The notes below the pieces were generated by a model. The model had not been told where the DNA came from, did not search any database, and saw only the letters and a program-made list of their open reading frames with translations. Made by a program: the position numbers and the translations under genes. 64,000 nt of DNA from Devosia sp. LC5 (lineage in GTDB: Bacteria > Pseudomonadota > Alphaproteobacteria > Rhizobiales > Devosiaceae): NCBI RefSeq assembly GCF_000735585.1, contig NZ_JNNO01000001.1, positions 1 through 64,000 of the forward strand, written 5' to 3'. Shown piece after piece: positions 1 through 64,000 of the stretch (its first letter is position 1; each line of letters begins with the position of its first letter).

Positions 1-656
1 TGCCTGAACCCACGCCCGCGCCGACCCCCGAGCCGACGCCAGCACCCGAGCCGACGCCCGCTCCGGCCCAGGCCCCTGCGCCGACACCGGCTGCGCGTCC
101 GAGCAGTCTGGCGCAGCTGCGCCAGCAATTTGCCGCCGCCGAAACCGAACGCCGCCGGCGCGAGGAAGAAGAACGCCGCCGCCAGGCTGAGGCCCAGCAG
201 CCCGCGACTCCGGCGCCGGACCCGCAGCCCAATCCGCCCCAGCCCGCCCAGCTCGATTCCGCGCTGGCGGACGACATTTCCTCGATCATCAATCGGGACA
301 ATACGACCGGCGCCACGACCGGGCAGGGCGGCTCACCCACTCTGGGCGACACCACCGGCACTTCGGCTACGCTCAGCCAGACCGAGATCGGGGCGCTGGT
401 CGCCAAGATCAAGCAGTGCTGGTATCTGCTGCCCAATGAAGAGGCGAGCGGGGCGGAAGTCGTCGTCAATATGCGGCTGCGGCAGGATGGCTCGCTTGCC
501 GATGTGCCGCGCATCGTCTCGGTCAGCCAGCAGCCCGAGGCCATCGGCATCGCCCAGAAGGCGGTCGGCGCTGTGAATAGCTGTGCCCCCTACAGCATGC
601 TCTCGGCCAACACTTATGACCAATGGCAGAATATCAACGTCACTTTGCGTCCGTGA
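1..656 (+). CDS. tolA: TolA, C-terminal part (gene runs off the left edge)
   Basis: This is the downstream part of TolA, the inner-membrane/periplasm-spanning link of the Tol-Pal system that connects TolQR to TolB and Pal during outer-membrane constriction. The frame is open from base 3. The visible part begins with a Pro/Ala/Glu/Thr repeat (PEPTPAP-type), then a charged helical stretch rich in Glu and Arg (ETERRRREEEERRRQAEA), a Pro-rich linker, and the compact C-terminal domain that starts near IGALVAKIKQCWYLLP and ends NINVTLRP. A Cys pair (KQCW and NSCAPY) fits the disulfide of TolA domain III. tolB follows 60 bases later in the usual order. The N-terminal membrane anchor lies outside the window. 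The call rests on the C-terminal domain together with the neighbours. Confidence 0.92.
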   Translation, partial: PEPTPAPTPEPTPAPEPTPAPAQAPAPTPAARPSSLAQLRQQFAAAETERRRREEEERRRQAEAQQPATPAPDPQPNPPQPAQLDSALADDISSIINRDNTTGATTGQGGSPTLGDTTGTSATLSQTEIGALVAKIKQCWYLLPNEEASGAEVVVNMRLRQDGSLADVPRIVSVSQQPEAIGIAQKAVGAVNSCAPYSMLSANTYDQWQNINVTLRP

Positions 657-716
657 CATCTTGGAAGCGCCTTTGTCTGGCAGCATTGTCGACGAATGGC
701 AGGAATGGAGACTGAA

Positions 717-2027
717 ATGACCCTTCTCACCCGGCGCAACGCCCTCAAGCTCGGTCTGGCCGGTGGCATTGCCATGGCTGCCGCCGCCAAGGCCAGCGCC
801 CAGCTCAACATCACGGTCGAGGGCGCCAATTTCCGGCCCCTGCCGATCGCCATTCCCGATTTTGCCTCGAGCGATCCCACTTTCGGGCGCGAGATCGCCG
901 AGATCGTGCGCAATAACCTGCGCCGCTCGGGCCTGTTCCAGCCGCTCGATCCGGCCTCGCTGCCCTTGCAAGTGGGCGACGTGAACGCCACGCCCGATTT
1001 CAACACCTGGCGCACCGCCAATGTGGACGCATTGGTGATGGGCGCCGTCGAACGCGGCGGGCAGATTTCGTCCTCGGTGCGCGTATGGGACACACGCCAG
1101 GGCGCCCAGGTGGTCGGCAGCAGCTACAATACCGATCCTAATTCCTCGCGCCGGGTCGGCCATATCATTTCGGACGCCATCTATTCCAACCTGACCGGCG
1201 GCGGCGGTTATTTCGATACCCGCGTGATCTACGTGGCCGAAAGCGGTCCCAAGGCCAATCGCGTGCGGCGCCTGGCCATCATGGATCAGGATGGCGCCAA
1301 TTCGCAGTATCTGACCGATGGCAGTTCCATGGCGCTGACGCCGCGCTTCTCGCCCAATGGCGACATGGTCACCTATATGAATTTCGCCAATGGCAATCCG
1401 CAGGTCTTCCTGCTGCAATTGTCCACCGGCCGCCAGCAGCAACTGGCCTCGGTCGGCGCCATGACCTTCGCGCCGCGCTTTTCGCCCGATGGCGGCACCG
1501 TGGCCTTCTCGGTCGAGCAGGGCGGTGCCACCAATATCTATTCGGTCGGCACGGGCGGCGGGCAGCCCATGCAGCTGACGTCGGGCGCCGCGATCGATAC
1601 CGGCCCCTCCTATTCGCCCGATGGCAGCCGCATCCTGTTCGAAAGCGACCGGGGCGGCTCGCCGCAGATCTATATGATGGGCGCCAGCGGCGGTAACGCG
1701 CAGCGCATCAGCTTTGGCCAGGGCAGCTATTCCACCCCGGTCTGGTCGCCCAATGGCGACCTGATCGCCTTTACCCGCCAGTCCGGCGGCCAGTTCAATA
1801 TCGGGGTGATGAATCCCGACGGTTCGGGCGAACGCATGCTCTATTCGAGCTTCCATGCCGAAGGCCCGACCTGGGCACCCAATGGACGCGTCATCATGTT
1901 CTTCCAGGACCCGGGCGGCAATGACGGCCCGCGCCTGATGAGCATTGATATCTGGGGCCGCAATCTTCTGACCATCCCGACCGATGGCTATGCGTCCGAT
2001 CCGGCCTGGTCTGGCCTGCGGGCTTAA
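717..2027 (+). CDS. tolB: TolB, Tol-Pal system beta-propeller protein
   Basis: TolB is the periplasmic beta-propeller that binds Pal and the TolA C-terminus. The protein is 436 aa from ATG 717, which has GGAG six bases upstream; the in-frame ATG at 696 has no Shine-Dalgarno and would add seven residues. Residues 1-28 are a signal peptide ending ASA before Gln29. It carries TRRNALK (residues 5-11), which looks like a twin-arginine export motif, whereas TolB is normally Sec-exported. After an N-terminal alpha/beta domain (about 30-150) come the propeller blades, each marked by a repeat such as FSPNGD, FSPDGG, YSPDGS, WSPNGD or WAPNGR. The length is normal for the family. It sits between tolA and pal as in other Proteobacteria. 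Confidence 0.96.
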   Translation: MTLLTRRNALKLGLAGGIAMAAAAKASAQLNITVEGANFRPLPIAIPDFASSDPTFGREIAEIVRNNLRRSGLFQPLDPASLPLQVGDVNATPDFNTWRTANVDALVMGAVERGGQISSSVRVWDTRQGAQVVGSSYNTDPNSSRRVGHIISDAIYSNLTGGGGYFDTRVIYVAESGPKANRVRRLAIMDQDGANSQYLTDGSSMALTPRFSPNGDMVTYMNFANGNPQVFLLQLSTGRQQQLASVGAMTFAPRFSPDGGTVAFSVEQGGATNIYSVGTGGGQPMQLTSGAAIDTGPSYSPDGSRILFESDRGGSPQIYMMGASGGNAQRISFGQGSYSTPVWSPNGDLIAFTRQSGGQFNIGVMNPDGSGERMLYSSFHAEGPTWAPNGRVIMFFQDPGGNDGPRLMSIDIWGRNLLTIPTDGYASDPAWSGLRA

Positions 2028-2246
2028 GTGTTTGGGGCTGCATGAACATGATTTCGTGTTGCCCCACTTAACCTTAACGCGCTCTGTCCCACCCTCTGTG
2101 GCCAATCTGCACCATCACAAAAAAGCCCGGATTTCCGCCACATTTGTGCCCCGATAGGCAAACATTAACCAGACACGCAAACGCGGTCTTAAGAATAAGC
2201 GCGGTAAATGCCGTCCTTAAGATTGTAAGCCTTTCAGGAGCCTCCA

Positions 2247-2741
2247 TTGGCCATTTCCGCACCCCTCAACACCGCGTTGCGCGCATTCGCAATGCTGCTC
2301 TTCGTCGTCGCGATTGCGGCCTGTTCCCGCACCCCCAATGCGATGCCGACCGGTGTCGGCAATCTGGGCCCCGGCGGCGGCGCCCCCGGCAGCCAGCAGG
2401 AATTCCTTGTTTCGGTCGGTGACCGCGTGTTCTTCGAAACCGATTCGAGCAATTTGACCCCGACCGCTATGTCGACGCTGGACAAGCAGGCCGCCTGGCT
2501 CAACCAATATTCGAACTACCGCATCATGATCGAAGGCCATGCCGACGAGCGCGGTACCCGCGAATACAATATCGCCCTGGGCGCCCGCCGCGCCTCCATC
2601 GTGGTCAATTACCTGACCTCCAAGGGCGTCAATGGCCAGCGCATCACCAGCCAGTCCTTCGGCAAGGAACGCCCGGTGGCCATCTGTAACGACATTTCCT
2701 GCTGGAGCCAGAACCGCCGCGCGGTTACCGTGGTCCAGTAA
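2247..2741 (+). CDS. pal: Pal, peptidoglycan-associated outer-membrane lipoprotein
   Basis: Pal anchors the outer membrane to peptidoglycan and partners with TolB. The start is TTG 2247, with AGGAG (2236-2240) six bases upstream; no other start gives a full signal peptide. The lipobox is IAAC, so Cys26 would be lipidated after signal peptidase II cleavage. A Gly/Pro linker follows, then an OmpA-like peptidoglycan-binding domain from about residue 55 to the end, with VFFETDSS, EGHADERGTREYN and LGARRA motifs. It has 164 aa, typical of alphaproteobacterial Pal. The 219-base gap after tolB is AT-richer than its surroundings and could hold a promoter, but I see no convincing -35/-10 pair. A rho-independent terminator follows the gene. 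Confidence 0.95.
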   Translation: MAISAPLNTALRAFAMLLFVVAIAACSRTPNAMPTGVGNLGPGGGAPGSQQEFLVSVGDRVFFETDSSNLTPTAMSTLDKQAAWLNQYSNYRIMIEGHADERGTREYNIALGARRASIVVNYLTSKGVNGQRITSQSFGKERPVAICNDISCWSQNRRAVTVVQ

Positions 2742-2802
2742 GACAAAACCGGCCCTGCCGATTGGCAAGGCCGAAGCGATCCAGTGCAAACTGGAGGCAA
2801 GA

Positions 2803-2841
2803 GCGCCCGGAGCCCCCAAAAGGGCCCGGGCGCTTTCTTTT
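2803..2841 (+). terminator. Rho-independent terminator after pal
   Basis: GCGCCCGG (2803-2810) pairs with CCGGGCGC (2826-2833). An inner CCC/GGG pair extends the stem, and a T-rich tail TTTCTTTT (2834-2841) follows. It separates pal from cpoB. Confidence 0.85.
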
Positions 2842-2923
2842 GACCAAAATTGGCCTTTATTGCCTGGCCTCCAAAGGTTCATGGTGCGCCGTGCAGTCAC
2901 GACGCGTTTGGAGGCTTATTGCT

Positions 2924-3919
2924 TTGACGACCATTCATTTGAAGGCGCGACTGGTGCTGGCGACGGCGTTGGCCCTCGTTGTGGCAGCCCCGGCTTTCGC
3001 CCAGTCCGCTGCGACGCCGCCAGCCCTGGTGGGCCGTACGCTGAGCGACGAGACGCCGCCGGTTCTGGTAGCGCAGGCCAATGACACGGCAACGCTGATG
3101 CTGCGTATCCAGCAGCTCGAGGAGCAGATCCGCTCGCTCAATGGCCAGGTCGAGGGACTGACCTTCCAGCTCACCCAGATACAGACGCTGATGCAGCGCC
3201 AGAGCGAGGAAAATGCCGCGCGCTTTCAGGCGCTCGAAGGCGGTGCGCCGGGAAATCCGGCGGGCGCGAGCCAACCTCAGGCTTTGCCGCAGGCCCCTGC
3301 CGACGAATCCACTGTGCCGCTGACCGATATTCCGGCCCAGGGCGTGCAGCCGCTGCCGGGCGAAACCGAGTTCGACCCAACGTTCGACGATGGCAGCGTG
3401 CCGATGGACGATCTGGGTAATTCCAACGATCCGCTGGTGGGCACCGGCCGCACTGGCGGGACGGATTTGACCACGGGTGAGCCGCTCGACCTGACCTACG
3501 ATCCGGCCGCCGGCCCCTCGGGCAATCCCGATGCCGATGCGCAATTCCGTGCCGGCTACGAGGCCCTGGCGCGCGGGGATTATGGCTTTGCCGAGGATCA
3601 GTTCAGCCAGTTCATCGAGCTTTACCCGGACAATCCCCAGGTTACCGACGCCGCCAATTGGCTGGGCGATGCCCTATTGCAGCGCCAGGCCTATAGCGAA
3701 GCGGCCGATGTGCTGCTCAACGCCTTCCAGAAGGCGCCGGACAATCCGCGGGCGCCCGAATTGCTGCTCAAGCTGGGCATGTCGCTCTCCGGCGCCGGTG
3801 AGCGTGAAACCGCCTGCCGTACCTTTGCCGAAGTCGATCGCCGCTACACCACGCTGCCCGATGCCGTAAAAGGCCGCCTGGCCGAGGAAAAGACCAAGGC
3901 CGAATGTCCGCCCGCTTGA
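2924..3919 (+). CDS. cpoB: CpoB (YbgF), Tol-Pal-associated coiled-coil/TPR protein
   Basis: CpoB coordinates peptidoglycan synthesis by PBP1B with Tol-driven constriction in the periplasm. The start is TTG 2924, with GGAGG (2910-2914) nine bases upstream. The open frame extends further 5' but runs through the pal terminator, so the longer form is rejected. A signal peptide ends AAPAFA before QS. Residues about 60-100 form a coiled coil (LRIQQLEEQIRSLNGQVEG), followed by a Pro/Gly-rich, Asp-rich linker and C-terminal TPR repeats from about residue 205 (DAQFRAGYEALARGDYGFAE onwards), ending in a Cys (KAECPPA). Length 331 aa. The 3' end overlaps tilS by 16 bases, implying translational coupling. 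Confidence 0.9.
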   Translation: MTTIHLKARLVLATALALVVAAPAFAQSAATPPALVGRTLSDETPPVLVAQANDTATLMLRIQQLEEQIRSLNGQVEGLTFQLTQIQTLMQRQSEENAARFQALEGGAPGNPAGASQPQALPQAPADESTVPLTDIPAQGVQPLPGETEFDPTFDDGSVPMDDLGNSNDPLVGTGRTGGTDLTTGEPLDLTYDPAAGPSGNPDADAQFRAGYEALARGDYGFAEDQFSQFIELYPDNPQVTDAANWLGDALLQRQAYSEAADVLLNAFQKAPDNPRAPELLLKLGMSLSGAGERETACRTFAEVDRRYTTLPDAVKGRLAEEKTKAECPPA

Positions 3920-5178
3920 CCCCCGATTTCGACGACGCGGCGGCGCTGGACCAGCTCTTCGCGGCGGTCGCCTGGGAACGGGCGATCGGGCTGGCCGTGT
4001 CTGGCGGCGCCGATAGCCTGGCGCTGCTGCTGCTGGCCCATAGCTGGGCCAGTGCGCGCGACAATGCGCCCGTCTTGCATGTCTATTCGGTCGATCACGG
4101 CCTGCGTGAGGCAGCCGCCGCCGAAGTCAAAATGGTGCTCGCTACTGCCAAGCGGCTGAGTATCGCCGCCAGCGGTCTTAAATGGAATGCGCCCAAGCCC
4201 GTGGCCGGCCTGCAGGAAGCGGCCCGGATCGCCCGCTACCAATTGATCGGCGATGCCATGGCCAAGGACGGGGTCACCGTCCTGCTGACCGCCCACCATC
4301 GCAACGATCAGGCCGAAACCGTCTTGATGCGCATGGCCCATGGCAGCGGCATCGAGGGCCTCAAGGGCATGTCGGCCATGGCCGTGGTCGAGGGTGTCAG
4401 GGTCCACCGTCCGCTGCTCGATACCGATCCGGCGGCCCTGCGGGCAGTGGTGGATGCGGCGGGGCTCGTGCCCGCCGAAGACCCGTCCAATAATGACGAG
4501 CATTATGAACGTGTGCGCTGGCGCAAAGCCCTGCCGCAATTGGCAAGCCTGGGGCTCGATGCTGCTGCGCTTTCGGTTTTTGCCGAGCGCATGGCGGAAG
4601 CCGATGCGGCGATTGCGCAGATGGCCGAGAGCTGCTTTCCCGCCCTGGTGCGGCTGGATGGATTTGGTTCGGCGCGGATCGAGCTGGCCGGCTTTATCGG
4701 CCTTAGCCCTGCCATTTCCGTGCGCGTGCTCGGCCGGGTGCTCAACATTGTCGGCGGGCGGCAAAAGCCGCGCGCGCTGGGGCAGGTGGAGCGGCTGCGC
4801 CAATCCATTGCCGATGGCGCCCTGCCCAAATCCACCACCGTTCTGGGCTGCGTCATCCGCCTCAAGGACGATGCCGTGGTGATCGCCCGCGAACCCGGCC
4901 GCGCCGTGCCGCCCGACGCGATTCTGCGACCCCATGCCGAACTGGTCTGGGATGAGCGTTTTCTCATCATCAACGGTTCGGACGAAAGCGATCTCACCGC
5001 CAGCGTCGCCGATTACCTGCCCCGCCATCGGCTCGAAGAGTTTTTAGGCTTCAAGGTCCCCGCCCCCGCCGAAGCCATCCGCACTGCCCCCATCGTCCGC
5101 GACGCCGCCGGCGGCGTGCTGTCGCTGGGCGGCTGGTCATTCGATGAACGCATCTCAGTGAAGCTGCTGATCGACTGA
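3904..5178 (+). CDS. tilS: TilS, tRNA(Ile)-lysidine synthetase
   Basis: TilS converts C34 of the CAU-anticodon tRNA-Ile to lysidine using ATP and lysine, so that it reads AUA. The PP-loop SGGADS lies at residues 34-39. HGLRE, LTAHHRNDQAET and the DPSNND region are also family motifs. Residues about 1-220 are the N-terminal ATPase domain. The remaining 200 residues hold the tRNA-recognition domains with weaker conservation. Length 424 aa, within the family range. It starts inside the end of cpoB (16-base overlap). In many alphaproteobacteria ftsH comes next; here the operon ends and a 549-base non-coding stretch follows. Confidence 0.94.
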   Translation: MSARLTPDFDDAAALDQLFAAVAWERAIGLAVSGGADSLALLLLAHSWASARDNAPVLHVYSVDHGLREAAAAEVKMVLATAKRLSIAASGLKWNAPKPVAGLQEAARIARYQLIGDAMAKDGVTVLLTAHHRNDQAETVLMRMAHGSGIEGLKGMSAMAVVEGVRVHRPLLDTDPAALRAVVDAAGLVPAEDPSNNDEHYERVRWRKALPQLASLGLDAAALSVFAERMAEADAAIAQMAESCFPALVRLDGFGSARIELAGFIGLSPAISVRVLGRVLNIVGGRQKPRALGQVERLRQSIADGALPKSTTVLGCVIRLKDDAVVIAREPGRAVPPDAILRPHAELVWDERFLIINGSDESDLTASVADYLPRHRLEEFLGFKVPAPAEAIRTAPIVRDAAGGVLSLGGWSFDERISVKLLID

Positions 5179-5272
5179 CCCGAAACGTCCTCCTGGATTT
5201 TGTTTAGGCCTAACTTGATGATGGGGTTGCGCGATCGCCGCCGGAGCGGTGGCCCAGCGTTTGGAATCAGCG

Positions 5273-5338
5273 GCGATGGCGAGACCAGGGTCCCGGATTG
5301 GGTCGTAAAAAAAGGTGAAACCAAGGTCTCGCCATCGC
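5273..5338. repeat. Long inverted repeat, 14-bp perfect arms
   Basis: GCGATGGCGAGACC (5273-5286) is perfectly complementary to GGTCTCGCCATCGC (5325-5338), with a 38-base loop that includes a run of seven A. It could form a strong hairpin at the end of the tilS transcript or be a mobile palindromic element. No T-run follows the stem, so it is not a classical terminator. Confidence 0.75.
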
Positions 5339-5634
5339 GCCGGGTCTTGTCGTGCCTGTCCGACCAGCCACCCTTTCGGGCCGCATGCGGTGCCGGGGGC
5401 TCAAGGCGTTAAGCCTGCTGTCGCCGATCCGGTCCTACACCCGACTGCAATCATCCACATCAACACGTGAGCCTGGGCGACCCCATGCTCCCCAGCCATC
5501 CCCACGCTCCTCACTCGTCATGATCGCGCTTGGCGTGGGTGACGAGGGGATGATGGCATGAGCTGCGGCGGGTGGGGATAAGGGGAATAAGTTGGGGTGG
5601 GATGTTGACGGACCGGCTCCCGCACCCTCTCCCA

Positions 5635-5657
5635 ACCTCCCCCGTCGAGGGGGAGGT
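5635..5657. repeat. Short palindromic element, 9-bp arms
   Basis: ACCTCCCCC and GGGGGAGGT flank the loop GTCGA. The element sits just downstream of the 3' end of uvrA. A relative with arms GCCTTCTCCC/GGGAGAAGGC lies at 13197-13221, so this may be a dispersed class in the genome. Confidence 0.65.
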
Positions 5658-5727
5658 GCTGGCCTAGTGGGTGGGCTGCATGGGGGGCGGAATGACGGCC
5701 GGCTGGTGTGGCACCGCAACCGCCGGC

Positions 5728-8622
<2,895 letters not shown>

Positions 8623-8816
8623 TGTCGACGTCCATGGCTGGCTGCGCCGTGTGGGCACAGGGCGGCAAATTAAATTCGTATCATTGGGCTGGCAGCCTGC
8701 AGAGATAGGAGCCAGCGGGCTTGGCCGCAAGCGGCCATCTTACCGGGCGTTGAGCGCCGGCGTTACCTTATCGTGTCAGGGCAGCTTTGCGCAAAACGCC
8801 TTTCCTTATCGCACAG

Positions 8817-8848
8817 GAACGTAAAAGGAACAAACTGGATTCGGTCAA
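8817..8848 (-). promoter_or_regulatory. SOS (LexA) box and likely promoter of uvrA
   Basis: GAAC-GTAAAAG-GAAC (8817-8831) matches the alphaproteobacterial LexA site GAAC-N7-GAAC / GTTC-N7-GTTC exactly. On the minus strand it lies across a plausible promoter: -35 TTGACC (8843-8848), 17-base spacer, weak -10 TTTACG (8820-8825). The -35 overlaps the lysE stop codon. LexA binding would block uvrA transcription. Confidence 0.8.
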
Positions 8849-9489
8849 GTCCCGGCATAGCCGAACACTCCATGCCAGGCGGCAAACAGGGCGGCCACGA
8901 CAAACAACACGCCAGCGCCCCGGCCGATCCATTGGGTAACCTGCGGGTTGCCGATCAGCGCGTCGCGCCCCTTGGCCGCGGCCAGCGCCAAGCCGCCATA
9001 AATCAGCATCTGCATCAGCACTGTCATCACGCCCATCACCAACGCCTGCCGCCAGAGCGGGCCGAATTGCGGCCGGATGAATTGCGGAAACACCGCCACC
9101 ACGAACATGTAGGCCTTGGGATTGAGCAGGCAGGTGATCAATCCCTGCCGGAACGCGACCCGGCCCGACCGGCTCGGCGCCTTGCCGATATGATCCACCG
9201 TGATCGAACTGCGCACCAGCGTATAGCCGATCCATGCGATATAGGCGGCTCCGACGAGGATCATCGTCCGGAATACTTCGGCTGGCAGTTGCGTCAGCAC
9301 GCCGACTGCCAATGCGCCGAACAGTGTATGCACCGCGCCGCCCAGCATGATCCCGCCCGTCGCCATGAGGCCCGCCCGCCGGCCACCCGTCAGCGCATTG
9401 GCCAGCACGAAGAACATATCCATGCCGGGCACGATGATGATGCCGAACAGCAGGATGAAGTAGAGCCAGAGCGCCTGGGCGTAATCCAA
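8845..9489 (-). CDS. LysE/RhtB-family amino-acid exporter
   Basis: A six-TM efflux protein of the LysE/RhtB superfamily, which exports amino acids or related small molecules. It has 214 aa. The N-terminus (LYFILLFGIIIVPGMDMFF) and the mid-protein motif LLNPKAYMFVVAVFPQF are typical of the family. The substrate cannot be predicted. It is transcribed toward uvrA, and its stop codon overlaps the uvrA -35 region. It lies between uvrA and ssb, two genes often adjacent and divergent in this class, so it looks like an insertion into that pair. A 7-bp inverted repeat (9541-9559) lies about 50 bases upstream and may be its operator. I see no adjacent LysR-type regulator. Confidence 0.85.
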   Translation of the reverse strand: MDYAQALWLYFILLFGIIIVPGMDMFFVLANALTGGRRAGLMATGGIMLGGAVHTLFGALAVGVLTQLPAEVFRTMILVGAAYIAWIGYTLVRSSITVDHIGKAPSRSGRVAFRQGLITCLLNPKAYMFVVAVFPQFIRPQFGPLWRQALVMGVMTVLMQMLIYGGLALAAAKGRDALIGNPQVTQWIGRGAGVLFVVAALFAAWHGVFGYAGT

Positions 9490-9540
9490 TCATGGTCTCG
9501 CATGGGGTGAGGACGGTCTGCGTTGGCTTGGCCGAGCCCT

Positions 9541-9559
9541 GCTGACAATCTGTGTCAGC
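9541..9559. promoter_or_regulatory. Inverted repeat between lysE and ssb, possible operator
   Basis: GCTGACA-ATCTG-TGTCAGC is a perfect 7-bp dyad 52 bases upstream of the lysE-type start and just upstream of the ssb promoter. No known regulator can be assigned. Confidence 0.4.
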
Positions 9560-9566
9560 AGCGATC

Positions 9567-9601
9567 TTGACGTCCACGCAGAAATAGAACATATAGGGAA
9601 C
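9567..9601 (+). promoter_or_regulatory. SOS (LexA) box and likely promoter of ssb
   Basis: GAAC-ATATAGG-GAAC (9587-9601) is an exact alphaproteobacterial LexA site. It overlaps the -10 region of a plausible promoter with -35 TTGACG (9567-9572) and a 17-19-base spacer to CATATA or TATAGG. The ssb start is 170 bases downstream. Confidence 0.8.
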
Positions 9602-9770
9602 ATGTGTGGAAGGCCAGCGATCACTTCTGTTCAAAACGCCAAGTTTGGCGCGCGGGACGGGGCGGGGCGGAGTAAGGTCTGGCGATCACGGGGCTTGTTG
9701 CCCCGGCAACGAGATATGTGAGCGTCCTGGCGGCACAGCGGCCCGGGACTGAATTGAAAGGATTTTTGCT

Positions 9771-10286
9771 ATGGCAGGCAGCGTCAACAAGGTGATCCTC
9801 GTCGGCAATCTGGGTGCCGATCCCGAAGTGCGCAATCTGCCGAGCGGCGGCAAGGTGGTGAACCTGTCCATCGCCACCTCGGAGCGCTGGAAGGATCGCA
9901 CCAGCGGCGAGCAGCGCGAAAAGACCGAGTGGCACCGCGTGGTGATCTTCTCGGAAGGCCTGACCCGCGTGGCCGAAAGCTATCTGCGCAAGGGCAGCAA
10001 GGTCTATATCGAAGGCCAGTTGCAGACCCGCAAATGGCAGGACCAGTCCGGGCAGGACAAATATTCCACCGAAATCGTGCTGCAGGGCTTCAATTCGAAC
10101 CTGACCCTGCTCGACGGCCGCGGTGATGGGGACAATGCCGGGGGCGGCGATGGCGGTTTCCGCAGCGCCGACAATGGCGGCGGCTTCCGCGGCGCCCGTC
10201 CTGCGGGTGGCGGCGGCGCCCAGCGTCCGGCCTCCAACGCCCCGGCCTTCGAGCCCGGCGGCATGGATGACGATATCCCGTTCTGA
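9771..10286 (+). CDS. ssb: Single-stranded DNA-binding protein SSB
   Basis: SSB coats single-stranded DNA in replication, repair and recombination. Residues 1 to about 112 form the OB fold ([15 protein letters not shown], then [10 protein letters not shown], then [13 protein letters not shown]). A Gly-rich flexible linker follows, and the tail MDDDIPF binds partner proteins. Length 171 aa, normal. The Shine-Dalgarno AAAGGA lies upstream of ATG 9771. A LexA box overlaps the predicted promoter, so part of its expression is probably SOS-controlled. It is followed by a good terminator. Confidence 0.97.
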
Positions 10287-10316
10287 TCCGGTTGCGTTCC
10301 GGCAAGACTTGGAAAA

Positions 10317-10340
10317 GGGGGCCTGGTGGCCTCCTTTTTT
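10317..10340 (+). terminator. Rho-independent terminator after ssb
   Basis: GGGGGCC (10317-10323) pairs with GGCCTCC (10328-10334) with one G-U, loop TGGT, followed by six T. Confidence 0.85.
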
Positions 10341-10354
10341 GTTTCTGCTGGGAG

Positions 10355-11437
10355 CTATGCCCCGCGACCGCCGGTCGTGAAGGAGGCGAATTGCGGCAGG
10401 ATCAGGCTGAACAGCCGGAATGCCAGGGCGCTGACGATCGCAATCACCAGCGGCAGCACGAGCCACAGCGCCAATCCCGTGAACGAGTTCGAGACTTCGA
10501 CGCCCAGTGCAAGCACACCGAACAGGATGATGCCGTGGATGAGGTAGATGGGGAAAGCGTATTTGGCCAGCCGCGCCAGTTTTTGCAGCGCGCGCGAGCG
10601 ATGGACCAGCGCTGTCAGCGTCCAGATGGTCAACCCGCCCAATATGCTGATCAGCAGGCCGCTGCTCTCGCTCGGATAGTAATAATGCGTCACGCAGGCC
10701 ACCAGCAGTAGCGGGATAAAATACGGCCAGCTGCGGTCCAGGGCATCGAGGGGTACTTTGTAGATGGCCAGCGCCGCGCCGATGAAGAAGGCGATCAGCA
10801 TCGGTGTGCGCAGGATGAGATTGCCGTCGAGATTGTACTCGGCGATCAGCACGCTGACCGCGATCACCGGGATGACATTGGCGCGCACCACTCGCGACGC
10901 CACGATGGCGATCAGCGAAATGACGAACAGGTCGCGCAGGAAATAGAGCGGATAGTTTACTGGCCGCGTGCTCCACGCCAGCGTCGCATCGGCCCAGGTC
11001 TGGGCATTGGCCGTCAGCAGATCGAGCCGCTGGCCGCTCAGGATGCCCAACCGTTGCGCCAGATAGAGGGCGGCCACCAGGCCCAGATTCCAGAACAGGA
11101 ACGGCACCAGCAGCGTCCGGACCTTCTTCTCCACCGTCTTCATACCGCGCTGATCGGCATGTTTGGTAAACATGATGAAGCCCGACATGATGGTGAGAAT
11201 GGTCACCGAGAAGCGCAGGAACGTGGCATTGGCAATAAAGGCCGGGTCCAGCGGCGTCAGCGCATTCAGGCTGCGCTCTGCGGGCACCGACAACGGGAAG
11301 TGGACATAGACGACCAGCACGATCAGGATCAGCCGCGCCAGCGAGAGCCGCTGGGAGAAAATATCCACCGCGTCGCGGGGCTTGCTGGTAGCCGCCGCCA
11401 AAGGGGCAGGGGCCGTTTCCAGGACTTCCGCAGTCAT
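10355..11437 (-). CDS. Acyltransferase-3 family integral membrane protein
   Basis: A polytopic membrane protein of the acyltransferase-3 (OafA/ExoZ-like) family, which O-acylates sugars or other exported polymers. The start is ATG 11437 (MTAEVLETAP), with GGAG five bases upstream; an open frame 25 codons longer lacks one. It has 360 aa and about ten hydrophobic segments. The first begins RLSLARLILIVLVVYVHFPL and carries the His expected in TM1 of the family. The C-terminus has YAFPIYLIHGIILFG, another family hallmark. The substrate is unknown. The divergent neighbour is a secreted GH16 glucanase, so a role in exopolysaccharide modification is possible but unproven. Confidence 0.8.
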   Translation of the reverse strand: MTAEVLETAPAPLAAATSKPRDAVDIFSQRLSLARLILIVLVVYVHFPLSVPAERSLNALTPLDPAFIANATFLRFSVTILTIMSGFIMFTKHADQRGMKTVEKKVRTLLVPFLFWNLGLVAALYLAQRLGILSGQRLDLLTANAQTWADATLAWSTRPVNYPLYFLRDLFVISLIAIVASRVVRANVIPVIAVSVLIAEYNLDGNLILRTPMLIAFFIGAALAIYKVPLDALDRSWPYFIPLLLVACVTHYYYPSESSGLLISILGGLTIWTLTALVHRSRALQKLARLAKYAFPIYLIHGIILFGVLALGVEVSNSFTGLALWLVLPLVIAIVSALAFRLFSLILPQFASFTTGGRGA

Positions 11438-11743
11438 CGGCCGCTCCAATACAAGTTTGGTCGTGTTGGGACTGCGGATTAAGCAGCAGGGCCGGGTTAA
11501 TGTGTCAAGCACGGCGCCGGGAAGGCGTCAGCATGGTGCCGGTTTTCTGGTAAAATATGCGATGGATTTCAGGTCGTTACGCGCGGGAGTTGTGCTCTGG
11601 GCGCAGGGCTGCGATGAGCCTATCGGGACCCGGCGGGCTATTTGTGGTCGGAATTGACCCATAGTCTGATTTCACCTGCGTAGATGAGGGCCGGTACCCC
11701 CTGTTGCCGGCGACGAGTGGCAAATATCAGCGTGAGATGGTCG
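11438..11743. other. Divergent intergenic region, acyltransferase / GH16
   Basis: These 306 bases separate two divergent genes. A candidate promoter for the acyltransferase is listed separately. I see no convincing promoter or operator for the glucanase and no RNA gene. Confidence 0.5.
11478..11508 (-). promoter_or_regulatory. Candidate promoter of the acyltransferase gene
   Basis: On the minus strand a perfect -35 TTGACA (11503-11508) is followed after a long 19-base spacer by CTTAAT (11478-11483). Transcription would start about 35 bases before ATG 11437. The spacer is not optimal. Confidence 0.3.
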
Positions 11744-12538
11744 ATGAATAAACACGGATTTCTGGCGTATATTGCTCTTCCGGCCGCAACCATGGCGGCG
11801 GGCCTGCTGACGGCCTTGCCGGCCTTTGCACAACAGGCCAGCTTCTTCGACGATTTCGACAGTTTGAGCAGCCAGCGCTGGTATGTCGCCGATGGCTGGG
11901 CCACCGGCACCTACCAGAATTGCACCTGGAAATCCGACCAGGTGAAGGTCGAGGACGGGATGCTCACGGTCGGTTTTGCGCCCAGCCCCTACAAGGACCG
12001 GCAATATAGCTGCGGCGCGCTGCAGACCAAGCAGGCGATCGGCTATGGCACCTTTGAAGCACGCCTCAAGACGCCGTCTGGCTCAGGGCTGAATGCCGCG
12101 TTTTTCAGCTATATCGGCCCCACCCAGGGCAAGCCGCATGACGAGATCGATTTCGAGGTGCTGTTGCGCGACACCGGCAAGGTGCAGACCACCACTTTCG
12201 TCAACGGCATCAGCGGCGATGGCGAAATCGGCAGCGGGCAGGACCATGATCTGCCCTATCCGTCGGACTCCGATTTCATCAACTACGCGGTGACCTGGAC
12301 GCCCGAGACCATCCAGTATTTCATCAATGGCAAGCTCGTCCGCACTATCGACGAGGCGTTCCGCATACCGACCAATCCCCAGCGGATTTTCTTCAGCCTC
12401 TGGGGCTCGGACACGCTGACCGATTGGATGGGGCCGTTTACGCCCGTCACGGCTCCCATCAGGATGGAAGTGGACTGGGTGGCCTACACCGCCCTTGGCG
12501 AGACCTGCCAGTTCCCCGAATCCGTGCTTTGCGACTAG
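11744..12538 (+). CDS. Secreted glycoside hydrolase family 16 beta-glucanase (ExoK-like)
   Basis: A secreted endo-beta-glucanase of family GH16, similar in type to ExoK, which depolymerises succinoglycan, and to lichenases. Start ATG 11744 (MNKHGFLAY), 264 aa. A signal peptide ends LPAFAQQ near residue 30. The beta-jelly-roll domain fills the rest. The catalytic motif DEIDFEVL places the nucleophile at Glu134, the assisting Asp at 136 and the acid/base at Glu138. FNNP-like and WTPETIQYFINGK motifs downstream are also typical. Cys residues at 60 and 90 and near the end may form disulfides. It could cleave the cell's own polysaccharide or plant/fungal glucan; the sequence does not decide this. 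Confidence 0.88.
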   Translation: MNKHGFLAYIALPAATMAAGLLTALPAFAQQASFFDDFDSLSSQRWYVADGWATGTYQNCTWKSDQVKVEDGMLTVGFAPSPYKDRQYSCGALQTKQAIGYGTFEARLKTPSGSGLNAAFFSYIGPTQGKPHDEIDFEVLLRDTGKVQTTTFVNGISGDGEIGSGQDHDLPYPSDSDFINYAVTWTPETIQYFINGKLVRTIDEAFRIPTNPQRIFFSLWGSDTLTDWMGPFTPVTAPIRMEVDWVAYTALGETCQFPESVLCD

Positions 12539-12548
12539 GCTATCCGTA

Positions 12549-12574
12549 GCCGCTGCTGTGACGATGGCAGCGGC
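12549..12574. terminator. Hairpin between convergent genes
   Basis: GCCGCTGC (12549-12556) pairs with GCAGCGGC (12567-12574) across a 10-base loop. It lies between two convergent stop codons and may end both transcripts, though neither side has a T-run. Confidence 0.4.
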
Positions 12575-12579
12575 CGCGC

Positions 12580-13101
12580 CTACTTGCTGAACGGCACTTC
12601 GGCGCGCAGATATTCGCCGGTGGCGATATACATGACGTCGAAATTGACATCGATGGCGCCGGCATTGAGCACGATCTGCGCGCTGATGCCGATCTCCTTG
12701 CCCACTTCATCCTGGTCGCGCTCGCGCAGGTTGAAAATCAGGCCGCTGCCGCGCTTCTGCCCGACTGCAATGCCGCTAAAGGCGACATTGGAGGTCATGG
12801 CGGCCTCGTACCGCTTGCTGGCCTCGACATAGGCTATGGTGCCGTTCATCGATAGCTGGCTGCCGGCCACGGTGCAGCGCCCGCTATAATTGACCTTGTC
12901 CTGATTGCCTGGCTTGAGCGAGAGGCGGCACACCACGGTTTCCGAACTGGCGCCCGTAACGGTGCCGCGCCCGCGCCAATCCCCGATATAGGATTTGAGC
13001 AGGCCCACATCGGCTGGCGCCGCATGGGCCGGCAGGGCAGCAGCGCCCGCAATGAGCAGGCCCAGGGCCAAAGCACGCGACACGAGCGCGGAAAAGGTCA
13101 T
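12580..13101 (-). CDS. Exported hypothetical protein
   Basis: I do not recognise the family. The protein has 173 aa with a clear Sec signal peptide (ALALGLLIAGAAALPAHAA) and a mature part beginning PADVGLLKSYIGDWRGRG. The WRGRG start and a lipocalin-like pattern of alternating beta strands (TVVCRLSLKP, YSGRCTVAG, MNGTIAYVEAS) suggest a small beta-barrel of the heme- or lipid-binding kind, but this is a guess from pattern only. Two Cys residues could pair in the periplasm. It is convergent with the GH16 gene. Confidence 0.75.
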   Translation of the reverse strand: MTFSALVSRALALGLLIAGAAALPAHAAPADVGLLKSYIGDWRGRGTVTGASSETVVCRLSLKPGNQDKVNYSGRCTVAGSQLSMNGTIAYVEASKRYEAAMTSNVAFSGIAVGQKRGSGLIFNLRERDQDEVGKEIGISAQIVLNAGAIDVNFDVMYIATGEYLRAEVPFSK

Positions 13102-13196
13102 TGCGGGTGGCTCCAGTCAGCACGCCGAATCATCGTGTCATTGTTGTAGTCGGGAGCCAAATTCGCGCGCAAGGCGGGGCACTGACTTGTGCGGTT

Positions 13197-13221
13197 GCCT
13201 TCTCCCGCAGGGGGAGAAGGC
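13197..13221. repeat. Short palindromic element, 10-bp arms
   Basis: GCCTTCTCCC (13197-13206) and GGGAGAAGGC (13212-13221) flank a 5-base loop. It lies between a minus-strand gene start and the next minus-strand stop and resembles the palindrome at 5635-5657. Confidence 0.6.
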
Positions 13222-13253
13222 AGGTCGGGTGGTCAGGCCGAAGCCGATCGGGA

Positions 13254-14135
13254 TTACCCCACCAGCGCCGCGCGGTTGGCTGCCAGGAACGCCGCCAGCG
13301 TTTCCGGCTTGCGGCCGCTGAACTGCTCGACCGTGCCGGTTACAATGGCATGATACTGATCGGCGGCATCCACATCGAACGCCACCATCACATCGGCCAT
13401 GCCTTCGGGCAGGCCAGCGGCGATCAGGCCGCCGCGCAGCTGCTCGCCGGTCAGCCCGACGCGCGCCACCGGCTTGCCGCTTGCCTTGGCGAATTCGGCT
13501 GCCAGTTCTGCCTGAGTCACGGCCGCCGGGCCGGTCACGTCGAAAATGGCCTGGCCTTCGGCGGTCAGCAGCGCACCAGCCGCGGTGCGGGCGGCGTCGG
13601 CCCGCGTCACATAGGAGCGGCCGCCACCGTTGGTTGCGTCATAAAGGTGGCCCGAGCCGATGGCCGGCGCGGCGCCGAGCAGGCTGATTTCGGCATAGAT
13701 GTGATTGCGCAGGAAAGTGAAATCGAGCCCGGACGCGGCAATGGCCACCTCGGTCCAATAGTGCTCGGGCGAAACACCGGTGCCTGGGTTGGGACGGGGA
13801 TTGGGTGCTGAAGTATAGACGATGTGCTTGACGCCGGCGACCTGGGCCGCCTCTACCGCATTTTTCTGCTGCGCCACGCGGCTGCCCACCGCATCGGTGC
13901 TGATCAGCAGCACACGCTCCACGCCGGCAAAGCCGGTGGCAAGGCTGGCCCTGTCGTCAAAGTCGAGCTGGCGCACTTCAACGCCGCGGGCGGCCAGATC
14001 GGCCAGCTTGGCGGGATCGCGCGTGCCGGCGATGAGCTTGGTGGCGCCGCGCGCCAGCAATTCTTCCACCGCCAGGCGCCCGAATTGCCCCGAGGCGCCA
14101 GTTACCAAAAGCGTATTGTTCTTGAAGTCTGCCAT
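13254..14135 (-). CDS. NmrA-like NAD(P)-binding oxidoreductase (QorB type)
   Basis: An atypical short-chain dehydrogenase/NmrA-family protein, similar in form to quinone reductase QorB. The start is ATG 14135 (MADFKNN), with GGAG seven bases upstream; six codons further upstream are excluded. It has 293 aa. The Rossmann motif VTGASGQFGRLAVEELL is at about residues 9-25, followed by AGTRDPAKL, a typical NADP-binding Arg region, and HIVYTSAPNP. The catalytic Tyr-x3-Lys of classical SDRs is absent, as expected for NmrA-like members. It is divergent from an HxlR-type regulator, a common arrangement in which the regulator senses electrophiles or quinones. Confidence 0.85.
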   Translation of the reverse strand: MADFKNNTLLVTGASGQFGRLAVEELLARGATKLIAGTRDPAKLADLAARGVEVRQLDFDDRASLATGFAGVERVLLISTDAVGSRVAQQKNAVEAAQVAGVKHIVYTSAPNPRPNPGTGVSPEHYWTEVAIAASGLDFTFLRNHIYAEISLLGAAPAIGSGHLYDATNGGGRSYVTRADAARTAAGALLTAEGQAIFDVTGPAAVTQAELAAEFAKASGKPVARVGLTGEQLRGGLIAAGLPEGMADVMVAFDVDAADQYHAIVTGTVEQFSGRKPETLAAFLAANRAALVG

Positions 14136-14279
14136 GTGTCTCTCCTTGGTCAAACACCGCTCCCTTGCAGCACAGGCGCTGAGAGAGTAAGTATCGAATG
14201 GAGAGTGCTATCTAATGTGCCTGCTCACGGCGCGAAAGGAGGCACTTTGCCGGGACAACGTCACCTCAAGGTAACCACC

Positions 14280-14684
14280 ATGCGCGCCGCACTCGAAGAA
14301 GCCACAGTCTTTGTTGAAAAATGGAGCGCCAATGTCGGCCTGCCGGTCGGCAATTGCCCGGTGCGCGGTGTGCTCGACAAGATTTCCGACAAGTGGAGCA
14401 TGCTGCTGGTGATGACGCTGGCCAGCGGCCCCAAGCGGTTCAATCAGCTGCGCCGTGAAATCCCTGATATTTCCCAAAAAATGCTGACCCAGACGCTGCG
14501 CGACCTGCAACGCGACGGCATGGTTTCCCGGCAGGTCTTCGACACCAAGCCGCCCTCCGTGGAATACCGCCTCACCGCTTTGGGCGAATCCGTTATCGTC
14601 CCCTTCGGCTATCTGATCCGCTGGGCCGACGAGAACTTTGCCGATATCGACCGCTCCCGCGCCGAGTTCGACCAAGCCGCGTGA
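14280..14684 (+). CDS. HxlR-family winged-helix transcriptional regulator
   Basis: A one-domain MarR/HxlR-type repressor of 134 aa. The HxlR motif is clear: NCPVRGVLDKISDKWSMLLV, then RFNQLRREIPDISQKMLTQT and YRLTALGESV. Cys26 (NCPV) is the position at which several HxlR proteins sense aldehydes or oxidants. I choose ATG 14280. A TTG at 14247 in the same frame sits four bases after a strong AAAGGAGG and would add eleven residues, so it remains possible. The divergent nmrA-like oxidoreductase is its likely target; I did not find a clean operator in the 144 bases between them. Confidence 0.88.
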   Translation: MRAALEEATVFVEKWSANVGLPVGNCPVRGVLDKISDKWSMLLVMTLASGPKRFNQLRREIPDISQKMLTQTLRDLQRDGMVSRQVFDTKPPSVEYRLTALGESVIVPFGYLIRWADENFADIDRSRAEFDQAA

Positions 14685-14787
14685 GGCTGCTTTTTTTGCG
14701 CGCGCAATAGTCGAAGCCATGGGAAGCCGCGCGTCGAGGTGATGAACCGGCCTGTCGCCGGCCAGCCAAATCGGAAGGGAATTCCCC

Positions 14788-15171
14788 ATGCGCCTGAATG
14801 CAATCGAAGTCGTCACCCTGTTCGTCGAAGATATCGCCGCGGCCAAGAGCTTCTACCAAAAGGTCTTTGCCGCCGAAATCGTCGGTGAAGACCCTGTCTC
14901 GGCGTTGCTCAAGTTCTCTGGCTCTATGCTCAATCTGCTTGCTGCCAGTCAGGCCCCTGAGCTGGTCGCCCCGTCGCCAGTCGGCGCTACGACCTCCGGC
15001 GCCCGCATGCTGCTCACGGTCCGGGTCGATGACGTCAACGCCACTTATGCTGATTTGCAAAGCCGCGGCGTGACTTTCCTCAATGGCCCGATGGATCGGC
15101 CCTGGGGCCGCCGCACGGCCGCCTTCGCCGATCCGGCAGGGCATGTCTGGGAGATTGCGCAGGAGATTTAG
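14788..15171 (+). CDS. VOC (glyoxalase/bleomycin-resistance) family protein
   Basis: A 127-aa vicinal-oxygen-chelate fold protein with two beta-alpha-beta3 modules. The first begins VVTLFVEDIAAAKSFYQKVF and the second begins MLLTVRVDDVNATYADLQSRG. It ends AAFADPAGHVWEIAQEI, where the Glu near the C-terminus is a usual metal ligand. Family members include lyases, dioxygenases and drug-binding proteins; the substrate here is unknown. AAGGGA upstream of ATG 14788 serves as Shine-Dalgarno. It follows the HxlR gene by about 100 bases in the same direction. Confidence 0.82.
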   Translation: MRLNAIEVVTLFVEDIAAAKSFYQKVFAAEIVGEDPVSALLKFSGSMLNLLAASQAPELVAPSPVGATTSGARMLLTVRVDDVNATYADLQSRGVTFLNGPMDRPWGRRTAAFADPAGHVWEIAQEI

Positions 15172-15178
15172 GCCAGGG

Positions 15179-15469
15179 CTAAAGCGCCACCCGCGGCGGC
15201 CGGACGCGTAACGAAGCCGTTGCCGATCTGCGCCGCCGTTCCTCGGCCTTGCAATTGCGGATGATGCCGCGAACCCGCCGGATGACGCCGACGCCAAGCC
15301 CTGGCTGTTTCAGCAGCTCGGGGCCTTCCATTTCGTCGATTTCACCCAGCGTCTTGAGCCCCGCCGATTGCAGCAGCTTGCCAATGCCATCGAGCGATCG
15401 CAGATCAATCACCGCGATGTTTTGCCACTTTTCCGCCCCGCGAAGCCACGCCCGATAAGTATCTGCCAT
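15179..15469 (-). CDS. Small helix-hairpin-helix-like hypothetical protein
   Basis: A 96-aa protein of unknown function. The central part, LLQSAGLKTLGEIDEMEGPELLKQPGLGVGVIRRVRGII, reads like the RNA-polymerase alpha C-terminal / helix-hairpin-helix fold, where a GIG/GLG loop precedes a helix and contacts DNA backbone. The tail is very basic (CKAEERRRRSA). A nucleic-acid-binding role is suggested by these features only. It is convergent with the VOC gene, with 7 bases between the stops. Confidence 0.55.
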   Translation of the reverse strand: MADTYRAWLRGAEKWQNIAVIDLRSLDGIGKLLQSAGLKTLGEIDEMEGPELLKQPGLGVGVIRRVRGIIRNCKAEERRRRSATASLRVRPPRVAL

Positions 15470-15514
15470 GGCCCTGCATAGTGCAGCGGGGTGGCGATGA
15501 CCAGTCTCGGTGGC

Positions 15515-16567
15515 CTAGCGCACCCCGGCTTCCAGGATACTCAGTCGTCCCGAAGCACAATCGATCAGCGCCTGCACGCCATAGGGCAGGGTGAGCATGG
15601 GCTGGGTATGTCCGAAATCCAGGCCCGACAGCACTGGGAGGCCAGCCAACCCACTCTCTGCCAGCACCGATACGAGCACTTGTTCCAGTTTCTCCTGGTA
15701 GCGCGCGTCGCCTTTAGGATCCGGCCGCGCCAGCAGGATGCCGTTGAGCACACCAAGAATACCCTGCGCCGCATAATTGCGCAGCCAATAGCGAAAGAAG
15801 CCAGGCGGAGGGGCCTCCTCGGAGGTCTCGATGAAAAGGATCGCCCCGCGCCATGCGTCCAGCGGAGGCCACCACGCGGTGGCCTTGACCATTTCCAGCA
15901 CTTCGGCACATCCGCCCAGCAGATGCCCCTGTGCGACGCCGGTGCCCTGCAGCACACGTACCGGATCGGCGGGCTGCAGCACACGCCGCTGGTCCTGCAG
16001 CGCAGGATTGCCCCAGCCCAGGCGCTCGGCTGTCCAGCCTTCCGTATTCACCGGCACCAGCCCCGGCGGCTCATGGCTGAACAGCGTCTGCCGCACGCTA
16101 CCGGCGGTATAGTCATGCATGCCGCCATTCTCGGCAAAGCCGGCCATGATGCTGGGGCCGTAAAACGAGGTCAGCCCGGCCGCAAAACAGGCCAGATGCA
16201 GGCTTGTCGTGTCCGAGAAGCCGAGAAAGACCTTGGGATTGTCGCGGATGACCGCGAGATCGAGATAGGGCAGCAGCCGGATGGAATCGTCCCCGCCAAT
16301 GGTGCAGAAAATCCCCGCAATGGACGGATCGGCAAACGCGGCCATCAGATCCTGCGCCCGCGCCTGGGGATTGGCCGCAACCCGATCGGCATCCGCCAGC
16401 GTGTGCACCATCTCGACGACGCTCACCCCAAAAGCGGCTTCGAGCTGCCGCTTGCCGGCCTCATAACGCTGCGGAAACGCACCCGGTCCACCCCATGACG
16501 GCGACACCGCCGCGATCCGGTCGCCGGGCATAAGGGCGCGGGGCTTTCGCAATGATGCTGCTATCAT
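15515..16567 (-). CDS. Peptidase S66 (LD-carboxypeptidase / MccF-like)
   Basis: A serine peptidase of family S66. The family includes LD-carboxypeptidase A, which trims murein tetrapeptides, and MccF, which inactivates microcin C. The start is ATG 16567 (MIAASLRKP), with AGAGG six bases upstream; 13 upstream codons are excluded. It has 350 aa. The triad can be read as Ser118 (FLGFSDTTS), Glu247 (LFIETSEEA) and His320 (LDFGHTQP). FCTIGGDDSIRLLPYLD is typical of the MccF branch, as is the extended C-terminal domain. No signal peptide, so it acts in the cytoplasm. Its 5' leader carries a degenerate palindromic repeat (16583-16617). Confidence 0.85.
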   Translation of the reverse strand: MIAASLRKPRALMPGDRIAAVSPSWGGPGAFPQRYEAGKRQLEAAFGVSVVEMVHTLADADRVAANPQARAQDLMAAFADPSIAGIFCTIGGDDSIRLLPYLDLAVIRDNPKVFLGFSDTTSLHLACFAAGLTSFYGPSIMAGFAENGGMHDYTAGSVRQTLFSHEPPGLVPVNTEGWTAERLGWGNPALQDQRRVLQPADPVRVLQGTGVAQGHLLGGCAEVLEMVKATAWWPPLDAWRGAILFIETSEEAPPPGFFRYWLRNYAAQGILGVLNGILLARPDPKGDARYQEKLEQVLVSVLAESGLAGLPVLSGLDFGHTQPMLTLPYGVQALIDCASGRLSILEAGVR

Positions 16568-16582
16568 CCGCGTCCTCTCACG

Positions 16583-16617
16583 GTGTCGATCCCGCGAAAG
16601 CGGCAACCTCCGTTTCC
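16583..16617. repeat. Degenerate single copy of the GTGTCATTCCCGCG repeat
   Basis: This copy reads GTGTCGATCCCGCGAAAGCG and then GCAACCTCCGTTT. It differs at only a few positions from the well-conserved copies at 19645, 20172 and 20224. It lies in the short leader of the S66 peptidase gene. Confidence 0.7.
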
Positions 16618-16757
16618 TTTATTTCAGTCGCAAGACGCAATGGCGAGCCCGCTTTGTCCCCGCCCCACGCCTCTCCACAGCTTCCCCCGGCAAAAATTAG
16701 CATTTTTGGCGCAGATCGCTTACATATTGGCTAGTTCGAACAACCAAGAATCACCCA

Positions 16758-19505
16758 GTGACCGATACGCCTGACAACGGAACCGGCGCGCCGCAGCCGT
16801 CCGACATTTCCCTGATCTCGATCACCGACGAGATGCGCAAATCCTATCTCGATTACGCCATGAGCGTGATCGTGAGCCGGGCGCTGCCCGATGTGCGCGA
16901 CGGGCTCAAGCCAGTGCATCGCCGCATCCTGTTTTCGATGAACGAGAACGGCTACGAATATAACAAGCCCTATCGCAAATCGGCCCGTGTGGTCGGCGAC
17001 GTTATCGGTAAATACCACCCCCACGGCGACAGCGCGGTCTATATGGCCCTGGTGCGCATGGCCCAGGATTTTTCCATGGGCGAGCTGCTGGTGGAAGGGC
17101 AGGGCAATTTCGGCTCGGTCGATGGCGATATGCCCGCCGCTATGCGTTATACCGAAGTGCGCATGCAGCGCATCACCAATTCCCTGCTCGATGACCTCGA
17201 CAAGGACACGGTCGATTTCCGCGACAATTATGACGGCTCCGAGCATGAGCCGACCGTGCTGCCGGCCCGGTTCCCCAATATGCTGGTCAATGGCGGCGGC
17301 GGCATCGCCGTGGGCATGGCCACCAATATTCCTACCCACAATCTGGGCGAGACGATCGACGCCGCGCTGTTGATGTTGGACAATCCTTCTGTCACCACCG
17401 AGCAAATCCTCGAAGTGCTGCCGGGTCCCGACTTCCCGACAGGCGGCATTATTCTGGGCCGCGCCGGCATCCGCTCGGCCTATGAGACGGGCCGTGGCTC
17501 GGTGCTGGTGCGTGGCCGGGTCGCGATCGAGGAAGTGCGCAAGGAGCGCGAGGCGCTCATCATCACCGAGCTGCCCTATCAGGTGAACAAGGCCACTCTG
17601 GTCGAAAAGATCGCCGAACTGGTGCGCGACAAGCGCATCGAGGGCATTGCCGACATGCGCGACGAATCCTCGCGCGAAGGCATGCGCGTCGTGGTCGAAA
17701 TCAAGCGCGACGCGCTGGCCGATGTCGTGCTGAACCAGCTTTACCGCTTCACCCAGCTGCAATCGTCGTTCGGCTGCAATTTTGTGGCGCTCAATGGCGG
17801 CAAGCCGCAATTGATGAACCTCAAGGAAATCCTAGAGGCCTTCATCGCCTTCCGCGAGGAAGTGGTGACCCGTCGCGCCCGGTTCCTGCTCAACAAGGCC
17901 CGTGACCGCGCCCATATCCTGGTCGGCCTGGCCGTTGCCGTCGCCAATATCGATGAAGTCATCGCGCTGATCCGCACCGCGCCAGATCCGGCGACGGCGC
18001 GCGAGCAATTGATGACCCGCCGCTGGCCCGCCAGCGACGTGGCGCCGCTGATCGCGCTGATCGATGATCCGCGCCACCGCATCAATGACGACGGCACTTT
18101 CAATCTCTCCGAGGAACAGGCCCGCGCCATTCTCGAATTGCGCCTTGCCCGCCTGACTGCGCTGGGCCGCGATGAAATCGGCGACGAACTCAACGGCCTG
18201 GGTGCTGAAATCGAGGACTATCTCGCTATCCTGCGCAGCCGCGAGCGCGTGCAGACCATTATCCGCGAAGAACTGATCGCCATCCGTGATCAGTTCGCCA
18301 CGCCACGCCGCACCGAGATTTCCGACGTTGCCGGCGATTTCGACGACGAGGACCTGATCGCCCGCGAAGACATGGTGGTCACCGTCTCCCATGGCGGCTA
18401 CATCAAGCGCGTGCCGCTCTCGACCTATCGGGCGCAGAACCGTGGCGGCAAGGGCCGCTCGGGCATGGCGACCCGCGACGAGGATTTCGTCGCGCGGCTC
18501 TTCGTCGCCAATACCCATACCCCGGTGCTGTTCTTCACCAGCCGCGGCATCGCCTATAAGCTCAAGGTCTGGCGCCTGCCGCTGGCCGCCGCCAATGCGC
18601 GCGGCAAGGCTTTGATCAATATCCTGCCCCTCGAGCAGGGCGAGCGGATCACCTCGATCATGCCGCTGCCCGAGGATGAGGATAGCTGGGCAAACCTGGA
18701 CATCATGTTCGCCACGACCCGCGGCACGGTGCGCCGCAACTCGTTGGCCGACTTTGTCGAAGTGCGCCAGAACGGCAAGATCGCCATGAAGCTCGACGAG
18801 GGCGACCAGATCGTGGGCGTCGAAACGGCCACCGCCAATCATGACGTGCTGCTGACCACGGCTCTGGGCCAGGCCATCCGCTTCCAGGTGGATGATGTCC
18901 GCGTGTTCAAGGGCCGCGATTCCATGGGTGTGCGTGGTATTCAGCTGGCCAAGGACGACGTGGTCATCTCCATGGCCGTCATCAACCACTCCGACGCCAC
19001 GGCCGAAGAACGTGCCGCCTATCTCAAGATGAGCCGCGCGGTGCGTGGCGAGGAACAGTCCGAAGAAGCGGGCTCGGACGAGGGCGATGTGGTTGCCGGC
19101 GAGCTCAATCAGGAGCGCTACGCCCAGATGTCTGCCATCGAGCAGTTCATCCTGACCATCTCCGAAAACGGCTATGGCAAGCGCACCTCCAGCCACGAAT
19201 ACCGGATCACCGGCCGTGGCGGTAAGGGCATTGTCGCCATGGCGGTCAACAAGCGCAACGGCAACCTCGTCGCCAGCTTCCCCGTGGCCGATGATGACCA
19301 GATCATGCTGATCAGCGACGGCGGCCAGACCATCCGCCTGCCGGTCGGCGGCGACAAGCCCATCCGCATCGTCTCGCGCGGCAGCCAGGGCGTCATCGTC
19401 TTCGATACGGCCGAAGACGAAAAGGTGGTGTCCGTCGAGCATATCAGCGAGCCGGAGGACGACGAGGAAACCCCGGATACGCCCGAGGCGCCGGCTGACG
19501 AATAA
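16758..19505 (+). CDS. gyrA: GyrA, DNA gyrase subunit A
   Basis: GyrA is the DNA breakage-reunion subunit of gyrase. It starts at GTG 16758 (MTDTPDNG), with a weak Shine-Dalgarno, and has 915 aa. The winged-helix/tower region holds the active Tyr131 in [10 protein letters not shown]. The quinolone pocket reads [17 protein letters not shown]: Ser92 equals E. coli Ser83, but Met96 stands where E. coli has Asp87, and [13 protein letters not shown] has Gly where E. coli has Arg91. The C-terminal beta-pinwheel includes the GyrA box as QNRGGKG. An acidic insert ([13 protein letters not shown]) and an acidic tail ([10 protein letters not shown]) are present. A strong terminator follows the stop codon. 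Confidence 0.97.
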
Positions 19506-19506
19506 G

Positions 19507-19531
19507 AAAAGGGCGCTGCGGCGCCCTTTTT
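19507..19531 (+). terminator. Rho-independent terminator of gyrA
   Basis: GGGCGC (19511-19516) pairs with GCGCCC (19521-19526), loop TGCG. The stem is extended by AAAA/TTTT and followed by T-rich sequence. Confidence 0.9.
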
Positions 19532-19573
19532 GTTGGTTGGTCTGTGGAGAGCAGCTGGGAAAGTGAAGGAATC

Positions 19574-19676
19574 AGAGGTTCCCGCCTGCGCGGGAATGAC
19601 ACCGAGAGAGGGGCATGTTCTGCGCAGACCCCCTCCACCCACAATGTCATTCCCGCGAAAGCGGGAACCTCCGTTT
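19574..19676. repeat. Paired palindromic repeat (BIME-like), family A copy 1
   Basis: AGAGGTTCCCGCCTGCGCGG with AATGACACC (19574-19603) is followed by its inverse, TGTCATTCCCGCGAAAGCGG with GAACCTCCGTTT (19645-19676), separated by 41 bases. Each half contains a CCCGC..GCGGG stem. The two halves are opposite-facing copies of one element. Confidence 0.85.
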
Positions 19677-19753
19677 TGTGAGTTTAGGCCTACCTCCGGT
19701 TTGACACTTTCGCACCCGCCTTGCGAAAGTGCCGATGCAATGGGGAGGCAGAA

Positions 19754-20134
19754 ATGAACAAGGGCTCGTGCCTATGCGGCGCCATCAGCTTCACGGTCGA
19801 GGGCGCTTTGCCGATGGGCTCGGCCTGTCACTGCACCAAGTGCCGCAAGCATACCGGGCATTATGAGGCCGGCGTCGATGTGCCGCGCTCGGCGGTGACG
19901 ATCGAGGGCGGGGAGCATGTGACCTGGTATCATTCGTCGGAAAAGGTCCGGCGCGGCTTTTGCGCTATCTGCGGCTCGTCGCTGTTCTTCGATCCGGTGG
20001 ATCGCGACTGGATCGGGATCTCCCTGGGCGCGTTCGACACGCCCACCCATACCAAGCTGGCGATGCATATCTTCGTGGCGGACAAGGGGGATTATTACGA
20101 GATCGCGGACGGCGTACCGCAGAATTTGCAGTGA
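19754..20134 (+). CDS. GFA-domain zinc protein (glutathione-dependent formaldehyde-activating-like)
   Basis: A 126-aa protein of the GFA/CENP-V family. The start is ATG 19754 (MNKGSCLCGAISF), with GGGGAGG six bases upstream; eleven codons before it are not used. Zinc ligands are visible as CLCG (residues 6-9), CHCTKCRK and FCAICGSSLFF. The family prototype binds glutathione and was proposed to promote formaldehyde adduct formation, but most members have no proven reaction. It stands alone between two paired palindromic repeats. Confidence 0.85.
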   Translation: MNKGSCLCGAISFTVEGALPMGSACHCTKCRKHTGHYEAGVDVPRSAVTIEGGEHVTWYHSSEKVRRGFCAICGSSLFFDPVDRDWIGISLGAFDTPTHTKLAMHIFVADKGDYYEIADGVPQNLQ

Positions 20135-20170
20135 GTGGGTCGTGGGGCGCCGCCACAGGGTTCCATCCAC

Positions 20171-20254
20171 AGTGTCATTCCCGCGAAAGCGGGAACCCCT
20201 GTTTGCGATGTTCAGGAAGAAAACAGAGGTTCCCGCTTTCGCGGGAATGACACC
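20171..20254. repeat. Paired palindromic repeat (BIME-like), family A copy 2
   Basis: AGTGTCATTCCCGCGAAAGC with GGGAACCCCTGTTT is followed about 18 bases later by AAACAGAGGTTCCCGCTTTC with GCGGGAATGACACC. The orientation of the halves is opposite to the pair at 19574-19676. It lies between the GFA gene and the glnA terminator. Confidence 0.85.
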
Positions 20255-20330
20255 GAGGAGGGGGGTGTTCCGCACGGAACCTATCCACTGACGAGGTCAG
20301 CGGGGACACCTCACCGAACGTCATCCCCAA

Positions 20331-20359
20331 ACAAAAAGGGACCCTTTCGGGTCCCTTTT
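20331..20359 (-). terminator. Rho-independent terminator of glnA
   Basis: On the minus strand GGGACCC-GAAA-GGGTCCC is followed by TTTTTGT. The arms are 20338-20344 and 20349-20355. Confidence 0.9.
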
Positions 20360-20378
20360 CTCATTGCACCAACGCGGC

Positions 20379-21788
20379 TTAGGCCGAGTAGTACATTTCG
20401 TATTCGACCGGGTGCGGGGTCTGCTCGAACTTGACGACTTCGGTCATCTTCAGCTCGATATAGCTGTCGATCTGGTCGTTGTCGAACACGCCGCCGGCGA
20501 GCAGGAACTCGCGGTCGGTGTCGAGGCTGGTCAGGGCTTCGCGCAGCGAGCCGCAAACGTGCGGGATCTGCATCAGTTCCTGGCGCGGCAGCTCGTACAG
20601 ATCCTTGTCCATCGGCTCGCCAGGGTGGATCTTGTTCTTGATGCCGTCGAGGCCGGCCATGAGCATGGCCGAGAAGGCCAGGTACGGGTTGGCCAGCGGA
20701 TCGGGGAAGCGGATTTCGATGCGCTTGGCCTTCGGCGACTGGCCGAAGGGGATACGGCAGGAAGCCGAACGGTTGCGGGCCGAATAGGCCAGCAGCACGG
20801 GGGCTTCAAAGCCCGGCACCAGGCGCTTGTAGCTATTGGTGGTCGGGTTGGTGAAGGCATTGATCGCCTTGGCGTGCTTGATGATACCGCCGATGTAATA
20901 CAGCGCTTCCATCGAGAGGCCCGCATACTGGTCGCCGGCGAACAGCGGCTTGCCGTCCTTCCAGATCGACTGGTGGCAATGCATGCCCGAGCCGTTATCA
21001 CCGAAGACCGGCTTTGGCATGAAGGTCACGGTCTTGCCATAGGCATTGGCGACCTGGTGGATGACATACTTGTAGATCTGCACGTCATCGGCAGCCTTGA
21101 TCATCGGCGCGAACTTGATGCCGAGTTCGTGCTGGGCCGAGGCCACTTCGTGGTGGTGCTTTTCGACCACGACGCCCATGTCGGCCATGGCGGCAAGCAT
21201 TTCGCCGCGAATGTCCTGGGCGCTGTCGAGCGGGGGAACCGGGAAATAGCCCTTCTTGAGACCGATATGGTGGCCGGAATTGCCGGCTTCATAGGCGGTG
21301 TCATTGTTGGAGGGCAGTTCGGGATGGTCGACTTCAAAACCCACCTTGTAGGGAGTGTTGGAGTACTTGACGTCATCGAACATGAAGAATTCGGGCTCGG
21401 CGCCGAACACGACCGTGTCGCCAATGCCCGAGGCCTTGAGGAAGGCTTCAGCCTTCTTGGCCGTGGTGCGCGGATCGCGGCTGTATGGCTGGTAGGTCAG
21501 GGGCTCGAGGACGTCGCAGTTCACCACCAGCGTGGACGCGCCGAAGAAGGGGTCCATATAGTGCGAATTGGGATCGGGCATCAGCACCATGTCGGACTCG
21601 TTGATGGCCTTCCAGCCACCGATCGAGGAACCGTCGAACATGGTACCTTCTTCGAACAGGTCCTCATCGACGATCGACACGTCGAGCGTGACGTGCTGCA
21701 GCTTGCCGCGCGGATCGGTGAAGCGCAGGTCGAGATACTTGATGTTCTCGTCTTTGATCTTCTGAAGGAGGTCGCTTCCGGTGGTCAT
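20379..21788 (-). CDS. glnA: Glutamine synthetase, type I
   Basis: GlnA condenses ammonia with glutamate using ATP. It has 469 aa. The N-terminal beta-grasp domain contains [15 protein letters not shown]; the catalytic domain has [23 protein letters not shown], the ATP-binding region [16 protein letters not shown] and the latch-loop region NRSASCRIP. Tyr398 in DKDLYELP is the expected adenylylation site, so activity should be controlled by GlnE. Upstream in the same direction is glnB (PII), 71 bases away, and both genes lie behind an NtrC/sigma-54 promoter. Low nitrogen should therefore raise transcription. Confidence 0.98.
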
Positions 21789-21859
21789 TAGGTCTTCCCC
21801 TGTCTAAATCGGAATGCTTGTTGTTTGTTCGGGCGGCTGGCGTCTAAAGGGGAGGGCCC

Positions 21860-22219
<360 letters not shown>

Positions 22220-22242
22220 TTAGGCGGATACCGCCATCCCGT

Positions 22243-22259
22243 ATGCACGGCCTGTGCCA
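22243..22259 (-). promoter_or_regulatory. Sigma-54 promoter of glnB-glnA
   Basis: On the minus strand TGGCACAGGCCGTGCAT matches the -24/-12 consensus TGGCACG-N4-TTGCA, with GG and GC exactly ten bases apart. The start point would fall near 22232, about 34 bases before the TTG of glnB. Confidence 0.85.
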
Positions 22260-22323
22260 CGCTGGCGGAAACATAAAAAAGATCGATTTGTTAATGGCTT
22301 ACTGGCTTGTCCTGAAGTTTATA

Positions 22324-22340
22324 AGCACCACCAGCGTGCA
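22324..22340 (-). promoter_or_regulatory. NtrC binding site, promoter-proximal
   Basis: On the minus strand TGCACGCTGGTGGTGCT matches TGCACC-N5-GGTGCA at 10 of 12 fixed positions. It lies about 100 bases upstream of the predicted sigma-54 start. Confidence 0.75.
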
Positions 22341-22365
22341 GTCCATGATCAAAATAGCGCCGTGA

Positions 22366-22382
22366 TGCACAGATTTTGTGCA
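22366..22382. promoter_or_regulatory. NtrC binding site, promoter-distal
   Basis: TGCACAGATTTTGTGCA is a perfect dyad close to the NtrC consensus. Its centre is 42 bases (four helical turns) from the proximal site, a spacing that allows cooperative NtrC binding on one face of the helix. Confidence 0.8.
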
Positions 22383-22417
22383 CTTATCCATCCTTCGTTG
22401 AACGAGCCGAGCCAAAA

Positions 22418-22765
22418 ATGACTATGATGACGCCACTGCAATGTGTCCAGCTGCAGTTCGAGGCCTATAATGCACGCGATCTGCCGCGGTTTCTGTCGGC
22501 CTTTGCCGAGGATATCAGCAGCTTCCGCTTGCCGGACATGACACCGCTATTGGCCGGAAAAGCGGCTTATGGCGAATTCTATGGCAAGGAACGGTTCGTA
22601 CATGCCGGGCTGCGGGCCGAGCTGGTCAATCGCATTGCGCTAGGCAACACGGTGATCGACCATGAGGTGATCCATGGCCTGGGGCCCGAACCCATCGAAA
22701 CGGCTATCATGTTCGTCATCCGCGACGGCTTGATCGCCCAGGTCTTCGCCATTCCCGCAAAATAG
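22418..22765 (+). CDS. SnoaL/NTF2-like small protein
   Basis: A 115-aa protein with the alpha+beta cone pattern of the SnoaL/NTF2 superfamily (CVQLQFEAYNARDLPRFLSA, then FYGKERFVHAGLRAEL, then VIDHEVIHG, then AIMFVIRDGLIAQVFAI). Members include steroid isomerases, polyketide cyclases and many uncharacterised proteins; no reaction can be assigned. I start it at ATG 22418 (MTMMTPLQ). The longer frame from 22376 overlaps an NtrC site and lacks a Shine-Dalgarno. It diverges from glnB and could share the NtrC-controlled region. Confidence 0.7.
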   Translation: MTMMTPLQCVQLQFEAYNARDLPRFLSAFAEDISSFRLPDMTPLLAGKAAYGEFYGKERFVHAGLRAELVNRIALGNTVIDHEVIHGLGPEPIETAIMFVIRDGLIAQVFAIPAK

Positions 22766-22777
22766 CCAACCAAGGCT

Positions 22778-22806
22778 TTGACTGGCAGTACAAGTTAGGC
22801 TAGACC
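22778..22806 (+). promoter_or_regulatory. Candidate promoter of tRNA-Leu
   Basis: TTGACT (22778-22783), a 17-base spacer and TAGACC (22801-22806). The predicted start lies about 24 bases before the tRNA. The -10 is weak. Confidence 0.35.
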
Positions 22807-22836
22807 CACGCGCAACCCGGCCAGACGGGTACCCTT

Positions 22837-22921
22837 GCGGGTGTGGCGGAATTGGTAGACGCACTGGATTTAGGTTCCAGCGCCGCAAGGCGTGGAGGTT
22901 CGAGTCCTCTCACCCGCACCA
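22837..22921 (+). tRNA. tRNA-Leu (anticodon UAG)
   Basis: The acceptor GCGGGTG (22837-22843) pairs with CACCCGC (22911-22917), followed by discriminator A and an encoded CCA. The anticodon stem CTGGA/TCCAG encloses TTTAGGT, giving anticodon TAG. A long variable arm (GCGCCGCAAGGCG type) is present, as expected for a class II tRNA. The T-arm GGTTCGAGTCC is intact. Length 85 including CCA. Confidence 0.95.
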
Positions 22922-22967
22922 CATTGGACACTGGCCCTGACATTAATTGAATACGGGATTGAACCGA

Positions 22968-24347
22968 ATGCAGGTTACCGAAACCCTCAATGAGGGCCTG
23001 AAGCGCAAGCTCAGCGTTACCATTCCGGCCGCCGACCTGGTCACACGCCTCGATGCCAAGCTCCAGGAGCTCAAGGGCCAGGCCAATATCAAGGGCTTCC
23101 GTCCGGGCAAGGTGCCGACCTCTTATCTCAAGAAGGTCTATGGCCGCTCTGCCATGAGTGAAGTGATGACCGACGCGATCAACGCGACCGTCTCCGAGAC
23201 CCTGGACAAGCGCGAAGAACGCGCCGCCGCTCAGCCCAAGGTTGACCTGCCTGAAGATCAGGCGGTGATCAACGAAGTGCTCGACGGCAATGCCGATCTG
23301 GCATTCGTGGTGGAATATGAAGTTCTGCCCCCGGTCGAACTGATGGACCTCAAGGGCGTCAAGCTCGACAAGCCCGTCGTTGAAGTGACCGACGAAGAGC
23401 TGGATGCCGAAGTCAATCGCGTGTTCGCGCAGAACCGCGGCTATACCGACAAGGGCGACGAAGGCGTTGTCGAAAACGGCGACCGCCTGGGTCTGTCCTT
23501 CGTGGGCAAGATCGACGGCAAGCCCTTCGATGGCGGCACCTCCGACCATGCGCACCTCACTGTTGGCTCGGGCGAGTTCATCCCCGGCTTTGAAGAGCAG
23601 CTGATCGGCGTCAAGAAGGGCGGCTCCAAGGAAGTCAAAGTGACGTTCCCGGCCGACTACCAGAGCGAAGAGCTGGCCGGCAAGGACGCCGTGTTCGACG
23701 TCACCGTGCTGCATGTCGATGGCCCCAATACGGGCGAGCTGGACGACGAATTCGCCAAGCGCCTCGGCGTTGAAGACGTCGCGGCCCTGCGCAATGCCGT
23801 CAAGGAGCAGATGGAAGCAGCGCTTGCTTCGATGAGCCGCCAGCACGTCAAGCGCCAGATTCTGGACGCACTCGACGACGGTCACAAGTTCGACGTCCCG
23901 GCCCAGCTGGTCGATGCCGAATTCGAGACCATCTGGAGCCGCGTGCAGCACGAAGTGGAAAGCCACGGCCGTTCCTTCGAAGACGAAGGCACCACCGAGG
24001 AAGCCGCTCGCGAGCAGTACCGCAAGATCGCCGAGCGCCGCGTGCGCCTGGGCCTGGTCGTTGCCGAAATCGGCAACAAGAACGACGTCAACGTCACCGA
24101 GGAAGAGCACCAGCAGGCACTGATCGCCGAAGTGCGCCGCTTCCCCGGCCAGGAACAGCAGGTCTATGACTATTACCGCAAGAACCCGCAGGCTCTTGCC
24201 GGTCTTCGCGCTCCGGTGTTCGAGAACAAGGTCGTCGACTATGTCGCTGACCTGGGCGAAATCACCGACAAGAAGATGACCCGCGCCGAACTTGCCAAGC
24301 TGATCCAGGCTGACGAGGACGAGGTTCCGGAGGAACACCACCATTAA
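22968..24347 (+). CDS. tig: Trigger factor, ribosome-associated chaperone
   Basis: Trigger factor binds nascent chains at the ribosome exit and has peptidyl-prolyl isomerase activity. It has 459 aa from ATG 22968 (MQVTETLNEG); an upstream in-frame TTG at 22947 is not favoured. The ribosome-binding domain has the signature GFRPGKVP in NIKGFRPGKVPTSYLKK. The FKBP-type PPIase domain (about 150-245) contains VGSGEFIPGFEEQLIGVKKG. The C-terminal helical arms follow and end in an acidic, His-rich tail (EDEVPEEHHH). In many bacteria tig precedes clpP-clpX; here a terminator and nnr follow instead. Confidence 0.96.
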   Translation: MQVTETLNEGLKRKLSVTIPAADLVTRLDAKLQELKGQANIKGFRPGKVPTSYLKKVYGRSAMSEVMTDAINATVSETLDKREERAAAQPKVDLPEDQAVINEVLDGNADLAFVVEYEVLPPVELMDLKGVKLDKPVVEVTDEELDAEVNRVFAQNRGYTDKGDEGVVENGDRLGLSFVGKIDGKPFDGGTSDHAHLTVGSGEFIPGFEEQLIGVKKGGSKEVKVTFPADYQSEELAGKDAVFDVTVLHVDGPNTGELDDEFAKRLGVEDVAALRNAVKEQMEAALASMSRQHVKRQILDALDDGHKFDVPAQLVDAEFETIWSRVQHEVESHGRSFEDEGTTEEAAREQYRKIAERRVRLGLVVAEIGNKNDVNVTEEEHQQALIAEVRRFPGQEQQVYDYYRKNPQALAGLRAPVFENKVVDYVADLGEITDKKMTRAELAKLIQADEDEVPEEHHH

Positions 24348-24376
24348 GGTGTTCTGATCTATTTCAGGATTTTTAG

Positions 24377-24407
24377 AGCCGCCCAGAAATGGGCGGCTTT
24401 TTGTTTT
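24377..24407 (+). terminator. Rho-independent terminator of tig
   Basis: AGCCGCCC (24377-24384) pairs with GGGCGGCT (24391-24398), loop AGAAAT, followed by TTTTGTTTTT. Confidence 0.92.
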
Positions 24408-24426
24408 TGCTGTGGACGCTGTGTTT

Positions 24427-24512
24427 GACCTCATCCTGAGCCTGTCGAAGGACGACGGCAAACCTGCCACAGTGCCACGCCCTCGTGGTTCGACAGGCTC
24501 ACCATGAGGTCT
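24427..24512. repeat. Paired palindromic repeat (BIME-like), family B copy 1
   Basis: GACCTCATCCTGAGCCTGTC with GAAGGACGA is followed about 30 bases later by CGTGGTTCGACAGGCTCACC with ATGAGGTCT. The outer parts are mutually complementary. Translating its right half gives MVRQAHHEV, which extends the nnr reading frame artificially. Confidence 0.88.
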
Positions 24513-24535
24513 GTTGGAAATTCGGAGTTGCCCCG

Positions 24536-26008
24536 TTGATCGCTTCAAGCACCGATATCCTGCTCACCCCCAGCCAGATGGCCGAGGCGGATCGCCTTGC
24601 CGTGCAGGGCGGCGTCAAGTCGCTGGCCTTGATGGAGGCGGCGGGCAAGGCCGTGGTCGAGGCCATTACCGAGCGCTATTACCAGCGCTCGGCCCTGGTC
24701 CTGTGCGGGCCGGGTAATAATGGCGGCGACGGATTCGTCGTGGCGCGGCTGCTCAAGCAGAAGGGCTGGCCGGTGCAATTGCGGCTGATCGGCTCGCGCG
24801 AGGCGCTCAAAGGTGACGCGGCAGTGATGGCGGGCCAATGGACCGGCCGGGTGGAGGCGCCCATGGCTGCGGATATCGAGAATGCCGACCTGGTGGTGGA
24901 TACGCTGCTGGGGGCCGGGCTTGACCGTGACGTAGAGGGCGATTTCAAGAACATTATCGAGGCGGTGAACGCCAGTGCGCGGCCCGTGGTCAGCGTGGAC
25001 GTGCCCAGCGGTATTGATGGCGCGACCGGAAGGGTGCGCGGCGCCGCTATCCACGCGGAAATGACGGTGACCTTCTTCCGGCTCAAGCCGGGGCATCTGT
25101 TGCAGCCGGGACGCGCGCTATGCGGGGACGTGGTGCTGGGCGACATCGGCATTCCCGATACCGTGCTCAACCAGATTGCGCCAAATGCCTGGCAGAATAC
25201 GCCCAGCCTGTGGTCGCTTCCCGCGCCGGGCGACGAGGGCAACAAATTCGATCGCGGCCATTGTGTCGTCATGTCCGGCGGGCCGTTGCAGACCGGGGCG
25301 GCCCGGCTGGCGGCCATGGGGGCGTTCCGAGCGGGGGCCGGGCTGGTGTCGCTGACGGGGTCCGAGCAGGCGCTGCTGGTGCATGCGGCCCATGTCACCG
25401 CCATCATGCTCAAGCCGGCGGAAGACGCGGCCGCCTTGGCGGAATTGCTGGGCGACAAGCGGGTGCGCTCGGTGGTGATCGGCCCGGCGGCGGGGATTGG
25501 GCAGCAGACGCGGGACAATGTGCTGACTGTGTTGGCGTCGGAGGCAGCAGTGGTGCTCGATGCCGATGCGCTGACCAGCTTTTCGGACGGCGCAAGCGCG
25601 TTGTTCGCGGCCATCCGGGCCAAGCCGCGCCCGGTGGTGATCACCCCGCATGAGGGCGAATTCCAGCGGCTGTTTGGGGGTGTGCCCGGCGGCAAGCTCG
25701 ACATGGCGCGAGCCGCGGCGGCGCATTCGGGCACTATCGTCGTGCTCAAGGGCAGCGATACGGTGATCGCTGCGCCGGATGGCCGCGCCGCCATCAATGC
25801 CAATGCGCCCGCCTGGCTGGGCACGGCCGGCTCGGGCGATGTGCTGGCCGGCATGATCGCCGGGCTGATGGGGCAGGGCATGGACGGCTGGGAAGCGGCC
25901 TGCGCCGGCGTGTGGCTGCATGCGGAAGCCGCGAACCGCTTCGGCGGGCCGGGGCTGATCAGCGAGGACCTGCCGCTGCTGATCCCCGGTGTGCTGGCAA
26001 GTCTTTAG
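24536..26008 (+). CDS. nnr: Bifunctional NAD(P)H-hydrate epimerase / dehydratase
   Basis: This enzyme repairs hydrated NADH and NADPH. The N-terminal epimerase domain (YjeF_N, about 1-210) interconverts the R and S hydrates; the C-terminal domain (about 225-490) dehydrates the S form at the expense of ADP or ATP. I start at TTG 24536 ([14 protein letters not shown]), with GGAG eight bases upstream. The longer frame from 24485 begins inside a repeat and is rejected. Motifs: [17 protein letters not shown] and VDVPSGIDG in the epimerase; [13 protein letters not shown] and [18 protein letters not shown] (ribokinase-like) in the dehydratase. Length 490 aa. The stop overlaps the convergent methyltransferase stop by four bases. 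Confidence 0.93.
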
Positions 26009-26646
26009 GAGCGCTTGCGCGCCACGATATAGGGGCGGTTATCGTTTCCCTTGGTCGCGTGATTTTCCACTGCGACGATCTCGAAACCTGCGGCTTTGAT
26101 CTGCTGTTCGAGCTCTGCCGCGCGGAACACGCTGGCATGCGGGGCCTTGCCGATGGCGCGCATGGCCGGCAGCAGGAGCATCCAGATCAGCGGGTTCATC
26201 TCGCCCACACAGGGCGTCTTGGAAATGAACACGCCATCGTCCACGAGCAGTGCATGGATCTGCCGCAGGGTGGCGGGTACGTCGCGGACCAGGTGGAGAT
26301 AGTTGAAACCCAGGATAGCGTCGAACTGCCCCGCATCAGGTGCCATCGCCTCGGCGGTCGCGGTGCGGAAGGACAGTGCGGGGACGGGCTTGGCGGTGTG
26401 TTTTTCCTCGGCAATGGCGATCATCGCTGCGGAAATATCGGTCGCCAGATAGAGGCGGACATCGCCCGCCAGCAGCAGCGCGGTGCTTCCTGTGCCGCAG
26501 CCCAGTTCCAGCACGCGCGAATCGGGGCGCAATAGGGCGCGGGTACGGTCCAGCGTGCGGTCATACCCTGCCTGGTCCGCCATCGCGGATGCGGCATAGT
26601 GGCGGGATGTCCGGTCCCAAAACCGGGCGTCGCTCTCGGTGCTCAT
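26005..26646 (-). CDS. Class I SAM-dependent methyltransferase
   Basis: A 213-aa methyltransferase with the SAM-binding motif [17 protein letters not shown] (about 45-60), motif II acidic position in [11 protein letters not shown], and motif IV region [17 protein letters not shown]. The first 30 residues ([16 protein letters not shown]) resemble the UbiE/ArsM-like group. It has a hydrophobic patch ([11 protein letters not shown]) rather than a true TM. The substrate is unknown. It is convergent with nnr with a four-base overlap of the stops. Confidence 0.85.
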
Positions 26647-26689
26647 GGTGATGTGCTCCTTGGGCCGACGCCCGGCCTCTGGCTTAAGC

Positions 26690-27142
26690 CTAGTTTATCG
26701 CATTCACACTGATCAACTGGCCGGAAAAGCCGCAGGAAGCGCCGTGATAGGCGATACAGCCGCTGCGTTCCTCGATATTGAGGAAACCGTCCTCGTCGAA
26801 ATTGACGCCGATTTCGCAATAGCGCTCATTGGTCAGCGGGCTACTGGAGTTCTGCACATAATCTTCGTTCTCGACGAAGAAATTGCCGCCTGTCTCGGTC
26901 ATGATCATTTCTCCGTCGATACCGCCGCCACAGCCGGGAATGTCGTTTTCCATCGGCACGGTCGTGCTGATCGAGATGGCGTAGATGTCGTCCTGCAAAT
27001 GGGTGATCTCGGCGCTCAACTCGCCTTCGCCGGAGCCGACAAACTGCCCCACCTTGTCGCCCAGCGGGCCGGTATTCTCCTGGGCGAAGACGGGGCTGGC
27101 AAAAAGAGCCAGAGTTGCAGCAAAAACACTTAGTCGGATCAT
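26690..27142 (-). CDS. Exported hypothetical protein
   Basis: I do not recognise this family. It has 150 aa, a signal peptide (MIRLSVFAATLALFASPVFA) and an acidic mature part with four or more Cys (DIPGCGGGIDG, ERYCEIGVNFD, ERSGCIAYHGASCGF) that probably form disulfides in the periplasm. The repeated beta-like segments suggest a small beta-rich fold. It is divergent from tgt and stands alone. Confidence 0.75.
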   Translation of the reverse strand: MIRLSVFAATLALFASPVFAQENTGPLGDKVGQFVGSGEGELSAEITHLQDDIYAISISTTVPMENDIPGCGGGIDGEMIMTETGGNFFVENEDYVQNSSSPLTNERYCEIGVNFDEDGFLNIEERSGCIAYHGASCGFSGQLISVNAIN

Positions 27143-27287
27143 CAGGTCACCGGGTAATCGAGTTGGACATTATCGTTAGACGCCACCGCACCATCAAACC
27201 TTTGGCGGAAATCTGCAAAATCGTACTTTCGCCGGCCTGATCGAGGTGCATTGTCGCGCGCCCGGCAATTGTCTAGAACCTGCGCCC

Positions 27288-28415
27288 ATGAAACAAGTCA
27301 CTTTCACCCTTTCCGCCACCGACGGCATGGCCCGGCGCGGCCGTATCGACATGCCGCGTGGCGATATCCAGACGCCCGCCTTCATGCCCGTGGGCACCGC
27401 CGGTACCGTCAAGGCCATGTATCCCGAGCAGGTCCGCGCCACCGGCGCCGATATCCTGCTGGGCAATACCTATCACCTGATGCTGCGCCCCGGCGCCGAG
27501 CGCGTCGCCTCGCTGGGTGGTCTGCACACCTTCATGGATTGGGAGCGCCCGATTCTCACCGATAGCGGCGGCTTCCAGGTCATGTCGCTGGCCCAATTGC
27601 GCAAGCTCACCGAGCGCGGCGTCACCTTCAAATCGCATATCGATGGCTCCTCGCACGAGCTGACGCCCGAGCGTTCCATCGAAATCCAGACCTTGCTGGA
27701 TAGCGACATCATCATGCAGCTCGATGAATGCATCGCACTGCCCGCCGAGCGCAAGGAAATCGAGCGCGCCATGGAGCTTTCGCTCCGCTGGGCCGATCGC
27801 TCCAAGACCGCTTTCAACAACCAGCTCAATCGCGCCCTGTTCGGCATCGTGCAGGGCGGCGACGACGCCGAGCTGCGCGCCCGCTCGGCGCAGGGACTCA
27901 AATCCATCGGCTTTGACGGTTATGCCGTGGGTGGCCTCGCCGTGGGCGAGCCGCAGGAGGTAATGTTCCGCGTGATCGAGGACATCACGCCTGAGCTGCC
28001 GACCGATCGCCCACGCTACCTCATGGGCGTCGGCAAGCCCGACGACATTCTGGGCGCCATTGGCCGGGGCATCGACATGTTCGATTGCGTCCATCCCACC
28101 CGCGCTGGGCGCCACGGCCATGTCTATACCCGGTTCGGCGTCATCAACCTGAAAAATGCCCGGCATAAGGATGATCACCGTCCGATCGACGAGGCCTCGC
28201 CCAATCCAAATTGCCGCCGCTTTTCGCGCGCCTATCTCCATCACCTTGTTAAGACTGAAGAGATTTTGGGCGCAATGGTCCTTTCCCAGATCAACCTGCA
28301 CTATTATCAAGAGCTGGTGCAGGGCTGCCGGGGGGCAATCGAGGCCGGCCGGTTTACCGATTTTGCGGCGGAAACGCGGGCGGCATGGGCCGCTGGCGAT
28401 CTGCCGGTTCTTTAA
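27288..28415 (+). CDS. tgt: Queuine/preQ1 tRNA-ribosyltransferase with a degenerate zinc site
   Basis: Tgt exchanges G34 for preQ1 in GUN-anticodon tRNAs. Start ATG 27288 (MKQVTFTL), 375 aa, normal length. TIM-barrel motifs are in place: [25 protein letters not shown] (catalytic Asp), [20 protein letters not shown] and GIDMFDCV with the nucleophile Asp. The zinc motif C-x-C-x2-C...H is broken: the four positions read Ser304, Asn306, Cys309 and Ile335 ([16 protein letters not shown] and SQINLHYY), where E. coli has Cys302, Cys304, Cys307 and His333. [11 protein letters not shown] also differs from the usual CVMPTRNARNG. Despite this the frame is intact and the rest is well conserved. pgi and map follow in the same direction. 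Confidence 0.9.
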
Positions 28416-28438
28416 CGTTCAGAAAAGGGTTCAACGTC

Positions 28439-30079
28439 ATGGCGAAATCCGGGCGCAAAGCGGGCTTCGAAGCCCTTGGCAAGCTCAAGAAGCGCCTGGC
28501 TGACCAGCCCATGCGCGTGCAGTTCGCAGTCGATCCCAACCGATTCAAACGCTATTCGGCTACCGGCGCGGGCATCCTGCTGGACTATTCCAAGAACCGC
28601 ATCGACGAAGACGTCATGGCCGCCCTGTTCGACCTGGCGCGCGCCGCCGGGGTGGAGGAGCGCCGCGACGAGATGTGCGAAGGCGAGCATATCAACATCA
28701 CCGAGGATCGCGCGGTGATGCATATGGCTCTGAGGTATCAGGGCGATCATCCGGTGCCGGTCGACGGCAAGGATGTCATGCCCGATATCCGCGCCGTGCT
28801 GGCCCACATCGAGAGCTTCAGCAACGCCGTCCGCAATGGCGAAATCCGTGGCCAGAGCGGCGAGCAATTCACCGACGTGGTCAATATCGGCATCGGCGGC
28901 TCGGACCTGGGCCCCGCCATGGTGACGCTGGCGCTCGAGCCCTATACCCGTGCCGATCTGCGCGCCCATTACGTCTCCAATGTCGATGGCGCCCATATCC
29001 ACGATATTCTCAAGCGCCTCGACCCCAAAAAGACGCTGTTTATCGTTGCCTCCAAGACCTTTACCACCGACGAGACGATGACCAATGCGGGTTCGGCCCG
29101 CAAGTGGATTGCCGACGCGTTGGGTGACGCTGCCGTAGCCGATCACTTCGCCGCCGTCTCGACCAATATTGCGGCCTGCCAGACATTTGGCATTCGCGAA
29201 GACCGCATTTTCGGGTTCTGGGATTGGGTCGGCGGCCGTTATTCGGTGTGGTCCGCCATCGGCCTGCCGATTGCGCTCGCCGTCGGTTACGACAATTTTG
29301 CCGCCTTCCTTAAGGGTGCCGACGCCATGGACCGGCACTTCCTCAGCACGCCGCTGGAGGAAAACCTGCCGGTTATCATGGGCCTGCTGGGTGTCTGGTA
29401 TCGCAATGTCTGGGGCTTCTCGACCCATGCCGTGCTGCCCTATGACCAGCGTTTGAGCCGCTTTGCTGCCTATCTGCAGCAGCAGGATATGGAATCGAAC
29501 GGCAAGTCGGTGACGCTGGCCGGTAAGCCCGTCGCCTGGTCCACCGGCCCCATCGTCTGGGGCGAGCCGGGCACCAATGGCCAGCACGCTTTCTACCAGC
29601 TGATCCACCAGGGCACTGACGTCATTCCGGCCGATTTCCTGATCGCCGCCCGGCCGCATGAAAGCCTGCCGCCGCATCACGACAAGCTCGTCGCCAATGT
29701 CCTCGCGCAGTCCGAAGCGCTGATGCTGGGCAAGACCGAGGAAGAGGTCGTGGCCGAACTCAAGGCCCAGGGCCTCGATAAAGCCGCGATCAAGGAGCTG
29801 GCTCCGCATAAGGTATTCCCCGGCAACCGCCCGTCCAATACCCTGTTCTATCAGCAGCTTACGCCGGAAACGCTGGGCTCGCTGGTGGCGCTTTACGAGC
29901 ACAAAGTGTTCACCCAGGGCGTCATCTGGAACGTCAATTCCTATGACCAATGGGGCGTGGAACTGGGCAAGCAGCTGGCCAAGGCGCTGCTGCCCAAGGT
30001 CGAAGGCAAGGAAAGCGGGGAGGGGCATGACAGCTCCACCCAGGGACTGCTAGCCTATTACCTATCCAACAAGGGCTAG
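28439..30079 (+). CDS. pgi: Glucose-6-phosphate isomerase
   Basis: Pgi interconverts glucose 6-phosphate and fructose 6-phosphate. The start is ATG 28439 ([13 protein letters not shown]), with AAAAGGG about nine bases upstream; the longer frame overlaps the end of tgt. It has 546 aa. Family signatures: [47 protein letters not shown] and GKSV with the downstream [19 protein letters not shown]; the catalytic Glu lies in the last of these. The [12 protein letters not shown] signature is near the end. It lies 23 bases after tgt and four bases before map, so the three are probably one operon. Confidence 0.97.
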
Positions 30080-30083
30080 ACGT

Positions 30084-30839
30084 TTGACGATTACCACCGA
30101 AGAGCAGCTCGAACGCCTCAAGGCCATCGGTCGCATTTGTGCCATCACCCGAGACGCCATGGCCGCCGCCATGCGTCCGGGCATGACCACGGCCGAGCTC
30201 GACGAGTTCGGCGCAAGGCTGCTGGCCGAGCATGGCGCACGCTCGGCGCCGATGATCACCTATGATTTCCCCGGCGCCACCTGCATTTCGGTCAATGAGG
30301 AAATCGCCCATGGCATTCCGGGCGAAAGGGTGCTGCGTGAGGGCGATCTGGTCAATATCGACGTCTCGGCCGAAAAAGACGGTGTCTTCGCTGATACCGG
30401 CGCCTCCTTTGTGCTGGGCGTTGGCGACAAGCGGCTCGATGCGCTCTGCCGGGATGGCAAGAAGGCCATGTGGACCGGCATCCGCGCCGTCAAGGCCGGC
30501 GCGCCGCTGGCCGATATCGGTGAGGCCATCGGCAAGTTCGCCAAAAAGGGCGGCTATACACTGATACGGAACCTGGCCAGCCATGGCGTGGGCGATAGCC
30601 TGCATGACGAGCCCGGCGAAATTGCCACCTGGCCCGACAAGACCGAGCGCCGCCGGATGAATAATGGCCTGGTGTTCACCATCGAGCCCTTCCTGTCGCT
30701 GGGCGGCAAGATGGCCGATCAGAAATCGGACGACGATGAATGGACGCTGGTCAGCACCCCATCGGCCCCCTGTGTGCAATATGAGCACACCGTGGTGGCG
30801 ACGCCGCGTGGCGCCGTCGTGGTGACGCTGGCGGCTTAG
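30084..30839 (+). CDS. map: Methionine aminopeptidase, type I
   Basis: Map removes N-terminal Met from new proteins. Start TTG 30084, four bases after the pgi stop, 251 aa. The five metal ligands can be read in VNIDVSAEKDG and FADTGASF (two Asp), SHGVGDSLHDEP (His), FTIEPFLS (Glu) and YEHTVV (Glu). ISVNEEIAHGIPG is the substrate-side motif containing a conserved His. It ends with VVVTLAA. Its stop codon faces that of a membrane protein across a TTAGGCCTAA palindrome. Confidence 0.95.
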   Translation: MTITTEEQLERLKAIGRICAITRDAMAAAMRPGMTTAELDEFGARLLAEHGARSAPMITYDFPGATCISVNEEIAHGIPGERVLREGDLVNIDVSAEKDGVFADTGASFVLGVGDKRLDALCRDGKKAMWTGIRAVKAGAPLADIGEAIGKFAKKGGYTLIRNLASHGVGDSLHDEPGEIATWPDKTERRRMNNGLVFTIEPFLSLGGKMADQKSDDDEWTLVSTPSAPCVQYEHTVVATPRGAVVVTLAA

Positions 30840-30841
30840 GC

Positions 30842-31375
30842 CTAAAGCGCCACCAGCACCATCGGCCCGAGCAGCACCAGGGCGATGGCGATAACGAAGC
30901 GCAGATTGCCCAATTGGCGCAGGGTGGGGACGCTGAGCAGGGTCGAAAGCACCCAGAAGCCGGCCAGCACGATCAAGACCGGCGTCAGTGGCGACAGCGA
31001 GAAGGCGGTGCCTTCGGTGAGCTGCAGATAGGCCATGTGTCCGCCGACAAAGCCCAATAGCGCGGTGATCACCACGGTTACGGCCTTGGAGACGATCAGC
31101 AGCGCCATGTCGATCGTGTTGCTGGCGATGAACAATGCCAGCCCGGTCGCGGTGAGATGAACGGCAGCCAGCGTCGTGAACAGGCGATTGTCGGCCAGCA
31201 GCGGCACGATCTCCGGCGGCGCGCGCAGCGGCAGCGAGCCGACCATTGGCAGGTTGGCGCCATACTGAGCCAGCAACAGGATGGCATAGAGCATCACCAG
31301 CGTGCCGACCGCAAAGGTCAGTGCGGTCACGGCCAGCACCTTGAGTAGATCGAGACTACCTTGCGACACGGGCAC
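30842..31375 (-). CDS. Integral membrane protein of unknown function
   Basis: A 177-aa, very hydrophobic protein with four or five predicted TM segments (about 10-34, 64-86, 89-110, 132-150 and 157-176). I do not recognise a family. The loops are short and carry few charges. The start is GTG 31375; a second GTG two codons further is equally possible and neither has a clear Shine-Dalgarno. It is convergent with map and is followed upstream by tRNA-Lys on the same strand. Confidence 0.65.
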   Translation of the reverse strand: MPVSQGSLDLLKVLAVTALTFAVGTLVMLYAILLLAQYGANLPMVGSLPLRAPPEIVPLLADNRLFTTLAAVHLTATGLALFIASNTIDMALLIVSKAVTVVITALLGFVGGHMAYLQLTEGTAFSLSPLTPVLIVLAGFWVLSTLLSVPTLRQLGNLRFVIAIALVLLGPMVLVAL

Positions 31376-31399
31376 GATCCGGGTGATGAAGAAGGGAGA

Positions 31400-31474
31400 T
31401 GGTATGCCGGGAGGGGGTCGAACCCTCGACCATTCGATTAAAAGTCGAATGCTCTACCACTGAGCTACCGGCAC
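31400..31474 (-). tRNA. tRNA-Lys (anticodon UUU)
   Basis: On the minus strand the acceptor GTGCCGG pairs with CCGGCAT (a G-U closes the first pair), followed by A and an encoded CCA. The anticodon stem TTCGA/TCGAA encloses CTTTTAA, giving TTT. The T-arm GAGGGTTCGACCCCCTC is intact. Length 75 including CCA. Confidence 0.93.
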
Positions 31475-31561
31475 AGACCGAAACGGCCAACGCCATCGGC
31501 GTTGCGGCGGAACATAGCCAGACGGCTTGCGCTGTCAACCGCAATTGCGCCACTTCCCGCC

Positions 31562-32371
31562 TCAGTTGGGGAGAGGTGAGCCGGTAAACGGCATTGGTGT
31601 GCACGAAATCGATACGGTTTCCAGCCGTGTGCAGAGCGCCCGAGCCGCGGAAATGTCGGCTATAGGGCCGACAACTAGCCGCTTTTCGTCGCTGTCCAAT
31701 TGATCCGCCAGACGCGGTCCAAGCCCGAGCAACAGCGGGCCGACCTTGGTGGATATGTCGGTCCAGGCCAGGTTTGCGTCACCAGCAGCGATGCCCGGAC
31801 CTACCGCGATGCCGAAAGCCACGATGGCCGAGCTATCGATGCTGGCGGTTTTGACCGGGTCGGGCAGGGCCTGAACAACGGGCGGCAGCGCCTGGGGCAT
31901 GGGCTGCTGGCTGACTTTGATCGAGCCGCCTTCAGCCGGGAGGAGTATGGCTTGGCCGTCGCCAATGGACGAGGTCAAGGTGCTGCGGTCGATATTGGCA
32001 CTGTCCGGCACGGCCTCGAGCAGGCGGGGAATGCTGACTTCGAGTGCGCCGACGCGGCGCGTGACCTCGCCGCCCGATTGCTCCTGCAGGGAAAACCGGG
32101 TCAGCAGGGTGGCGTTTTCCGTTTTGAGGCGCAGGGTTTCGCTGCGCAATTGGGCCACATCGCTGCGCAATTGCTCGACGGAAGCGCCCTCAATGCGGGT
32201 CTTGTGCAGGCCTGCCAGCAGGCTTGGCGGGATGATTGCCGACACATTGGCGCTGAACACGGCGACGCCGCCAATCATCACCGCCACAAGTCCCCAAGTG
32301 GTGACATCCGATTGCCGGAATTGTTCCGATGCGTTAGCCAATGCCGCCACCCCGCGACGCAGTCGAATCAA
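31562..32371 (-). CDS. Membrane-anchored coiled-coil protein with SPOR-like C-terminus
   Basis: A 269-aa protein with one TM segment near residues 27-48 (GLVAVMIGGVAVFSANVSAII), then a coiled coil (about 60-100; VEQLRSDVAQLRSETLRLK), a Pro-rich linker, and a C-terminal domain of about 80 residues. That domain ends RLVVGPIADISAARALCTRL and SISCTPMPFTG, the beta-alpha-beta pattern of SPOR domains that bind denuded peptidoglycan at the division site. SPOR assignment is from pattern only. It faces the periplasm. It is divergent from glmU. Confidence 0.65.
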   Translation of the reverse strand: MIRLRRGVAALANASEQFRQSDVTTWGLVAVMIGGVAVFSANVSAIIPPSLLAGLHKTRIEGASVEQLRSDVAQLRSETLRLKTENATLLTRFSLQEQSGGEVTRRVGALEVSIPRLLEAVPDSANIDRSTLTSSIGDGQAILLPAEGGSIKVSQQPMPQALPPVVQALPDPVKTASIDSSAIVAFGIAVGPGIAAGDANLAWTDISTKVGPLLLGLGPRLADQLDSDEKRLVVGPIADISAARALCTRLETVSISCTPMPFTGSPLPN

Positions 32372-32481
32372 GTCTTGCGCCGAATATTACAATGCCGCCC
32401 CTGTTATCGGTTCGCCAACTCTTGCGTGCCATAAATTTGTGAAAATCGGCGAAGAGAAGATCGTGCCTCGGAGAACGCGCC

Positions 32482-33834
32482 ATGACTGAATTGCTGTCGA
32501 TCATTCTTGCCGCGGGCGAAGGCACCCGCATGCGATCGACAACGCCCAAGGTTTTGCACCCCGTCGGGGGGATGCCGATCGTCGGGCATGTGGCGCGGGC
32601 TGCGCGCGAAGCCGGTTCGAGCAGGATCGCGCTGGTGACCGGTCCCCGGCATGAGCAGATCCGCAAGGCGGTGTCGGCCATGGACCCGGCGATCGAGCAT
32701 TTCGAGCAGACGATTGCCAAGGGCACCGCGCACGCCGCCTCCATGGCTCGCGCAGCGTTTGAGACCGCCAAAGGCTATATTGCCGTGGTTTACGGCGATC
32801 ATCCGCTGCTGCGCGGCAACAATTTCCGCGTGGTGCTGGACCGGCTCGATGCAGGGCTCGATGTGGCGATACTGGGCTTTGAGCCCAAGGACCCGAGTGG
32901 CTATGGCCGCTTCATCACCGATGGCGAAACGCTGTTGGCGATCCGCGAGCATAAGGACGCGACCGACGAAGAACGCCGCATCCGCCTCTGCAATGCCTGC
33001 ATTCTGGCCTTCCGCGCCGAGGTGTTCCGCGACCTGATCGACAAGGTCGAGAACAACAACGCCCAGAGCGAATACTATCTCACCGACCTGGTTGGACTTG
33101 CCAATGCCGCCGGCAAGAAGGTCGGCTATGGCGTGGCGCCGGAAAACGACGTCATGGGCGTCAATGATCGCAGCCAATTGGCACGGGCCGAGGGTCTGTT
33201 CCAGGAGGTTCGGCGCGAAGACTTCATGAAGGCCGGCGTGACGCTCAAGGACCCCAAAAGCGTCTGGTTTTCCTATGACACCGAAATTGCCAGCGACGTG
33301 ACGATCGAGCCCAATGTGGTGTTCGGCCCGGGCGTGGTGATCGAGCAGGGCGCGGTGATCCATGCCTTCAGCCATATCGAAGGCGCTCATGTCGGCCGCA
33401 ATGCCTCAGTCGGCCCCTTTGCCCGGCTGCGGCCGGAAGCCGATCTGGGCGAGGACGTAAAGGTCGGCAATTTCGTCGAGGTCAAGAAGGCCAGGATCGG
33501 CAAGGGCGCCAAGATCAGCCATCTGAGCTATATCGGGGACGCTACGGTCGGGGCTGAGGTCAATATCGGCGCTGGCGTCATCACCGTGAATTATGATGGC
33601 TACAACAAGCATCAGACGATCATCGGTGACAATGCCTTTATCGGCTCCAATTCGTCCCTCGTCGCGCCAGTGAGCATTGGCGCCGGGGCGCTGGTCGCCA
33701 GCGGCAGTGTGATTACCGAGGATGTCGAGGCCGATGCCCTGGCGCTGGGGCGCGCCCGGCAGGCGGCAAAGCCGGGCCGTGCAAAAGAGATTTTCGCCAA
33801 GGCTGCGGCCAAGAAGCAGTCGAAGAAGGGATAA
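32482..33834 (+). CDS. glmU: GlmU, bifunctional UDP-GlcNAc pyrophosphorylase / GlcN-1-P acetyltransferase
   Basis: GlmU makes UDP-GlcNAc for peptidoglycan and LPS. Residues about 1-230 are the uridyltransferase domain with LAAGEGTRMRSTTPKVLHPV, GTAHAASMA and VVYGDHPLL. Residues about 250-440 form the left-handed beta-helix with hexapeptide repeats; HLSYIGDATVG, NIGAGVITVNYDGYNKH and FIGSNSSLVAPVSIG are typical of the acetyltransferase. It has 450 aa, and GGAG lies eight bases before ATG 32482. glmS starts four bases after its stop, so both steps toward UDP-GlcNAc are co-expressed. The C-terminus is Lys-rich (AAAKKQSKKG). Confidence 0.97.
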   Translation: MTELLSIILAAGEGTRMRSTTPKVLHPVGGMPIVGHVARAAREAGSSRIALVTGPRHEQIRKAVSAMDPAIEHFEQTIAKGTAHAASMARAAFETAKGYIAVVYGDHPLLRGNNFRVVLDRLDAGLDVAILGFEPKDPSGYGRFITDGETLLAIREHKDATDEERRIRLCNACILAFRAEVFRDLIDKVENNNAQSEYYLTDLVGLANAAGKKVGYGVAPENDVMGVNDRSQLARAEGLFQEVRREDFMKAGVTLKDPKSVWFSYDTEIASDVTIEPNVVFGPGVVIEQGAVIHAFSHIEGAHVGRNASVGPFARLRPEADLGEDVKVGNFVEVKKARIGKGAKISHLSYIGDATVGAEVNIGAGVITVNYDGYNKHQTIIGDNAFIGSNSSLVAPVSIGAGALVASGSVITEDVEADALALGRARQAAKPGRAKEIFAKAAAKKQSKKG

Positions 33835-33838
33835 GACC

Positions 33839-35665
33839 ATGTGCGGCATTGTTGGTATCGTCGGCAGCGAGCCGGTCGCCGGTCGTCTCGTCGATGCGCT
33901 CAAGCGCCTCGAATATCGCGGCTATGACAGCGCCGGTGTCGCCACGCTCGAACATGGCGCTATCAGCCGTCGCCGGGCCGAGGGCAAGCTGGGCAATCTG
34001 GCGCAAAAGCTGGCTTTTGAGCCGCTCGACGGGCGGATCGGCATCGGCCATACCCGCTGGGCCACCCATGGCGCGCCGACCGAGTTGAATGCCCATCCGC
34101 ACGCCACCGAGCGCGTCGCAGTGGTGCATAACGGCATTATCGAGAATTTCCGCGAAATGCTGGCCGACCTCGCCAAGGACGGCTATCTGCCCAAGACGCA
34201 GACCGATACGGAATCGGTAGCGCTCTGGGTCAGCCGCGAATTGGCCAATGGCGCCGATCCCGAACTGGCCGTGGCGCACACGCTCAAAAAACTCAAGGGC
34301 GCCTTCGCGCTGGCCTTCCTGTTCAAGGGCGAGGAAAGCCTGCTCATCGCCGCCCGCCACGGCGCGCCACTGGCCATCGGCTATGGCACGGCGGAAATGT
34401 ATCTGGGCTCGGACGCCATGGCGCTAGCCCCGTTCACCTCCCGGCTGACCTATCTCGAAGATGGCGATTGGGCAGTGATCACGCCCACCGGCGTCACCAT
34501 CCGCGATGGTCTCGACGCCATCGTGCAGCGCGAGCAGCAGATTTCGCAGACCTCGGCGCTGATGGTGGACAAGGGCAACCACCGCCATTTCATGGCCAAG
34601 GAAATCTACGAGCAGCCCGAGACGATTTCGCACACGCTCAGCCATTATGTGGATATGGGCGCCGAACGGGTCGCTATCCGCGAGACGCTGCCCTTTGACT
34701 TTGCCGATCTGACCCGGCTGACCATCAGCGCCTGCGGTACGGCCTATTTCGCTGGCGCGGTAGCAAAATACTGGTTCGAGCGCTATGCGCGCCTGCCGGT
34801 GGACATCGATGTGGCGTCCGAATTCCGCTATCGCGAACCGCCGCTGGAAAAGGGCGGGCTATCGCTGTTCATCTCCCAGTCCGGCGAAACCGCCGACACG
34901 CTGGCTGCTCTACGCTATTGCGCGGGGCAGGGGCAGCACGTGGCCTCGCTGGTCAATACGCTCGAATCCACCATTGCCCGCGAATCCGGCGTGGTCTTCC
35001 CCATTCTGTGCGGCCCCGAAATCGGCGTTGCCTCGACCAAGGCCCTCACCGCCCAACTCACCGCCCTCGCCAGTCTCGCCATCGCGGCCGGTCGTGCCCG
35101 CGGCGTGCTGAGCGTCGAGAAGGAAACCGAGCTGGTGCGCTCGCTGGTCGAACTGCCGGCGGCCGTGTCGGCAGCACTGGGCGCTGAAAGCCAGATCATG
35201 GATATCGGCAAGCGCCTCTCCAAGGCCAAGGACGTGCTTTATCTCGGCCGTGGCCCGATGTTCCCCATCGCCATGGAAGGCGCGCTGAAGCTAAAGGAAA
35301 TCAGCTACATCCACGCCGAAGGTTATGCAGCAGGTGAACTCAAGCATGGTCCGATCGCACTGGTCGATGAAGCCATGCCGGTGATTGTCGTCGCCCCCTC
35401 CGACGAGCTGGTCGACAAGACCCTCTCCAACATGCAGGAAGTCTCGGCCCGTGGCGGCAAGATCATCCTGATCACCGATGCTGAAGGCGCCGAGCATGTC
35501 GGCCACGGCGTTGCCGATATCATCCTCATCCCGCATGTGCACAGCTTCGTGGCCCCCATCCTGGCGACGATCCCGGTGCAATTGCTGGCCTACCACACGG
35601 CTGTATTCATGGGCACGGACGTTGACCAGCCGAGGAACTTGGCGAAATCGGTGACGGTGGAATAG
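33839..35665 (+). CDS. glmS: GlmS, glutamine-fructose-6-phosphate aminotransferase
   Basis: GlmS forms glucosamine 6-phosphate from fructose 6-phosphate and glutamine. The start is ATG 33839 so that Cys2 (MCGIVGIVG) is the glutaminase nucleophile after Met removal; AAGGG lies eight bases upstream. The open frame extends into glmU but that extension is not protein. The glutaminase domain (about 1-230) has GIGHTRWATHG and HNGIIENF. Two SIS isomerase domains follow, with SACGTAYFAG, SQSGETADT and EGYAAGELKHGPIALV. It ends LAKSVTVE, the conserved C-terminal tail. 608 aa. Confidence 0.98.
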   Translation: MCGIVGIVGSEPVAGRLVDALKRLEYRGYDSAGVATLEHGAISRRRAEGKLGNLAQKLAFEPLDGRIGIGHTRWATHGAPTELNAHPHATERVAVVHNGIIENFREMLADLAKDGYLPKTQTDTESVALWVSRELANGADPELAVAHTLKKLKGAFALAFLFKGEESLLIAARHGAPLAIGYGTAEMYLGSDAMALAPFTSRLTYLEDGDWAVITPTGVTIRDGLDAIVQREQQISQTSALMVDKGNHRHFMAKEIYEQPETISHTLSHYVDMGAERVAIRETLPFDFADLTRLTISACGTAYFAGAVAKYWFERYARLPVDIDVASEFRYREPPLEKGGLSLFISQSGETADTLAALRYCAGQGQHVASLVNTLESTIARESGVVFPILCGPEIGVASTKALTAQLTALASLAIAAGRARGVLSVEKETELVRSLVELPAAVSAALGAESQIMDIGKRLSKAKDVLYLGRGPMFPIAMEGALKLKEISYIHAEGYAAGELKHGPIALVDEAMPVIVVAPSDELVDKTLSNMQEVSARGGKIILITDAEGAEHVGHGVADIILIPHVHSFVAPILATIPVQLLAYHTAVFMGTDVDQPRNLAKSVTVE

Positions 35666-35668
35666 GGG

Positions 35669-36094
35669 CTAGCTGATCAACTCGACATCGTAGCCGAGCG
35701 CTTCGGCGCCGGCTGCAAAACGTTTGTCGAAGGTGCAAAGCGTGGCCTCCGTCATGCTGGCAATAGCCAGGTGAATGGCGTCGCCGGGTCGGATACCAGC
35801 CTGATGGGCATCGCAAATTTCCGTCGCCAACGCGAAGTGACGCAAATCGAGCGAGATGATCGTGGCAACCGGCAGCCATGCCTCACGATATTCCTCCAAG
35901 GCGTTTAGGCGCTCGATAGATGTGATGCGGCCCATGCGCAACTTGCGCGACAGCGCGCCGCTCAGTTCGACATCCACCCACGGGCTGCTGACGATTTCAT
36001 CGTCGTTCAGGACGGCCAGCCACAATAAAGCGCGGCCGGACGTCTCCTCCGGGACCAGTGCTGAGACGAAAACAGACGTGTCGATGTATTTCAT
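35669..36094 (-). CDS. vapC: VapC-type PIN-domain toxin ribonuclease
   Basis: A 141-aa PIN-domain protein, the toxin of a type II toxin-antitoxin pair; VapC proteins cleave tRNAs or rRNA. The start is ATG 36094 (MKYIDTSVF), overlapping the antitoxin stop by one base (TGATG). Acidic PIN residues are visible: Asp5 (YIDTSV), Glu in DVELSGAL, Asp in IRPGDAIHLAIA and Asp in CTFDKRF. Its 3' end lies four bases from the convergent glmS stop. The set of acidic residues is complete, so the toxin is probably active. Confidence 0.9.
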   Translation of the reverse strand: MKYIDTSVFVSALVPEETSGRALLWLAVLNDDEIVSSPWVDVELSGALSRKLRMGRITSIERLNALEEYREAWLPVATIISLDLRHFALATEICDAHQAGIRPGDAIHLAIASMTEATLCTFDKRFAAGAEALGYDVELIS

Positions 36095-36336
36095 CAGTAG
36101 CGGTCGTCGTCTTTCCACTCGCTGATCGCTTCGTCGGCCGGCTGCGGAGGCGAGGTAAATTTGGCTTGATGTCGGCGGAGGCGCTCAATGTCGAGCTTTT
36201 TGGTTGGCCGCTGCATGGGGGAGATCACGGCCACAACCTTACCACGCTTGCTGATCTCGATCGTTGCACCGGCCTCGACCTCGGCGACCAATTCGCTCAG
36301 ATGCGCCTTGGCTTCCGCCAACCCTACCTGTCTCAT
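36094..36336 (-). CDS. vapB: VapB-type antitoxin (Phd/YefM-like)
   Basis: An 80-aa antitoxin starting at ATG 36336 (MRQVGLAEAKAHLSELV), with AGGAGG five bases upstream. The N-terminal part is the Phd/YefM fold (LAEAKAHLSELVAEV, then ISKRGKVVAVISP) that binds DNA as a dimer. The C-terminal 35 residues should wrap the PIN toxin; they contain KLDIERLRRHQAKF and the acidic SEWKDDDRY end. A perfect 8-bp dyad covers its promoter, consistent with autoregulation. Confidence 0.9.
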   Translation of the reverse strand: MRQVGLAEAKAHLSELVAEVEAGATIEISKRGKVVAVISPMQRPTKKLDIERLRRHQAKFTSPPQPADEAISEWKDDDRY

Positions 36337-36357
36337 TGAAACCTCCTGACCAGATAG

Positions 36358-36391
36358 TTGGTCATATATCATGACCAACTCAAGGAGGCAA
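36358..36391 (-). promoter_or_regulatory. vapBC promoter with palindromic operator
   Basis: TTGGTCAT-N5-ATGACCAA (36358-36378) is a perfect 8-bp dyad 22 bases before the vapB start. On the minus strand -35 TTGCCT (36386-36391), a 17-base spacer and -10 TATATG (36363-36368) form a plausible promoter whose -10 lies within the dyad. Confidence 0.7.
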
Positions 36392-36393
36392 AG

Positions 36394-38502
36394 TCAGCCC
36401 GCCCGTATCAGCGGGATCGCCAGGTCTCTCCTGAACAGATAGAGCGCGGTTCGTGCCGCATCGCCTTCCGGCCCGGTTAGGCCGGGATTGCGGGCCAATA
36501 GCGCCTTGGCGTCGTCATGGGCATAATCGATGAGATGGCGGTGAACATCCGCTACCGCGAGGCGGTAGCCGGGCATGCCGGATTGTCTCGTGCCGAGCAC
36601 ATCGCCCTGGCCGCGCAGTTCCAGGTCGCGTTCGGCGATTTCGAAGCCGTCTTCGGTGGATTTGATCGTGTCGAGGCGTGCCTTGGCGGTTTCGCTGAGC
36701 GGGTCCTTGTAGAGCAGGAGGCATGCCGAGCGCACCGAACCGCGCCCGACGCGACCGCGGAGCTGGTGGAGCTGCGCCAGACCGAAGCGCTCGGCATGTT
36801 CGATGATCATGATCGAGGCGTTGGGGACGTCGACTCCCACTTCGATCACCGTGGTGGCTACCAAGAGCTTCAATTCATTGGCCGAAAAGCGCTGCATAAC
36901 CTCCTGCTTGGCGGCGGCGCTCATGCGGCCATGCACCAGCGCGACCTGATCGCCAAACACTTTCTGCAACTCGGCAAAGCGGTCCTCGGCGGAGACGACG
37001 TCGAGATGCTCGCTTTCCTCGACCAGCGGGCACACCCAGAAGGCCTGCGCGCCCTCGGCGAGGCGTGCCTGGAGACGGGCAATGACGCGGCCATAGTCGC
37101 CAATGGACAGCACGGCGGTGTCGATAGGCTGGCGTCCTCGCGGCTTTTCCCGCAGCACGCTGACGGCCATGTCGCCGAAATGGGTGAGTACGAGCGTGCG
37201 CGGAATGGGCGTGGCGGTCATCACTAGCAAGTCGGTATGGCGGCCCTTGTCGGAGAGCGCGAGGCGTTGATGCACGCCGAACCGGTGCTGTTCATCGACG
37301 ACAGTCAGACCCAGATTGTGGAATTCGACGCCGCTTTGAAACAGGGCATGCGTGCCCACCACAATGGTGGTTTCGCCGCTGGCGATGCGCCCGAGAATGG
37401 CGCGGCGCTCGCCGGCCGGCATCTTGCCGGTCAAGAGTTCGCAGCCAAGCCCCGCCATATCGCAGAGCGGCTTGAGCGTCTTGAAATGCTGGGTGGCGAG
37501 GATTTCGGTGGGCGCCATCAGTGTCGATTGCGCGCCGCCCTCGGCCACCGCCGCCATGGCCATCAGAGCCACGACGGTTTTGCCAGAACCGACATCGCCC
37601 TGCAGCAGCCGCGACATGCGATCGGGCGAAGCAAGGTCGGCGCGGATTTCGCTTACCGCCTGTTGCTGCCCCTCGGTCAAGGAGAAGGGCAGGGCATGGG
37701 CGACCCGCTCGGTGATTTCGCCAGTGAAGACGCGCGCAATGCCGCGCGCGGCGGTCATAGTCGAGCGGATGAGTTGCAGCGTGAGCTGGCCGGCAAAATA
37801 TTCGTCATAGGCCAGCCGCATGCGGGCTGGGCTCCAAAGCTCGGCCTCGGCAGGTTGTTCGGGCAAATGTACCGAGCGCATAGCCTCGATAAAGCTCGGC
37901 CATTTGTTCTTTGCCAGGGTTTCCGGGTCGATCCATTCCGGCAGTTGGGGTACGCTATCCACGACCTGCCGCACCAGTTTGGCTAGCGCCTTGGAACTCA
38001 GCCCTTGGGTCAGCGGATAGACCGGTTCAACCAGCGGGAGCGTCGCAAACTTGTCCGGTTCCACCACGTAATCAGGGTGGGTGATCTGCTTTTCACCGTT
38101 GAAGAAGCCGATCTGCCCGGAGACGAACCTCTCTTCGCCAATGGGCAGCGCCTTTTCCACCCAGCCGCCCTGGGCGCGGAAGAATACGAGCTGGATATCG
38201 CCGGTATCGTCATGGGCGAACACCCGATGGGGCACATGCGGCTTGCCGCGCGGCGGGGGCTGGTGGCGATCGACATGCAGGCGCAGCGTCACGATCTGGT
38301 TGAGATAGGCCTCGGCAATGCCGACCTGCCGGCGGCGATCCACCACGCCGCTGGGCATATGCATCAAGATGTCCAGCGCAATGGCTTCCTGCCCCTCGGG
38401 CGCCCCGAAAAACCGTGTCAGCAGCGCAGCCAATTTGTCGCCAACACCCTTGATGGCGTGCAGCGAGCGGAACAGCGGCGATAGGCTTTCAGGGCGGGAC
38501 AC
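36394..38502 (-). CDS. recG: RecG, ATP-dependent branched-DNA helicase
   Basis: RecG rewinds stalled forks and branch-migrates Holliday junctions. It has 702 aa, starting at GTG 38502. The N-terminal wedge/OB domain precedes the helicase core: motif I GDVGSGKTVVALMA, motif II VVDEQHRFG, motif [12 protein letters not shown], and motif VI QLRGRVGRG. VIEVGVDVPNASIMII and GQGDVLGTRQSG are also RecG signatures. It is divergent from sdhE-mfd, so two fork/transcription-related helicases lie back to back, as in many alphaproteobacteria. Confidence 0.96.
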   Translation of the reverse strand: MSRPESLSPLFRSLHAIKGVGDKLAALLTRFFGAPEGQEAIALDILMHMPSGVVDRRRQVGIAEAYLNQIVTLRLHVDRHQPPPRGKPHVPHRVFAHDDTGDIQLVFFRAQGGWVEKALPIGEERFVSGQIGFFNGEKQITHPDYVVEPDKFATLPLVEPVYPLTQGLSSKALAKLVRQVVDSVPQLPEWIDPETLAKNKWPSFIEAMRSVHLPEQPAEAELWSPARMRLAYDEYFAGQLTLQLIRSTMTAARGIARVFTGEITERVAHALPFSLTEGQQQAVSEIRADLASPDRMSRLLQGDVGSGKTVVALMAMAAVAEGGAQSTLMAPTEILATQHFKTLKPLCDMAGLGCELLTGKMPAGERRAILGRIASGETTIVVGTHALFQSGVEFHNLGLTVVDEQHRFGVHQRLALSDKGRHTDLLVMTATPIPRTLVLTHFGDMAVSVLREKPRGRQPIDTAVLSIGDYGRVIARLQARLAEGAQAFWVCPLVEESEHLDVVSAEDRFAELQKVFGDQVALVHGRMSAAAKQEVMQRFSANELKLLVATTVIEVGVDVPNASIMIIEHAERFGLAQLHQLRGRVGRGSVRSACLLLYKDPLSETAKARLDTIKSTEDGFEIAERDLELRGQGDVLGTRQSGMPGYRLAVADVHRHLIDYAHDDAKALLARNPGLTGPEGDAARTALYLFRRDLAIPLIRAG

Positions 38503-38632
38503 GATTCGATGAGCCTCTTTGGACCCTGAAACTAGCGTTCGGCGGCAGGCCCGTCACCCCACCGGCATTGATGGCTGACAAGCTGGCTCATTCCGCGTAA
38601 ACAGAGGGGAACAAATCGGGAAGTTTGGAATC

Positions 38633-38923
38633 ATGGCGCAGCAAAACGCAGCCGGTGAAGACATTGCTATGCGCCGCAAGAAAATCCGCTATCGGGCATG
38701 GCACCGCGGCACGCGGGAAATGGACCTCGTGCTGGGGCCATTTGCCGACGAGCATACCGAGAGCATGGAGGAGGCCGAGCTGGATCGGCTTGAGACGCTG
38801 ATGGCGGAAGAAGATCCTCATCTGCTCAAATGGGTCATGGGGCAGGAAGTGCCGCCGGAAAGTGTTGATGTCGCGTTGCTCGATCGGGTGATCGCAGAGC
38901 ACAAGGCGCGCGTGTCCAAATGA
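38633..38923 (+). CDS. sdhE: SdhE-type succinate dehydrogenase assembly factor
   Basis: SdhE promotes covalent attachment of FAD to succinate dehydrogenase. The 96-aa protein has the family motif [15 protein letters not shown] (RGxxE), followed by the helical part [22 protein letters not shown]. The length fits. The first twelve residues are poorly conserved, so a start at the in-frame ATG at 38669 ([11 protein letters not shown]) is possible. The stop codon overlaps the mfd start in ATGA, indicating coupling; this gene pair is common in the class. Confidence 0.9.
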
Positions 38924-41900
38924 ATGAAGTCGTGCCGCTGCGGCCTACGCGTACCATTTCCAATGTGCCCGATGGCATGCAGCCCATGGTGCTGTCGCGC
39001 CTGGTGGAACAGCGGCTGAGCGCTGCGCCGGACGATGCGGCGAGCATTGTCTTTGTGGCGCGCGACGGGCGGCGGCTGCAACGGATGGCCGATATCATCA
39101 CCGCCATGCTGCCCGGCCACACCATCCTGACGCTGCCGGCCTGGGATTGCCTGCCCTATGATCGGGTGTCGCCCAACAATGTCACCATTGCCGCGCGGAT
39201 GAATACGCTGGCGGCGCTGACTTCGGGCGCGGCCAAGGGCGCTATCGTGCTGACGGCCGTCAATGCGCTGATCCAGAAGGTGCCGCCGCGCGATGTGGTG
39301 GAAACCATGTCGTTTTCGGCCGTCTCCGGGCGCATCGTCGAGAGCGAGAAGCTGATTGGCTGGGCAGCCAGGAATGGCTATCTGCGTGTGCCGACCGTGC
39401 GGGAATCGGGCGAATATGCGGTGCGCGGCGGGCTGGTCGATCTGTTCCCGGCCAGCGCCGAAGCGCCGCTGCGTTTTGATTTCTTCGGTAGCCAGCTCGA
39501 ATCGATCCGCAGCTTCGATCCCGATAGCCAGCGCACGACGGGCACGCTCAAGCGTGTTGATCTGACCCCGATGAGCGAAGTCGTACTCAACGAGGAAACC
39601 ATCCGCCGCTTCCGCCAGAATTATACGGCGAGCTTTGGCGGCAACACGGTCGATGACACGCTCTATGCCTCGGTCAGCGGCGGTTCGCGTTATTCGGGCA
39701 CCGAGCACTGGCTGCCTTTCTTCTACGACCATCTCGATACGCTGGCCGACTATGTTGGCGATGCGCCCTTCGTGTTCGACGAGCAGGCGGCCGAGGCCTA
39801 TGCCGACCGCGTGACGCAGGTGCGCGATTATTACGAGGCCCGCGAGGCCGCGCGGATCTTGCCGGTGGTTGCCGGGGCAGGGGCGCCCTATAAGCCGGTA
39901 AAGCCTGAGCTGCTGTATGCTGTCGATCAGCATCCCTATGCGCTGGCTGGCGCCTCGGTGGTCCAGTTCAGCCAATTCCTCGCGCCCGGCGCCAAAGCCA
40001 GTGACGACGCGGGTGGCCGTATCGCGCCCAGCTTTGCCGCAGAGCGGCAGGCGACCGACACCAATCTGTTCCAGGCGGTGGTCGACCGGTTGCTGGCCGA
40101 GCGCCGCAACGGCCGCCGGGCCGTCGTCGCCTGCTGGAGTACGGGCACGCGCGACCGCATGGTGCAGGTACTCAAGGACCATGGCCTGACCAATGCGCGG
40201 CTGGCGGAAAACTGGCGCGATGCCGAGACGACGAGCGCCGCGACGACCTCGCTGGTCGTGCTGCCGCTCGAAACCGGCTTTGAAACCAAGGACATGCTGC
40301 TGCTCTCCGAGCAGGACATTCTGGGCGAGCGCATCCTGCGGCCGCAGCGCAAGAAGAAGGCCAGCGACGCGCTGACCGAGGCGGCAAGCCTTGCTGCGGG
40401 TGATTTGGTGGTTCACGTCGATCATGGTATCGGCCGTTTCCTCGGCCTCAAGGTGATCGAGGCGGGCGGGGCGCCGCATGAATGCGTCGAGCTCGAATAT
40501 GGCGGCGATACCAAGCTCTATCTGCCGGTCGAAAATATCGAGCTGCTGACCCGCTATGGGTCCGACGATGCCAATGCGACGCTCGACAAGCTGGGCGGCG
40601 TGGCCTGGCAGGCCAAGAAGGGCCGGCTCAAGAAGCGCATCCGCGAAATGGCGGAACAGCTCATCAAGATCGCTGCCGCGCGCCTGCTTACGCGGGCCGA
40701 TGTGGTCGAGATCAGCCCGGGCGCCTATGACGAATTCGCCGCCCGCTTCCCCTATGAGGAAACCGAAGACCAGATGGCCGCCATCGAGGCGGTGTTCGAT
40801 GACGTCACTTCGGGCCGCGTGATGGACCGGCTGGTCTGCGGCGACGTGGGCTTCGGCAAGACAGAAGTGGCGCTGCGCGCGGCCTTTGCTGTGGCGCTCT
40901 CGGGCAAGCAGGTGGCCGTTGTCGTACCGACGACGTTGCTGGCGCGCCAGCATTTCAAGACGTTTTCGGAGCGCTTTGCTGGCCTGCCGGTGCGGGTGCG
41001 TCACGCCTCGCGCATGGTGAGCGCCGCCGAGCTCAAGGCCACCAAGGAAGGCTTGTCCGATGGGCAGGTCGATATCGTGGTGGGCACCCATGCCTTGCTC
41101 AGCAAGACCATCAAATTCAAGGATCTGGGCCTGCTGATTATCGACGAAGAGCAGCATTTCGGCGTGGGTCACAAGGAGCGCCTCAAGGAACTCAAGGCCA
41201 ATGTTCACGTGCTGACGCTGACGGCCACGCCAATTCCGCGCACGCTGCAACTGGCGCTGACCGGGGTGCGGGACCTGTCGCTGCTGGCGACCCCGCCAGT
41301 CGACCGGCTGGCCATCCGCACCTTCATCTCGCCCTTCGACGCGCTCTCGATCCGCGAAGCGCTACTGCGCGAGAAATATCGTGGCGGGCAGAGCTTCTAT
41401 GTCGTGCCGCGCATCAAGGACCAGCACGAGATCGCGGACTTCCTCAAGGCGCAGGTGCCTGAAGTCAGCTTTGTGATCGCCAATGGGCAGATGCCGCCAG
41501 GCGAGCTCGACGACATCATGAATGCCTTCTACGACAACAAGTTCGACGTGTTGGTCGCCACCACTATCGTCGAGTCGGGGCTCGATATTCCCAATGCCAA
41601 TACGCTGATCGTGCATCGCGCCGATCATTTCGGGCTGGCGCAGCTGTATCAGATCCGTGGCCGAATCGGCCGGGCCAAGGCGCGCGCCTATGCGCTGTTC
41701 ACCGTGCCCTCTGACAAGAAATTGACCGATACGGCCGAACGGCGGCTGGGCGTGCTGCAATCATTGGAAAGCCTGGGTGCCGGGTTCCAACTGGCCAGCC
41801 ACGACCTGGACATTCGCGGGGCAGGGAACCTCTTGGGGGACGAGCAATCGGGCCATATCCGCGAGGTTGGCTATGAGCTGTATCAGGCCATGCTGGAAGA

Positions 41901-42408
41901 GGCGGTCGCCAATCTCAAGAATGGCGACGAGGACTACGAGGACAAGAACGAGTGGAGCCCGCAGATTTCTCTGGGCATGCCCGTGATGATTCCCGAACAT
42001 TATGTGCCCGACCTGCAATTGCGCATGCAGCTCTACCGGCGCCTGGGCGATCTGACCGATATTCGCGATATCGACGCGGCTGGCGCCGAATTGATCGACC
42101 GTTTCGGCCCATTGCCGGAAGAGGTCGAGGCGCTGCTCAAGGTGATCCTGGTCAAGGCTTTGTGCCGCCAGGCCAATGTCGAAAAGGTCGATGCCGGCCC
42201 CAAGGGCGCGGTTATCACCCTGCGTAACAACGAATTTCCCAATCCTGCGGCGCTGGTCCGGCTGGTTTCCGACCCGGCCAATCAGGTCCGTATCAAGCCC
42301 GATCAGAAGCTGGTATTCGCCCGCAACTGGCCTACGCCCGACGCGCGCCTCAAGGGCGCCGCGGCAATCCTGTCGCGCATGGCGAAACTGGCCGAAAATG
42401 CGGCCTGA
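38920..42408 (+). CDS. mfd: Mfd, transcription-repair coupling factor
   Basis: Mfd removes RNA polymerase stalled at lesions and recruits UvrA. It has 1162 aa and overlaps sdhE by four bases. The UvrB-like N-terminal module is at about 1-380. The RNA-polymerase interaction domain, with [15 protein letters not shown] and [14 protein letters not shown], is at about 485-560. The translocase core has motif [15 protein letters not shown], motif [26 protein letters not shown] and [15 protein letters not shown]. The C-terminal TRCF domain begins near [15 protein letters not shown]. uvrA is also in the window, with an SOS box; I see none in front of this gene. Confidence 0.96.
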
Positions 42409-42553
42409 TCAAGTCCTTGTTATGAGGGGTGGCCATAATGCTTTGGCAATGACAATCGGTCATGTTATTGCCCGATTTCAGCACTTGAAGGGCAGTTCTA
42501 TTTTCATGGTGACAGAACGTCGCCGGGACCGCCAAGGAAGCCAAGGATATTCT

Positions 42554-43288
42554 ATGAAGTTCAGGAAACCCCTCGTCGCCGGTTTTGCGGCGGCCGCGCT
42601 GATGCTGTCCCCGTTGTCGGCTTTCGCCCAGGAAACCACGCCGCCGGCTGCTCCTGCCGCTGAGGCACCCGCCGCTCCGGCCGATGGTGCTGCCGCTCCC
42701 GCTGCCACGCCTGCCGGCGTGACGAGCCAGAACTGGCTCAAGGTTTGCGATCCGCTGCCCGATGGGCAGAAGGCCTGCATCATGCGCCAGGTCGTGCTGG
42801 CCAATGGCCAGTTCCTCGGCTCGTTCCTGCTGCGCGACGATCCGGGCCAGGAAAGCCGGCTTCTTGCGGTCGCAGCTGTCCCCCTCGGCGTGTTGCTGCC
42901 GTTCGGCCTGACCTGGCAGATCGATGGCGCCAAGCCGATCCGCGTGCCCTATATGCTGTGCGACCCCACCTCGTGCGCCACCCAGCTGGTGATCAACGAA
43001 CAGTATGTGAACTCGCTCAAGAAGGGCGGCACGCTCAAGCTGACCGCCAAGAACCGCCAGAACGAAGATCTCACCATCGAGATCAACCTGGCTGGTTTCA
43101 CCGCCACCTATGATGGCGACGCTGCGCTGACCTTCGACCAGTTCCGCCAGGAAACCAGTGGCTCCAATGCTCTCGAGCAGGTGCTGCAGGATCGCGCCGA
43201 AGAACTGCGCAAGCAGCTCAATGGCGAGACGCCGCCGGCTGAAGGGGCAACCCCACCGGCAGAAGGCGCAGCGCCGGCTACGCCGTAA
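42554..43288 (+). CDS. IalB-family exported protein
   Basis: A periplasmic protein of the invasion-associated locus B family, widespread in Hyphomicrobiales; its molecular role is not settled. The start is ATG 42554 (MKFRKPLVAG), with AAGGA six bases upstream; a much longer frame that runs through the end of mfd is rejected. It has 244 aa. A signal peptide ends LSAFAQE, followed by an Ala/Pro-rich linker. The IalB domain starts SQNWLKVCDPLPDGQKACIM and contains paired Cys (VCDP/ACIM and LCDPTSCATQ). A Pro/Glu-rich tail (TPPAEGATPPAEGAAPATP) ends the protein. A strong hairpin follows. Confidence 0.88.
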   Translation: MKFRKPLVAGFAAAALMLSPLSAFAQETTPPAAPAAEAPAAPADGAAAPAATPAGVTSQNWLKVCDPLPDGQKACIMRQVVLANGQFLGSFLLRDDPGQESRLLAVAAVPLGVLLPFGLTWQIDGAKPIRVPYMLCDPTSCATQLVINEQYVNSLKKGGTLKLTAKNRQNEDLTIEINLAGFTATYDGDAALTFDQFRQETSGSNALEQVLQDRAEELRKQLNGETPPAEGATPPAEGAAPATP

Positions 43289-43313
43289 GCGCAAGCTCAA
43301 GAATAGAGATTTG

Positions 43314-43345
43314 AAGGGCGCGGGAAACCGCGCCCTTGGCTTTTT
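43314..43345 (+). terminator. Rho-independent terminator after the ialB-type gene
   Basis: AAGGGCGCGG-GAAA-CCGCGCCCTT forms a 10-bp stem, followed by GGCTTTTT. The convergent UbiH gene ends at its edge, so the hairpin may serve both directions. Confidence 0.8.
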
Positions 43346-44508
43346 CAGCGATTGCCCATGCCGATGGTGAACGCCTGCTTGCGCAGGGCCGGCAACAGAC
43401 GCAACGCCCATAGCCCGCCCGCCCGCAGCCCCTGAGCGGGCAACATATCGGCCAGCAGCGAGCGGAATAGCGCATCGACCATGGTGCCGGTGCGGGCCAG
43501 ATCGCCAGCGCGCAGGCTGGCATAGCTTTCGCTGACCTTGTCAGCCCAATCCGGCAGTGCCCGGTCCACGCCCTGCAAGGAATCGGCCAGATCGGCCACA
43601 TCGCGCAGGCCCAGATTGAGGCCCTGGGCGCCGATAGGCGGGAAGGCGTGGGCCGCTTCCCCCACCAGGACCACGCCTTGTTTGCCGGGCTTGCTGACGC
43701 CGAGCGTGCTGAGCGGGAAGATATGGGTTGGCGTGACCAATTGGATGGCGCCGAACAGCCGCTGCGATTTCCCGGCAAAGAGCTTTGCCAGCGCCTCCGG
43801 TCCACCATTGCGGGCGGCTTCCAGGGCCGACCGCTCGTCGATCCAGACCAGATTGGCCCGCTTGTCGCCGGCCGGCACCAGGGTGAAGGGACCATTGGGA
43901 TAGTGAAATTCGATGGATGTGCCGCCGATGGGACGGCCAAGATCGAGATCGCAGACCAGCGCCGCCTGCTCGAACTGATGTTCGTGGATCGGAAAACCGG
44001 CGGCAGTGCGAATGAGGGATGACTTGCCATCGGCGCCGATGATCAAGGAGGCAGAAAGCGTGCTGCCATCGGCCAGCGTCAGCGTTCCGCCGGTATCGTC
44101 CGCGGCAAAGGCGGTGGCGCCCATATTGCGGATTTCGAGCCCGGCGAGGGTCGCAGCCACGCTGTGGAAACGCTCCACCAGGCGGGCATTGGCGAAGTTC
44201 CAGCCGAAGGCCGTGAGCCCGGCTTCCTGGGCATCGAATAGCGTTTCGGGCGCGCGAATGAGACGGTCAGTGGCGTCGATGATGCGGATTTGCGTCAGGG
44301 GATGGCCGATATCGACGGGATCATCGATCAGCCCAGTGGCAATCAGATAATCCACGCTGGGCATCATCAGTGCCGATGTTCGCCGATCCGGTGGTCCGGC
44401 AGGAGCCAGATGGATGGTCTTCAGCCCGGCCTTGGCCACGGCAATCGCTGCGGCGACGCCAGCGAGGCCGCCGCCAACGATAATGGCATCGGCGTCGTGC
44501 GCACTCAT
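43345..44508 (-). CDS. UbiH/COQ6-family FAD-dependent monooxygenase
   Basis: An aromatic-ring hydroxylase of the ubiquinone-biosynthesis family (UbiH/UbiF/UbiI/UbiL). Start ATG 44508 (MSAHDADAIIVGGGLAG), 387 aa; a 91-codon upstream extension is not used. The N-terminal FAD motif IIVGGGLAGVAAAIAVAKAG is followed by the DG motif IIGADGKSS. The second FAD site reads VVLVGEAAHAFPPIGAQGLN. Which ring position it hydroxylates cannot be told from sequence. The Shine-Dalgarno is weak. It is divergent from terC. Confidence 0.88.
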   Translation of the reverse strand: MSAHDADAIIVGGGLAGVAAAIAVAKAGLKTIHLAPAGPPDRRTSALMMPSVDYLIATGLIDDPVDIGHPLTQIRIIDATDRLIRAPETLFDAQEAGLTAFGWNFANARLVERFHSVAATLAGLEIRNMGATAFAADDTGGTLTLADGSTLSASLIIGADGKSSLIRTAAGFPIHEHQFEQAALVCDLDLGRPIGGTSIEFHYPNGPFTLVPAGDKRANLVWIDERSALEAARNGGPEALAKLFAGKSQRLFGAIQLVTPTHIFPLSTLGVSKPGKQGVVLVGEAAHAFPPIGAQGLNLGLRDVADLADSLQGVDRALPDWADKVSESYASLRAGDLARTGTMVDALFRSLLADMLPAQGLRAGGLWALRLLPALRKQAFTIGMGNR

Positions 44509-44735
44509 CGGACCGCAACCGCGCATACACTGTCTGTCGCGGTGGGGGTAGAACATTCCATGGCTATGACTCGCAAGGCTGATTGGCCGCAGACTAACAT
44601 CGCGCCCGTCATGCCGACCAGCACGCCGCAATGTGCTTTCTGCCGCAGGTGGACGAAATCTGGGGATGCTGCCTTCCCCTGTGCGGGCACACCGCATAAG
44701 TTTGGTGCCATCAAAGACCCTGAACGGAGCCGGAA

Positions 44736-45626
44736 ATGCTTGAGCTATTGGCCGATCCCAATGTGTGGATCGCCTTTGCAACCCTGACGGTCATGGAGAT
44801 CGTGCTGGGCATCGACAATATCGTATTCATTTCCGTGCTCGTCTCGCGCCTGCCGCGCGAGCAGGCCGAATTCGCCCGCAAGCTAGGCATTGGCCTGGCA
44901 CTGGTGTTCCGCATCATCCTGCTGCTGCTGATCAGCGTGATCGTGCAATTACAGGACCCGGTGGTGACCCTGTTCGGGCTGGCGCTATCCTGGAAGGACC
45001 TGATCCTGATCGCCGGTGGCGCATTCCTGATCTACAAGGCCACCCACGAAATGCACGCGGCTATCGAAGAACCGCATGAAATGGACCTGGCTGAAAAGGC
45101 CAAGGCAGGCCTGCAGGCGATTATCCTGCAGATCGTGGTGATCGATATGGTCTTCTCCATCGATTCCATCATCACCGCCGTCGGCATGGTGCCGCCCGAT
45201 CAGGTCGCAGTGATGATCGCCGCCGTGCTGGTCGCGGTCGCGGTGATGTTTTTTGCATCCGGCCCGATTGCCAAATTCGTGGCCGACCACCCCACTACCA
45301 AGATGCTGGCCCTGGCTTTCCTGCTGTTGATTGGCGTGACGCTGGTGGCCGACGGCTTGGGCTTCCATATTCCCAAGGGTTACATCTATTCGGCCATGGC
45401 CTTCTCGGTGCTGGTCGAGGCGGTCAATATTTTCGCCAAGCAGCGCCGGGTTAACAAGAGCGGACACGCGCCCAAGCCGATCGCACCTTTTACCGGCGCC
45501 ACCGGTGCCGTTGCCGCCCAGGCTGGCGCCGCTGTCGCTAAGCCACGTGCCAAGGCCACGCCGGCCGCCAGGGCGCAAGCGCGTCCGAAATCGGCGCCCC
45601 GCAAGCCCAAGGCACCCAAGCCATGA
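44736..45626 (+). CDS. TerC-family integral membrane protein
   Basis: A polytopic protein of the TerC/YjbE superfamily, linked to manganese export or metal homeostasis in the members studied. It has 296 aa with about seven TM segments in the first 230. The hallmark acidic motifs are present within membrane segments: VMEIVLGIDNIVFISVL and VVIDMVFSIDSIITAVG. The last 60 residues are a soluble Ala/Pro/Lys-rich tail (KPRAKATPAARAQ, APRKPKAPKP). The stop overlaps the start of the quinone reductase gene in ATGA. There is no sign of a yybP-ykoY-type manganese riboswitch upstream that I can recognise. Confidence 0.88.
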   Translation: MLELLADPNVWIAFATLTVMEIVLGIDNIVFISVLVSRLPREQAEFARKLGIGLALVFRIILLLLISVIVQLQDPVVTLFGLALSWKDLILIAGGAFLIYKATHEMHAAIEEPHEMDLAEKAKAGLQAIILQIVVIDMVFSIDSIITAVGMVPPDQVAVMIAAVLVAVAVMFFASGPIAKFVADHPTTKMLALAFLLLIGVTLVADGLGFHIPKGYIYSAMAFSVLVEAVNIFAKQRRVNKSGHAPKPIAPFTGATGAVAAQAGAAVAKPRAKATPAARAQARPKSAPRKPKAPKP

Positions 45627-46594
45627 GCCAGGCAATCGTCGTCCATCAGCACGGTGGCCCCGAAGTCCTGAGCTATGAGGAGTGGCCGCTGGCCGCTCCC
45701 GGACCGGGGCTGGTTGCCGTGCGGCAGACCGCCATCGGGCTCAATTTCATCGATACCTATCAGCGATCGGGCCTCTACCCGCAAAAACTGCCCTTTGTTG
45801 CCGGCAGTGAAGGCGCGGGCGTGGTGACGGCGCTGGGCGAAGGGGTCGCCGAGTTCAAGGTGGGCGACCGCGTCGCCTACCAGGGGCAGATTGGCGCCTA
45901 TGCCACCGAGCGGCTGCTGAATGCCGAACGCATCGTCGCCATTCCCGATGGCGTGGATGACCAGGTCGCCGCTGCCATCATGCTCAAGGGCCTCACCGCC
46001 TATTACCTGCTGTTTCAGACCTGGCCGCTGGCTGCGGGCGAAACTATTCTGTGGCATGCCGCGGCTGGTGGCGTGGGGCAGATCGCTACGCAATGGGCCA
46101 AGTCGCTTGGGGCCAGGGTCATCGGTACGGCGGGCAGCGCTGAAAAGGTGGCGCTGGCGCTCGAAAATGGCTGCGATGCCGTGATCAACTATTCCACCGA
46201 GGACTTTGCCGGGCGGGTCAAGGAACTGACCGGGGGCAGGGGCGTCGACGTCGTCTATGACGGGGTGGGCAAATCCACCTTCGACAAATCGCTCGATTGC
46301 CTGCGCCCGCGCGGATTGATGGTGAGCTTCGGCAATGCCTCGGGCGTGGTCTCGATTCCCGACCTCACCGTATTGTCGCGCAAGGGCTCGCTCTATGTGA
46401 CCCGGCCGACCACGGCTCACTACGTCGCCGAACGCTCCGCGCTCGTTGTTGCGGCCGGTGCCCTGTTCGACGCCGTCGCCAGCGGCAAGATCAAGGTGGC
46501 GGTCAACCAGACCTTTGCGCTTAAAGACGCCGCCGAGGCACATCGTGCCCTCGAAGGGCGGCAGACCACCGGCTCGGTTGTGTTACTGCCCTAG
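45623..46594 (+). CDS. qor: Zinc-free NADPH:quinone oxidoreductase (QOR/zeta-crystallin type)
   Basis: A 323-aa medium-chain reductase that reduces quinones or enones with NADPH. GLNFIDTYQRSGLYP and GSEGAGVVTALGEGV mark the N-terminal domain; the Rossmann motif AAAGGVGQIATQWAK is at about residues 149-163. Cys ligands of the structural and catalytic zinc sites are absent, as in the QOR group. It overlaps terC by four bases, so the two are co-translated. The functional link between a TerC protein and a quinone reductase is unknown. Confidence 0.9.
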   Translation: MSQAIVVHQHGGPEVLSYEEWPLAAPGPGLVAVRQTAIGLNFIDTYQRSGLYPQKLPFVAGSEGAGVVTALGEGVAEFKVGDRVAYQGQIGAYATERLLNAERIVAIPDGVDDQVAAAIMLKGLTAYYLLFQTWPLAAGETILWHAAAGGVGQIATQWAKSLGARVIGTAGSAEKVALALENGCDAVINYSTEDFAGRVKELTGGRGVDVVYDGVGKSTFDKSLDCLRPRGLMVSFGNASGVVSIPDLTVLSRKGSLYVTRPTTAHYVAERSALVVAAGALFDAVASGKIKVAVNQTFALKDAAEAHRALEGRQTTGSVVLLP

Positions 46595-46632
46595 ACAGTT
46601 TTGCGATCAACCGCTAAACGCTGACCTCCAAC

Positions 46633-46722
46633 GGGTAGGTGGCAGAGCGGTTGATTGCTCCGGTCTTGAAAACCGGCGAACGTGAAAGCGTTCCGGGGGT
46701 TCGAATCCCTCCCTACCCGCCA
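46633..46722 (+). tRNA. tRNA-Ser (anticodon UGA)
   Basis: The acceptor GGGTAGG (46633-46639) pairs with CCTACCC (46712-46718), followed by discriminator G and an encoded CCA. The anticodon stem CCGGT/ACCGG encloses CTTGAAA, giving TGA. A long variable arm (CGAACGTGAAAGCGTTCC) marks a class II tRNA. Length 90 including CCA. Confidence 0.95.
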
Positions 46723-46744
46723 AACTCTGCGCAAAGGTCATACA

Positions 46745-46981
46745 GTGAGCCGCAAGGAATTCGATGCATCGCGAATGCGCCGCATGAAGCGGCTCGCAGG
46801 ACGCTATGGCCTGACCATTCTGACGGCGGAAAAGCTCACGGCCAAGCAGGGCAAGGGCGGCCACGCCATCCGGGAAGATGAGAGCTTCAAGGTCATTTAC
46901 GGCCACAGCCCGCTGCCGTTTTCGGCAACGCTGGAAGATATCGAATCTTATCTGGAGAAGCTCGAAGCGGGCGAAGAGTAA
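46745..46981 (+). CDS. Small hypothetical protein
   Basis: A 78-aa protein starting at GTG 46745, with AAAGGT six bases upstream; the longer ATG frame reaches back into the tRNA and is rejected. The N-terminal half is basic (SRKEFDASRMRRMKRLAGRYG) and the C-terminal half acidic (LEDIESYLEKLEAGEE). I do not recognise a family. The composition would suit a small nucleic-acid- or protein-binding factor. Confidence 0.6.
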   Translation: MSRKEFDASRMRRMKRLAGRYGLTILTAEKLTAKQGKGGHAIREDESFKVIYGHSPLPFSATLEDIESYLEKLEAGEE

Positions 46982-47100
46982 GCCCCGCTGCCGTATCTGG
47001 CAATTGCCCACCTTATGGGCACAGGCAGATTTCCATTATTCAATCCGTAAGGGGAATCGCGTCACAATCCCTCCATTGGCTACTTTGGAGGCGCGTTATT

Positions 47101-47277
47101 GTGTTTACTCTGATCAACGCCGACGCTGAAGACGACGACGCCGAAATCACCGATCCCCAGGAAATCGCGGAACTGTTCGCCGCCATAGCAGCTGTCGCCA
47201 TCGAGGCGATCGGTGCTGGGCAGGCCCGGCAATTGTTTGATGCCGTGGTCGAACAGGACGGCAGAGATCCGAACTGA
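47101..47277 (+). CDS. Small acidic hypothetical protein
   Basis: A 58-aa open frame from GTG 47101 with GGAGG (47087-47091) nine bases upstream. The first half is very acidic (INADAEDDDAEITDPQE), then an amphipathic Ala-rich helix (IAELFAAIAAVAIEAIGAG), ending FDAVVEQDGRDPN. The codon usage looks like that of its neighbours and the Shine-Dalgarno is good, but I know no family. Confidence 0.4.
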   Translation: MFTLINADAEDDDAEITDPQEIAELFAAIAAVAIEAIGAGQARQLFDAVVEQDGRDPN

Positions 47278-47445
47278 CCGGACAAGCCCGGCCGGTCATA
47301 TCTGGCTGGTGCCTTCGGGTACTGGCGTGAACAAACGGTCTTCCGGGGGCAAGCAGAGCCTTCGCCCCCATCGACCGGGTTGACCCATAAGGGCAGGTCC
47401 GACAGGACTAGGGCTCATGCATGAATCAGCCGAGGAGGCTGTGCC
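47278..47445. other. Structured leader before pxpBCA
   Basis: These 168 bases contain several nested inverted repeats: TGACCGG/CCGGTCA near 47275-47302, and a CGGTC...GACCG stem around GGGGGC...GCCCCC near 47336-47385. It could be a structured mRNA leader or a small RNA. It does not match any RNA family I can recognise. Confidence 0.3.
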
Positions 47446-48129
47446 ATGGCCGGCCCGGCCCCTTTACCGATGCTGCCACCGCCCACGCTGCTGCCTCTGG
47501 GCGACGCTGCCCTGCTGATCCGCTTTGCAACCTCCTTGACCGATCTGGCCAACCGGACCGCGATTGGCTGCGCGCAAGCGCTCGCCCGCGACCCCGTGCC
47601 CGGTGTGGTCGAAGTGGTGCCGAACCTGGTGTCCGTGCTCTTGCGCTACGATCCCCGGATTGTGGCGCTGAATACACTCATGGGCGAAGTGCGGCTGCGA
47701 TTGTTCGGCCTTTCGTTCGATGCGGCGGCGTCGCCGGCGGCGGCGTGGACCATTCCGACCCGTTTTGGAGGTGGGGCTGGTCCTGATCTTGAAGAGGTCG
47801 CAGCGGCTTTGGGGCTAACGGCCGAAGCGTTCGTAGCTGCGCATAACGGCACCACGCTGCGCGTCCTTGCCACCGGCTTTGCGCCCGGCTTTGTCTATTG
47901 CGGCTTTCACTCCGAAGCCCTGGTATTGCCGCGCCGGAATGTCGTGCGTCGGTCCGTGCCCAGGGGCAGCGTCTTGTTCGCCGCTGGGCAAACCGCAATC
48001 ACGGCAACGGAAATCCCTACGGGCTGGCACGTCATCGGGCATACCGATTTTGCCAATTTCGACATGGCGGCGCTGCCGCCCACCACGCTCGCGCCCGGCG
48101 ACCAGTTGATATTCGAGGCGCTGGCATGA
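47446..48129 (+). CDS. pxpB: 5-oxoprolinase subunit B (KipI family)
   Basis: PxpB is one of three subunits of the prokaryotic ATP-dependent 5-oxoprolinase, which opens 5-oxoproline to glutamate. It has 227 aa and the KipI/allophanate-hydrolase-subunit-1 signatures ALLIRF, VEVVPNLVSVLLRYDP and FAPGFVYCGF, then RRSVPRGSVLFAAGQTAI and GWHVIGHT. GAGGAGG precedes ATG 47446. The stop overlaps pxpC in ATGA, and pxpC overlaps pxpA the same way, so the three are one operon. Confidence 0.92.
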   Translation: MAGPAPLPMLPPPTLLPLGDAALLIRFATSLTDLANRTAIGCAQALARDPVPGVVEVVPNLVSVLLRYDPRIVALNTLMGEVRLRLFGLSFDAAASPAAAWTIPTRFGGGAGPDLEEVAAALGLTAEAFVAAHNGTTLRVLATGFAPGFVYCGFHSEALVLPRRNVVRRSVPRGSVLFAAGQTAITATEIPTGWHVIGHTDFANFDMAALPPTTLAPGDQLIFEALA

Positions 48130-49031
48130 GCGCGGTTTTGACCATTTCCCGTGCCGCCCCGCTCAGCACCATCCAGGATGCGGGACGCTTCGGCATGCTG
48201 CGCCATGGCATCAGCGCATCGGGCGCCATGGACGCCGGCGCTTTCCGGCTGGCGGGTGCATTGGCTGGCGTGCAGAGCGATGGCGCCATCGAATTCACCG
48301 CTGCGGGGCTCGACATCGAAATGAGCAAGGGCCGCTGTGTTGCGGGTATGGCGGGCGGGGGCTTCAAGGCCGCGCATAACGGGACTTCATTGGCCTGGCC
48401 CGGCCGGGTCGAGCTGAAGGCGGGGGACAGACTATCCATCACGCCGGGCGATTGGGGCAATTACGGCTATCTGCGCTTTGACCGCAATTTCGATTTACCT
48501 GTTGTGATGGGGGGCCTCTCAACCAGCACGCGAGCGATGATCGGTGGCCTGGAGGGGCGGGCGCTGAAGGCAGGCGACGTACTGGCTTTGGCAGGCGTTG
48601 GCTCACCATTGAAGGACAGCGTCATAGAACCACGGCAGTATGACGGCCCTATTCGCGTGATTTGGGGCCTGCATGCGGACATGTTCACGCAGTCCCTGCG
48701 GCAGCGTTTTCTCCATGCCACTTTTGCCATTGCGCGACAGATGGACCGCATGGGCGTCCGCCTGAGCGATCCATCAGGAGTGTTTGCGGCGGCAAAAATC
48801 TTGTCTTTAGTGTCCGACGCCGTGGTGCCGGGCGATATCCAGATCATGGGCGATGGCACGCCCGTCGTCTTGATGCGTGACCATCAGCCGACCGGCGGCT
48901 ATCCGCGCATCGCGACCATTGCCAGCGTCGATCTCGACCGCTTCGCGCAGTTGCGGCCGGGCGCCCCAGTTGCTTTCCAGTCCATCAATGTGGACCATGC
49001 CCACCTATTGTTGAGGAGCGGCCAGCCATGA
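48126..49031 (+). CDS. pxpC: 5-oxoprolinase subunit C (KipA family)
   Basis: PxpC is the KipA/allophanate-hydrolase-subunit-2 partner of PxpB. The start is ATG 48126 (MSAVLTISRAAPLSTIQDAG), in a four-base overlap with pxpB; an out-of-register longer frame inside pxpB is rejected. It has 301 aa, within the range for the family. GRFGMLRHGISASGAMD and the RDHQPTGGYPRIATIASVD region near the C-terminus are typical. A PPMDxxA-like substrate motif is represented here by SGAMDAGAFR. Confidence 0.92.
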   Translation: MSAVLTISRAAPLSTIQDAGRFGMLRHGISASGAMDAGAFRLAGALAGVQSDGAIEFTAAGLDIEMSKGRCVAGMAGGGFKAAHNGTSLAWPGRVELKAGDRLSITPGDWGNYGYLRFDRNFDLPVVMGGLSTSTRAMIGGLEGRALKAGDVLALAGVGSPLKDSVIEPRQYDGPIRVIWGLHADMFTQSLRQRFLHATFAIARQMDRMGVRLSDPSGVFAAAKILSLVSDAVVPGDIQIMGDGTPVVLMRDHQPTGGYPRIATIASVDLDRFAQLRPGAPVAFQSINVDHAHLLLRSGQP

Positions 49032-49789
49032 CCAGTATCGATCTCAATGCCGACCTGGGCGAAGGCATGGGGACCGACGAGGACCTGCTGGCCATTGTTT
49101 CCAGCGCCTCTATCGCCTGTGGTGGCCACGCGGGCGATGCGCCGACAATCCGGCACATTCTCAAAATCTGCAAGGGACGTGGGGTGCGGGCAGGGGCTCA
49201 CCCCGGCTATGCCGATCCGAAACGGTTCGGGCGCTTTCGCGTGGTCATGCCACTCGATCAATTGCTGGGCCAGATTCGCTCCCAACTCTTTCTGGTGCGT
49301 TTCATCGCCGACGAGGTTGGTGTGCCGCTATCCTATGTGAAGCTGCATGGCGCGCTGGCGAACCAGACCGCCGAGGAATTGGCCTTCGCTGTCGGCATAT
49401 TCTCCACCATTCAGGCGATGAATCCCAAAATGGCGGTGCTGGCGCTCGACAATAGCCAGCAGGTGCGCGCGGCCAAGGCCGTTGGCATGCCACTGATCCG
49501 CGAGGCCTATGCCGACCGGGCCTATACGGCCGAGGGACTGCTGGTGCCTCGCAACCAGGAGGGTGCCGTGCTGCACGATACTGATGCCGTGATCGAACGC
49601 TGCCTGCGGCTGGCGCAAAAGGGTGAATTGGTCGCGATTGATGGCACCGTGCTGAAATCGTCGGCGCGCTCGATATGCCTGCATGGGGACACGCCGGGCG
49701 CCATCGACCTGGCGCGCGAAGTGCGCGATGCGCTGGAGGGCGAGGGGATCGAAATCACGGCGGAGCCCCCTGAGCCGCCTACCGCCTGA
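49028..49789 (+). CDS. pxpA: 5-oxoprolinase subunit A (LamB/YcsF family)
   Basis: PxpA is the LamB/YcsF-type catalytic-scaffold subunit of 5-oxoprolinase. It has 253 aa. Conserved motifs: IDLNADLGEGMGTDEDLL, SIACGGHAGDAPTI, VRAGAHPGYADPKRFGR, VKLHGALANQ, REAYADRAYT and ICLHGDTPGAIDLA, with His and Asp residues lining the presumed active site. It overlaps pxpC by four bases and ends the operon; a family B repeat follows. Confidence 0.94.
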   Translation: MTSIDLNADLGEGMGTDEDLLAIVSSASIACGGHAGDAPTIRHILKICKGRGVRAGAHPGYADPKRFGRFRVVMPLDQLLGQIRSQLFLVRFIADEVGVPLSYVKLHGALANQTAEELAFAVGIFSTIQAMNPKMAVLALDNSQQVRAAKAVGMPLIREAYADRAYTAEGLLVPRNQEGAVLHDTDAVIERCLRLAQKGELVAIDGTVLKSSARSICLHGDTPGAIDLAREVRDALEGEGIEITAEPPEPPTA

Positions 49790-49870
49790 AGTTTACCCTG
49801 GGCCTCTCTATGGGAGAGGTGAAGTCGGCGGAATGCCTTTTGGTCGAAAGACCCAGGGTAATTGGTAGAA

Positions 49871-49962
49871 GGCCTCATGGTGAGCCTGTCGAACCACGAG
49901 GTCGAGCGAATGGAGTGCGGAGTGCCACGACCTCGTCCTTCGACGGGCTCAGGATAAGGTCT
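49871..49962. repeat. Paired palindromic repeat (BIME-like), family B copy 2
   Basis: GGCCTCATGGTGAGCCTGTC with GAACCACGAGG is followed about 30 bases later by CCTCGTCCTTCGACGGGCTC with AGGATAAGGTCT. It lies between the convergent ends of pxpA and livF. Confidence 0.88.
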
Positions 49963-49982
49963 ACTGGAGCAACATGCTTCTC

Positions 49983-50753
49983 CTAGATGGCCAGGTATTC
50001 GTGGCGTAGCTCGGTATTGTCCAACACCTCCTTGGCGGTGCCCGAGAAGGCGACCTCGCCGGTATCAAGGATCACTGCGCGGTCGGCCAGCTTGAGCGCC
50101 GCGACGGCGTTCTGCTCGACAATGATCGTGGTAATGCCCAGCGGCTTGATCGAATGCAGAATGCGCTCGATTTCCTGCACGATGACCGGAGCGAGACCCT
50201 CATAGGGCTCGTCGAGCAAAAGGAGCTTGAGTTCGCGCGCCAGCGCCCGGGCGATAGCGAGCATCTGCTGCTCGCCACCCGACAGCGTCACACCCTCCTG
50301 CTTGCGCCGTTCGGCAAGCCGGGGAAAACTCTGATAGATTTGCTCCAGGCTCCAGCCATTGCCTGGGGCAACCCTGGCGAGGGTAATGTTCTCCTCGACC
50401 GTGAGACCCGCAATGATGCGCCGGTCTTCGGGGACGAGCTGAATGCCCGCTCGCGCGGCCTCAAAACTCTTCATCTGGTGGATAGGCTTGCCATCCAGCC
50501 AGATTTCGCCTTGCCGCATCTGCGGATCATCGGTACGGGCGATGGTGCGCAGAGTCGAGGTCTTTCCTGCGCCATTGCGGCCCAGCAGGGCCAGGATTTC
50601 GCCTTGCCGCACATCGAGCGACACGCCTTGCACGATATAGCTCTCGCCATAATAGGCGTGCATGTCGCGCACAGAAAAGAATGGCCGCGTGGTCTCGATA
50701 CTGGCAGCCTGGCTATTGCCGAGAATTTGGGTCTCCATGGCGATTGCACTCAT
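49983..50753 (-). CDS. livF: Liv-type ABC transporter ATP-binding protein (LivF)
   Basis: The second ATPase of a branched-chain-amino-acid-type importer. Start ATG 50753 (MSAIAMETQI), overlapping the livG stop by one base; 256 aa. Walker A GRNGAGKTS, signature LSGGEQQML, Walker B LLLLDEPYEGLAP, and the switch His in IIVEQNAVAAL (here Gln-Asn rather than His, as usual for LivF). The first 25 residues are an unusual extension before FFSVRDMHAYYGES. It is the last gene of livK-H-M-G-F. Confidence 0.92.
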   Translation of the reverse strand: MSAIAMETQILGNSQAASIETTRPFFSVRDMHAYYGESYIVQGVSLDVRQGEILALLGRNGAGKTSTLRTIARTDDPQMRQGEIWLDGKPIHQMKSFEAARAGIQLVPEDRRIIAGLTVEENITLARVAPGNGWSLEQIYQSFPRLAERRKQEGVTLSGGEQQMLAIARALARELKLLLLDEPYEGLAPVIVQEIERILHSIKPLGITTIIVEQNAVAALKLADRAVILDTGEVAFSGTAKEVLDNTELRHEYLAI

Positions 50754-51517
50754 CAATGGGTGCCTCCGAGATAGGCTTCCTGCACCTTGGGATTGCCCCG
50801 CACCTGATCGGGCGTACCGTCGGCTATGATGCGGCCCTGCGCCAGCACGGAAATCTTGTCGGCCAGCGAAAACACCACATGCATGTCGTGTTCGATGATC
50901 ACCTTGGTCATGCCGCGGCTCTTGATCTTCTTGAGCAATTCGATTGTCGTATTGGTGTCGTGGCGGCTCATGCCGGCAGTTGGTTCGTCGAGCAGCAGCA
51001 GGCGAGGATGCTGGATCAGGCACATGGCCAGCTCCATCCGCCTTTTGTCGCCACGGCTGAGGCTGCCGGCGGCCATATCGCGGCTACTGGTCATGCCGAC
51101 ATCTTCCAGCATGTCCTGCGCCTCGGCGCGAATGCCGGTTTCGCTATCGAGCGCGCGCAGCATGTTGAGCTTGAACGCGCCGTCGCGCTTGGCGAGTGCC
51201 GGGATCATCACATTGTGCAACACGCTGAGATCGGAAAAAATCTCCGGCGTCTGGAACACCCGGGCAATGCCGAGCTGGTTGATCTCGTATGGCTTGCGCC
51301 CGGTCAGGATCGCACCGTCGAACACCACCGTGCCGCTGGTCGGCGCCAGCTTGCCGATGATGACATTGAGCAGGGTGGATTTACCCGCCCCATTGGGGCC
51401 GATAATGGCGTGGGTCTGGCCTTCTTCCACCTGCAGGTCGATATCGGCCAGGGCGTGAAGGCCCCCAAAGCGTTTGTGAACATCGGCAACGTGCAGAACA
51501 ACATTTGGCATGGTCAT
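50753..51517 (-). CDS. livG: Liv-type ABC transporter ATP-binding protein (LivG)
   Basis: The first ATPase of the importer, 254 aa. Walker A GPNGAGKST, Walker B LLLLDEPTAGMS, and switch His in VIIEHDMHVVFSLAD. The ABC signature reads GSLSRGDKRRMELAM, with Arg where LSGGQ-type signatures have Gly. This LSRGDKRR form also differs from the usual LivG LSYGxxRRLE. An ATG two codons further in is also possible. It lies 11 bases after livM. Confidence 0.92.
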   Translation of the reverse strand: MTMPNVVLHVADVHKRFGGLHALADIDLQVEEGQTHAIIGPNGAGKSTLLNVIIGKLAPTSGTVVFDGAILTGRKPYEINQLGIARVFQTPEIFSDLSVLHNVMIPALAKRDGAFKLNMLRALDSETGIRAEAQDMLEDVGMTSSRDMAAGSLSRGDKRRMELAMCLIQHPRLLLLDEPTAGMSRHDTNTTIELLKKIKSRGMTKVIIEHDMHVVFSLADKISVLAQGRIIADGTPDQVRGNPKVQEAYLGGTH

Positions 51518-51528
51518 CGTGTCCGGTC

Positions 51529-52668
51529 CTATTCTGCGGGCTGCACTTGGGCTGGCGTGTGCCGTGGCGTTTTGCCGGAACGGTTGAACAGGCCAACAAT
51601 GCGCCGTACGCCCTCCATGATGCCTCCGGGCAGGAAGACCACGATCAGCACGAAGACCAGGCCCAGCGTCAGGAACCAGCCTTCGCCCACGAACTTGCTG
51701 GCGATGGTGACGGCCACATGGTCGGCTCCCTCGGGCAGGAAGGCAAAGAAGCGCGTGAGGATGCTGTCATTGATGGCCGAGAAGATATTCTCGAAATATT
51801 TGATCAGCCAGGCACCGATCACCGGGCCGACAAGCGTGCCCGCGCCGCCCAGGATCGTCATCAGCACCACCTCGCCCGAGGCGGTCCACTGCATGCGCTC
51901 GGCGCCAGCCAATGGGTCGGTGATGGCCAGCAGCGCACCGGCCAGGCCCGCATACATGCCCGAAATCACGAAGGCCGCGAGCGTATAGGGCTTGGTGTTG
52001 AAGCCAGTATAGTTCATGCGCGTCTGGTTGGATTTGATGCCTTTGAGCATCATGCCAAACGGCGAACCCGTAATGCGCTGGGCAATGAAGAACGCGATGA
52101 TCAGGAAGCCGGCGCAGAAGTAAAATCCGGCATAGCCCGTGAGCGGGGCCCCAAGCAGGGTGGGCGAGGGCAGACCCGCGGGCGCTGCCGAAAATGCCCG
52201 ATCCAGATAGCGCGGATCGGCCAGGTCGAGTTGCAACCCGGTCTCGCCATTGGTGATGGGCGTCAGCACCGAATAGGCAAGATTATAGCTCATCTGCGCA
52301 AAGGCCAGCGTCAGGATGGAGAAATAGATGCCCGAACGGCGCAGGCTCACATAGCCGATCAGCAGGGCAAATATTCCCGAGACGACGATGGCAAAGGCCA
52401 TTGCGGGAATGGCGTCCATGCTCAGTAGCTTGAACGACCAGACGGCCGCATAGGAGCCAACGCCGAAAAAGGCAGCGTGACCGAAGCTCAGATAGCCGGT
52501 GAGGCCAAACAGGATGTTGAAGCCCACAGCCAGGATCGCATAGATCGTGAATCGCTGCAGCAGGTCGGGATAGGCCGCACCGAATGGCTGCAGCCAGATC
52601 GGCATGGCCAGCACGGCGATGGTGAAGCCCAGAAACAGCAGGAGGTCGTTGCGTGACATGGCGAGCAT
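51529..52668 (-). CDS. livM: Liv-type ABC transporter permease (LivM)
   Basis: A membrane permease of 379 aa with about ten TM segments. The LivM motif is present: [24 protein letters not shown], then [21 protein letters not shown] and [16 protein letters not shown] 30-residue soluble tail ends the protein ([11 protein letters not shown]). It starts one base after the livH stop, so livH-livM is tightly coupled. Substrates for this family include branched-chain amino acids, urea, amides and aromatic acids. Confidence 0.92.
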
Positions 52669-52669
52669 T

Positions 52670-53701
52670 TCAGGCCTCCATCACGCCGCGGCGGCCGAAC
52701 AGGCCACGCGGGCGAACCAGTAGAATGACCACCGCTACGAGATAGATGATGATCTGGTCGATGCCCGGAACGATGGCTTTGATCTGCGTCATCGAGGCGA
52801 AGGACTGAAGGATCCCCAGCAGGAACCCGGCGGCCACAGCGCCGGGCAGCGAGCCCATGCCACCCACCACGACCACGACAAAGCTCAGCACCAGGAAATC
52901 CATGCCGATATGGTAGTTCGGCGGCAGTAGCGGAGTGTACATCACCCCTGCCATGCCGGCGACGACCGCGGCGAGGCCGAACATGATGGTGAAGCGCCGG
53001 TCGATATTGATGCCGAGCAGCCCGACGGTTTCCCGGTCGGCCATACCAGCGCGAACCACCAGGCCGAAAGTGGTGAACTGGAGGAAAGCAAAGACGCCGC
53101 CAATGATCACCCCGGCAAAGAGGAAATACACCAGACGCCAGATCGGATAGGTGATGACATTGGCCTGCATGCCGAGCCAGGCGCCGATATCGGCCGCACC
53201 GCGCAAACCTTCAGGCATGGGCTGGGGGATCGGATTGGGGCCGAAGAACGACTTGATGATCTCCTGCGCCACGATGGCTAGGCCAAAAGTCACAAGGATT
53301 TGTTCGGCATGCGGGCGTTTGTAGAAGTGCTTGATGATGCCGCGCTCAAGCGCAATGCCGATCACCAACATGACCGGAATGGTGAGGAGGATTGAGAACG
53401 GCACCGAATAATTGACCAGCACCGCGCCGAAATCACCGAACCAGGTCTGCACCAGCGGCGCGCGCACCTCGAGTGGCGCACCCCAGGGCGACAGCTTGGT
53501 CGGATCGATGGTGACCGTTTCAAACGTGATGAGCTGACGGAACAGTACGGCGCAGAAGGCGCCCAGCATGAACAGCGCGCCATGTGCGAAATTGACGACG
53601 CCCAGCGTACCGAACACCAGCGTCAGCCCCAGCGCGATCAGGGCATAAGCGCCGCCCTTGTCCAGGCCGTTGAGGAACTGCAGAAAAATAACTTCGAACA
53701 T
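52670..53701 (-). CDS. livH: Liv-type ABC transporter permease (LivH)
   Basis: The partner permease, 343 aa with about eight TM segments. The start is ATG 53701 ([20 protein letters not shown]), with GGAG seven bases upstream. A 20-codon extension (MVRQAHHAVYW...) comes from a family B repeat and is rejected. Signatures: [24 protein letters not shown] and [22 protein letters not shown] family B repeat and a hairpin lie between it and the binding-protein gene, which may lower its expression relative to that gene. Confidence 0.93.
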
Positions 53702-53729
53702 GTTGTGCTCCGATCGAGCCTCAATCGTC

Positions 53730-53827
53730 CAGTAGACCGCATGGTGAGCCTGTCGAACCACGAGGGCGTGGCACGATGCCCGGTGGTACGCCCTCGTCCT
53801 TCGACAAGCTCAGGATGAGGTCTACTG
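53730..53827. repeat. Paired palindromic repeat (BIME-like), family B copy 3
   Basis: CAGTAGACCGCATGGTGAGC with CTGTCGAACCACGAGG is followed by CCTCGTCCTTCGACAAGCTC with AGGATGAGGTCTACTG. The ends CAGTAGACC and GGTCTACTG are perfect inverses, so the whole 98 bases are an imperfect palindrome. Confidence 0.9.
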
Positions 53828-53834
53828 GGAGAAG

Positions 53835-53858
53835 GCCCGCCCCGTTGCGGGGGCGGGC
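53835..53858 (-). terminator. Strong hairpin between livK and livH (attenuator?)
   Basis: GCCCGCCCC and GGGGCGGGC pair perfectly across a 6-base loop, right after the binding-protein stop. No T-run follows on the minus strand. Such hairpins often stabilise the abundant binding-protein mRNA. Confidence 0.55.
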
Positions 53859-53866
53859 GCAAGCAA

Positions 53867-55222
53867 TCAGCAGATCGGCGCGGGTTCCGCCGGGCCGAGA
53901 TCGCCGCCGAAGATGGCCGGATCGTAGGCCACCGCGTCGCGCGGTATTTCCTGCACGACGTTGAGCACGTCATATTCGCTGGTTGGGCTCTCATTGCCCT
54001 GCACCACAAGCACGTTCTTGATGCATTGGTGGTCTTCGGCGCGATAGAGCGTGGGGCCATTGCCCATGCCGTCGAACTCGAATCCTTCCAGCGCCTTGAT
54101 GACTTCGGGCGGATAGAAGGTGCCGGCGCGCTCGCAGGCGTCGGCGTAAAGCAGGGCCTGCACATAGGCCGTGTGGGCAGCCTGCGATGGCGGCGCACCA
54201 TAGGCGGCGCCGAACGACTTGGTGAACGCTATCGTGCCCGGATCCTGCAGGTTCCAATGCCAGTTCGAGGTGCCGTAGATGCCCTTGATATTGGCGCCGG
54301 CGCCCTTGGCCATCAATTCGGAGAACAGCGGCACGACGATCTCGAAATTCTTACCATTGGTCTGGCGATCGCGCATGCCGAACTGCACGGCCTGGGTCAG
54401 TGAATTGACCATGTCGTTGCCGTAGTGGTTGAGGATCAGCACGTCGGCGCCCGAATTCAGCACAGGCGTGAGGAATTGCGAGAAGTCGCCCGCACCAAGC
54501 GGTGTGCGTACGGCCTGAACCGTCTCCCAGCCAAGCTCTTCGGTCGCCGCTTTCATCGACTCTTCCTGGGTCCAGCCCCAGGTGTAGTCGGCCGTCAGGT
54601 GATAGGCCCTGCGGTCGGCGCCATAGGCTTTGACAATGGCTGGGGCCAAGCCGATACCGGACTGGTAGGCGTTGAAGAAGTGGCGGAAGCCGTAGCGCTT
54701 CTTGTCCTTGCCGGTGGTATCGTTGGAATGGGTCAGGCCCGCCATGAAGATGACGCCCATTTCCTGGCACAGGCCCTGCACGGCTACGGCTTCGGCCGAG
54801 GACGACCCGCCCGAAACCATGATGGCGCCGTCGCGTTCGATCATGCGGGTGGCGCCGGCGCGGGCCACGTCGGCTTTGGTCTGGCTGTCCGAGGTCACGA
54901 ATGCGACCTTCTTGCCCAGCACACCATTGCCCTTGAGCGCGGTGGGCGTAAGCACGCTGATCAACCCGCCATCGCCCTCGCCATTGAGATGCTGGATGGC
55001 CAATTGATAGGCCTTTTGCTCATCGGCGCCTTCTTCGGCATAGGCACCGGTCAGTGGCAGGTTGAGCCCGAATGTGACGGTGTCGCCGGTCGGATTATTG
55101 CAAAACTCCTGCGCCCAGGCGCCACGACTAAGAATTAGCGGCGCCACGCCGGTCGCGAGAATACCGGCCAGGCCGGTTTGCAGCACACGGCGACGGCTGG
55201 GACCGCGCTTGAAAACTGTCAT
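53867..55222 (-). CDS. Liv-type ABC transporter substrate-binding protein with Tat-like signal
   Basis: The periplasmic binding protein of the importer. The start is ATG 55222 (MTVFKRGPSRRRVLQTGLAG), with GAGGAGG six bases upstream; 30 upstream codons are excluded. It has 451 aa, a type I periplasmic-binding fold of the Peripla_BP_6 kind (TVTFGLNLPLTGAYAEEGAD). Its signal contains SRRRVLQ (residues 9-15) followed by a hydrophobic stretch ending GAWAQE, a good twin-arginine signal. Folded export would suit a protein with early disulfides (EFCNNP, GLCQEM, ADACERAG). The ligand cannot be read from sequence; the convergent 5-oxoprolinase operon makes an oxoproline- or amide-like ligand conceivable. 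Confidence 0.88.
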   Translation of the reverse strand: MTVFKRGPSRRRVLQTGLAGILATGVAPLILSRGAWAQEFCNNPTGDTVTFGLNLPLTGAYAEEGADEQKAYQLAIQHLNGEGDGGLISVLTPTALKGNGVLGKKVAFVTSDSQTKADVARAGATRMIERDGAIMVSGGSSSAEAVAVQGLCQEMGVIFMAGLTHSNDTTGKDKKRYGFRHFFNAYQSGIGLAPAIVKAYGADRRAYHLTADYTWGWTQEESMKAATEELGWETVQAVRTPLGAGDFSQFLTPVLNSGADVLILNHYGNDMVNSLTQAVQFGMRDRQTNGKNFEIVVPLFSELMAKGAGANIKGIYGTSNWHWNLQDPGTIAFTKSFGAAYGAPPSQAAHTAYVQALLYADACERAGTFYPPEVIKALEGFEFDGMGNGPTLYRAEDHQCIKNVLVVQGNESPTSEYDVLNVVQEIPRDAVAYDPAIFGGDLGPAEPAPIC

Positions 55223-55345
55223 CGATTTCCTCCTCATTGGCGCGGGGCAATTGGTGCATAGCCAATTACTCGCCGCATTAGGAGTATTTGCCTTCACTGC
55301 AAACGATGGCAATACAGCATTGTAATCGCAGCAACATCCTGTAAA

Positions 55346-55372
55346 TTATTGCACTTATCTGGCGCAACAATA
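55346..55372. promoter_or_regulatory. Imperfect dyad in the liv / XRE divergent region
   Basis: TTATTGC (55346-55352) and GCAACAATA (55364-55372) form an imperfect inverted repeat with a TTGC/GCAA core. RamB-type regulators bind TTGCAAA-like sequences, so this is a candidate operator for the adjacent XRE protein. The match is weak. Confidence 0.25.
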
Positions 55373-55412
55373 GTCAATTCATTGACAGGGTGCCGGTGGG
55401 GAGGTGTTACGA

Positions 55413-57032
55413 ATGCGCGCGCCAATTGGCTTTCGCATCAGCAGCCGCCGGAAATCGTTGAGGATTTCGCAGGCGGCGCTGGCGCGGTTGATCGGCATTT
55501 CGCCGAGCTATCTCAACCTGATCGAAAACAACAAGCGCGACATCGGCGGGGCGCTGCTCAACCGCGTTGCGCAGCATCTGCACATCGATATCGACGAGCT
55601 GGCCGGCCGTGCAGAGCAAAAGCTGTTGCAGGACCTTGAGGAGGCCTTTGCCGATCCGATGCTTGAGTCGCTGCCCTTCCGCCCGGACGAGCGCCGCGAA
55701 CTGGTGGCGCAATACCCAGCCAGCGGCGCTGCATTGGCGCGTATGCACCGCGCCTATATTAGCGCGCAACTCAGCGCCGATGCCTATGCCGATCGCCTGC
55801 GCTCGGACCCATTGTTGTCGCAGTTCCTGCACCAGATCCTCTCCGGCGTAACCGCCATCCGCTCCAGCGCCGAAATCCTGGTCGATGTGCCTGATCTGGG
55901 CGAGGCCGAGCGCCGGCAATTCCTTTCCGCCATTGGCCGCGAAACCCTGGCATTGACCGATGTGGCCCGCAATCTGATCGGCCAATTCGACATCGCCCGC
56001 CGCGATAGCCGGGATATTTCCCCGGCACGCGAGATCGACGATCTGCTGATCGAGCAGAACAATTATTTCCCCGAACTCGAGACGGCTGCAGACTCCTTGC
56101 GCAGCGAGATCGAACGAGCCGGCCCCTTTGGCATGGCCACGCTGACCCATTTGCTGGCAGAACGGTTCGGCATCACCGTGAATATCGGCGGCGCCGCGCC
56201 GGAAGGCTTTCCGGGTCAATACCGGTTCGATGGCGAGCAGCGCGTCATGTGGCTGCAAGGCTCGACCAAGCTCGCGACGCGCCAATTCCAGCTGGCCCGG
56301 CTGTTTGGCGAACTCGCGGCGCCGGACGTGATTGCCCAGCAGCTCATGAACGCGCGGCTTTCATCCCCGGTCGCGCAACGGCTCGCATCCCGCGCCTTGG
56401 GCTCTTACTTGGCCGGTGCGATGATCCTGCCCTATCGCCGGTTCCGCGACCACGCCGAAGCAGCGGCCTATGACATCGATCACCTCTGCCAGATCTACCA
56501 CGCCAGCTACGAGCAGGTGGCCCAGCGGCTGGTGACATTGCGGCGGCCGGGCGAGGAGGGGGTGCCCTTCGGCTTCCTGCGATCGGACCCTGCCGGGCGG
56601 CTCACCAAGCACTTTCCGCTGCCCGGCCTGTTGCTGCCCAATAGCGGGCATGCCTGCCCGCTCTGGGCCATCTATGGTGCCTTCCGCACGCCGGAGACGC
56701 CCGTGCGGCAAGTGGTCCGCTTTTCCGACGGTTCCCGCTATCTGTTCATCGCGCGGACGGTGCAACGCCGTACGGCCTCATTCCGCGAGCAAGCGCCGAC
56801 CGCCTCGATCATGCTGGCCTGCGACGTGCTGCATGCTGACCGCACCATCTATGGCTCGGGTCTCGATCTCTCCGACACATCCTCGGACGTGCCGGTAGGG
56901 CCAAGCTGCCGGCTGTGCACGCGGCGCGACTGCCCGAGCCGCCAGGAAGAGGCGCTTTCGCCCACTGGGACGAATGGAGAAATCCGCGCCCCGCTGTTGC
57001 CCGCTGGTTTTCAGCTTGGCGATTCCGCATGA
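55413..57032 (+). CDS. XRE regulator of the RamB/ScfR type with an inserted DHp-like segment
   Basis: A 539-aa transcription regulator. Start ATG 55413 (MRAPIGFRIS), with GGAGG eight bases upstream. Residues about 5-65 are an XRE helix-turn-helix (LRISQAALARLIGISPSYLN). Residues about 240-360 look like the IrrE/M78 region, but the protease HExxH is missing (FQLARLFGELAA). The C-terminal part has the Cys cluster SCRLCTRRDCPSR typical of the short-chain fatty acyl regulators (DUF2083). Between them, residues 132-192 align without gaps to the DHp domain of the kinase encoded 2.7 kb downstream: 23 of 61 identical by eye, His140 on the phospho-acceptor position. A receiver gene follows 55 bases later. 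It is divergent from the liv operon. Confidence 0.85.
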   Translation: MRAPIGFRISSRRKSLRISQAALARLIGISPSYLNLIENNKRDIGGALLNRVAQHLHIDIDELAGRAEQKLLQDLEEAFADPMLESLPFRPDERRELVAQYPASGAALARMHRAYISAQLSADAYADRLRSDPLLSQFLHQILSGVTAIRSSAEILVDVPDLGEAERRQFLSAIGRETLALTDVARNLIGQFDIARRDSRDISPAREIDDLLIEQNNYFPELETAADSLRSEIERAGPFGMATLTHLLAERFGITVNIGGAAPEGFPGQYRFDGEQRVMWLQGSTKLATRQFQLARLFGELAAPDVIAQQLMNARLSSPVAQRLASRALGSYLAGAMILPYRRFRDHAEAAAYDIDHLCQIYHASYEQVAQRLVTLRRPGEEGVPFGFLRSDPAGRLTKHFPLPGLLLPNSGHACPLWAIYGAFRTPETPVRQVVRFSDGSRYLFIARTVQRRTASFREQAPTASIMLACDVLHADRTIYGSGLDLSDTSSDVPVGPSCRLCTRRDCPSRQEEALSPTGTNGEIRAPLLPAGFQLGDSA

Positions 57033-57087
57033 TTGCGCTTTAGTGTCGCGATCTGCGGAGGGGAGACTGCGGATATGAGGGGGAATT

Positions 57088-57471
57088 TTGGCGATCGACA
57101 TACTTATTGCCGAGGACGAGCCGAGCATTCTTGAATCGCTCGATTTCATTCTTCGGCGAGCTGGCTGGACCATCAGCTCGGTCACTGACGGCGCAGCGGT
57201 GCTTGAAGGCGTACGCCGGCTGCAACCGCGTGTACTGGTGCTTGATGTGATGCTGCCCAAGCGCAGTGGCTTCGACGTACTCAAGACCATCCGCGCCAGC
57301 GCTGATACGCGGCTATTGCCAGTGCTGATCCTGACGGCCAAAGGCCAGCAGCAGGATAAGCGCATTGCCGAGGAGCTGGGGGCCAACGAATTCGTCACCA
57401 AGCCCTATGCCAATGCCGACGTTGTTGGGGCCGTGCGGCGCCTGCTGGGCGATCATGGCCGAGCGCCGTAA
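57088..57471 (+). CDS. Stand-alone response-regulator receiver protein
   Basis: A single-domain receiver of 127 aa without output domain. It starts at TTG 57088, preceded by AGGGGGA. The acidic pocket is IAEDEPS (Glu9, Asp10), the phospho-acceptor Asp53 lies in VLVLDVMLP, Thr83 in ILTAKG and Lys105 in FVTKPY, so all catalytic residues are present. It precedes a histidine kinase in the same operon and is presumably its partner. With no DNA-binding domain, the signal must go to another protein; the upstream XRE regulator is the obvious candidate. Confidence 0.92.
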   Translation: MAIDILIAEDEPSILESLDFILRRAGWTISSVTDGAAVLEGVRRLQPRVLVLDVMLPKRSGFDVLKTIRASADTRLLPVLILTAKGQQQDKRIAEELGANEFVTKPYANADVVGAVRRLLGDHGRAP

Positions 57472-57682
57472 GCTCGAAGCCGCCATGCTGGCGCTGACGG
57501 TGTTCGGCACACTGCTGATCGTGCCGCCCTTGGCGTATATTTTCAGCCAGCCGATCAGCCATTTCGGCGTGCCGCAGGTCGTCATTTATCTCTTTGCCTG
57601 GTGGGCGTTGATCATTACCGCTACCGTACTACTGACCCATTGGATGCCGCGCGATAGCGCCGATAATGGGGAGAGCGAATAA
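57455..57682 (+). CDS. Small two-TM membrane protein beside the SSS-kinase
   Basis: A 75-aa protein starting at ATG 57455 (MAERRKLEAAMLAL), overlapping the receiver gene by 17 bases and the kinase start by one base (TAATG). It has two TM segments (about 10-30 and 38-60) and a short charged tail (DSADNGESE). Small two-TM proteins (DUF485, DUF4212) accompany several sodium:solute symporters such as ActP; this one fits in size and position though I cannot assign it to either family. Confidence 0.75.
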   Translation: MAERRKLEAAMLALTVFGTLLIVPPLAYIFSQPISHFGVPQVVIYLFAWWALIITATVLLTHWMPRDSADNGESE

Positions 57683-60378
57683 TGCTCTCGGCCGATTTCG
57701 TGATCGCCACGGCCGTCGCCTATGTGGGCCTGCTGTTCGTGCTGGCCTATTTTGGCGATCGGCGGGCGCGCGAGCGGAAGAAGTCATTCCTGCATTCCCC
57801 TGCGGTCTATACGCTCTCGATATCGGTCTATTGCACCAGCTGGACCTTCTATGGCGCGGTCGGCAATGCAGCGCGCAGCGGCCTCGAATTCCTGACCATT
57901 TATCTGGGTCCCACCATCGTCTTTGTCGGCTGGTATTTGGTGCTGCGGCGCCTCGTGCGTATCAGCCATCTCCAGCGCATCACCTCCGTCGCCGATCTGC
58001 TGTCCTCCCGTTTCGGCAAGTCGAGCCGTTTGGCCGTGCTGGTCACCTGCATCGCGGTGATCGGCATTGCCCCTTATATAGCGCTACAGCTCAAGGCGGT
58101 GACCTCATCGATCCAGGCCGTCGCCGGCGCCTCCGAGTTCGGGCAGGGGAGCCTTGCCGGCATTGATGATGTGGGCCTGGCGCTTGGTGTCGCAGCGGCC
58201 ATGGCGCTGTTCACCATTCTGTTCGGCACGCGACATGTCGACGCCAAGGAGCAGCATCACGGGGTGGTGGCTGCCATCGCCTTCGAGGCGGTGGTGAAGC
58301 TGGCGGCGCTCGTGGCCGTCGGCGTGTTCGTGGTGTTCATCGGCGGCGGTTTCGAGGCGATTTTTCGCAATGCCGCGGCGCGTGGTTTCACCCTCGACGT
58401 CGAAAACACCTTCGATGACCGCTGGCTGACCACGCTGGGTCTCTCCATTGCGGCCATCGTCTGCCTGCCGCGCCAGTTCCAGGTGACGGTGGTCGAAAAT
58501 TCCGACGAAGACCATCTCCGCGTCGCCGGTTGGGCCTTTCCCGCTTATATGATGCTGATGAGCATCTTCATCCTGCCCATAGCGCTTTATGGGCTGACAA
58601 CGATGCCAGCCGGCGCCAATCCCGATATGTTCGCGCTGACCCTGCCCATGGCGGCCGGTCAGAGTGGGCTGGCGCTGTTCGCCTTCATTGGCGGCTTTTC
58701 GTCGGCCACCTCCATGATCATCCTGGAGTCCATCGCACTCTCGATCATGGTCTCCAACCACATCGTCATGCCCCTCGTGCTGCGGTTCACGCCCAGCGGG
58801 CGGGACGGGCAGGGGGTCAGCCACCTGCTGCTGGTGGCGCGGCGGTTTTCCATCGTACTCATCCTCTCGCTTGGGTTTTTCTATTTCTTCTTCACCCGCG
58901 ATTCCAACGCGTTGGCCCCAATCGGCCTCATCTCCTTCACCGCCATTGCGCAATTTTTCCCCGCCGTTCTGGCCGCTCTGTTCTGGCGTGATGCCTCGCT
59001 CAAGGCGGCAACGGCCGCGATTGCGGCGGGCTTCGTCATCTGGGTGTGGAGCAGCTTCCTGCCCTCGTTCGAATCCGTCTCGCCACAAGTAGCCGAATTG
59101 TTACGCGATGGCCCTTGGGGCATTTCCTGGCTGCGGCCCGAGGCAATGTTCGGGTTGGACGGCCTAGACCCGCTCGCCCACGCGGCGTTCTGGAGCCTTT
59201 CGATCAACACGTTCACCCTGATTGTCGGGTCGTTGCTGACCAGCCAATCCACACTCGAACGCATCCAGGCCAATGTGTTTGTCGACGTGTTCCGCCGCGG
59301 CAATATCGCGCCACGCAATTTCATGCGCGGTGTGGCGACCGCCAACGACCTCTATTTCGTCGCCGAGCGTGTATTGGGTGAACGCCGTGCTGCGGCGCTA
59401 TTCGAAACTGCGGCGCGCGAAAGCGGCGTGTCCCCCGCCATGCTCAATCCATCGCCCGAATTTATCGGGCGGCTCGAGCGCGAACTGGCCGGCTCGATTG
59501 GGGCGGCATCGGCCCATGTCATGCTGTCGAAGGTAGTTGCCGGCGCCGAGGTGTCGCTGGAAGAGGTCATGCAGATGGCCGACGAAACCCAGCAGGTCAT
59601 CGAATATTCCCAGCAATTGGAGAAAACCTCGGCTGAGCTGCGTTCCACCGCCCAGCAGCTCGAAGATGCCAACGCCCAGCTCCGCGTACTCGATAGTCAG
59701 AAGGACGACTTTTTGAGCCAGGTGAGCCACGAAGTGCGCACGCCGATGACCTCGATCCGTTCGTTCTCGGAAATCCTGCTCGACCAGGGTGAACTGGACG
59801 AGCAGCAGCGGCACCGGTTCGTGTCGACGATCCACCAGGAAAGCCTGCGCTTGACCCGGCTGCTCGACGAAATCCTCGATCTGAATGCACTGGAACGCGG
59901 GGAGCGGACTTGGGAAAACGTGCCCACCGATGCCGAGGCCGCGTTGGAACGGGCGCTGTCGGTTTGCGACGCGCTCCTGCGCCAGCGCGGCATGCGCGTG
60001 GAGTTCGGCAGCCGGGCACGGGCTGGCATGGTGGATGGCGACGGCGACCGGCTATGCCAGGTGTTCATCAACATCATTTCCAACGCCGTGAAATATAACG
60101 ATGCGGAAGAGCCGTTGTTACGGGTGAGTTCCTCCGTCCGCGCCGGTTTCTATGGGGTGGAAATCGCCGACAATGGCCCGGGTATTGGCAAGGCCGAGCG
60201 CAGTCTGATCTTTGAAAAATTCTCGCGCGGCCAGCACGGCTCGGCCGATCAGAGCGGGGCTGGGCTGGGGTTGGCCATCAGCCGGCAGATCGTGGCGCGC
60301 ATGAATGGCTCGCTGGACCTGGTCGCCGGGCCGCTGCCCGGCGCCTGTTTCCGGGTGCGGCTGGCCGTTTTGCGCTAG
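57682..60378 (+). CDS. Sodium:solute symporter-STAC-histidine kinase fusion (CrbS-like)
   Basis: An 898-aa sensor kinase. Residues 1 to about 520 form an SSS transporter-like domain with some 13 TM segments (SISVYCTSWTFYGAVGNAAR near the start). A STAC-like helical domain follows at about 555-625 (ANDLYFVAERVLGERRAAAL). Then a coiled coil leads to the DHp domain, with His683 in SHEVRTPMTSI, and the ATPase domain with N-box NIISNAVKY, G1 IADNGPGIG, F-box FEKFSRG and G2 GLGLAISRQ. There is no PAS and no receiver. CrbS proteins of this design sense acetate and control acetate use with CrbR; the ligand here is inference. The convergent K+ channel gene ends four bases away. Confidence 0.93.
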   Translation: MLSADFVIATAVAYVGLLFVLAYFGDRRARERKKSFLHSPAVYTLSISVYCTSWTFYGAVGNAARSGLEFLTIYLGPTIVFVGWYLVLRRLVRISHLQRITSVADLLSSRFGKSSRLAVLVTCIAVIGIAPYIALQLKAVTSSIQAVAGASEFGQGSLAGIDDVGLALGVAAAMALFTILFGTRHVDAKEQHHGVVAAIAFEAVVKLAALVAVGVFVVFIGGGFEAIFRNAAARGFTLDVENTFDDRWLTTLGLSIAAIVCLPRQFQVTVVENSDEDHLRVAGWAFPAYMMLMSIFILPIALYGLTTMPAGANPDMFALTLPMAAGQSGLALFAFIGGFSSATSMIILESIALSIMVSNHIVMPLVLRFTPSGRDGQGVSHLLLVARRFSIVLILSLGFFYFFFTRDSNALAPIGLISFTAIAQFFPAVLAALFWRDASLKAATAAIAAGFVIWVWSSFLPSFESVSPQVAELLRDGPWGISWLRPEAMFGLDGLDPLAHAAFWSLSINTFTLIVGSLLTSQSTLERIQANVFVDVFRRGNIAPRNFMRGVATANDLYFVAERVLGERRAAALFETAARESGVSPAMLNPSPEFIGRLERELAGSIGAASAHVMLSKVVAGAEVSLEEVMQMADETQQVIEYSQQLEKTSAELRSTAQQLEDANAQLRVLDSQKDDFLSQVSHEVRTPMTSIRSFSEILLDQGELDEQQRHRFVSTIHQESLRLTRLLDEILDLNALERGERTWENVPTDAEAALERALSVCDALLRQRGMRVEFGSRARAGMVDGDGDRLCQVFINIISNAVKYNDAEEPLLRVSSSVRAGFYGVEIADNGPGIGKAERSLIFEKFSRGQHGSADQSGAGLGLAISRQIVARMNGSLDLVAGPLPGACFRVRLAVLR

Positions 60379-60381
60379 AAC

Positions 60382-61182
60382 CTAGTCGTGACCGTGATCG
60401 GGAATGTTGAGGACGTGACCGCAGGCCTTGCAATGCACGGCGTCCGGATCGTGCTTTTGCAACCCGCATTGCGGGCAGGGGAAATGCACCTTGTAGGGGC
60501 GGAAGATCGACTGGGCCAGCCGCACGAACAGCGATATGCCGATGATCATGATGATGATCGAGGCCAGTTTGCCCCATGTTCCGGGCAGGGTGATATCGCC
60601 AAATCCAGTCGTGGTGACGGTGGCCACGGTGAAATAGAGCGCGTCAACGTAGCCAGCGATGCCGGAATCCTCGTTGGCGAAGGCGGTGTAGACAAAACCG
60701 GTCACCACGAACAGGAAAACCAGCAGGTTGATCACCGCCTGCACGGTGGGCTGATAGGCATCCAGCCCGCGCTTGCGTAGTGGCCGCCAAAACGAACTGG
60801 ACCGCGTCAGCGTCCATAGCCGCATGATCCGCAGAAAGCCCAGATTGACCAACCAGGTTGGCGCCAGCAGCGTCAGCAGGATGAAAATATCGATGATCAC
60901 CGGAAACTGCCGCATCCAGCGCAGCACATCGGTTGAGGCCAGTGCACGGGCGATCAGGTCGGCGGCCAGCAGGGCCGCGATCGAATAGTCGATCCACAGG
61001 AACGAGGCATTGTCACGCAGCAGCGGGGTGAGAATGAAAAAGACGATGATGACCAGATCGACAATCAGCGCTGCTGCCTGGAAGCGTTGCGCGGTGGGCG
61101 ATTGACCATGATAGAGCAGGCGCAGGGTTGACCGCAGCCGGGCAAAGCGGCTCTGTGGAGCCTCGTCGGTCGTCTTGCTCAT
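60382..61182 (-). CDS. Voltage-gated-like K+ channel with a C-terminal zinc ribbon
   Basis: A 266-aa six-TM channel. Segments S1-S4 lie at about 35-155, with a modest S4 (LRIMRLWTLTRSSSFWRPL). The pore helix and filter read TVATVTTTGFGDI, i.e. the TVGYGD filter in GFGD form. S6 follows (IIIMIIGISLFVRLAQ). After the membrane part comes a zinc-ribbon-like tail, CPQCGLQKHDPDAVHCKACG, then HVLNIPDHGHD. The soluble Cys4 module suggests metal or redox gating. It is convergent with the kinase gene. Confidence 0.85.
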   Translation of the reverse strand: MSKTTDEAPQSRFARLRSTLRLLYHGQSPTAQRFQAAALIVDLVIIVFFILTPLLRDNASFLWIDYSIAALLAADLIARALASTDVLRWMRQFPVIIDIFILLTLLAPTWLVNLGFLRIMRLWTLTRSSSFWRPLRKRGLDAYQPTVQAVINLLVFLFVVTGFVYTAFANEDSGIAGYVDALYFTVATVTTTGFGDITLPGTWGKLASIIIMIIGISLFVRLAQSIFRPYKVHFPCPQCGLQKHDPDAVHCKACGHVLNIPDHGHD

Positions 61183-61281
61183 GCTTCCTCAAACCACCAC
61201 AAGGAGACGCTACTTGTCACGCCAAACCAGCTGGTGCACAAGTGTCTTCCCATTCGGGAACAGACAATCAGGATAAGTTCG

Positions 61282-61782
61282 ATGACCATCTCGATGTACG
61301 GCATGACAGTGCCGTTCTTCCAGCGCATGCTGACCAATCTGCTGGCAATCATGGACAAGGCTGACGCCTATGCGGCCGAGCGCAATTTCGACACTGGCGT
61401 GCTCGTCGCCTCGCGCCTGGCCCCCGATATGCTGCCGTTCCGCAGCCAGTTGCAGATTGCCACCGACCACGCCAAGGGCTGTGTATCGCGCCTCTCCGGC
61501 CAGCCGGTTCCGTCTTGGGCCGATGATGAAATCACGTTCGACGAACTGCGCGCCCGCCTGCGCAAGACCCTCGACCTGCTCGCCACGATCAAGCCCGAAG
61601 ACCTCGAAGGCTCCGACACGCGTCCGGTGACGCTCAAGCTCCGCGCCGGCGATGTCACCCTGTCCGGGGAGGATTATGTCGTGCAGCGGGCGCTGCCCAA
61701 CTTCTTCTTCCACGTCACCACGGCCTACGCCATTCTCCGCCACAACGGCGTCCCCGTCGGCAAAAGCGATTATCTCGGCTGA
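61282..61782 (+). CDS. DUF1993 family protein
   Basis: A 166-aa protein of the DUF1993 family, distantly related to DinB-like four-helix bundles. The start is ATG 61282 (MTISMYGMTVPFFQRML), with AGGA about nine bases upstream. The pattern of helices (FQRMLTNLLAIMDKAD; MLPFRSQLQIATDHAKGCV; NFFFHVTTAYAILRHNGVP) and the final GKSDYLG are typical. No biochemical role is known to me. It stands between two minus-strand genes. Confidence 0.8.
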   Translation: MTISMYGMTVPFFQRMLTNLLAIMDKADAYAAERNFDTGVLVASRLAPDMLPFRSQLQIATDHAKGCVSRLSGQPVPSWADDEITFDELRARLRKTLDLLATIKPEDLEGSDTRPVTLKLRAGDVTLSGEDYVVQRALPNFFFHVTTAYAILRHNGVPVGKSDYLG

Positions 61783-61788
61783 TCGCTA

Positions 61789-62589
61789 TCAGGGAACGGT
61801 ACGCGAATTCTGACCGCCCGGTGCCGTAGGGGTGCCGGGCGTGTTCGGCCTGTCATCGTCGGGCATGTCAGGCCAGCCGCCCAGGCTATTGATCGACTCG
61901 GCCCCGCTGGTGCCGAGTTCCTGGCACCGGCCAGCGCCGCTGACGCGGAAGTCGGGCAGTAATTGCCGCTGCAACCGCGAATAGCCGAACCCGGCGACCA
62001 CCTGCGGCCGCCGGCTGTCCTGCATGGACAGTCGCGCAGCCCCGCTGGAATTTGCATAACCCACGGCGCAGCGTTCGGCCAATTGGGCACATTCACCCGC
62101 ACCGCGGCACAGCTGCAGCGCACCCTCGTAGAGCATGGCGAGGGTCTGCTGCCTGGTAACGATCAAATCGAACGCGGTGCCGCGTACGGCGATGGCCGCG
62201 GCAGGTGTTTCGATCGAATAGGCCGATTTCGGGCTATTGCCCGAAATGAAGCGAAAACTGCCACCCAACGCATTGATCGCCAGCTTCCTGGCCGTATTTG
62301 GTCCTGAAAGCAGATAGGTCTCGATCAGTAGCGAACTGCCGGGACCAACGACCAGCCTGGTTGCATCGGCAAAAAAGATCTGCACCTGGCCAGAACCGCC
62401 GGTGACGATCAATTCCCCCACCGACACATCGCTACCGACTTCCAGAATCCGATCGTTTGAACTGACGCGGGCTACTGCGTCGGGCCTGACTCCCACCGCC
62501 GTGCCTTCGCCAGCCGCATTGGCCGCTGGAGCGACAATCAGGGCAAAGCCCAAAGCAAGGAAGGTTTGCAGTATTCGGCGGATGATCAT
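61789..62589 (-). CDS. FecR-domain exported protein
   Basis: A 266-aa periplasmic protein with a FecR domain. Start ATG 62589 (MIIRRILQTFLALGF); the longer frame from 62778 overlaps the divergent glycosyltransferase start and is excluded. The signal peptide ends AANAAGE. The FecR region (about 45-155) includes VGSDVSVGELIVTGGSGQVQ, FADATRLVVGPGSSL and ETPAAAIAVRGTAFDLI. In the absence of a TonB receptor or ECF sigma factor nearby it is probably not a sigma regulator; stand-alone FecR proteins often act at the envelope. A Cys-containing stretch (LCRGAGECAQLAERC) follows and the C-terminus is Pro/Gly-rich. Confidence 0.82.
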   Translation of the reverse strand: MIIRRILQTFLALGFALIVAPAANAAGEGTAVGVRPDAVARVSSNDRILEVGSDVSVGELIVTGGSGQVQIFFADATRLVVGPGSSLLIETYLLSGPNTARKLAINALGGSFRFISGNSPKSAYSIETPAAAIAVRGTAFDLIVTRQQTLAMLYEGALQLCRGAGECAQLAERCAVGYANSSGAARLSMQDSRRPQVVAGFGYSRLQRQLLPDFRVSGAGRCQELGTSGAESINSLGGWPDMPDDDRPNTPGTPTAPGGQNSRTVP

Positions 62590-62765
62590 TGCGCGATCTT
62601 TCGGACTATCCTGAGCCAGGTAAGTAAATCGGCGCCGCACACCGCCTCTTGATAGCAGACATTTCTTCGCCGGGAAATGTGCCAGACCTGCGCACTGGTA
62701 CGGAAAACATTGCCGTGGCCCGCTGCAAACGCTATTGGCAGATTCCGCGACAACACGAGGCATCC

Positions 62766-63509
62766 ATGAAACTGGCATTCGTCATCCCGGCGTATAATGA
62801 AGAAGCGCTGATCGGCAAATGCCTGCAATCCGTGGTCGATGAGGTGGCGCGCTCGGGCGCCGACGCCGACATCGTGGTCGTCGACAATGCCTCCACCGAC
62901 CGCACTGGCGAGATCGCCCGCAGTTTTGCTGGCGTGCGCGTGGTCGATGAGCCCCAAAAGGGGCTGGTCAATGCCCGTGACGCCGGCTTTGCCGCTACCG
63001 AGGGATTTGATCTCATCGCCAATATCGACAGCGACACCGTGGTGCCCCCAGGCTGGCTCGATACGGTGATGTCGGAATTCGCCAGGGATCCCGAGCTGGT
63101 CTGCCTCAGCGGTCCCTATGTTTATTACGACATGAGCCGCTTCAATCGGTTTCTGGTGACCATGTTCTACGGCCTTACCTATCTGATCTATGTGTTCAAC
63201 CGCTTCATCCTGCGGGTCGGCTCGGTGGTGCAGGGCGGCAATTTCGTGTTCAAGCGCGCGGCCTGGGAACAGGTCGGCGGCTATGACCGCTCGATCGAAT
63301 TCTTCGGCGAAGATACCGACGTGGCCGTACGCCTCTCCAAGGTCGGCAGCGTCAAATGGACCTTTGCCCTCAAGATGAAAACTTCGGGCCGCCGTTTGGA
63401 ACAGGAAGGCGTGTTCCGCACCGCGGGCACCTATACGCTCAACTTCTTCTGGGTGACCTTCCGCGGCAAGCCGGCGACCAAGAGCTATACCGATATCCGA
63501 CCGAACTAG
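62766..63509 (+). CDS. Glycosyltransferase family 2
   Basis: A GT-A fold glycosyltransferase of 247 aa. Start ATG 62766 (MKLAFVIPAYNEEALIGKCL), with GAGG about six bases upstream. The DxD-like metal motif is NIDSDTVVPPGWL (near residue 90). VVVDNASTDRTGEIA is the nucleotide-sugar site. The acceptor region has GGNFVFKRAAWEQVGGYDRS with the catalytic FFGEDTDVAVRL. A hydrophobic stretch (FYGLTYLIYVFNRFILRVG) may touch the membrane. The product is unknown; the gene stands apart from sugar operons. Confidence 0.88.
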   Translation: MKLAFVIPAYNEEALIGKCLQSVVDEVARSGADADIVVVDNASTDRTGEIARSFAGVRVVDEPQKGLVNARDAGFAATEGFDLIANIDSDTVVPPGWLDTVMSEFARDPELVCLSGPYVYYDMSRFNRFLVTMFYGLTYLIYVFNRFILRVGSVVQGGNFVFKRAAWEQVGGYDRSIEFFGEDTDVAVRLSKVGSVKWTFALKMKTSGRRLEQEGVFRTAGTYTLNFFWVTFRGKPATKSYTDIRPN

Positions 63510-63615
63510 GCCGTCGGCTCTCGCTAATGCCTGCCGCCATTTTAATGCGGCTTTGCGATTTGCTCTGCTAGGCTAGCGCACTAGCCGCATGGGGCGGCGG
63601 AGGCGCGGGCGTTCC

Positions 63616-64000
63616 ATGCCGATTTCCTCGCAATTTCCAACGCTGGTCGCCGCCGCGCGCAGCAATGCGCTTGAGGCTCTGGCCTTGCAGCCGGGGCAAG
63701 TCGTCGCGGCCAAGGTCTTGGGCCCCGCGCCCAATGGCGGCACGCAGGTGCAAATCGGCGACCAGACGCTCAACCTGGTGTTGCCGGTTCCCACCAAGAC
63801 GGGCATGGTCCTGCATTTGGAAGTTCAGGGCAGCGGCAGCCAGTTGCGGCTTGCCCTGCAGCCACAAAACCTGCCTGTTCAGCCAGGCGCCGTGCCCGCT
63901 GCGCCGTTGCCGGTTCAGATCAGCATTTCGCTGCCGGCCATAGCCATGCCGGATACGCTTGTGCCGGCCACGGCATTGCCAACGACGCCTGCCGGATCAG
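63616..64000 (+). CDS. FliK-like flagellar hook-length protein, N-terminal part
   Basis: The frame is open from ATG 63616 to the right edge. It begins MPISSQFPTLVAAARSNALE, continues LQPGQVVAAKVLGPAPNGGT and becomes Pro/Ala-rich, which suits the N-terminal half of a FliK-type hook-length control protein. An in-frame ATG at 63589 would add nine mostly Arg/Gly residues. Only 128 residues are visible and the diagnostic C-terminal domain is outside, so the name is tentative. Confidence 0.5.
   Translation, partial: MPISSQFPTLVAAARSNALEALALQPGQVVAAKVLGPAPNGGTQVQIGDQTLNLVLPVPTKTGMVLHLEVQGSGSQLRLALQPQNLPVQPGAVPAAPLPVQISISLPAIAMPDTLVPATALPTTPAGS

Follow-up and report, generated by a model that had tools for sequence, protein, structure and literature searches.

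The window, i.e., the 64,000-nucleotide stretch of the Devosia sp. LC5 genome analyzed here, carries on its forward strand a run of four genes that begins at position 55413 with a transcriptional regulator and continues with a receiver, a small membrane protein and a sensor kinase, in that order (Table 1). The regulator contains a segment resembling the dimerization and histidine phosphotransfer (DHp) domain of the kinase encoded three genes downstream.

Table 1. Genes and features at the regulator–kinase locus, with positions counted over the whole window.
Feature	Coordinates	Strand	Basis
DHp-bearing ScfR-type XRE regulator, 539 aa	55413..57032	+	Matches to HTH_3, Peptidase_M78 and ScfRs (PF09856, E 5.5e-44)
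HTH DNA-binding domain, regulator residues 11-63	55443..55601	+	PF01381, E 2.9e-11
Putatively captured DHp (HisKA-like) hairpin, regulator residues 132-192	55806..55988	+	Profile comparison, HisKA scans, tree, predicted fold
His140 codon of the regulator, opposite kinase phospho-acceptor His683	55830..55832	+	His in 88/98 aligned sequences
M78/IrrE-like region, regulator residues 249-373	56157..56531	+	PF06114, E 4.1e-7; Foldseek matches to PrpR and IrrE
ScfRs C-terminal domain, regulator residues 375-515, C-X2-C-X4-C (C499, C502, C507)	56535..56957	+	PF09856
Single-domain receiver, 127 aa, without output domain; Asp53	57088..57471	+	PF00072, E 6.6e-24
Small hydrophobic membrane protein, ~65 aa, in the receiver-kinase gap	57485..57682	+	phmmer matches in orthologous loci
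SLC5-type (CbrA-like) sensor histidine kinase, 898 aa, no receiver of its own	57682..60378	+	HisKA and HATPase_c
Kinase DHp segment, residues 675-735, His683	59704..59886	+	HisKA match; alignment to the regulator
TGTAAAT, candidate operator 5' of the regulator	55340..55346	+	Motif recurrence in upstream regions
Divergent ABC uptake operon, urea/branched-chain type	49983..55312	-	UrtA-E model matches, all below cut-off

The regulator belongs to the ScfR group. It has the HTH domain, its PF09856 match scores 150.2 bits against a cut-off of 24, and C499, C502 and C507, which form the cysteine cluster motif, are each conserved in at least 90% of the aligned orthologs. It shares the XRE-type HTH, the M78-like region and the C-terminal C-X2-C-X4-C domain with ScfR, RamB, PccR and PrpR (PF09856), and PrpR was its top fold match (E 6e-26). 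With the RamB equivalog model NF038139, however, it reached only 314.7 bits vs. the curated 700. PrpR lacks a DHp: when the flanking blocks are aligned, 9 residues lie between them in PrpR vs. 71 in the window regulator, and therefore the hairpin looks like an insertion. A Pfam scan of the regulator found no HATPase_c domain at E <= 1, and residues 204-511 align instead to PrpR. Among 40 regulator loci compared, the closest was from a Rhizobiales isolate (95% identity), with Devosia species at no more than 93%; nearly all of the others were Devosia.

Regulator residues 132-192 and kinase residues 675-735 align over 61 positions without a gap, with 23 identities and with His140 opposite His683, exactly as the sequence-only reading had described. 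The best ungapped BLOSUM62 score of the segment against the whole kinase is 103, vs. a maximum of 43 in 3000 shuffles, and a search of the LC5 genome with the regulator returned only itself and the adjoining kinase (E 1.2e-7) at E <= 0.001. The HisKA profile search proposed in the sequence-only reading is significant at the family level but not for the window sequence alone, which stays under the Pfam cut-off (PF00512, 14.9-15.3 bits vs. 26.9; E 0.02-0.03). A profile of SLC5-kinase DHps matches the window regulator at E 1.9e-11, and comparing 86 regulator segments with 72 kinase DHps in hhalign gave a probability of 99.6% (E 3.6e-24), compared with at most 2.2% in ten null controls (one reversed, five column-shuffled and four with other segments). 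HisKA scans of six whole orthologs exceeded the cut-off in three (L159, 38.7 bits; L164, 33.7; L166, 31.9) and fell below it in the others (L074, L253 and L230, 13.2-17.7), while 34 of 41 regulator segments matched HisKA at E <= 0.1, the best at 5.3e-11. Because the family profiles decide, with the Pfam score of the window regulator alone staying below the cut-off, we consider the homology of the regulator segment to SLC5-kinase DHps firm at the level of sequence profiles, and the earlier proposal of a kinase-derived DHp within the regulator is borne out. Chance helical similarity was excluded by the shuffles and the ten hhalign controls.

The homology was not taken to extend upstream of the segment: BLAST had carried the alignment over residues 65-131, but the helical regions there do not match (hhalign of the regulator coil against the kinase coil, 0.2%). 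A search of the PDB with the segment profile found HK853 at E 8e-6. Protein A entries also appeared in the list (E 1.6e-6 to 2e-4) with no single stretch passing alone, and these matches were taken as chance hits.

The predicted fold agrees with the two-helix hairpin anticipated from the sequence. Helices at residues 133-158 and 164-196 form such a hairpin in the model of the full protein (mean pLDDT 87.2), and the same hairpin appears when the segment is modeled in isolation (pLDDT 88.5). The best structural relatives of the DHp model are from the HK853-RR468 system: in a Foldseek search, HK853 structures took ranks 1-13 with TMq 0.61-0.72, but at an E of only 0.02-0.1, and no match to the DHp model reached E 0.001. 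In a second fold comparison, HK853 scored Z 10.0 and unrelated hairpins reached 9.6. A score of this kind does not tell one helical hairpin from another, and therefore the fold match counts only together with the sequence. Unlike HK853, the regulator has no CA domain and lacks the acid at H+1, the Arg at H+3 and the Pro at H+5 (numbered from the phospho-acceptor His).

The source of the segment appears to lie among the SLC5 kinases. When the regulator-segment profile was run over the loci of the 25 HisKA matches in the LC5 genome, the adjoining kinase scored 61.9 bits and the next match 17.9. A tree of 90 DHps grouped all 33 regulator segments in one clade (support 96/97), placed beside the SLC5-kinase DHp of locus L161 (83/63) and among those of other SLC5 kinases. 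The earliest branches within the regulator clade were L159, L161, L164 and L166, and these early-branching regulators include the most canonical H-boxes (HELRTF in L159 and HELLTL in L164). The tree rests on 62 columns, its bootstrap was not fully settled and its root was chosen for drawing only, so that the deep forks are rough. We read this pattern as a single, ancient event in which the DHp of an SLC5 kinase was captured, probably followed by decay of the kinase residues. The sequence-only reading had instead envisaged a local duplication of the DHp of the adjoining kinase; the regulator DHps speak against it, as they make up a single old clade with members in many families of the class. 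A recent duplication within Devosia was likewise ruled out by the tree, within the limits just given.

The DHp-bearing regulator occurs in many families of the Alphaproteobacteria. Among 397 genomes of the order, 33 had full-length matches (E <= 1e-90), as did 31 of 385 genomes of the class, one of the 31 matches being cut by a contig end. In a sample of 398 genomes of the phylum, full-length matches occurred inside the class only (6 genomes), and the 8 matching genomes outside it had short forms only, with the caveat that this threshold misses shortened regulators, as seen within the class. The short ScfRs found in the genome searches match the regulator only from about residue 180-215 on. 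An orthologous kinase (E <= 1e-200) is present in 53 of the 385 class genomes, including 30 of the 31 with the long form, the exception being a genome that is 68% complete; the co-occurrence gives a Fisher p of 4e-29 (385 genomes, uncorrected for descent). A full-length match is missing from 23 kinase genomes; 20 of these were examined, and 12 have an adjoining DHp regulator whose ScfR part is shortened or diverged, while 8 have none. At least 42 of the 53 kinase genomes thus have a DHp regulator.

At 109 DHp-regulator loci, a receiver lies within 1 kb on the same strand in 90, a kinase within 4 kb in 89, and both in 86; at the remaining 23, one or the other is not nearby, and 6 of these 23 are repeats of genomes already counted. 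The 109 loci include 40 that are Devosia or near by origin (L003-L036, L038 and L075-L079) and six repeat genomes (L250-L253, L259 and L261). Dropped from the set were four short forms (L188, L189, L040 and L041), a fragment (L037) and a regulator split into two frames (L075/G010). Split frames were seen in this regulator (L075:5343-6979) and in two kinases (L004:8059-10673 and L078:7656-10482), from either frameshift or assembly error. In one family (f74; L234, L237, L238 and L239), the DHp regulators are open frames of 434-483 aa with the ScfR part shortened or diverged; the DHp is here better kept than the putative acyl-CoA part.

The receiver between regulator and kinase has its phosphorylation residues intact (D53 in 80 and K105 in 79 of 80 aligned receivers), and its C-terminal tail does not exceed 26 aa at 116 of 117 loci, leaving no output domain. 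The simplest reading of such a receiver is that the regulator is its output, by way of a DHp resembling the kinase DHp. Its start codon in the window is TTG (57088), and Leu is the translated residue at position 1 in 44 of the 80 aligned receivers; this rare start may be conserved in Devosia. The small membrane protein gave phmmer matches (E < 1e-3) in 95 of 124 loci, 93 of which have the kinase, and it is placed before the kinase as cbrX is described to lie before cbrA (PMC6591292). In the kinase, an SLC5 transporter domain is joined to the kinase part: residues 8-465 match PDB 10ed, entitled 'histidine kinase' (E 2.2e-66), and although Pfam SSF gave no match in the window kinase, it was over the cut-off in the ortholog at L257.

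We consider it probable, from the homology to the SLC5-kinase DHp, the kept receiver-facing residues, the lack of an output domain in the receiver, the co-occurrence of the genes and the precedent of DivL, that the ScfR-type regulator is the missing output of this two-component system, with the phosphorylated receiver docking on its DHp and altering DNA binding. In such a scheme, the kinase would sense an external substrate, likely acetate or another short carboxylate, and phosphorylate the receiver. Once phosphorylated, the receiver would dock on the regulator dimer, at the four-helix bundle formed by its DHps, in the way expected of it on the kinase, and would thereby change binding of the regulator at TGTAAA sites before its own gene and before the divergent uptake operon. 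Acyl-CoA, acting on the C-terminal ScfR part, would gate the regulator as in PrpR; family resemblance is what suggests this second input, and some orthologs in which the ScfR part is shortened and the DHp retained count against it. The DHp of the regulator should not be an autokinase, because there is no ATPase domain and no H+1 acid. It does keep the His, which serves phosphotransfer, and an S/T/N at H+4, which serves dephosphorylation of a receiver, so that docking may end in loss of phosphate from the receiver. The 23 of 109 loci in which receiver or kinase is not close by speak against the scheme.

The 23/61 identity with the partner DHp could also mean that the kinase itself acts on the regulator, either by phosphorylating His140 or by entering mixed DHp dimers. 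We regard this as highly improbable: the kinase has a transporter-type membrane part, the residues at the end of helix 2 differ, and the receiver would be left without a role.

The residues kept and lost in the regulator DHp bear on how docking would work. Counts were made over 98 aligned long-form sequences, window included, and over a second set of 65 without most Devosia. The phospho-acceptor His is present in 88 of 98 (56 of 65), the others having Q (4), F (4), L (1) or Y (1). An acid at H+1 remains in 8 sequences of either set, Arg at H+3 in 6/98 and Pro at H+5 in none of either set, and the window regulator itself has Gln at H+1 and Gly at H+5. The sequence-only reading, which listed E, R/T and P of the kinase H-box as changed, was right about E, R and P and about the loss of autokinase residues. 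On the T at H+4 that listing was too strong, as the residue is replaced by Ser (S144), still within the S/T/N class found in 95/98 (62 of 65), with Ser in 54/98 including the window.

On helix 1, T at +7 (82/98), R at +10 (90/98; 57 of 65), S at +11 (92/98; 59), E at +14 (92/98; 59) and I at +15 (97/98; 64) are retained. In our own alignment, offsets +8, +11 and +15 correspond to A268, A271 and T275 of HK853, which, to judge by PDB titles, were changed in rewired-interface structures. Kinase offsets +42 to +50 are mostly near-fixed (T +42, L +44, D +46, L +49, D +50), but the regulators do not keep them. The part of helix 1 predicted to face the receiver is kept, and other kinase features are lost. 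The conserved His argues for chemistry at this site, while its recurrent substitution suggests that docking by itself can be enough.

One form of such chemistry is a phosphorelay, in which the phosphoryl group moves from the receiver to His140, switching the regulator to its active or its inactive form. Receiver-to-His transfer is known from Spo0B and ChpT, here it would take place inside a transcription factor, and acceptance of phosphate from a receiver needs no ATPase domain. The His has also been retained in 88/98 although neighboring residues have changed. However, the H+1 acid and H+5 Pro are lost, and the ten sequences with Q, F, Y or L in place of the His all retain the R-S-x-x-E-I-L surface at least in part, so that the His, conserved across orthologs as the earlier reading expected, is gone in several lineages that keep the rest. 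Three His-less Q/L variants (L073, L175 and L010) even have receiver and kinase adjoining the regulator. We consider a phosphorelay rather unlikely. The F and Y variants (L160, L162, L163, L165 and L167) seemed unlinked at first look, but the four F genomes have receiver and kinase about 7.5-8 kb away. The idea that His loss marks loss of the partners was therefore abandoned, as there is no clean correlation.

A different possibility is feedback, the regulator DHp dephosphorylating the receiver according to acyl-CoA state so that metabolism resets the sensor. This would fit an S/T/N at H+4 in 95/98 with the H+1 acid lost, as in HisKA proteins the H+1 acid is described as needed for kinase activity only and the H+4 T/N for phosphatase activity (PMC3510030). 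However, Ser, the H+4 residue in more than half of the regulators, does not figure among the substitutions in the part of that study considered here, and the receiver would then need another output, of which none is seen in the window operon. We judge feedback dephosphorylation unlikely.

In 66 pairs of regulator DHp and receiver, covariation was not significant, random sets being as high in 7% of cases at the specificity positions and in 9% over the wider interface; the kinase control was strong at the specificity positions (0/2000) but not over the wider set (19%), so that the test has little power. Identity between the regulator DHp and its own kinase exceeded that of permuted pairs over all positions (40 pairs, 0/2000), which shared descent could explain, and the enrichment at the five HK853 positions was borderline (random sets as high in 5.3%).

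DHp domains dimerize, and with the hairpin predicted at good confidence, the segment could be a borrowed dimerization hairpin and nothing else. Short ScfRs, however, work without a DHp, and mere dimerization leaves unexplained both the kept His and receiver-facing residues and the linkage to receiver and kinase in 86/109 loci; we find it very unlikely.

Docking of the receiver on the regulator DHp, the reading we prefer, has a precedent in Caulobacter, where the DHp of DivL, with its kinase function lost, has been proposed to read the phosphorylated receiver DivK (PMC4211667). DivL would be a precedent for a DHp protein as receiver sensor, although it retains both its PAS and its CA domains and has a different kinase pathway as its target, whereas the regulator DHp sits in a DNA-binding protein without a CA domain. 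ScfR-type regulators and SLC5 kinases are already known, separately. On the regulator side, PrpR is described to bind CoA derivatives and an iron-sulfur cluster (PMC6765138), and in Paracoccus denitrificans the ScfR-network gene Pden_1785 lies beside a two-component system but is not among the genes studied in the portion of that report drawn on here (PMC10370305). On the kinase side, the CrbS/CrbR, CbrA/CbrB and RpuS/RpuR SLC5/STAC systems, whose described substrates include acetate, histidine and pyruvate (PMC9100948), share the SLC5-type sensor kinase with the window locus. CrbS and RpuS of Sinorhizobium fredii are presented there as hybrid kinases with LuxR-type regulators (PMC9100948); the window system differs in that its kinase carries no fused receiver, its separate receiver lacks an output domain and the apparent output is the DHp-bearing ScfR. 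Among the open-licence PubMed Central papers listed by literature searches, no title or abstract opening named a DHp in an ScfR or XRE regulator; an earlier mention is possible.

To our knowledge, single-domain receivers without an output domain are common, and many have no known effector. The conserved gene set offers a concrete candidate effector for one of them, in the form of a kinase docking surface transplanted into a transcription factor. The class-wide retention of the DHp in a metabolic regulator suggests that a sensor pathway plugs directly into it. If so, domain capture would be a route for wiring signaling pathways with kinase-like specificity built in, and Alphaproteobacteria would have gained a regulator potentially able to integrate input from the transporter-sensor with acyl-CoA status. 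More tentatively, as a possibility we would not put ahead of its negation, the transcription factor may be a direct two-component target through a DHp captured from the system's own kinase, the receiver's phosphate being passed to it or removed by it, so that external (kinase) and internal (acyl-CoA) signals meet in one molecule; another captured output, a PAS/DHp-like pseudo-kinase fused to a DEDDh exonuclease, may belong to the same receiver lineage.

A candidate binding site for the regulator is suggested by its upstream regions. Of 97 regions 5' of the regulator, 91 have TGTAAA on the coding strand, against a mean of 6.8 and a maximum of 15 in shuffled sequence; 41 regions have at least two copies, and 60 of the 63 diverse regions have the motif. 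It is strand-biased, with favored spacings of 32, 8, 42 and 31 bases. Between positions 49001 and 62500 of the window, the only TGTAAAT lies in the divergent promoter region. The known RamB-type motif, which we take to be TTTGCAAA, was found in 3 of 45 upstream regions (shuffled mean 0.18), above chance but rare. Of the 56 loci compared, 38 have a gene for a UrtB-like permease and 11 have one for acetate-CoA ligase nearby, a few genomes contributing two loci; the proteins of the divergent ABC operon fall below the urea-specific cut-offs of the UrtA-E models. By position and motif, the divergent operon is a likely target of the regulator. From the position of TGTAAA and the UrtB-like and acetate-CoA ligase neighbors, we infer that the regulator controls both its own gene and the uptake operon, the cue being acetate or some other short carboxylate.

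Eight of the kinase loci examined lack a DHp regulator, and in six of them a gene of one family lies between the receiver and the SLC5 kinase (L242:4224-6263, L246:8936-10900, L241, L244, L245 and L247), with partial relatives at L159, L161 and L164. Pfam assigned a PAS fold and an RNase_T/DEDDh exonuclease domain to the L242 and L246 genes, with HisKA below the cut-off in L246. The regulator-DHp profile matches the genes at L241, L242, L244 and L246, with Glu at the place of the His in three by eye, and this PAS/exonuclease gene is possibly a second kinase-derived output of the same receiver.
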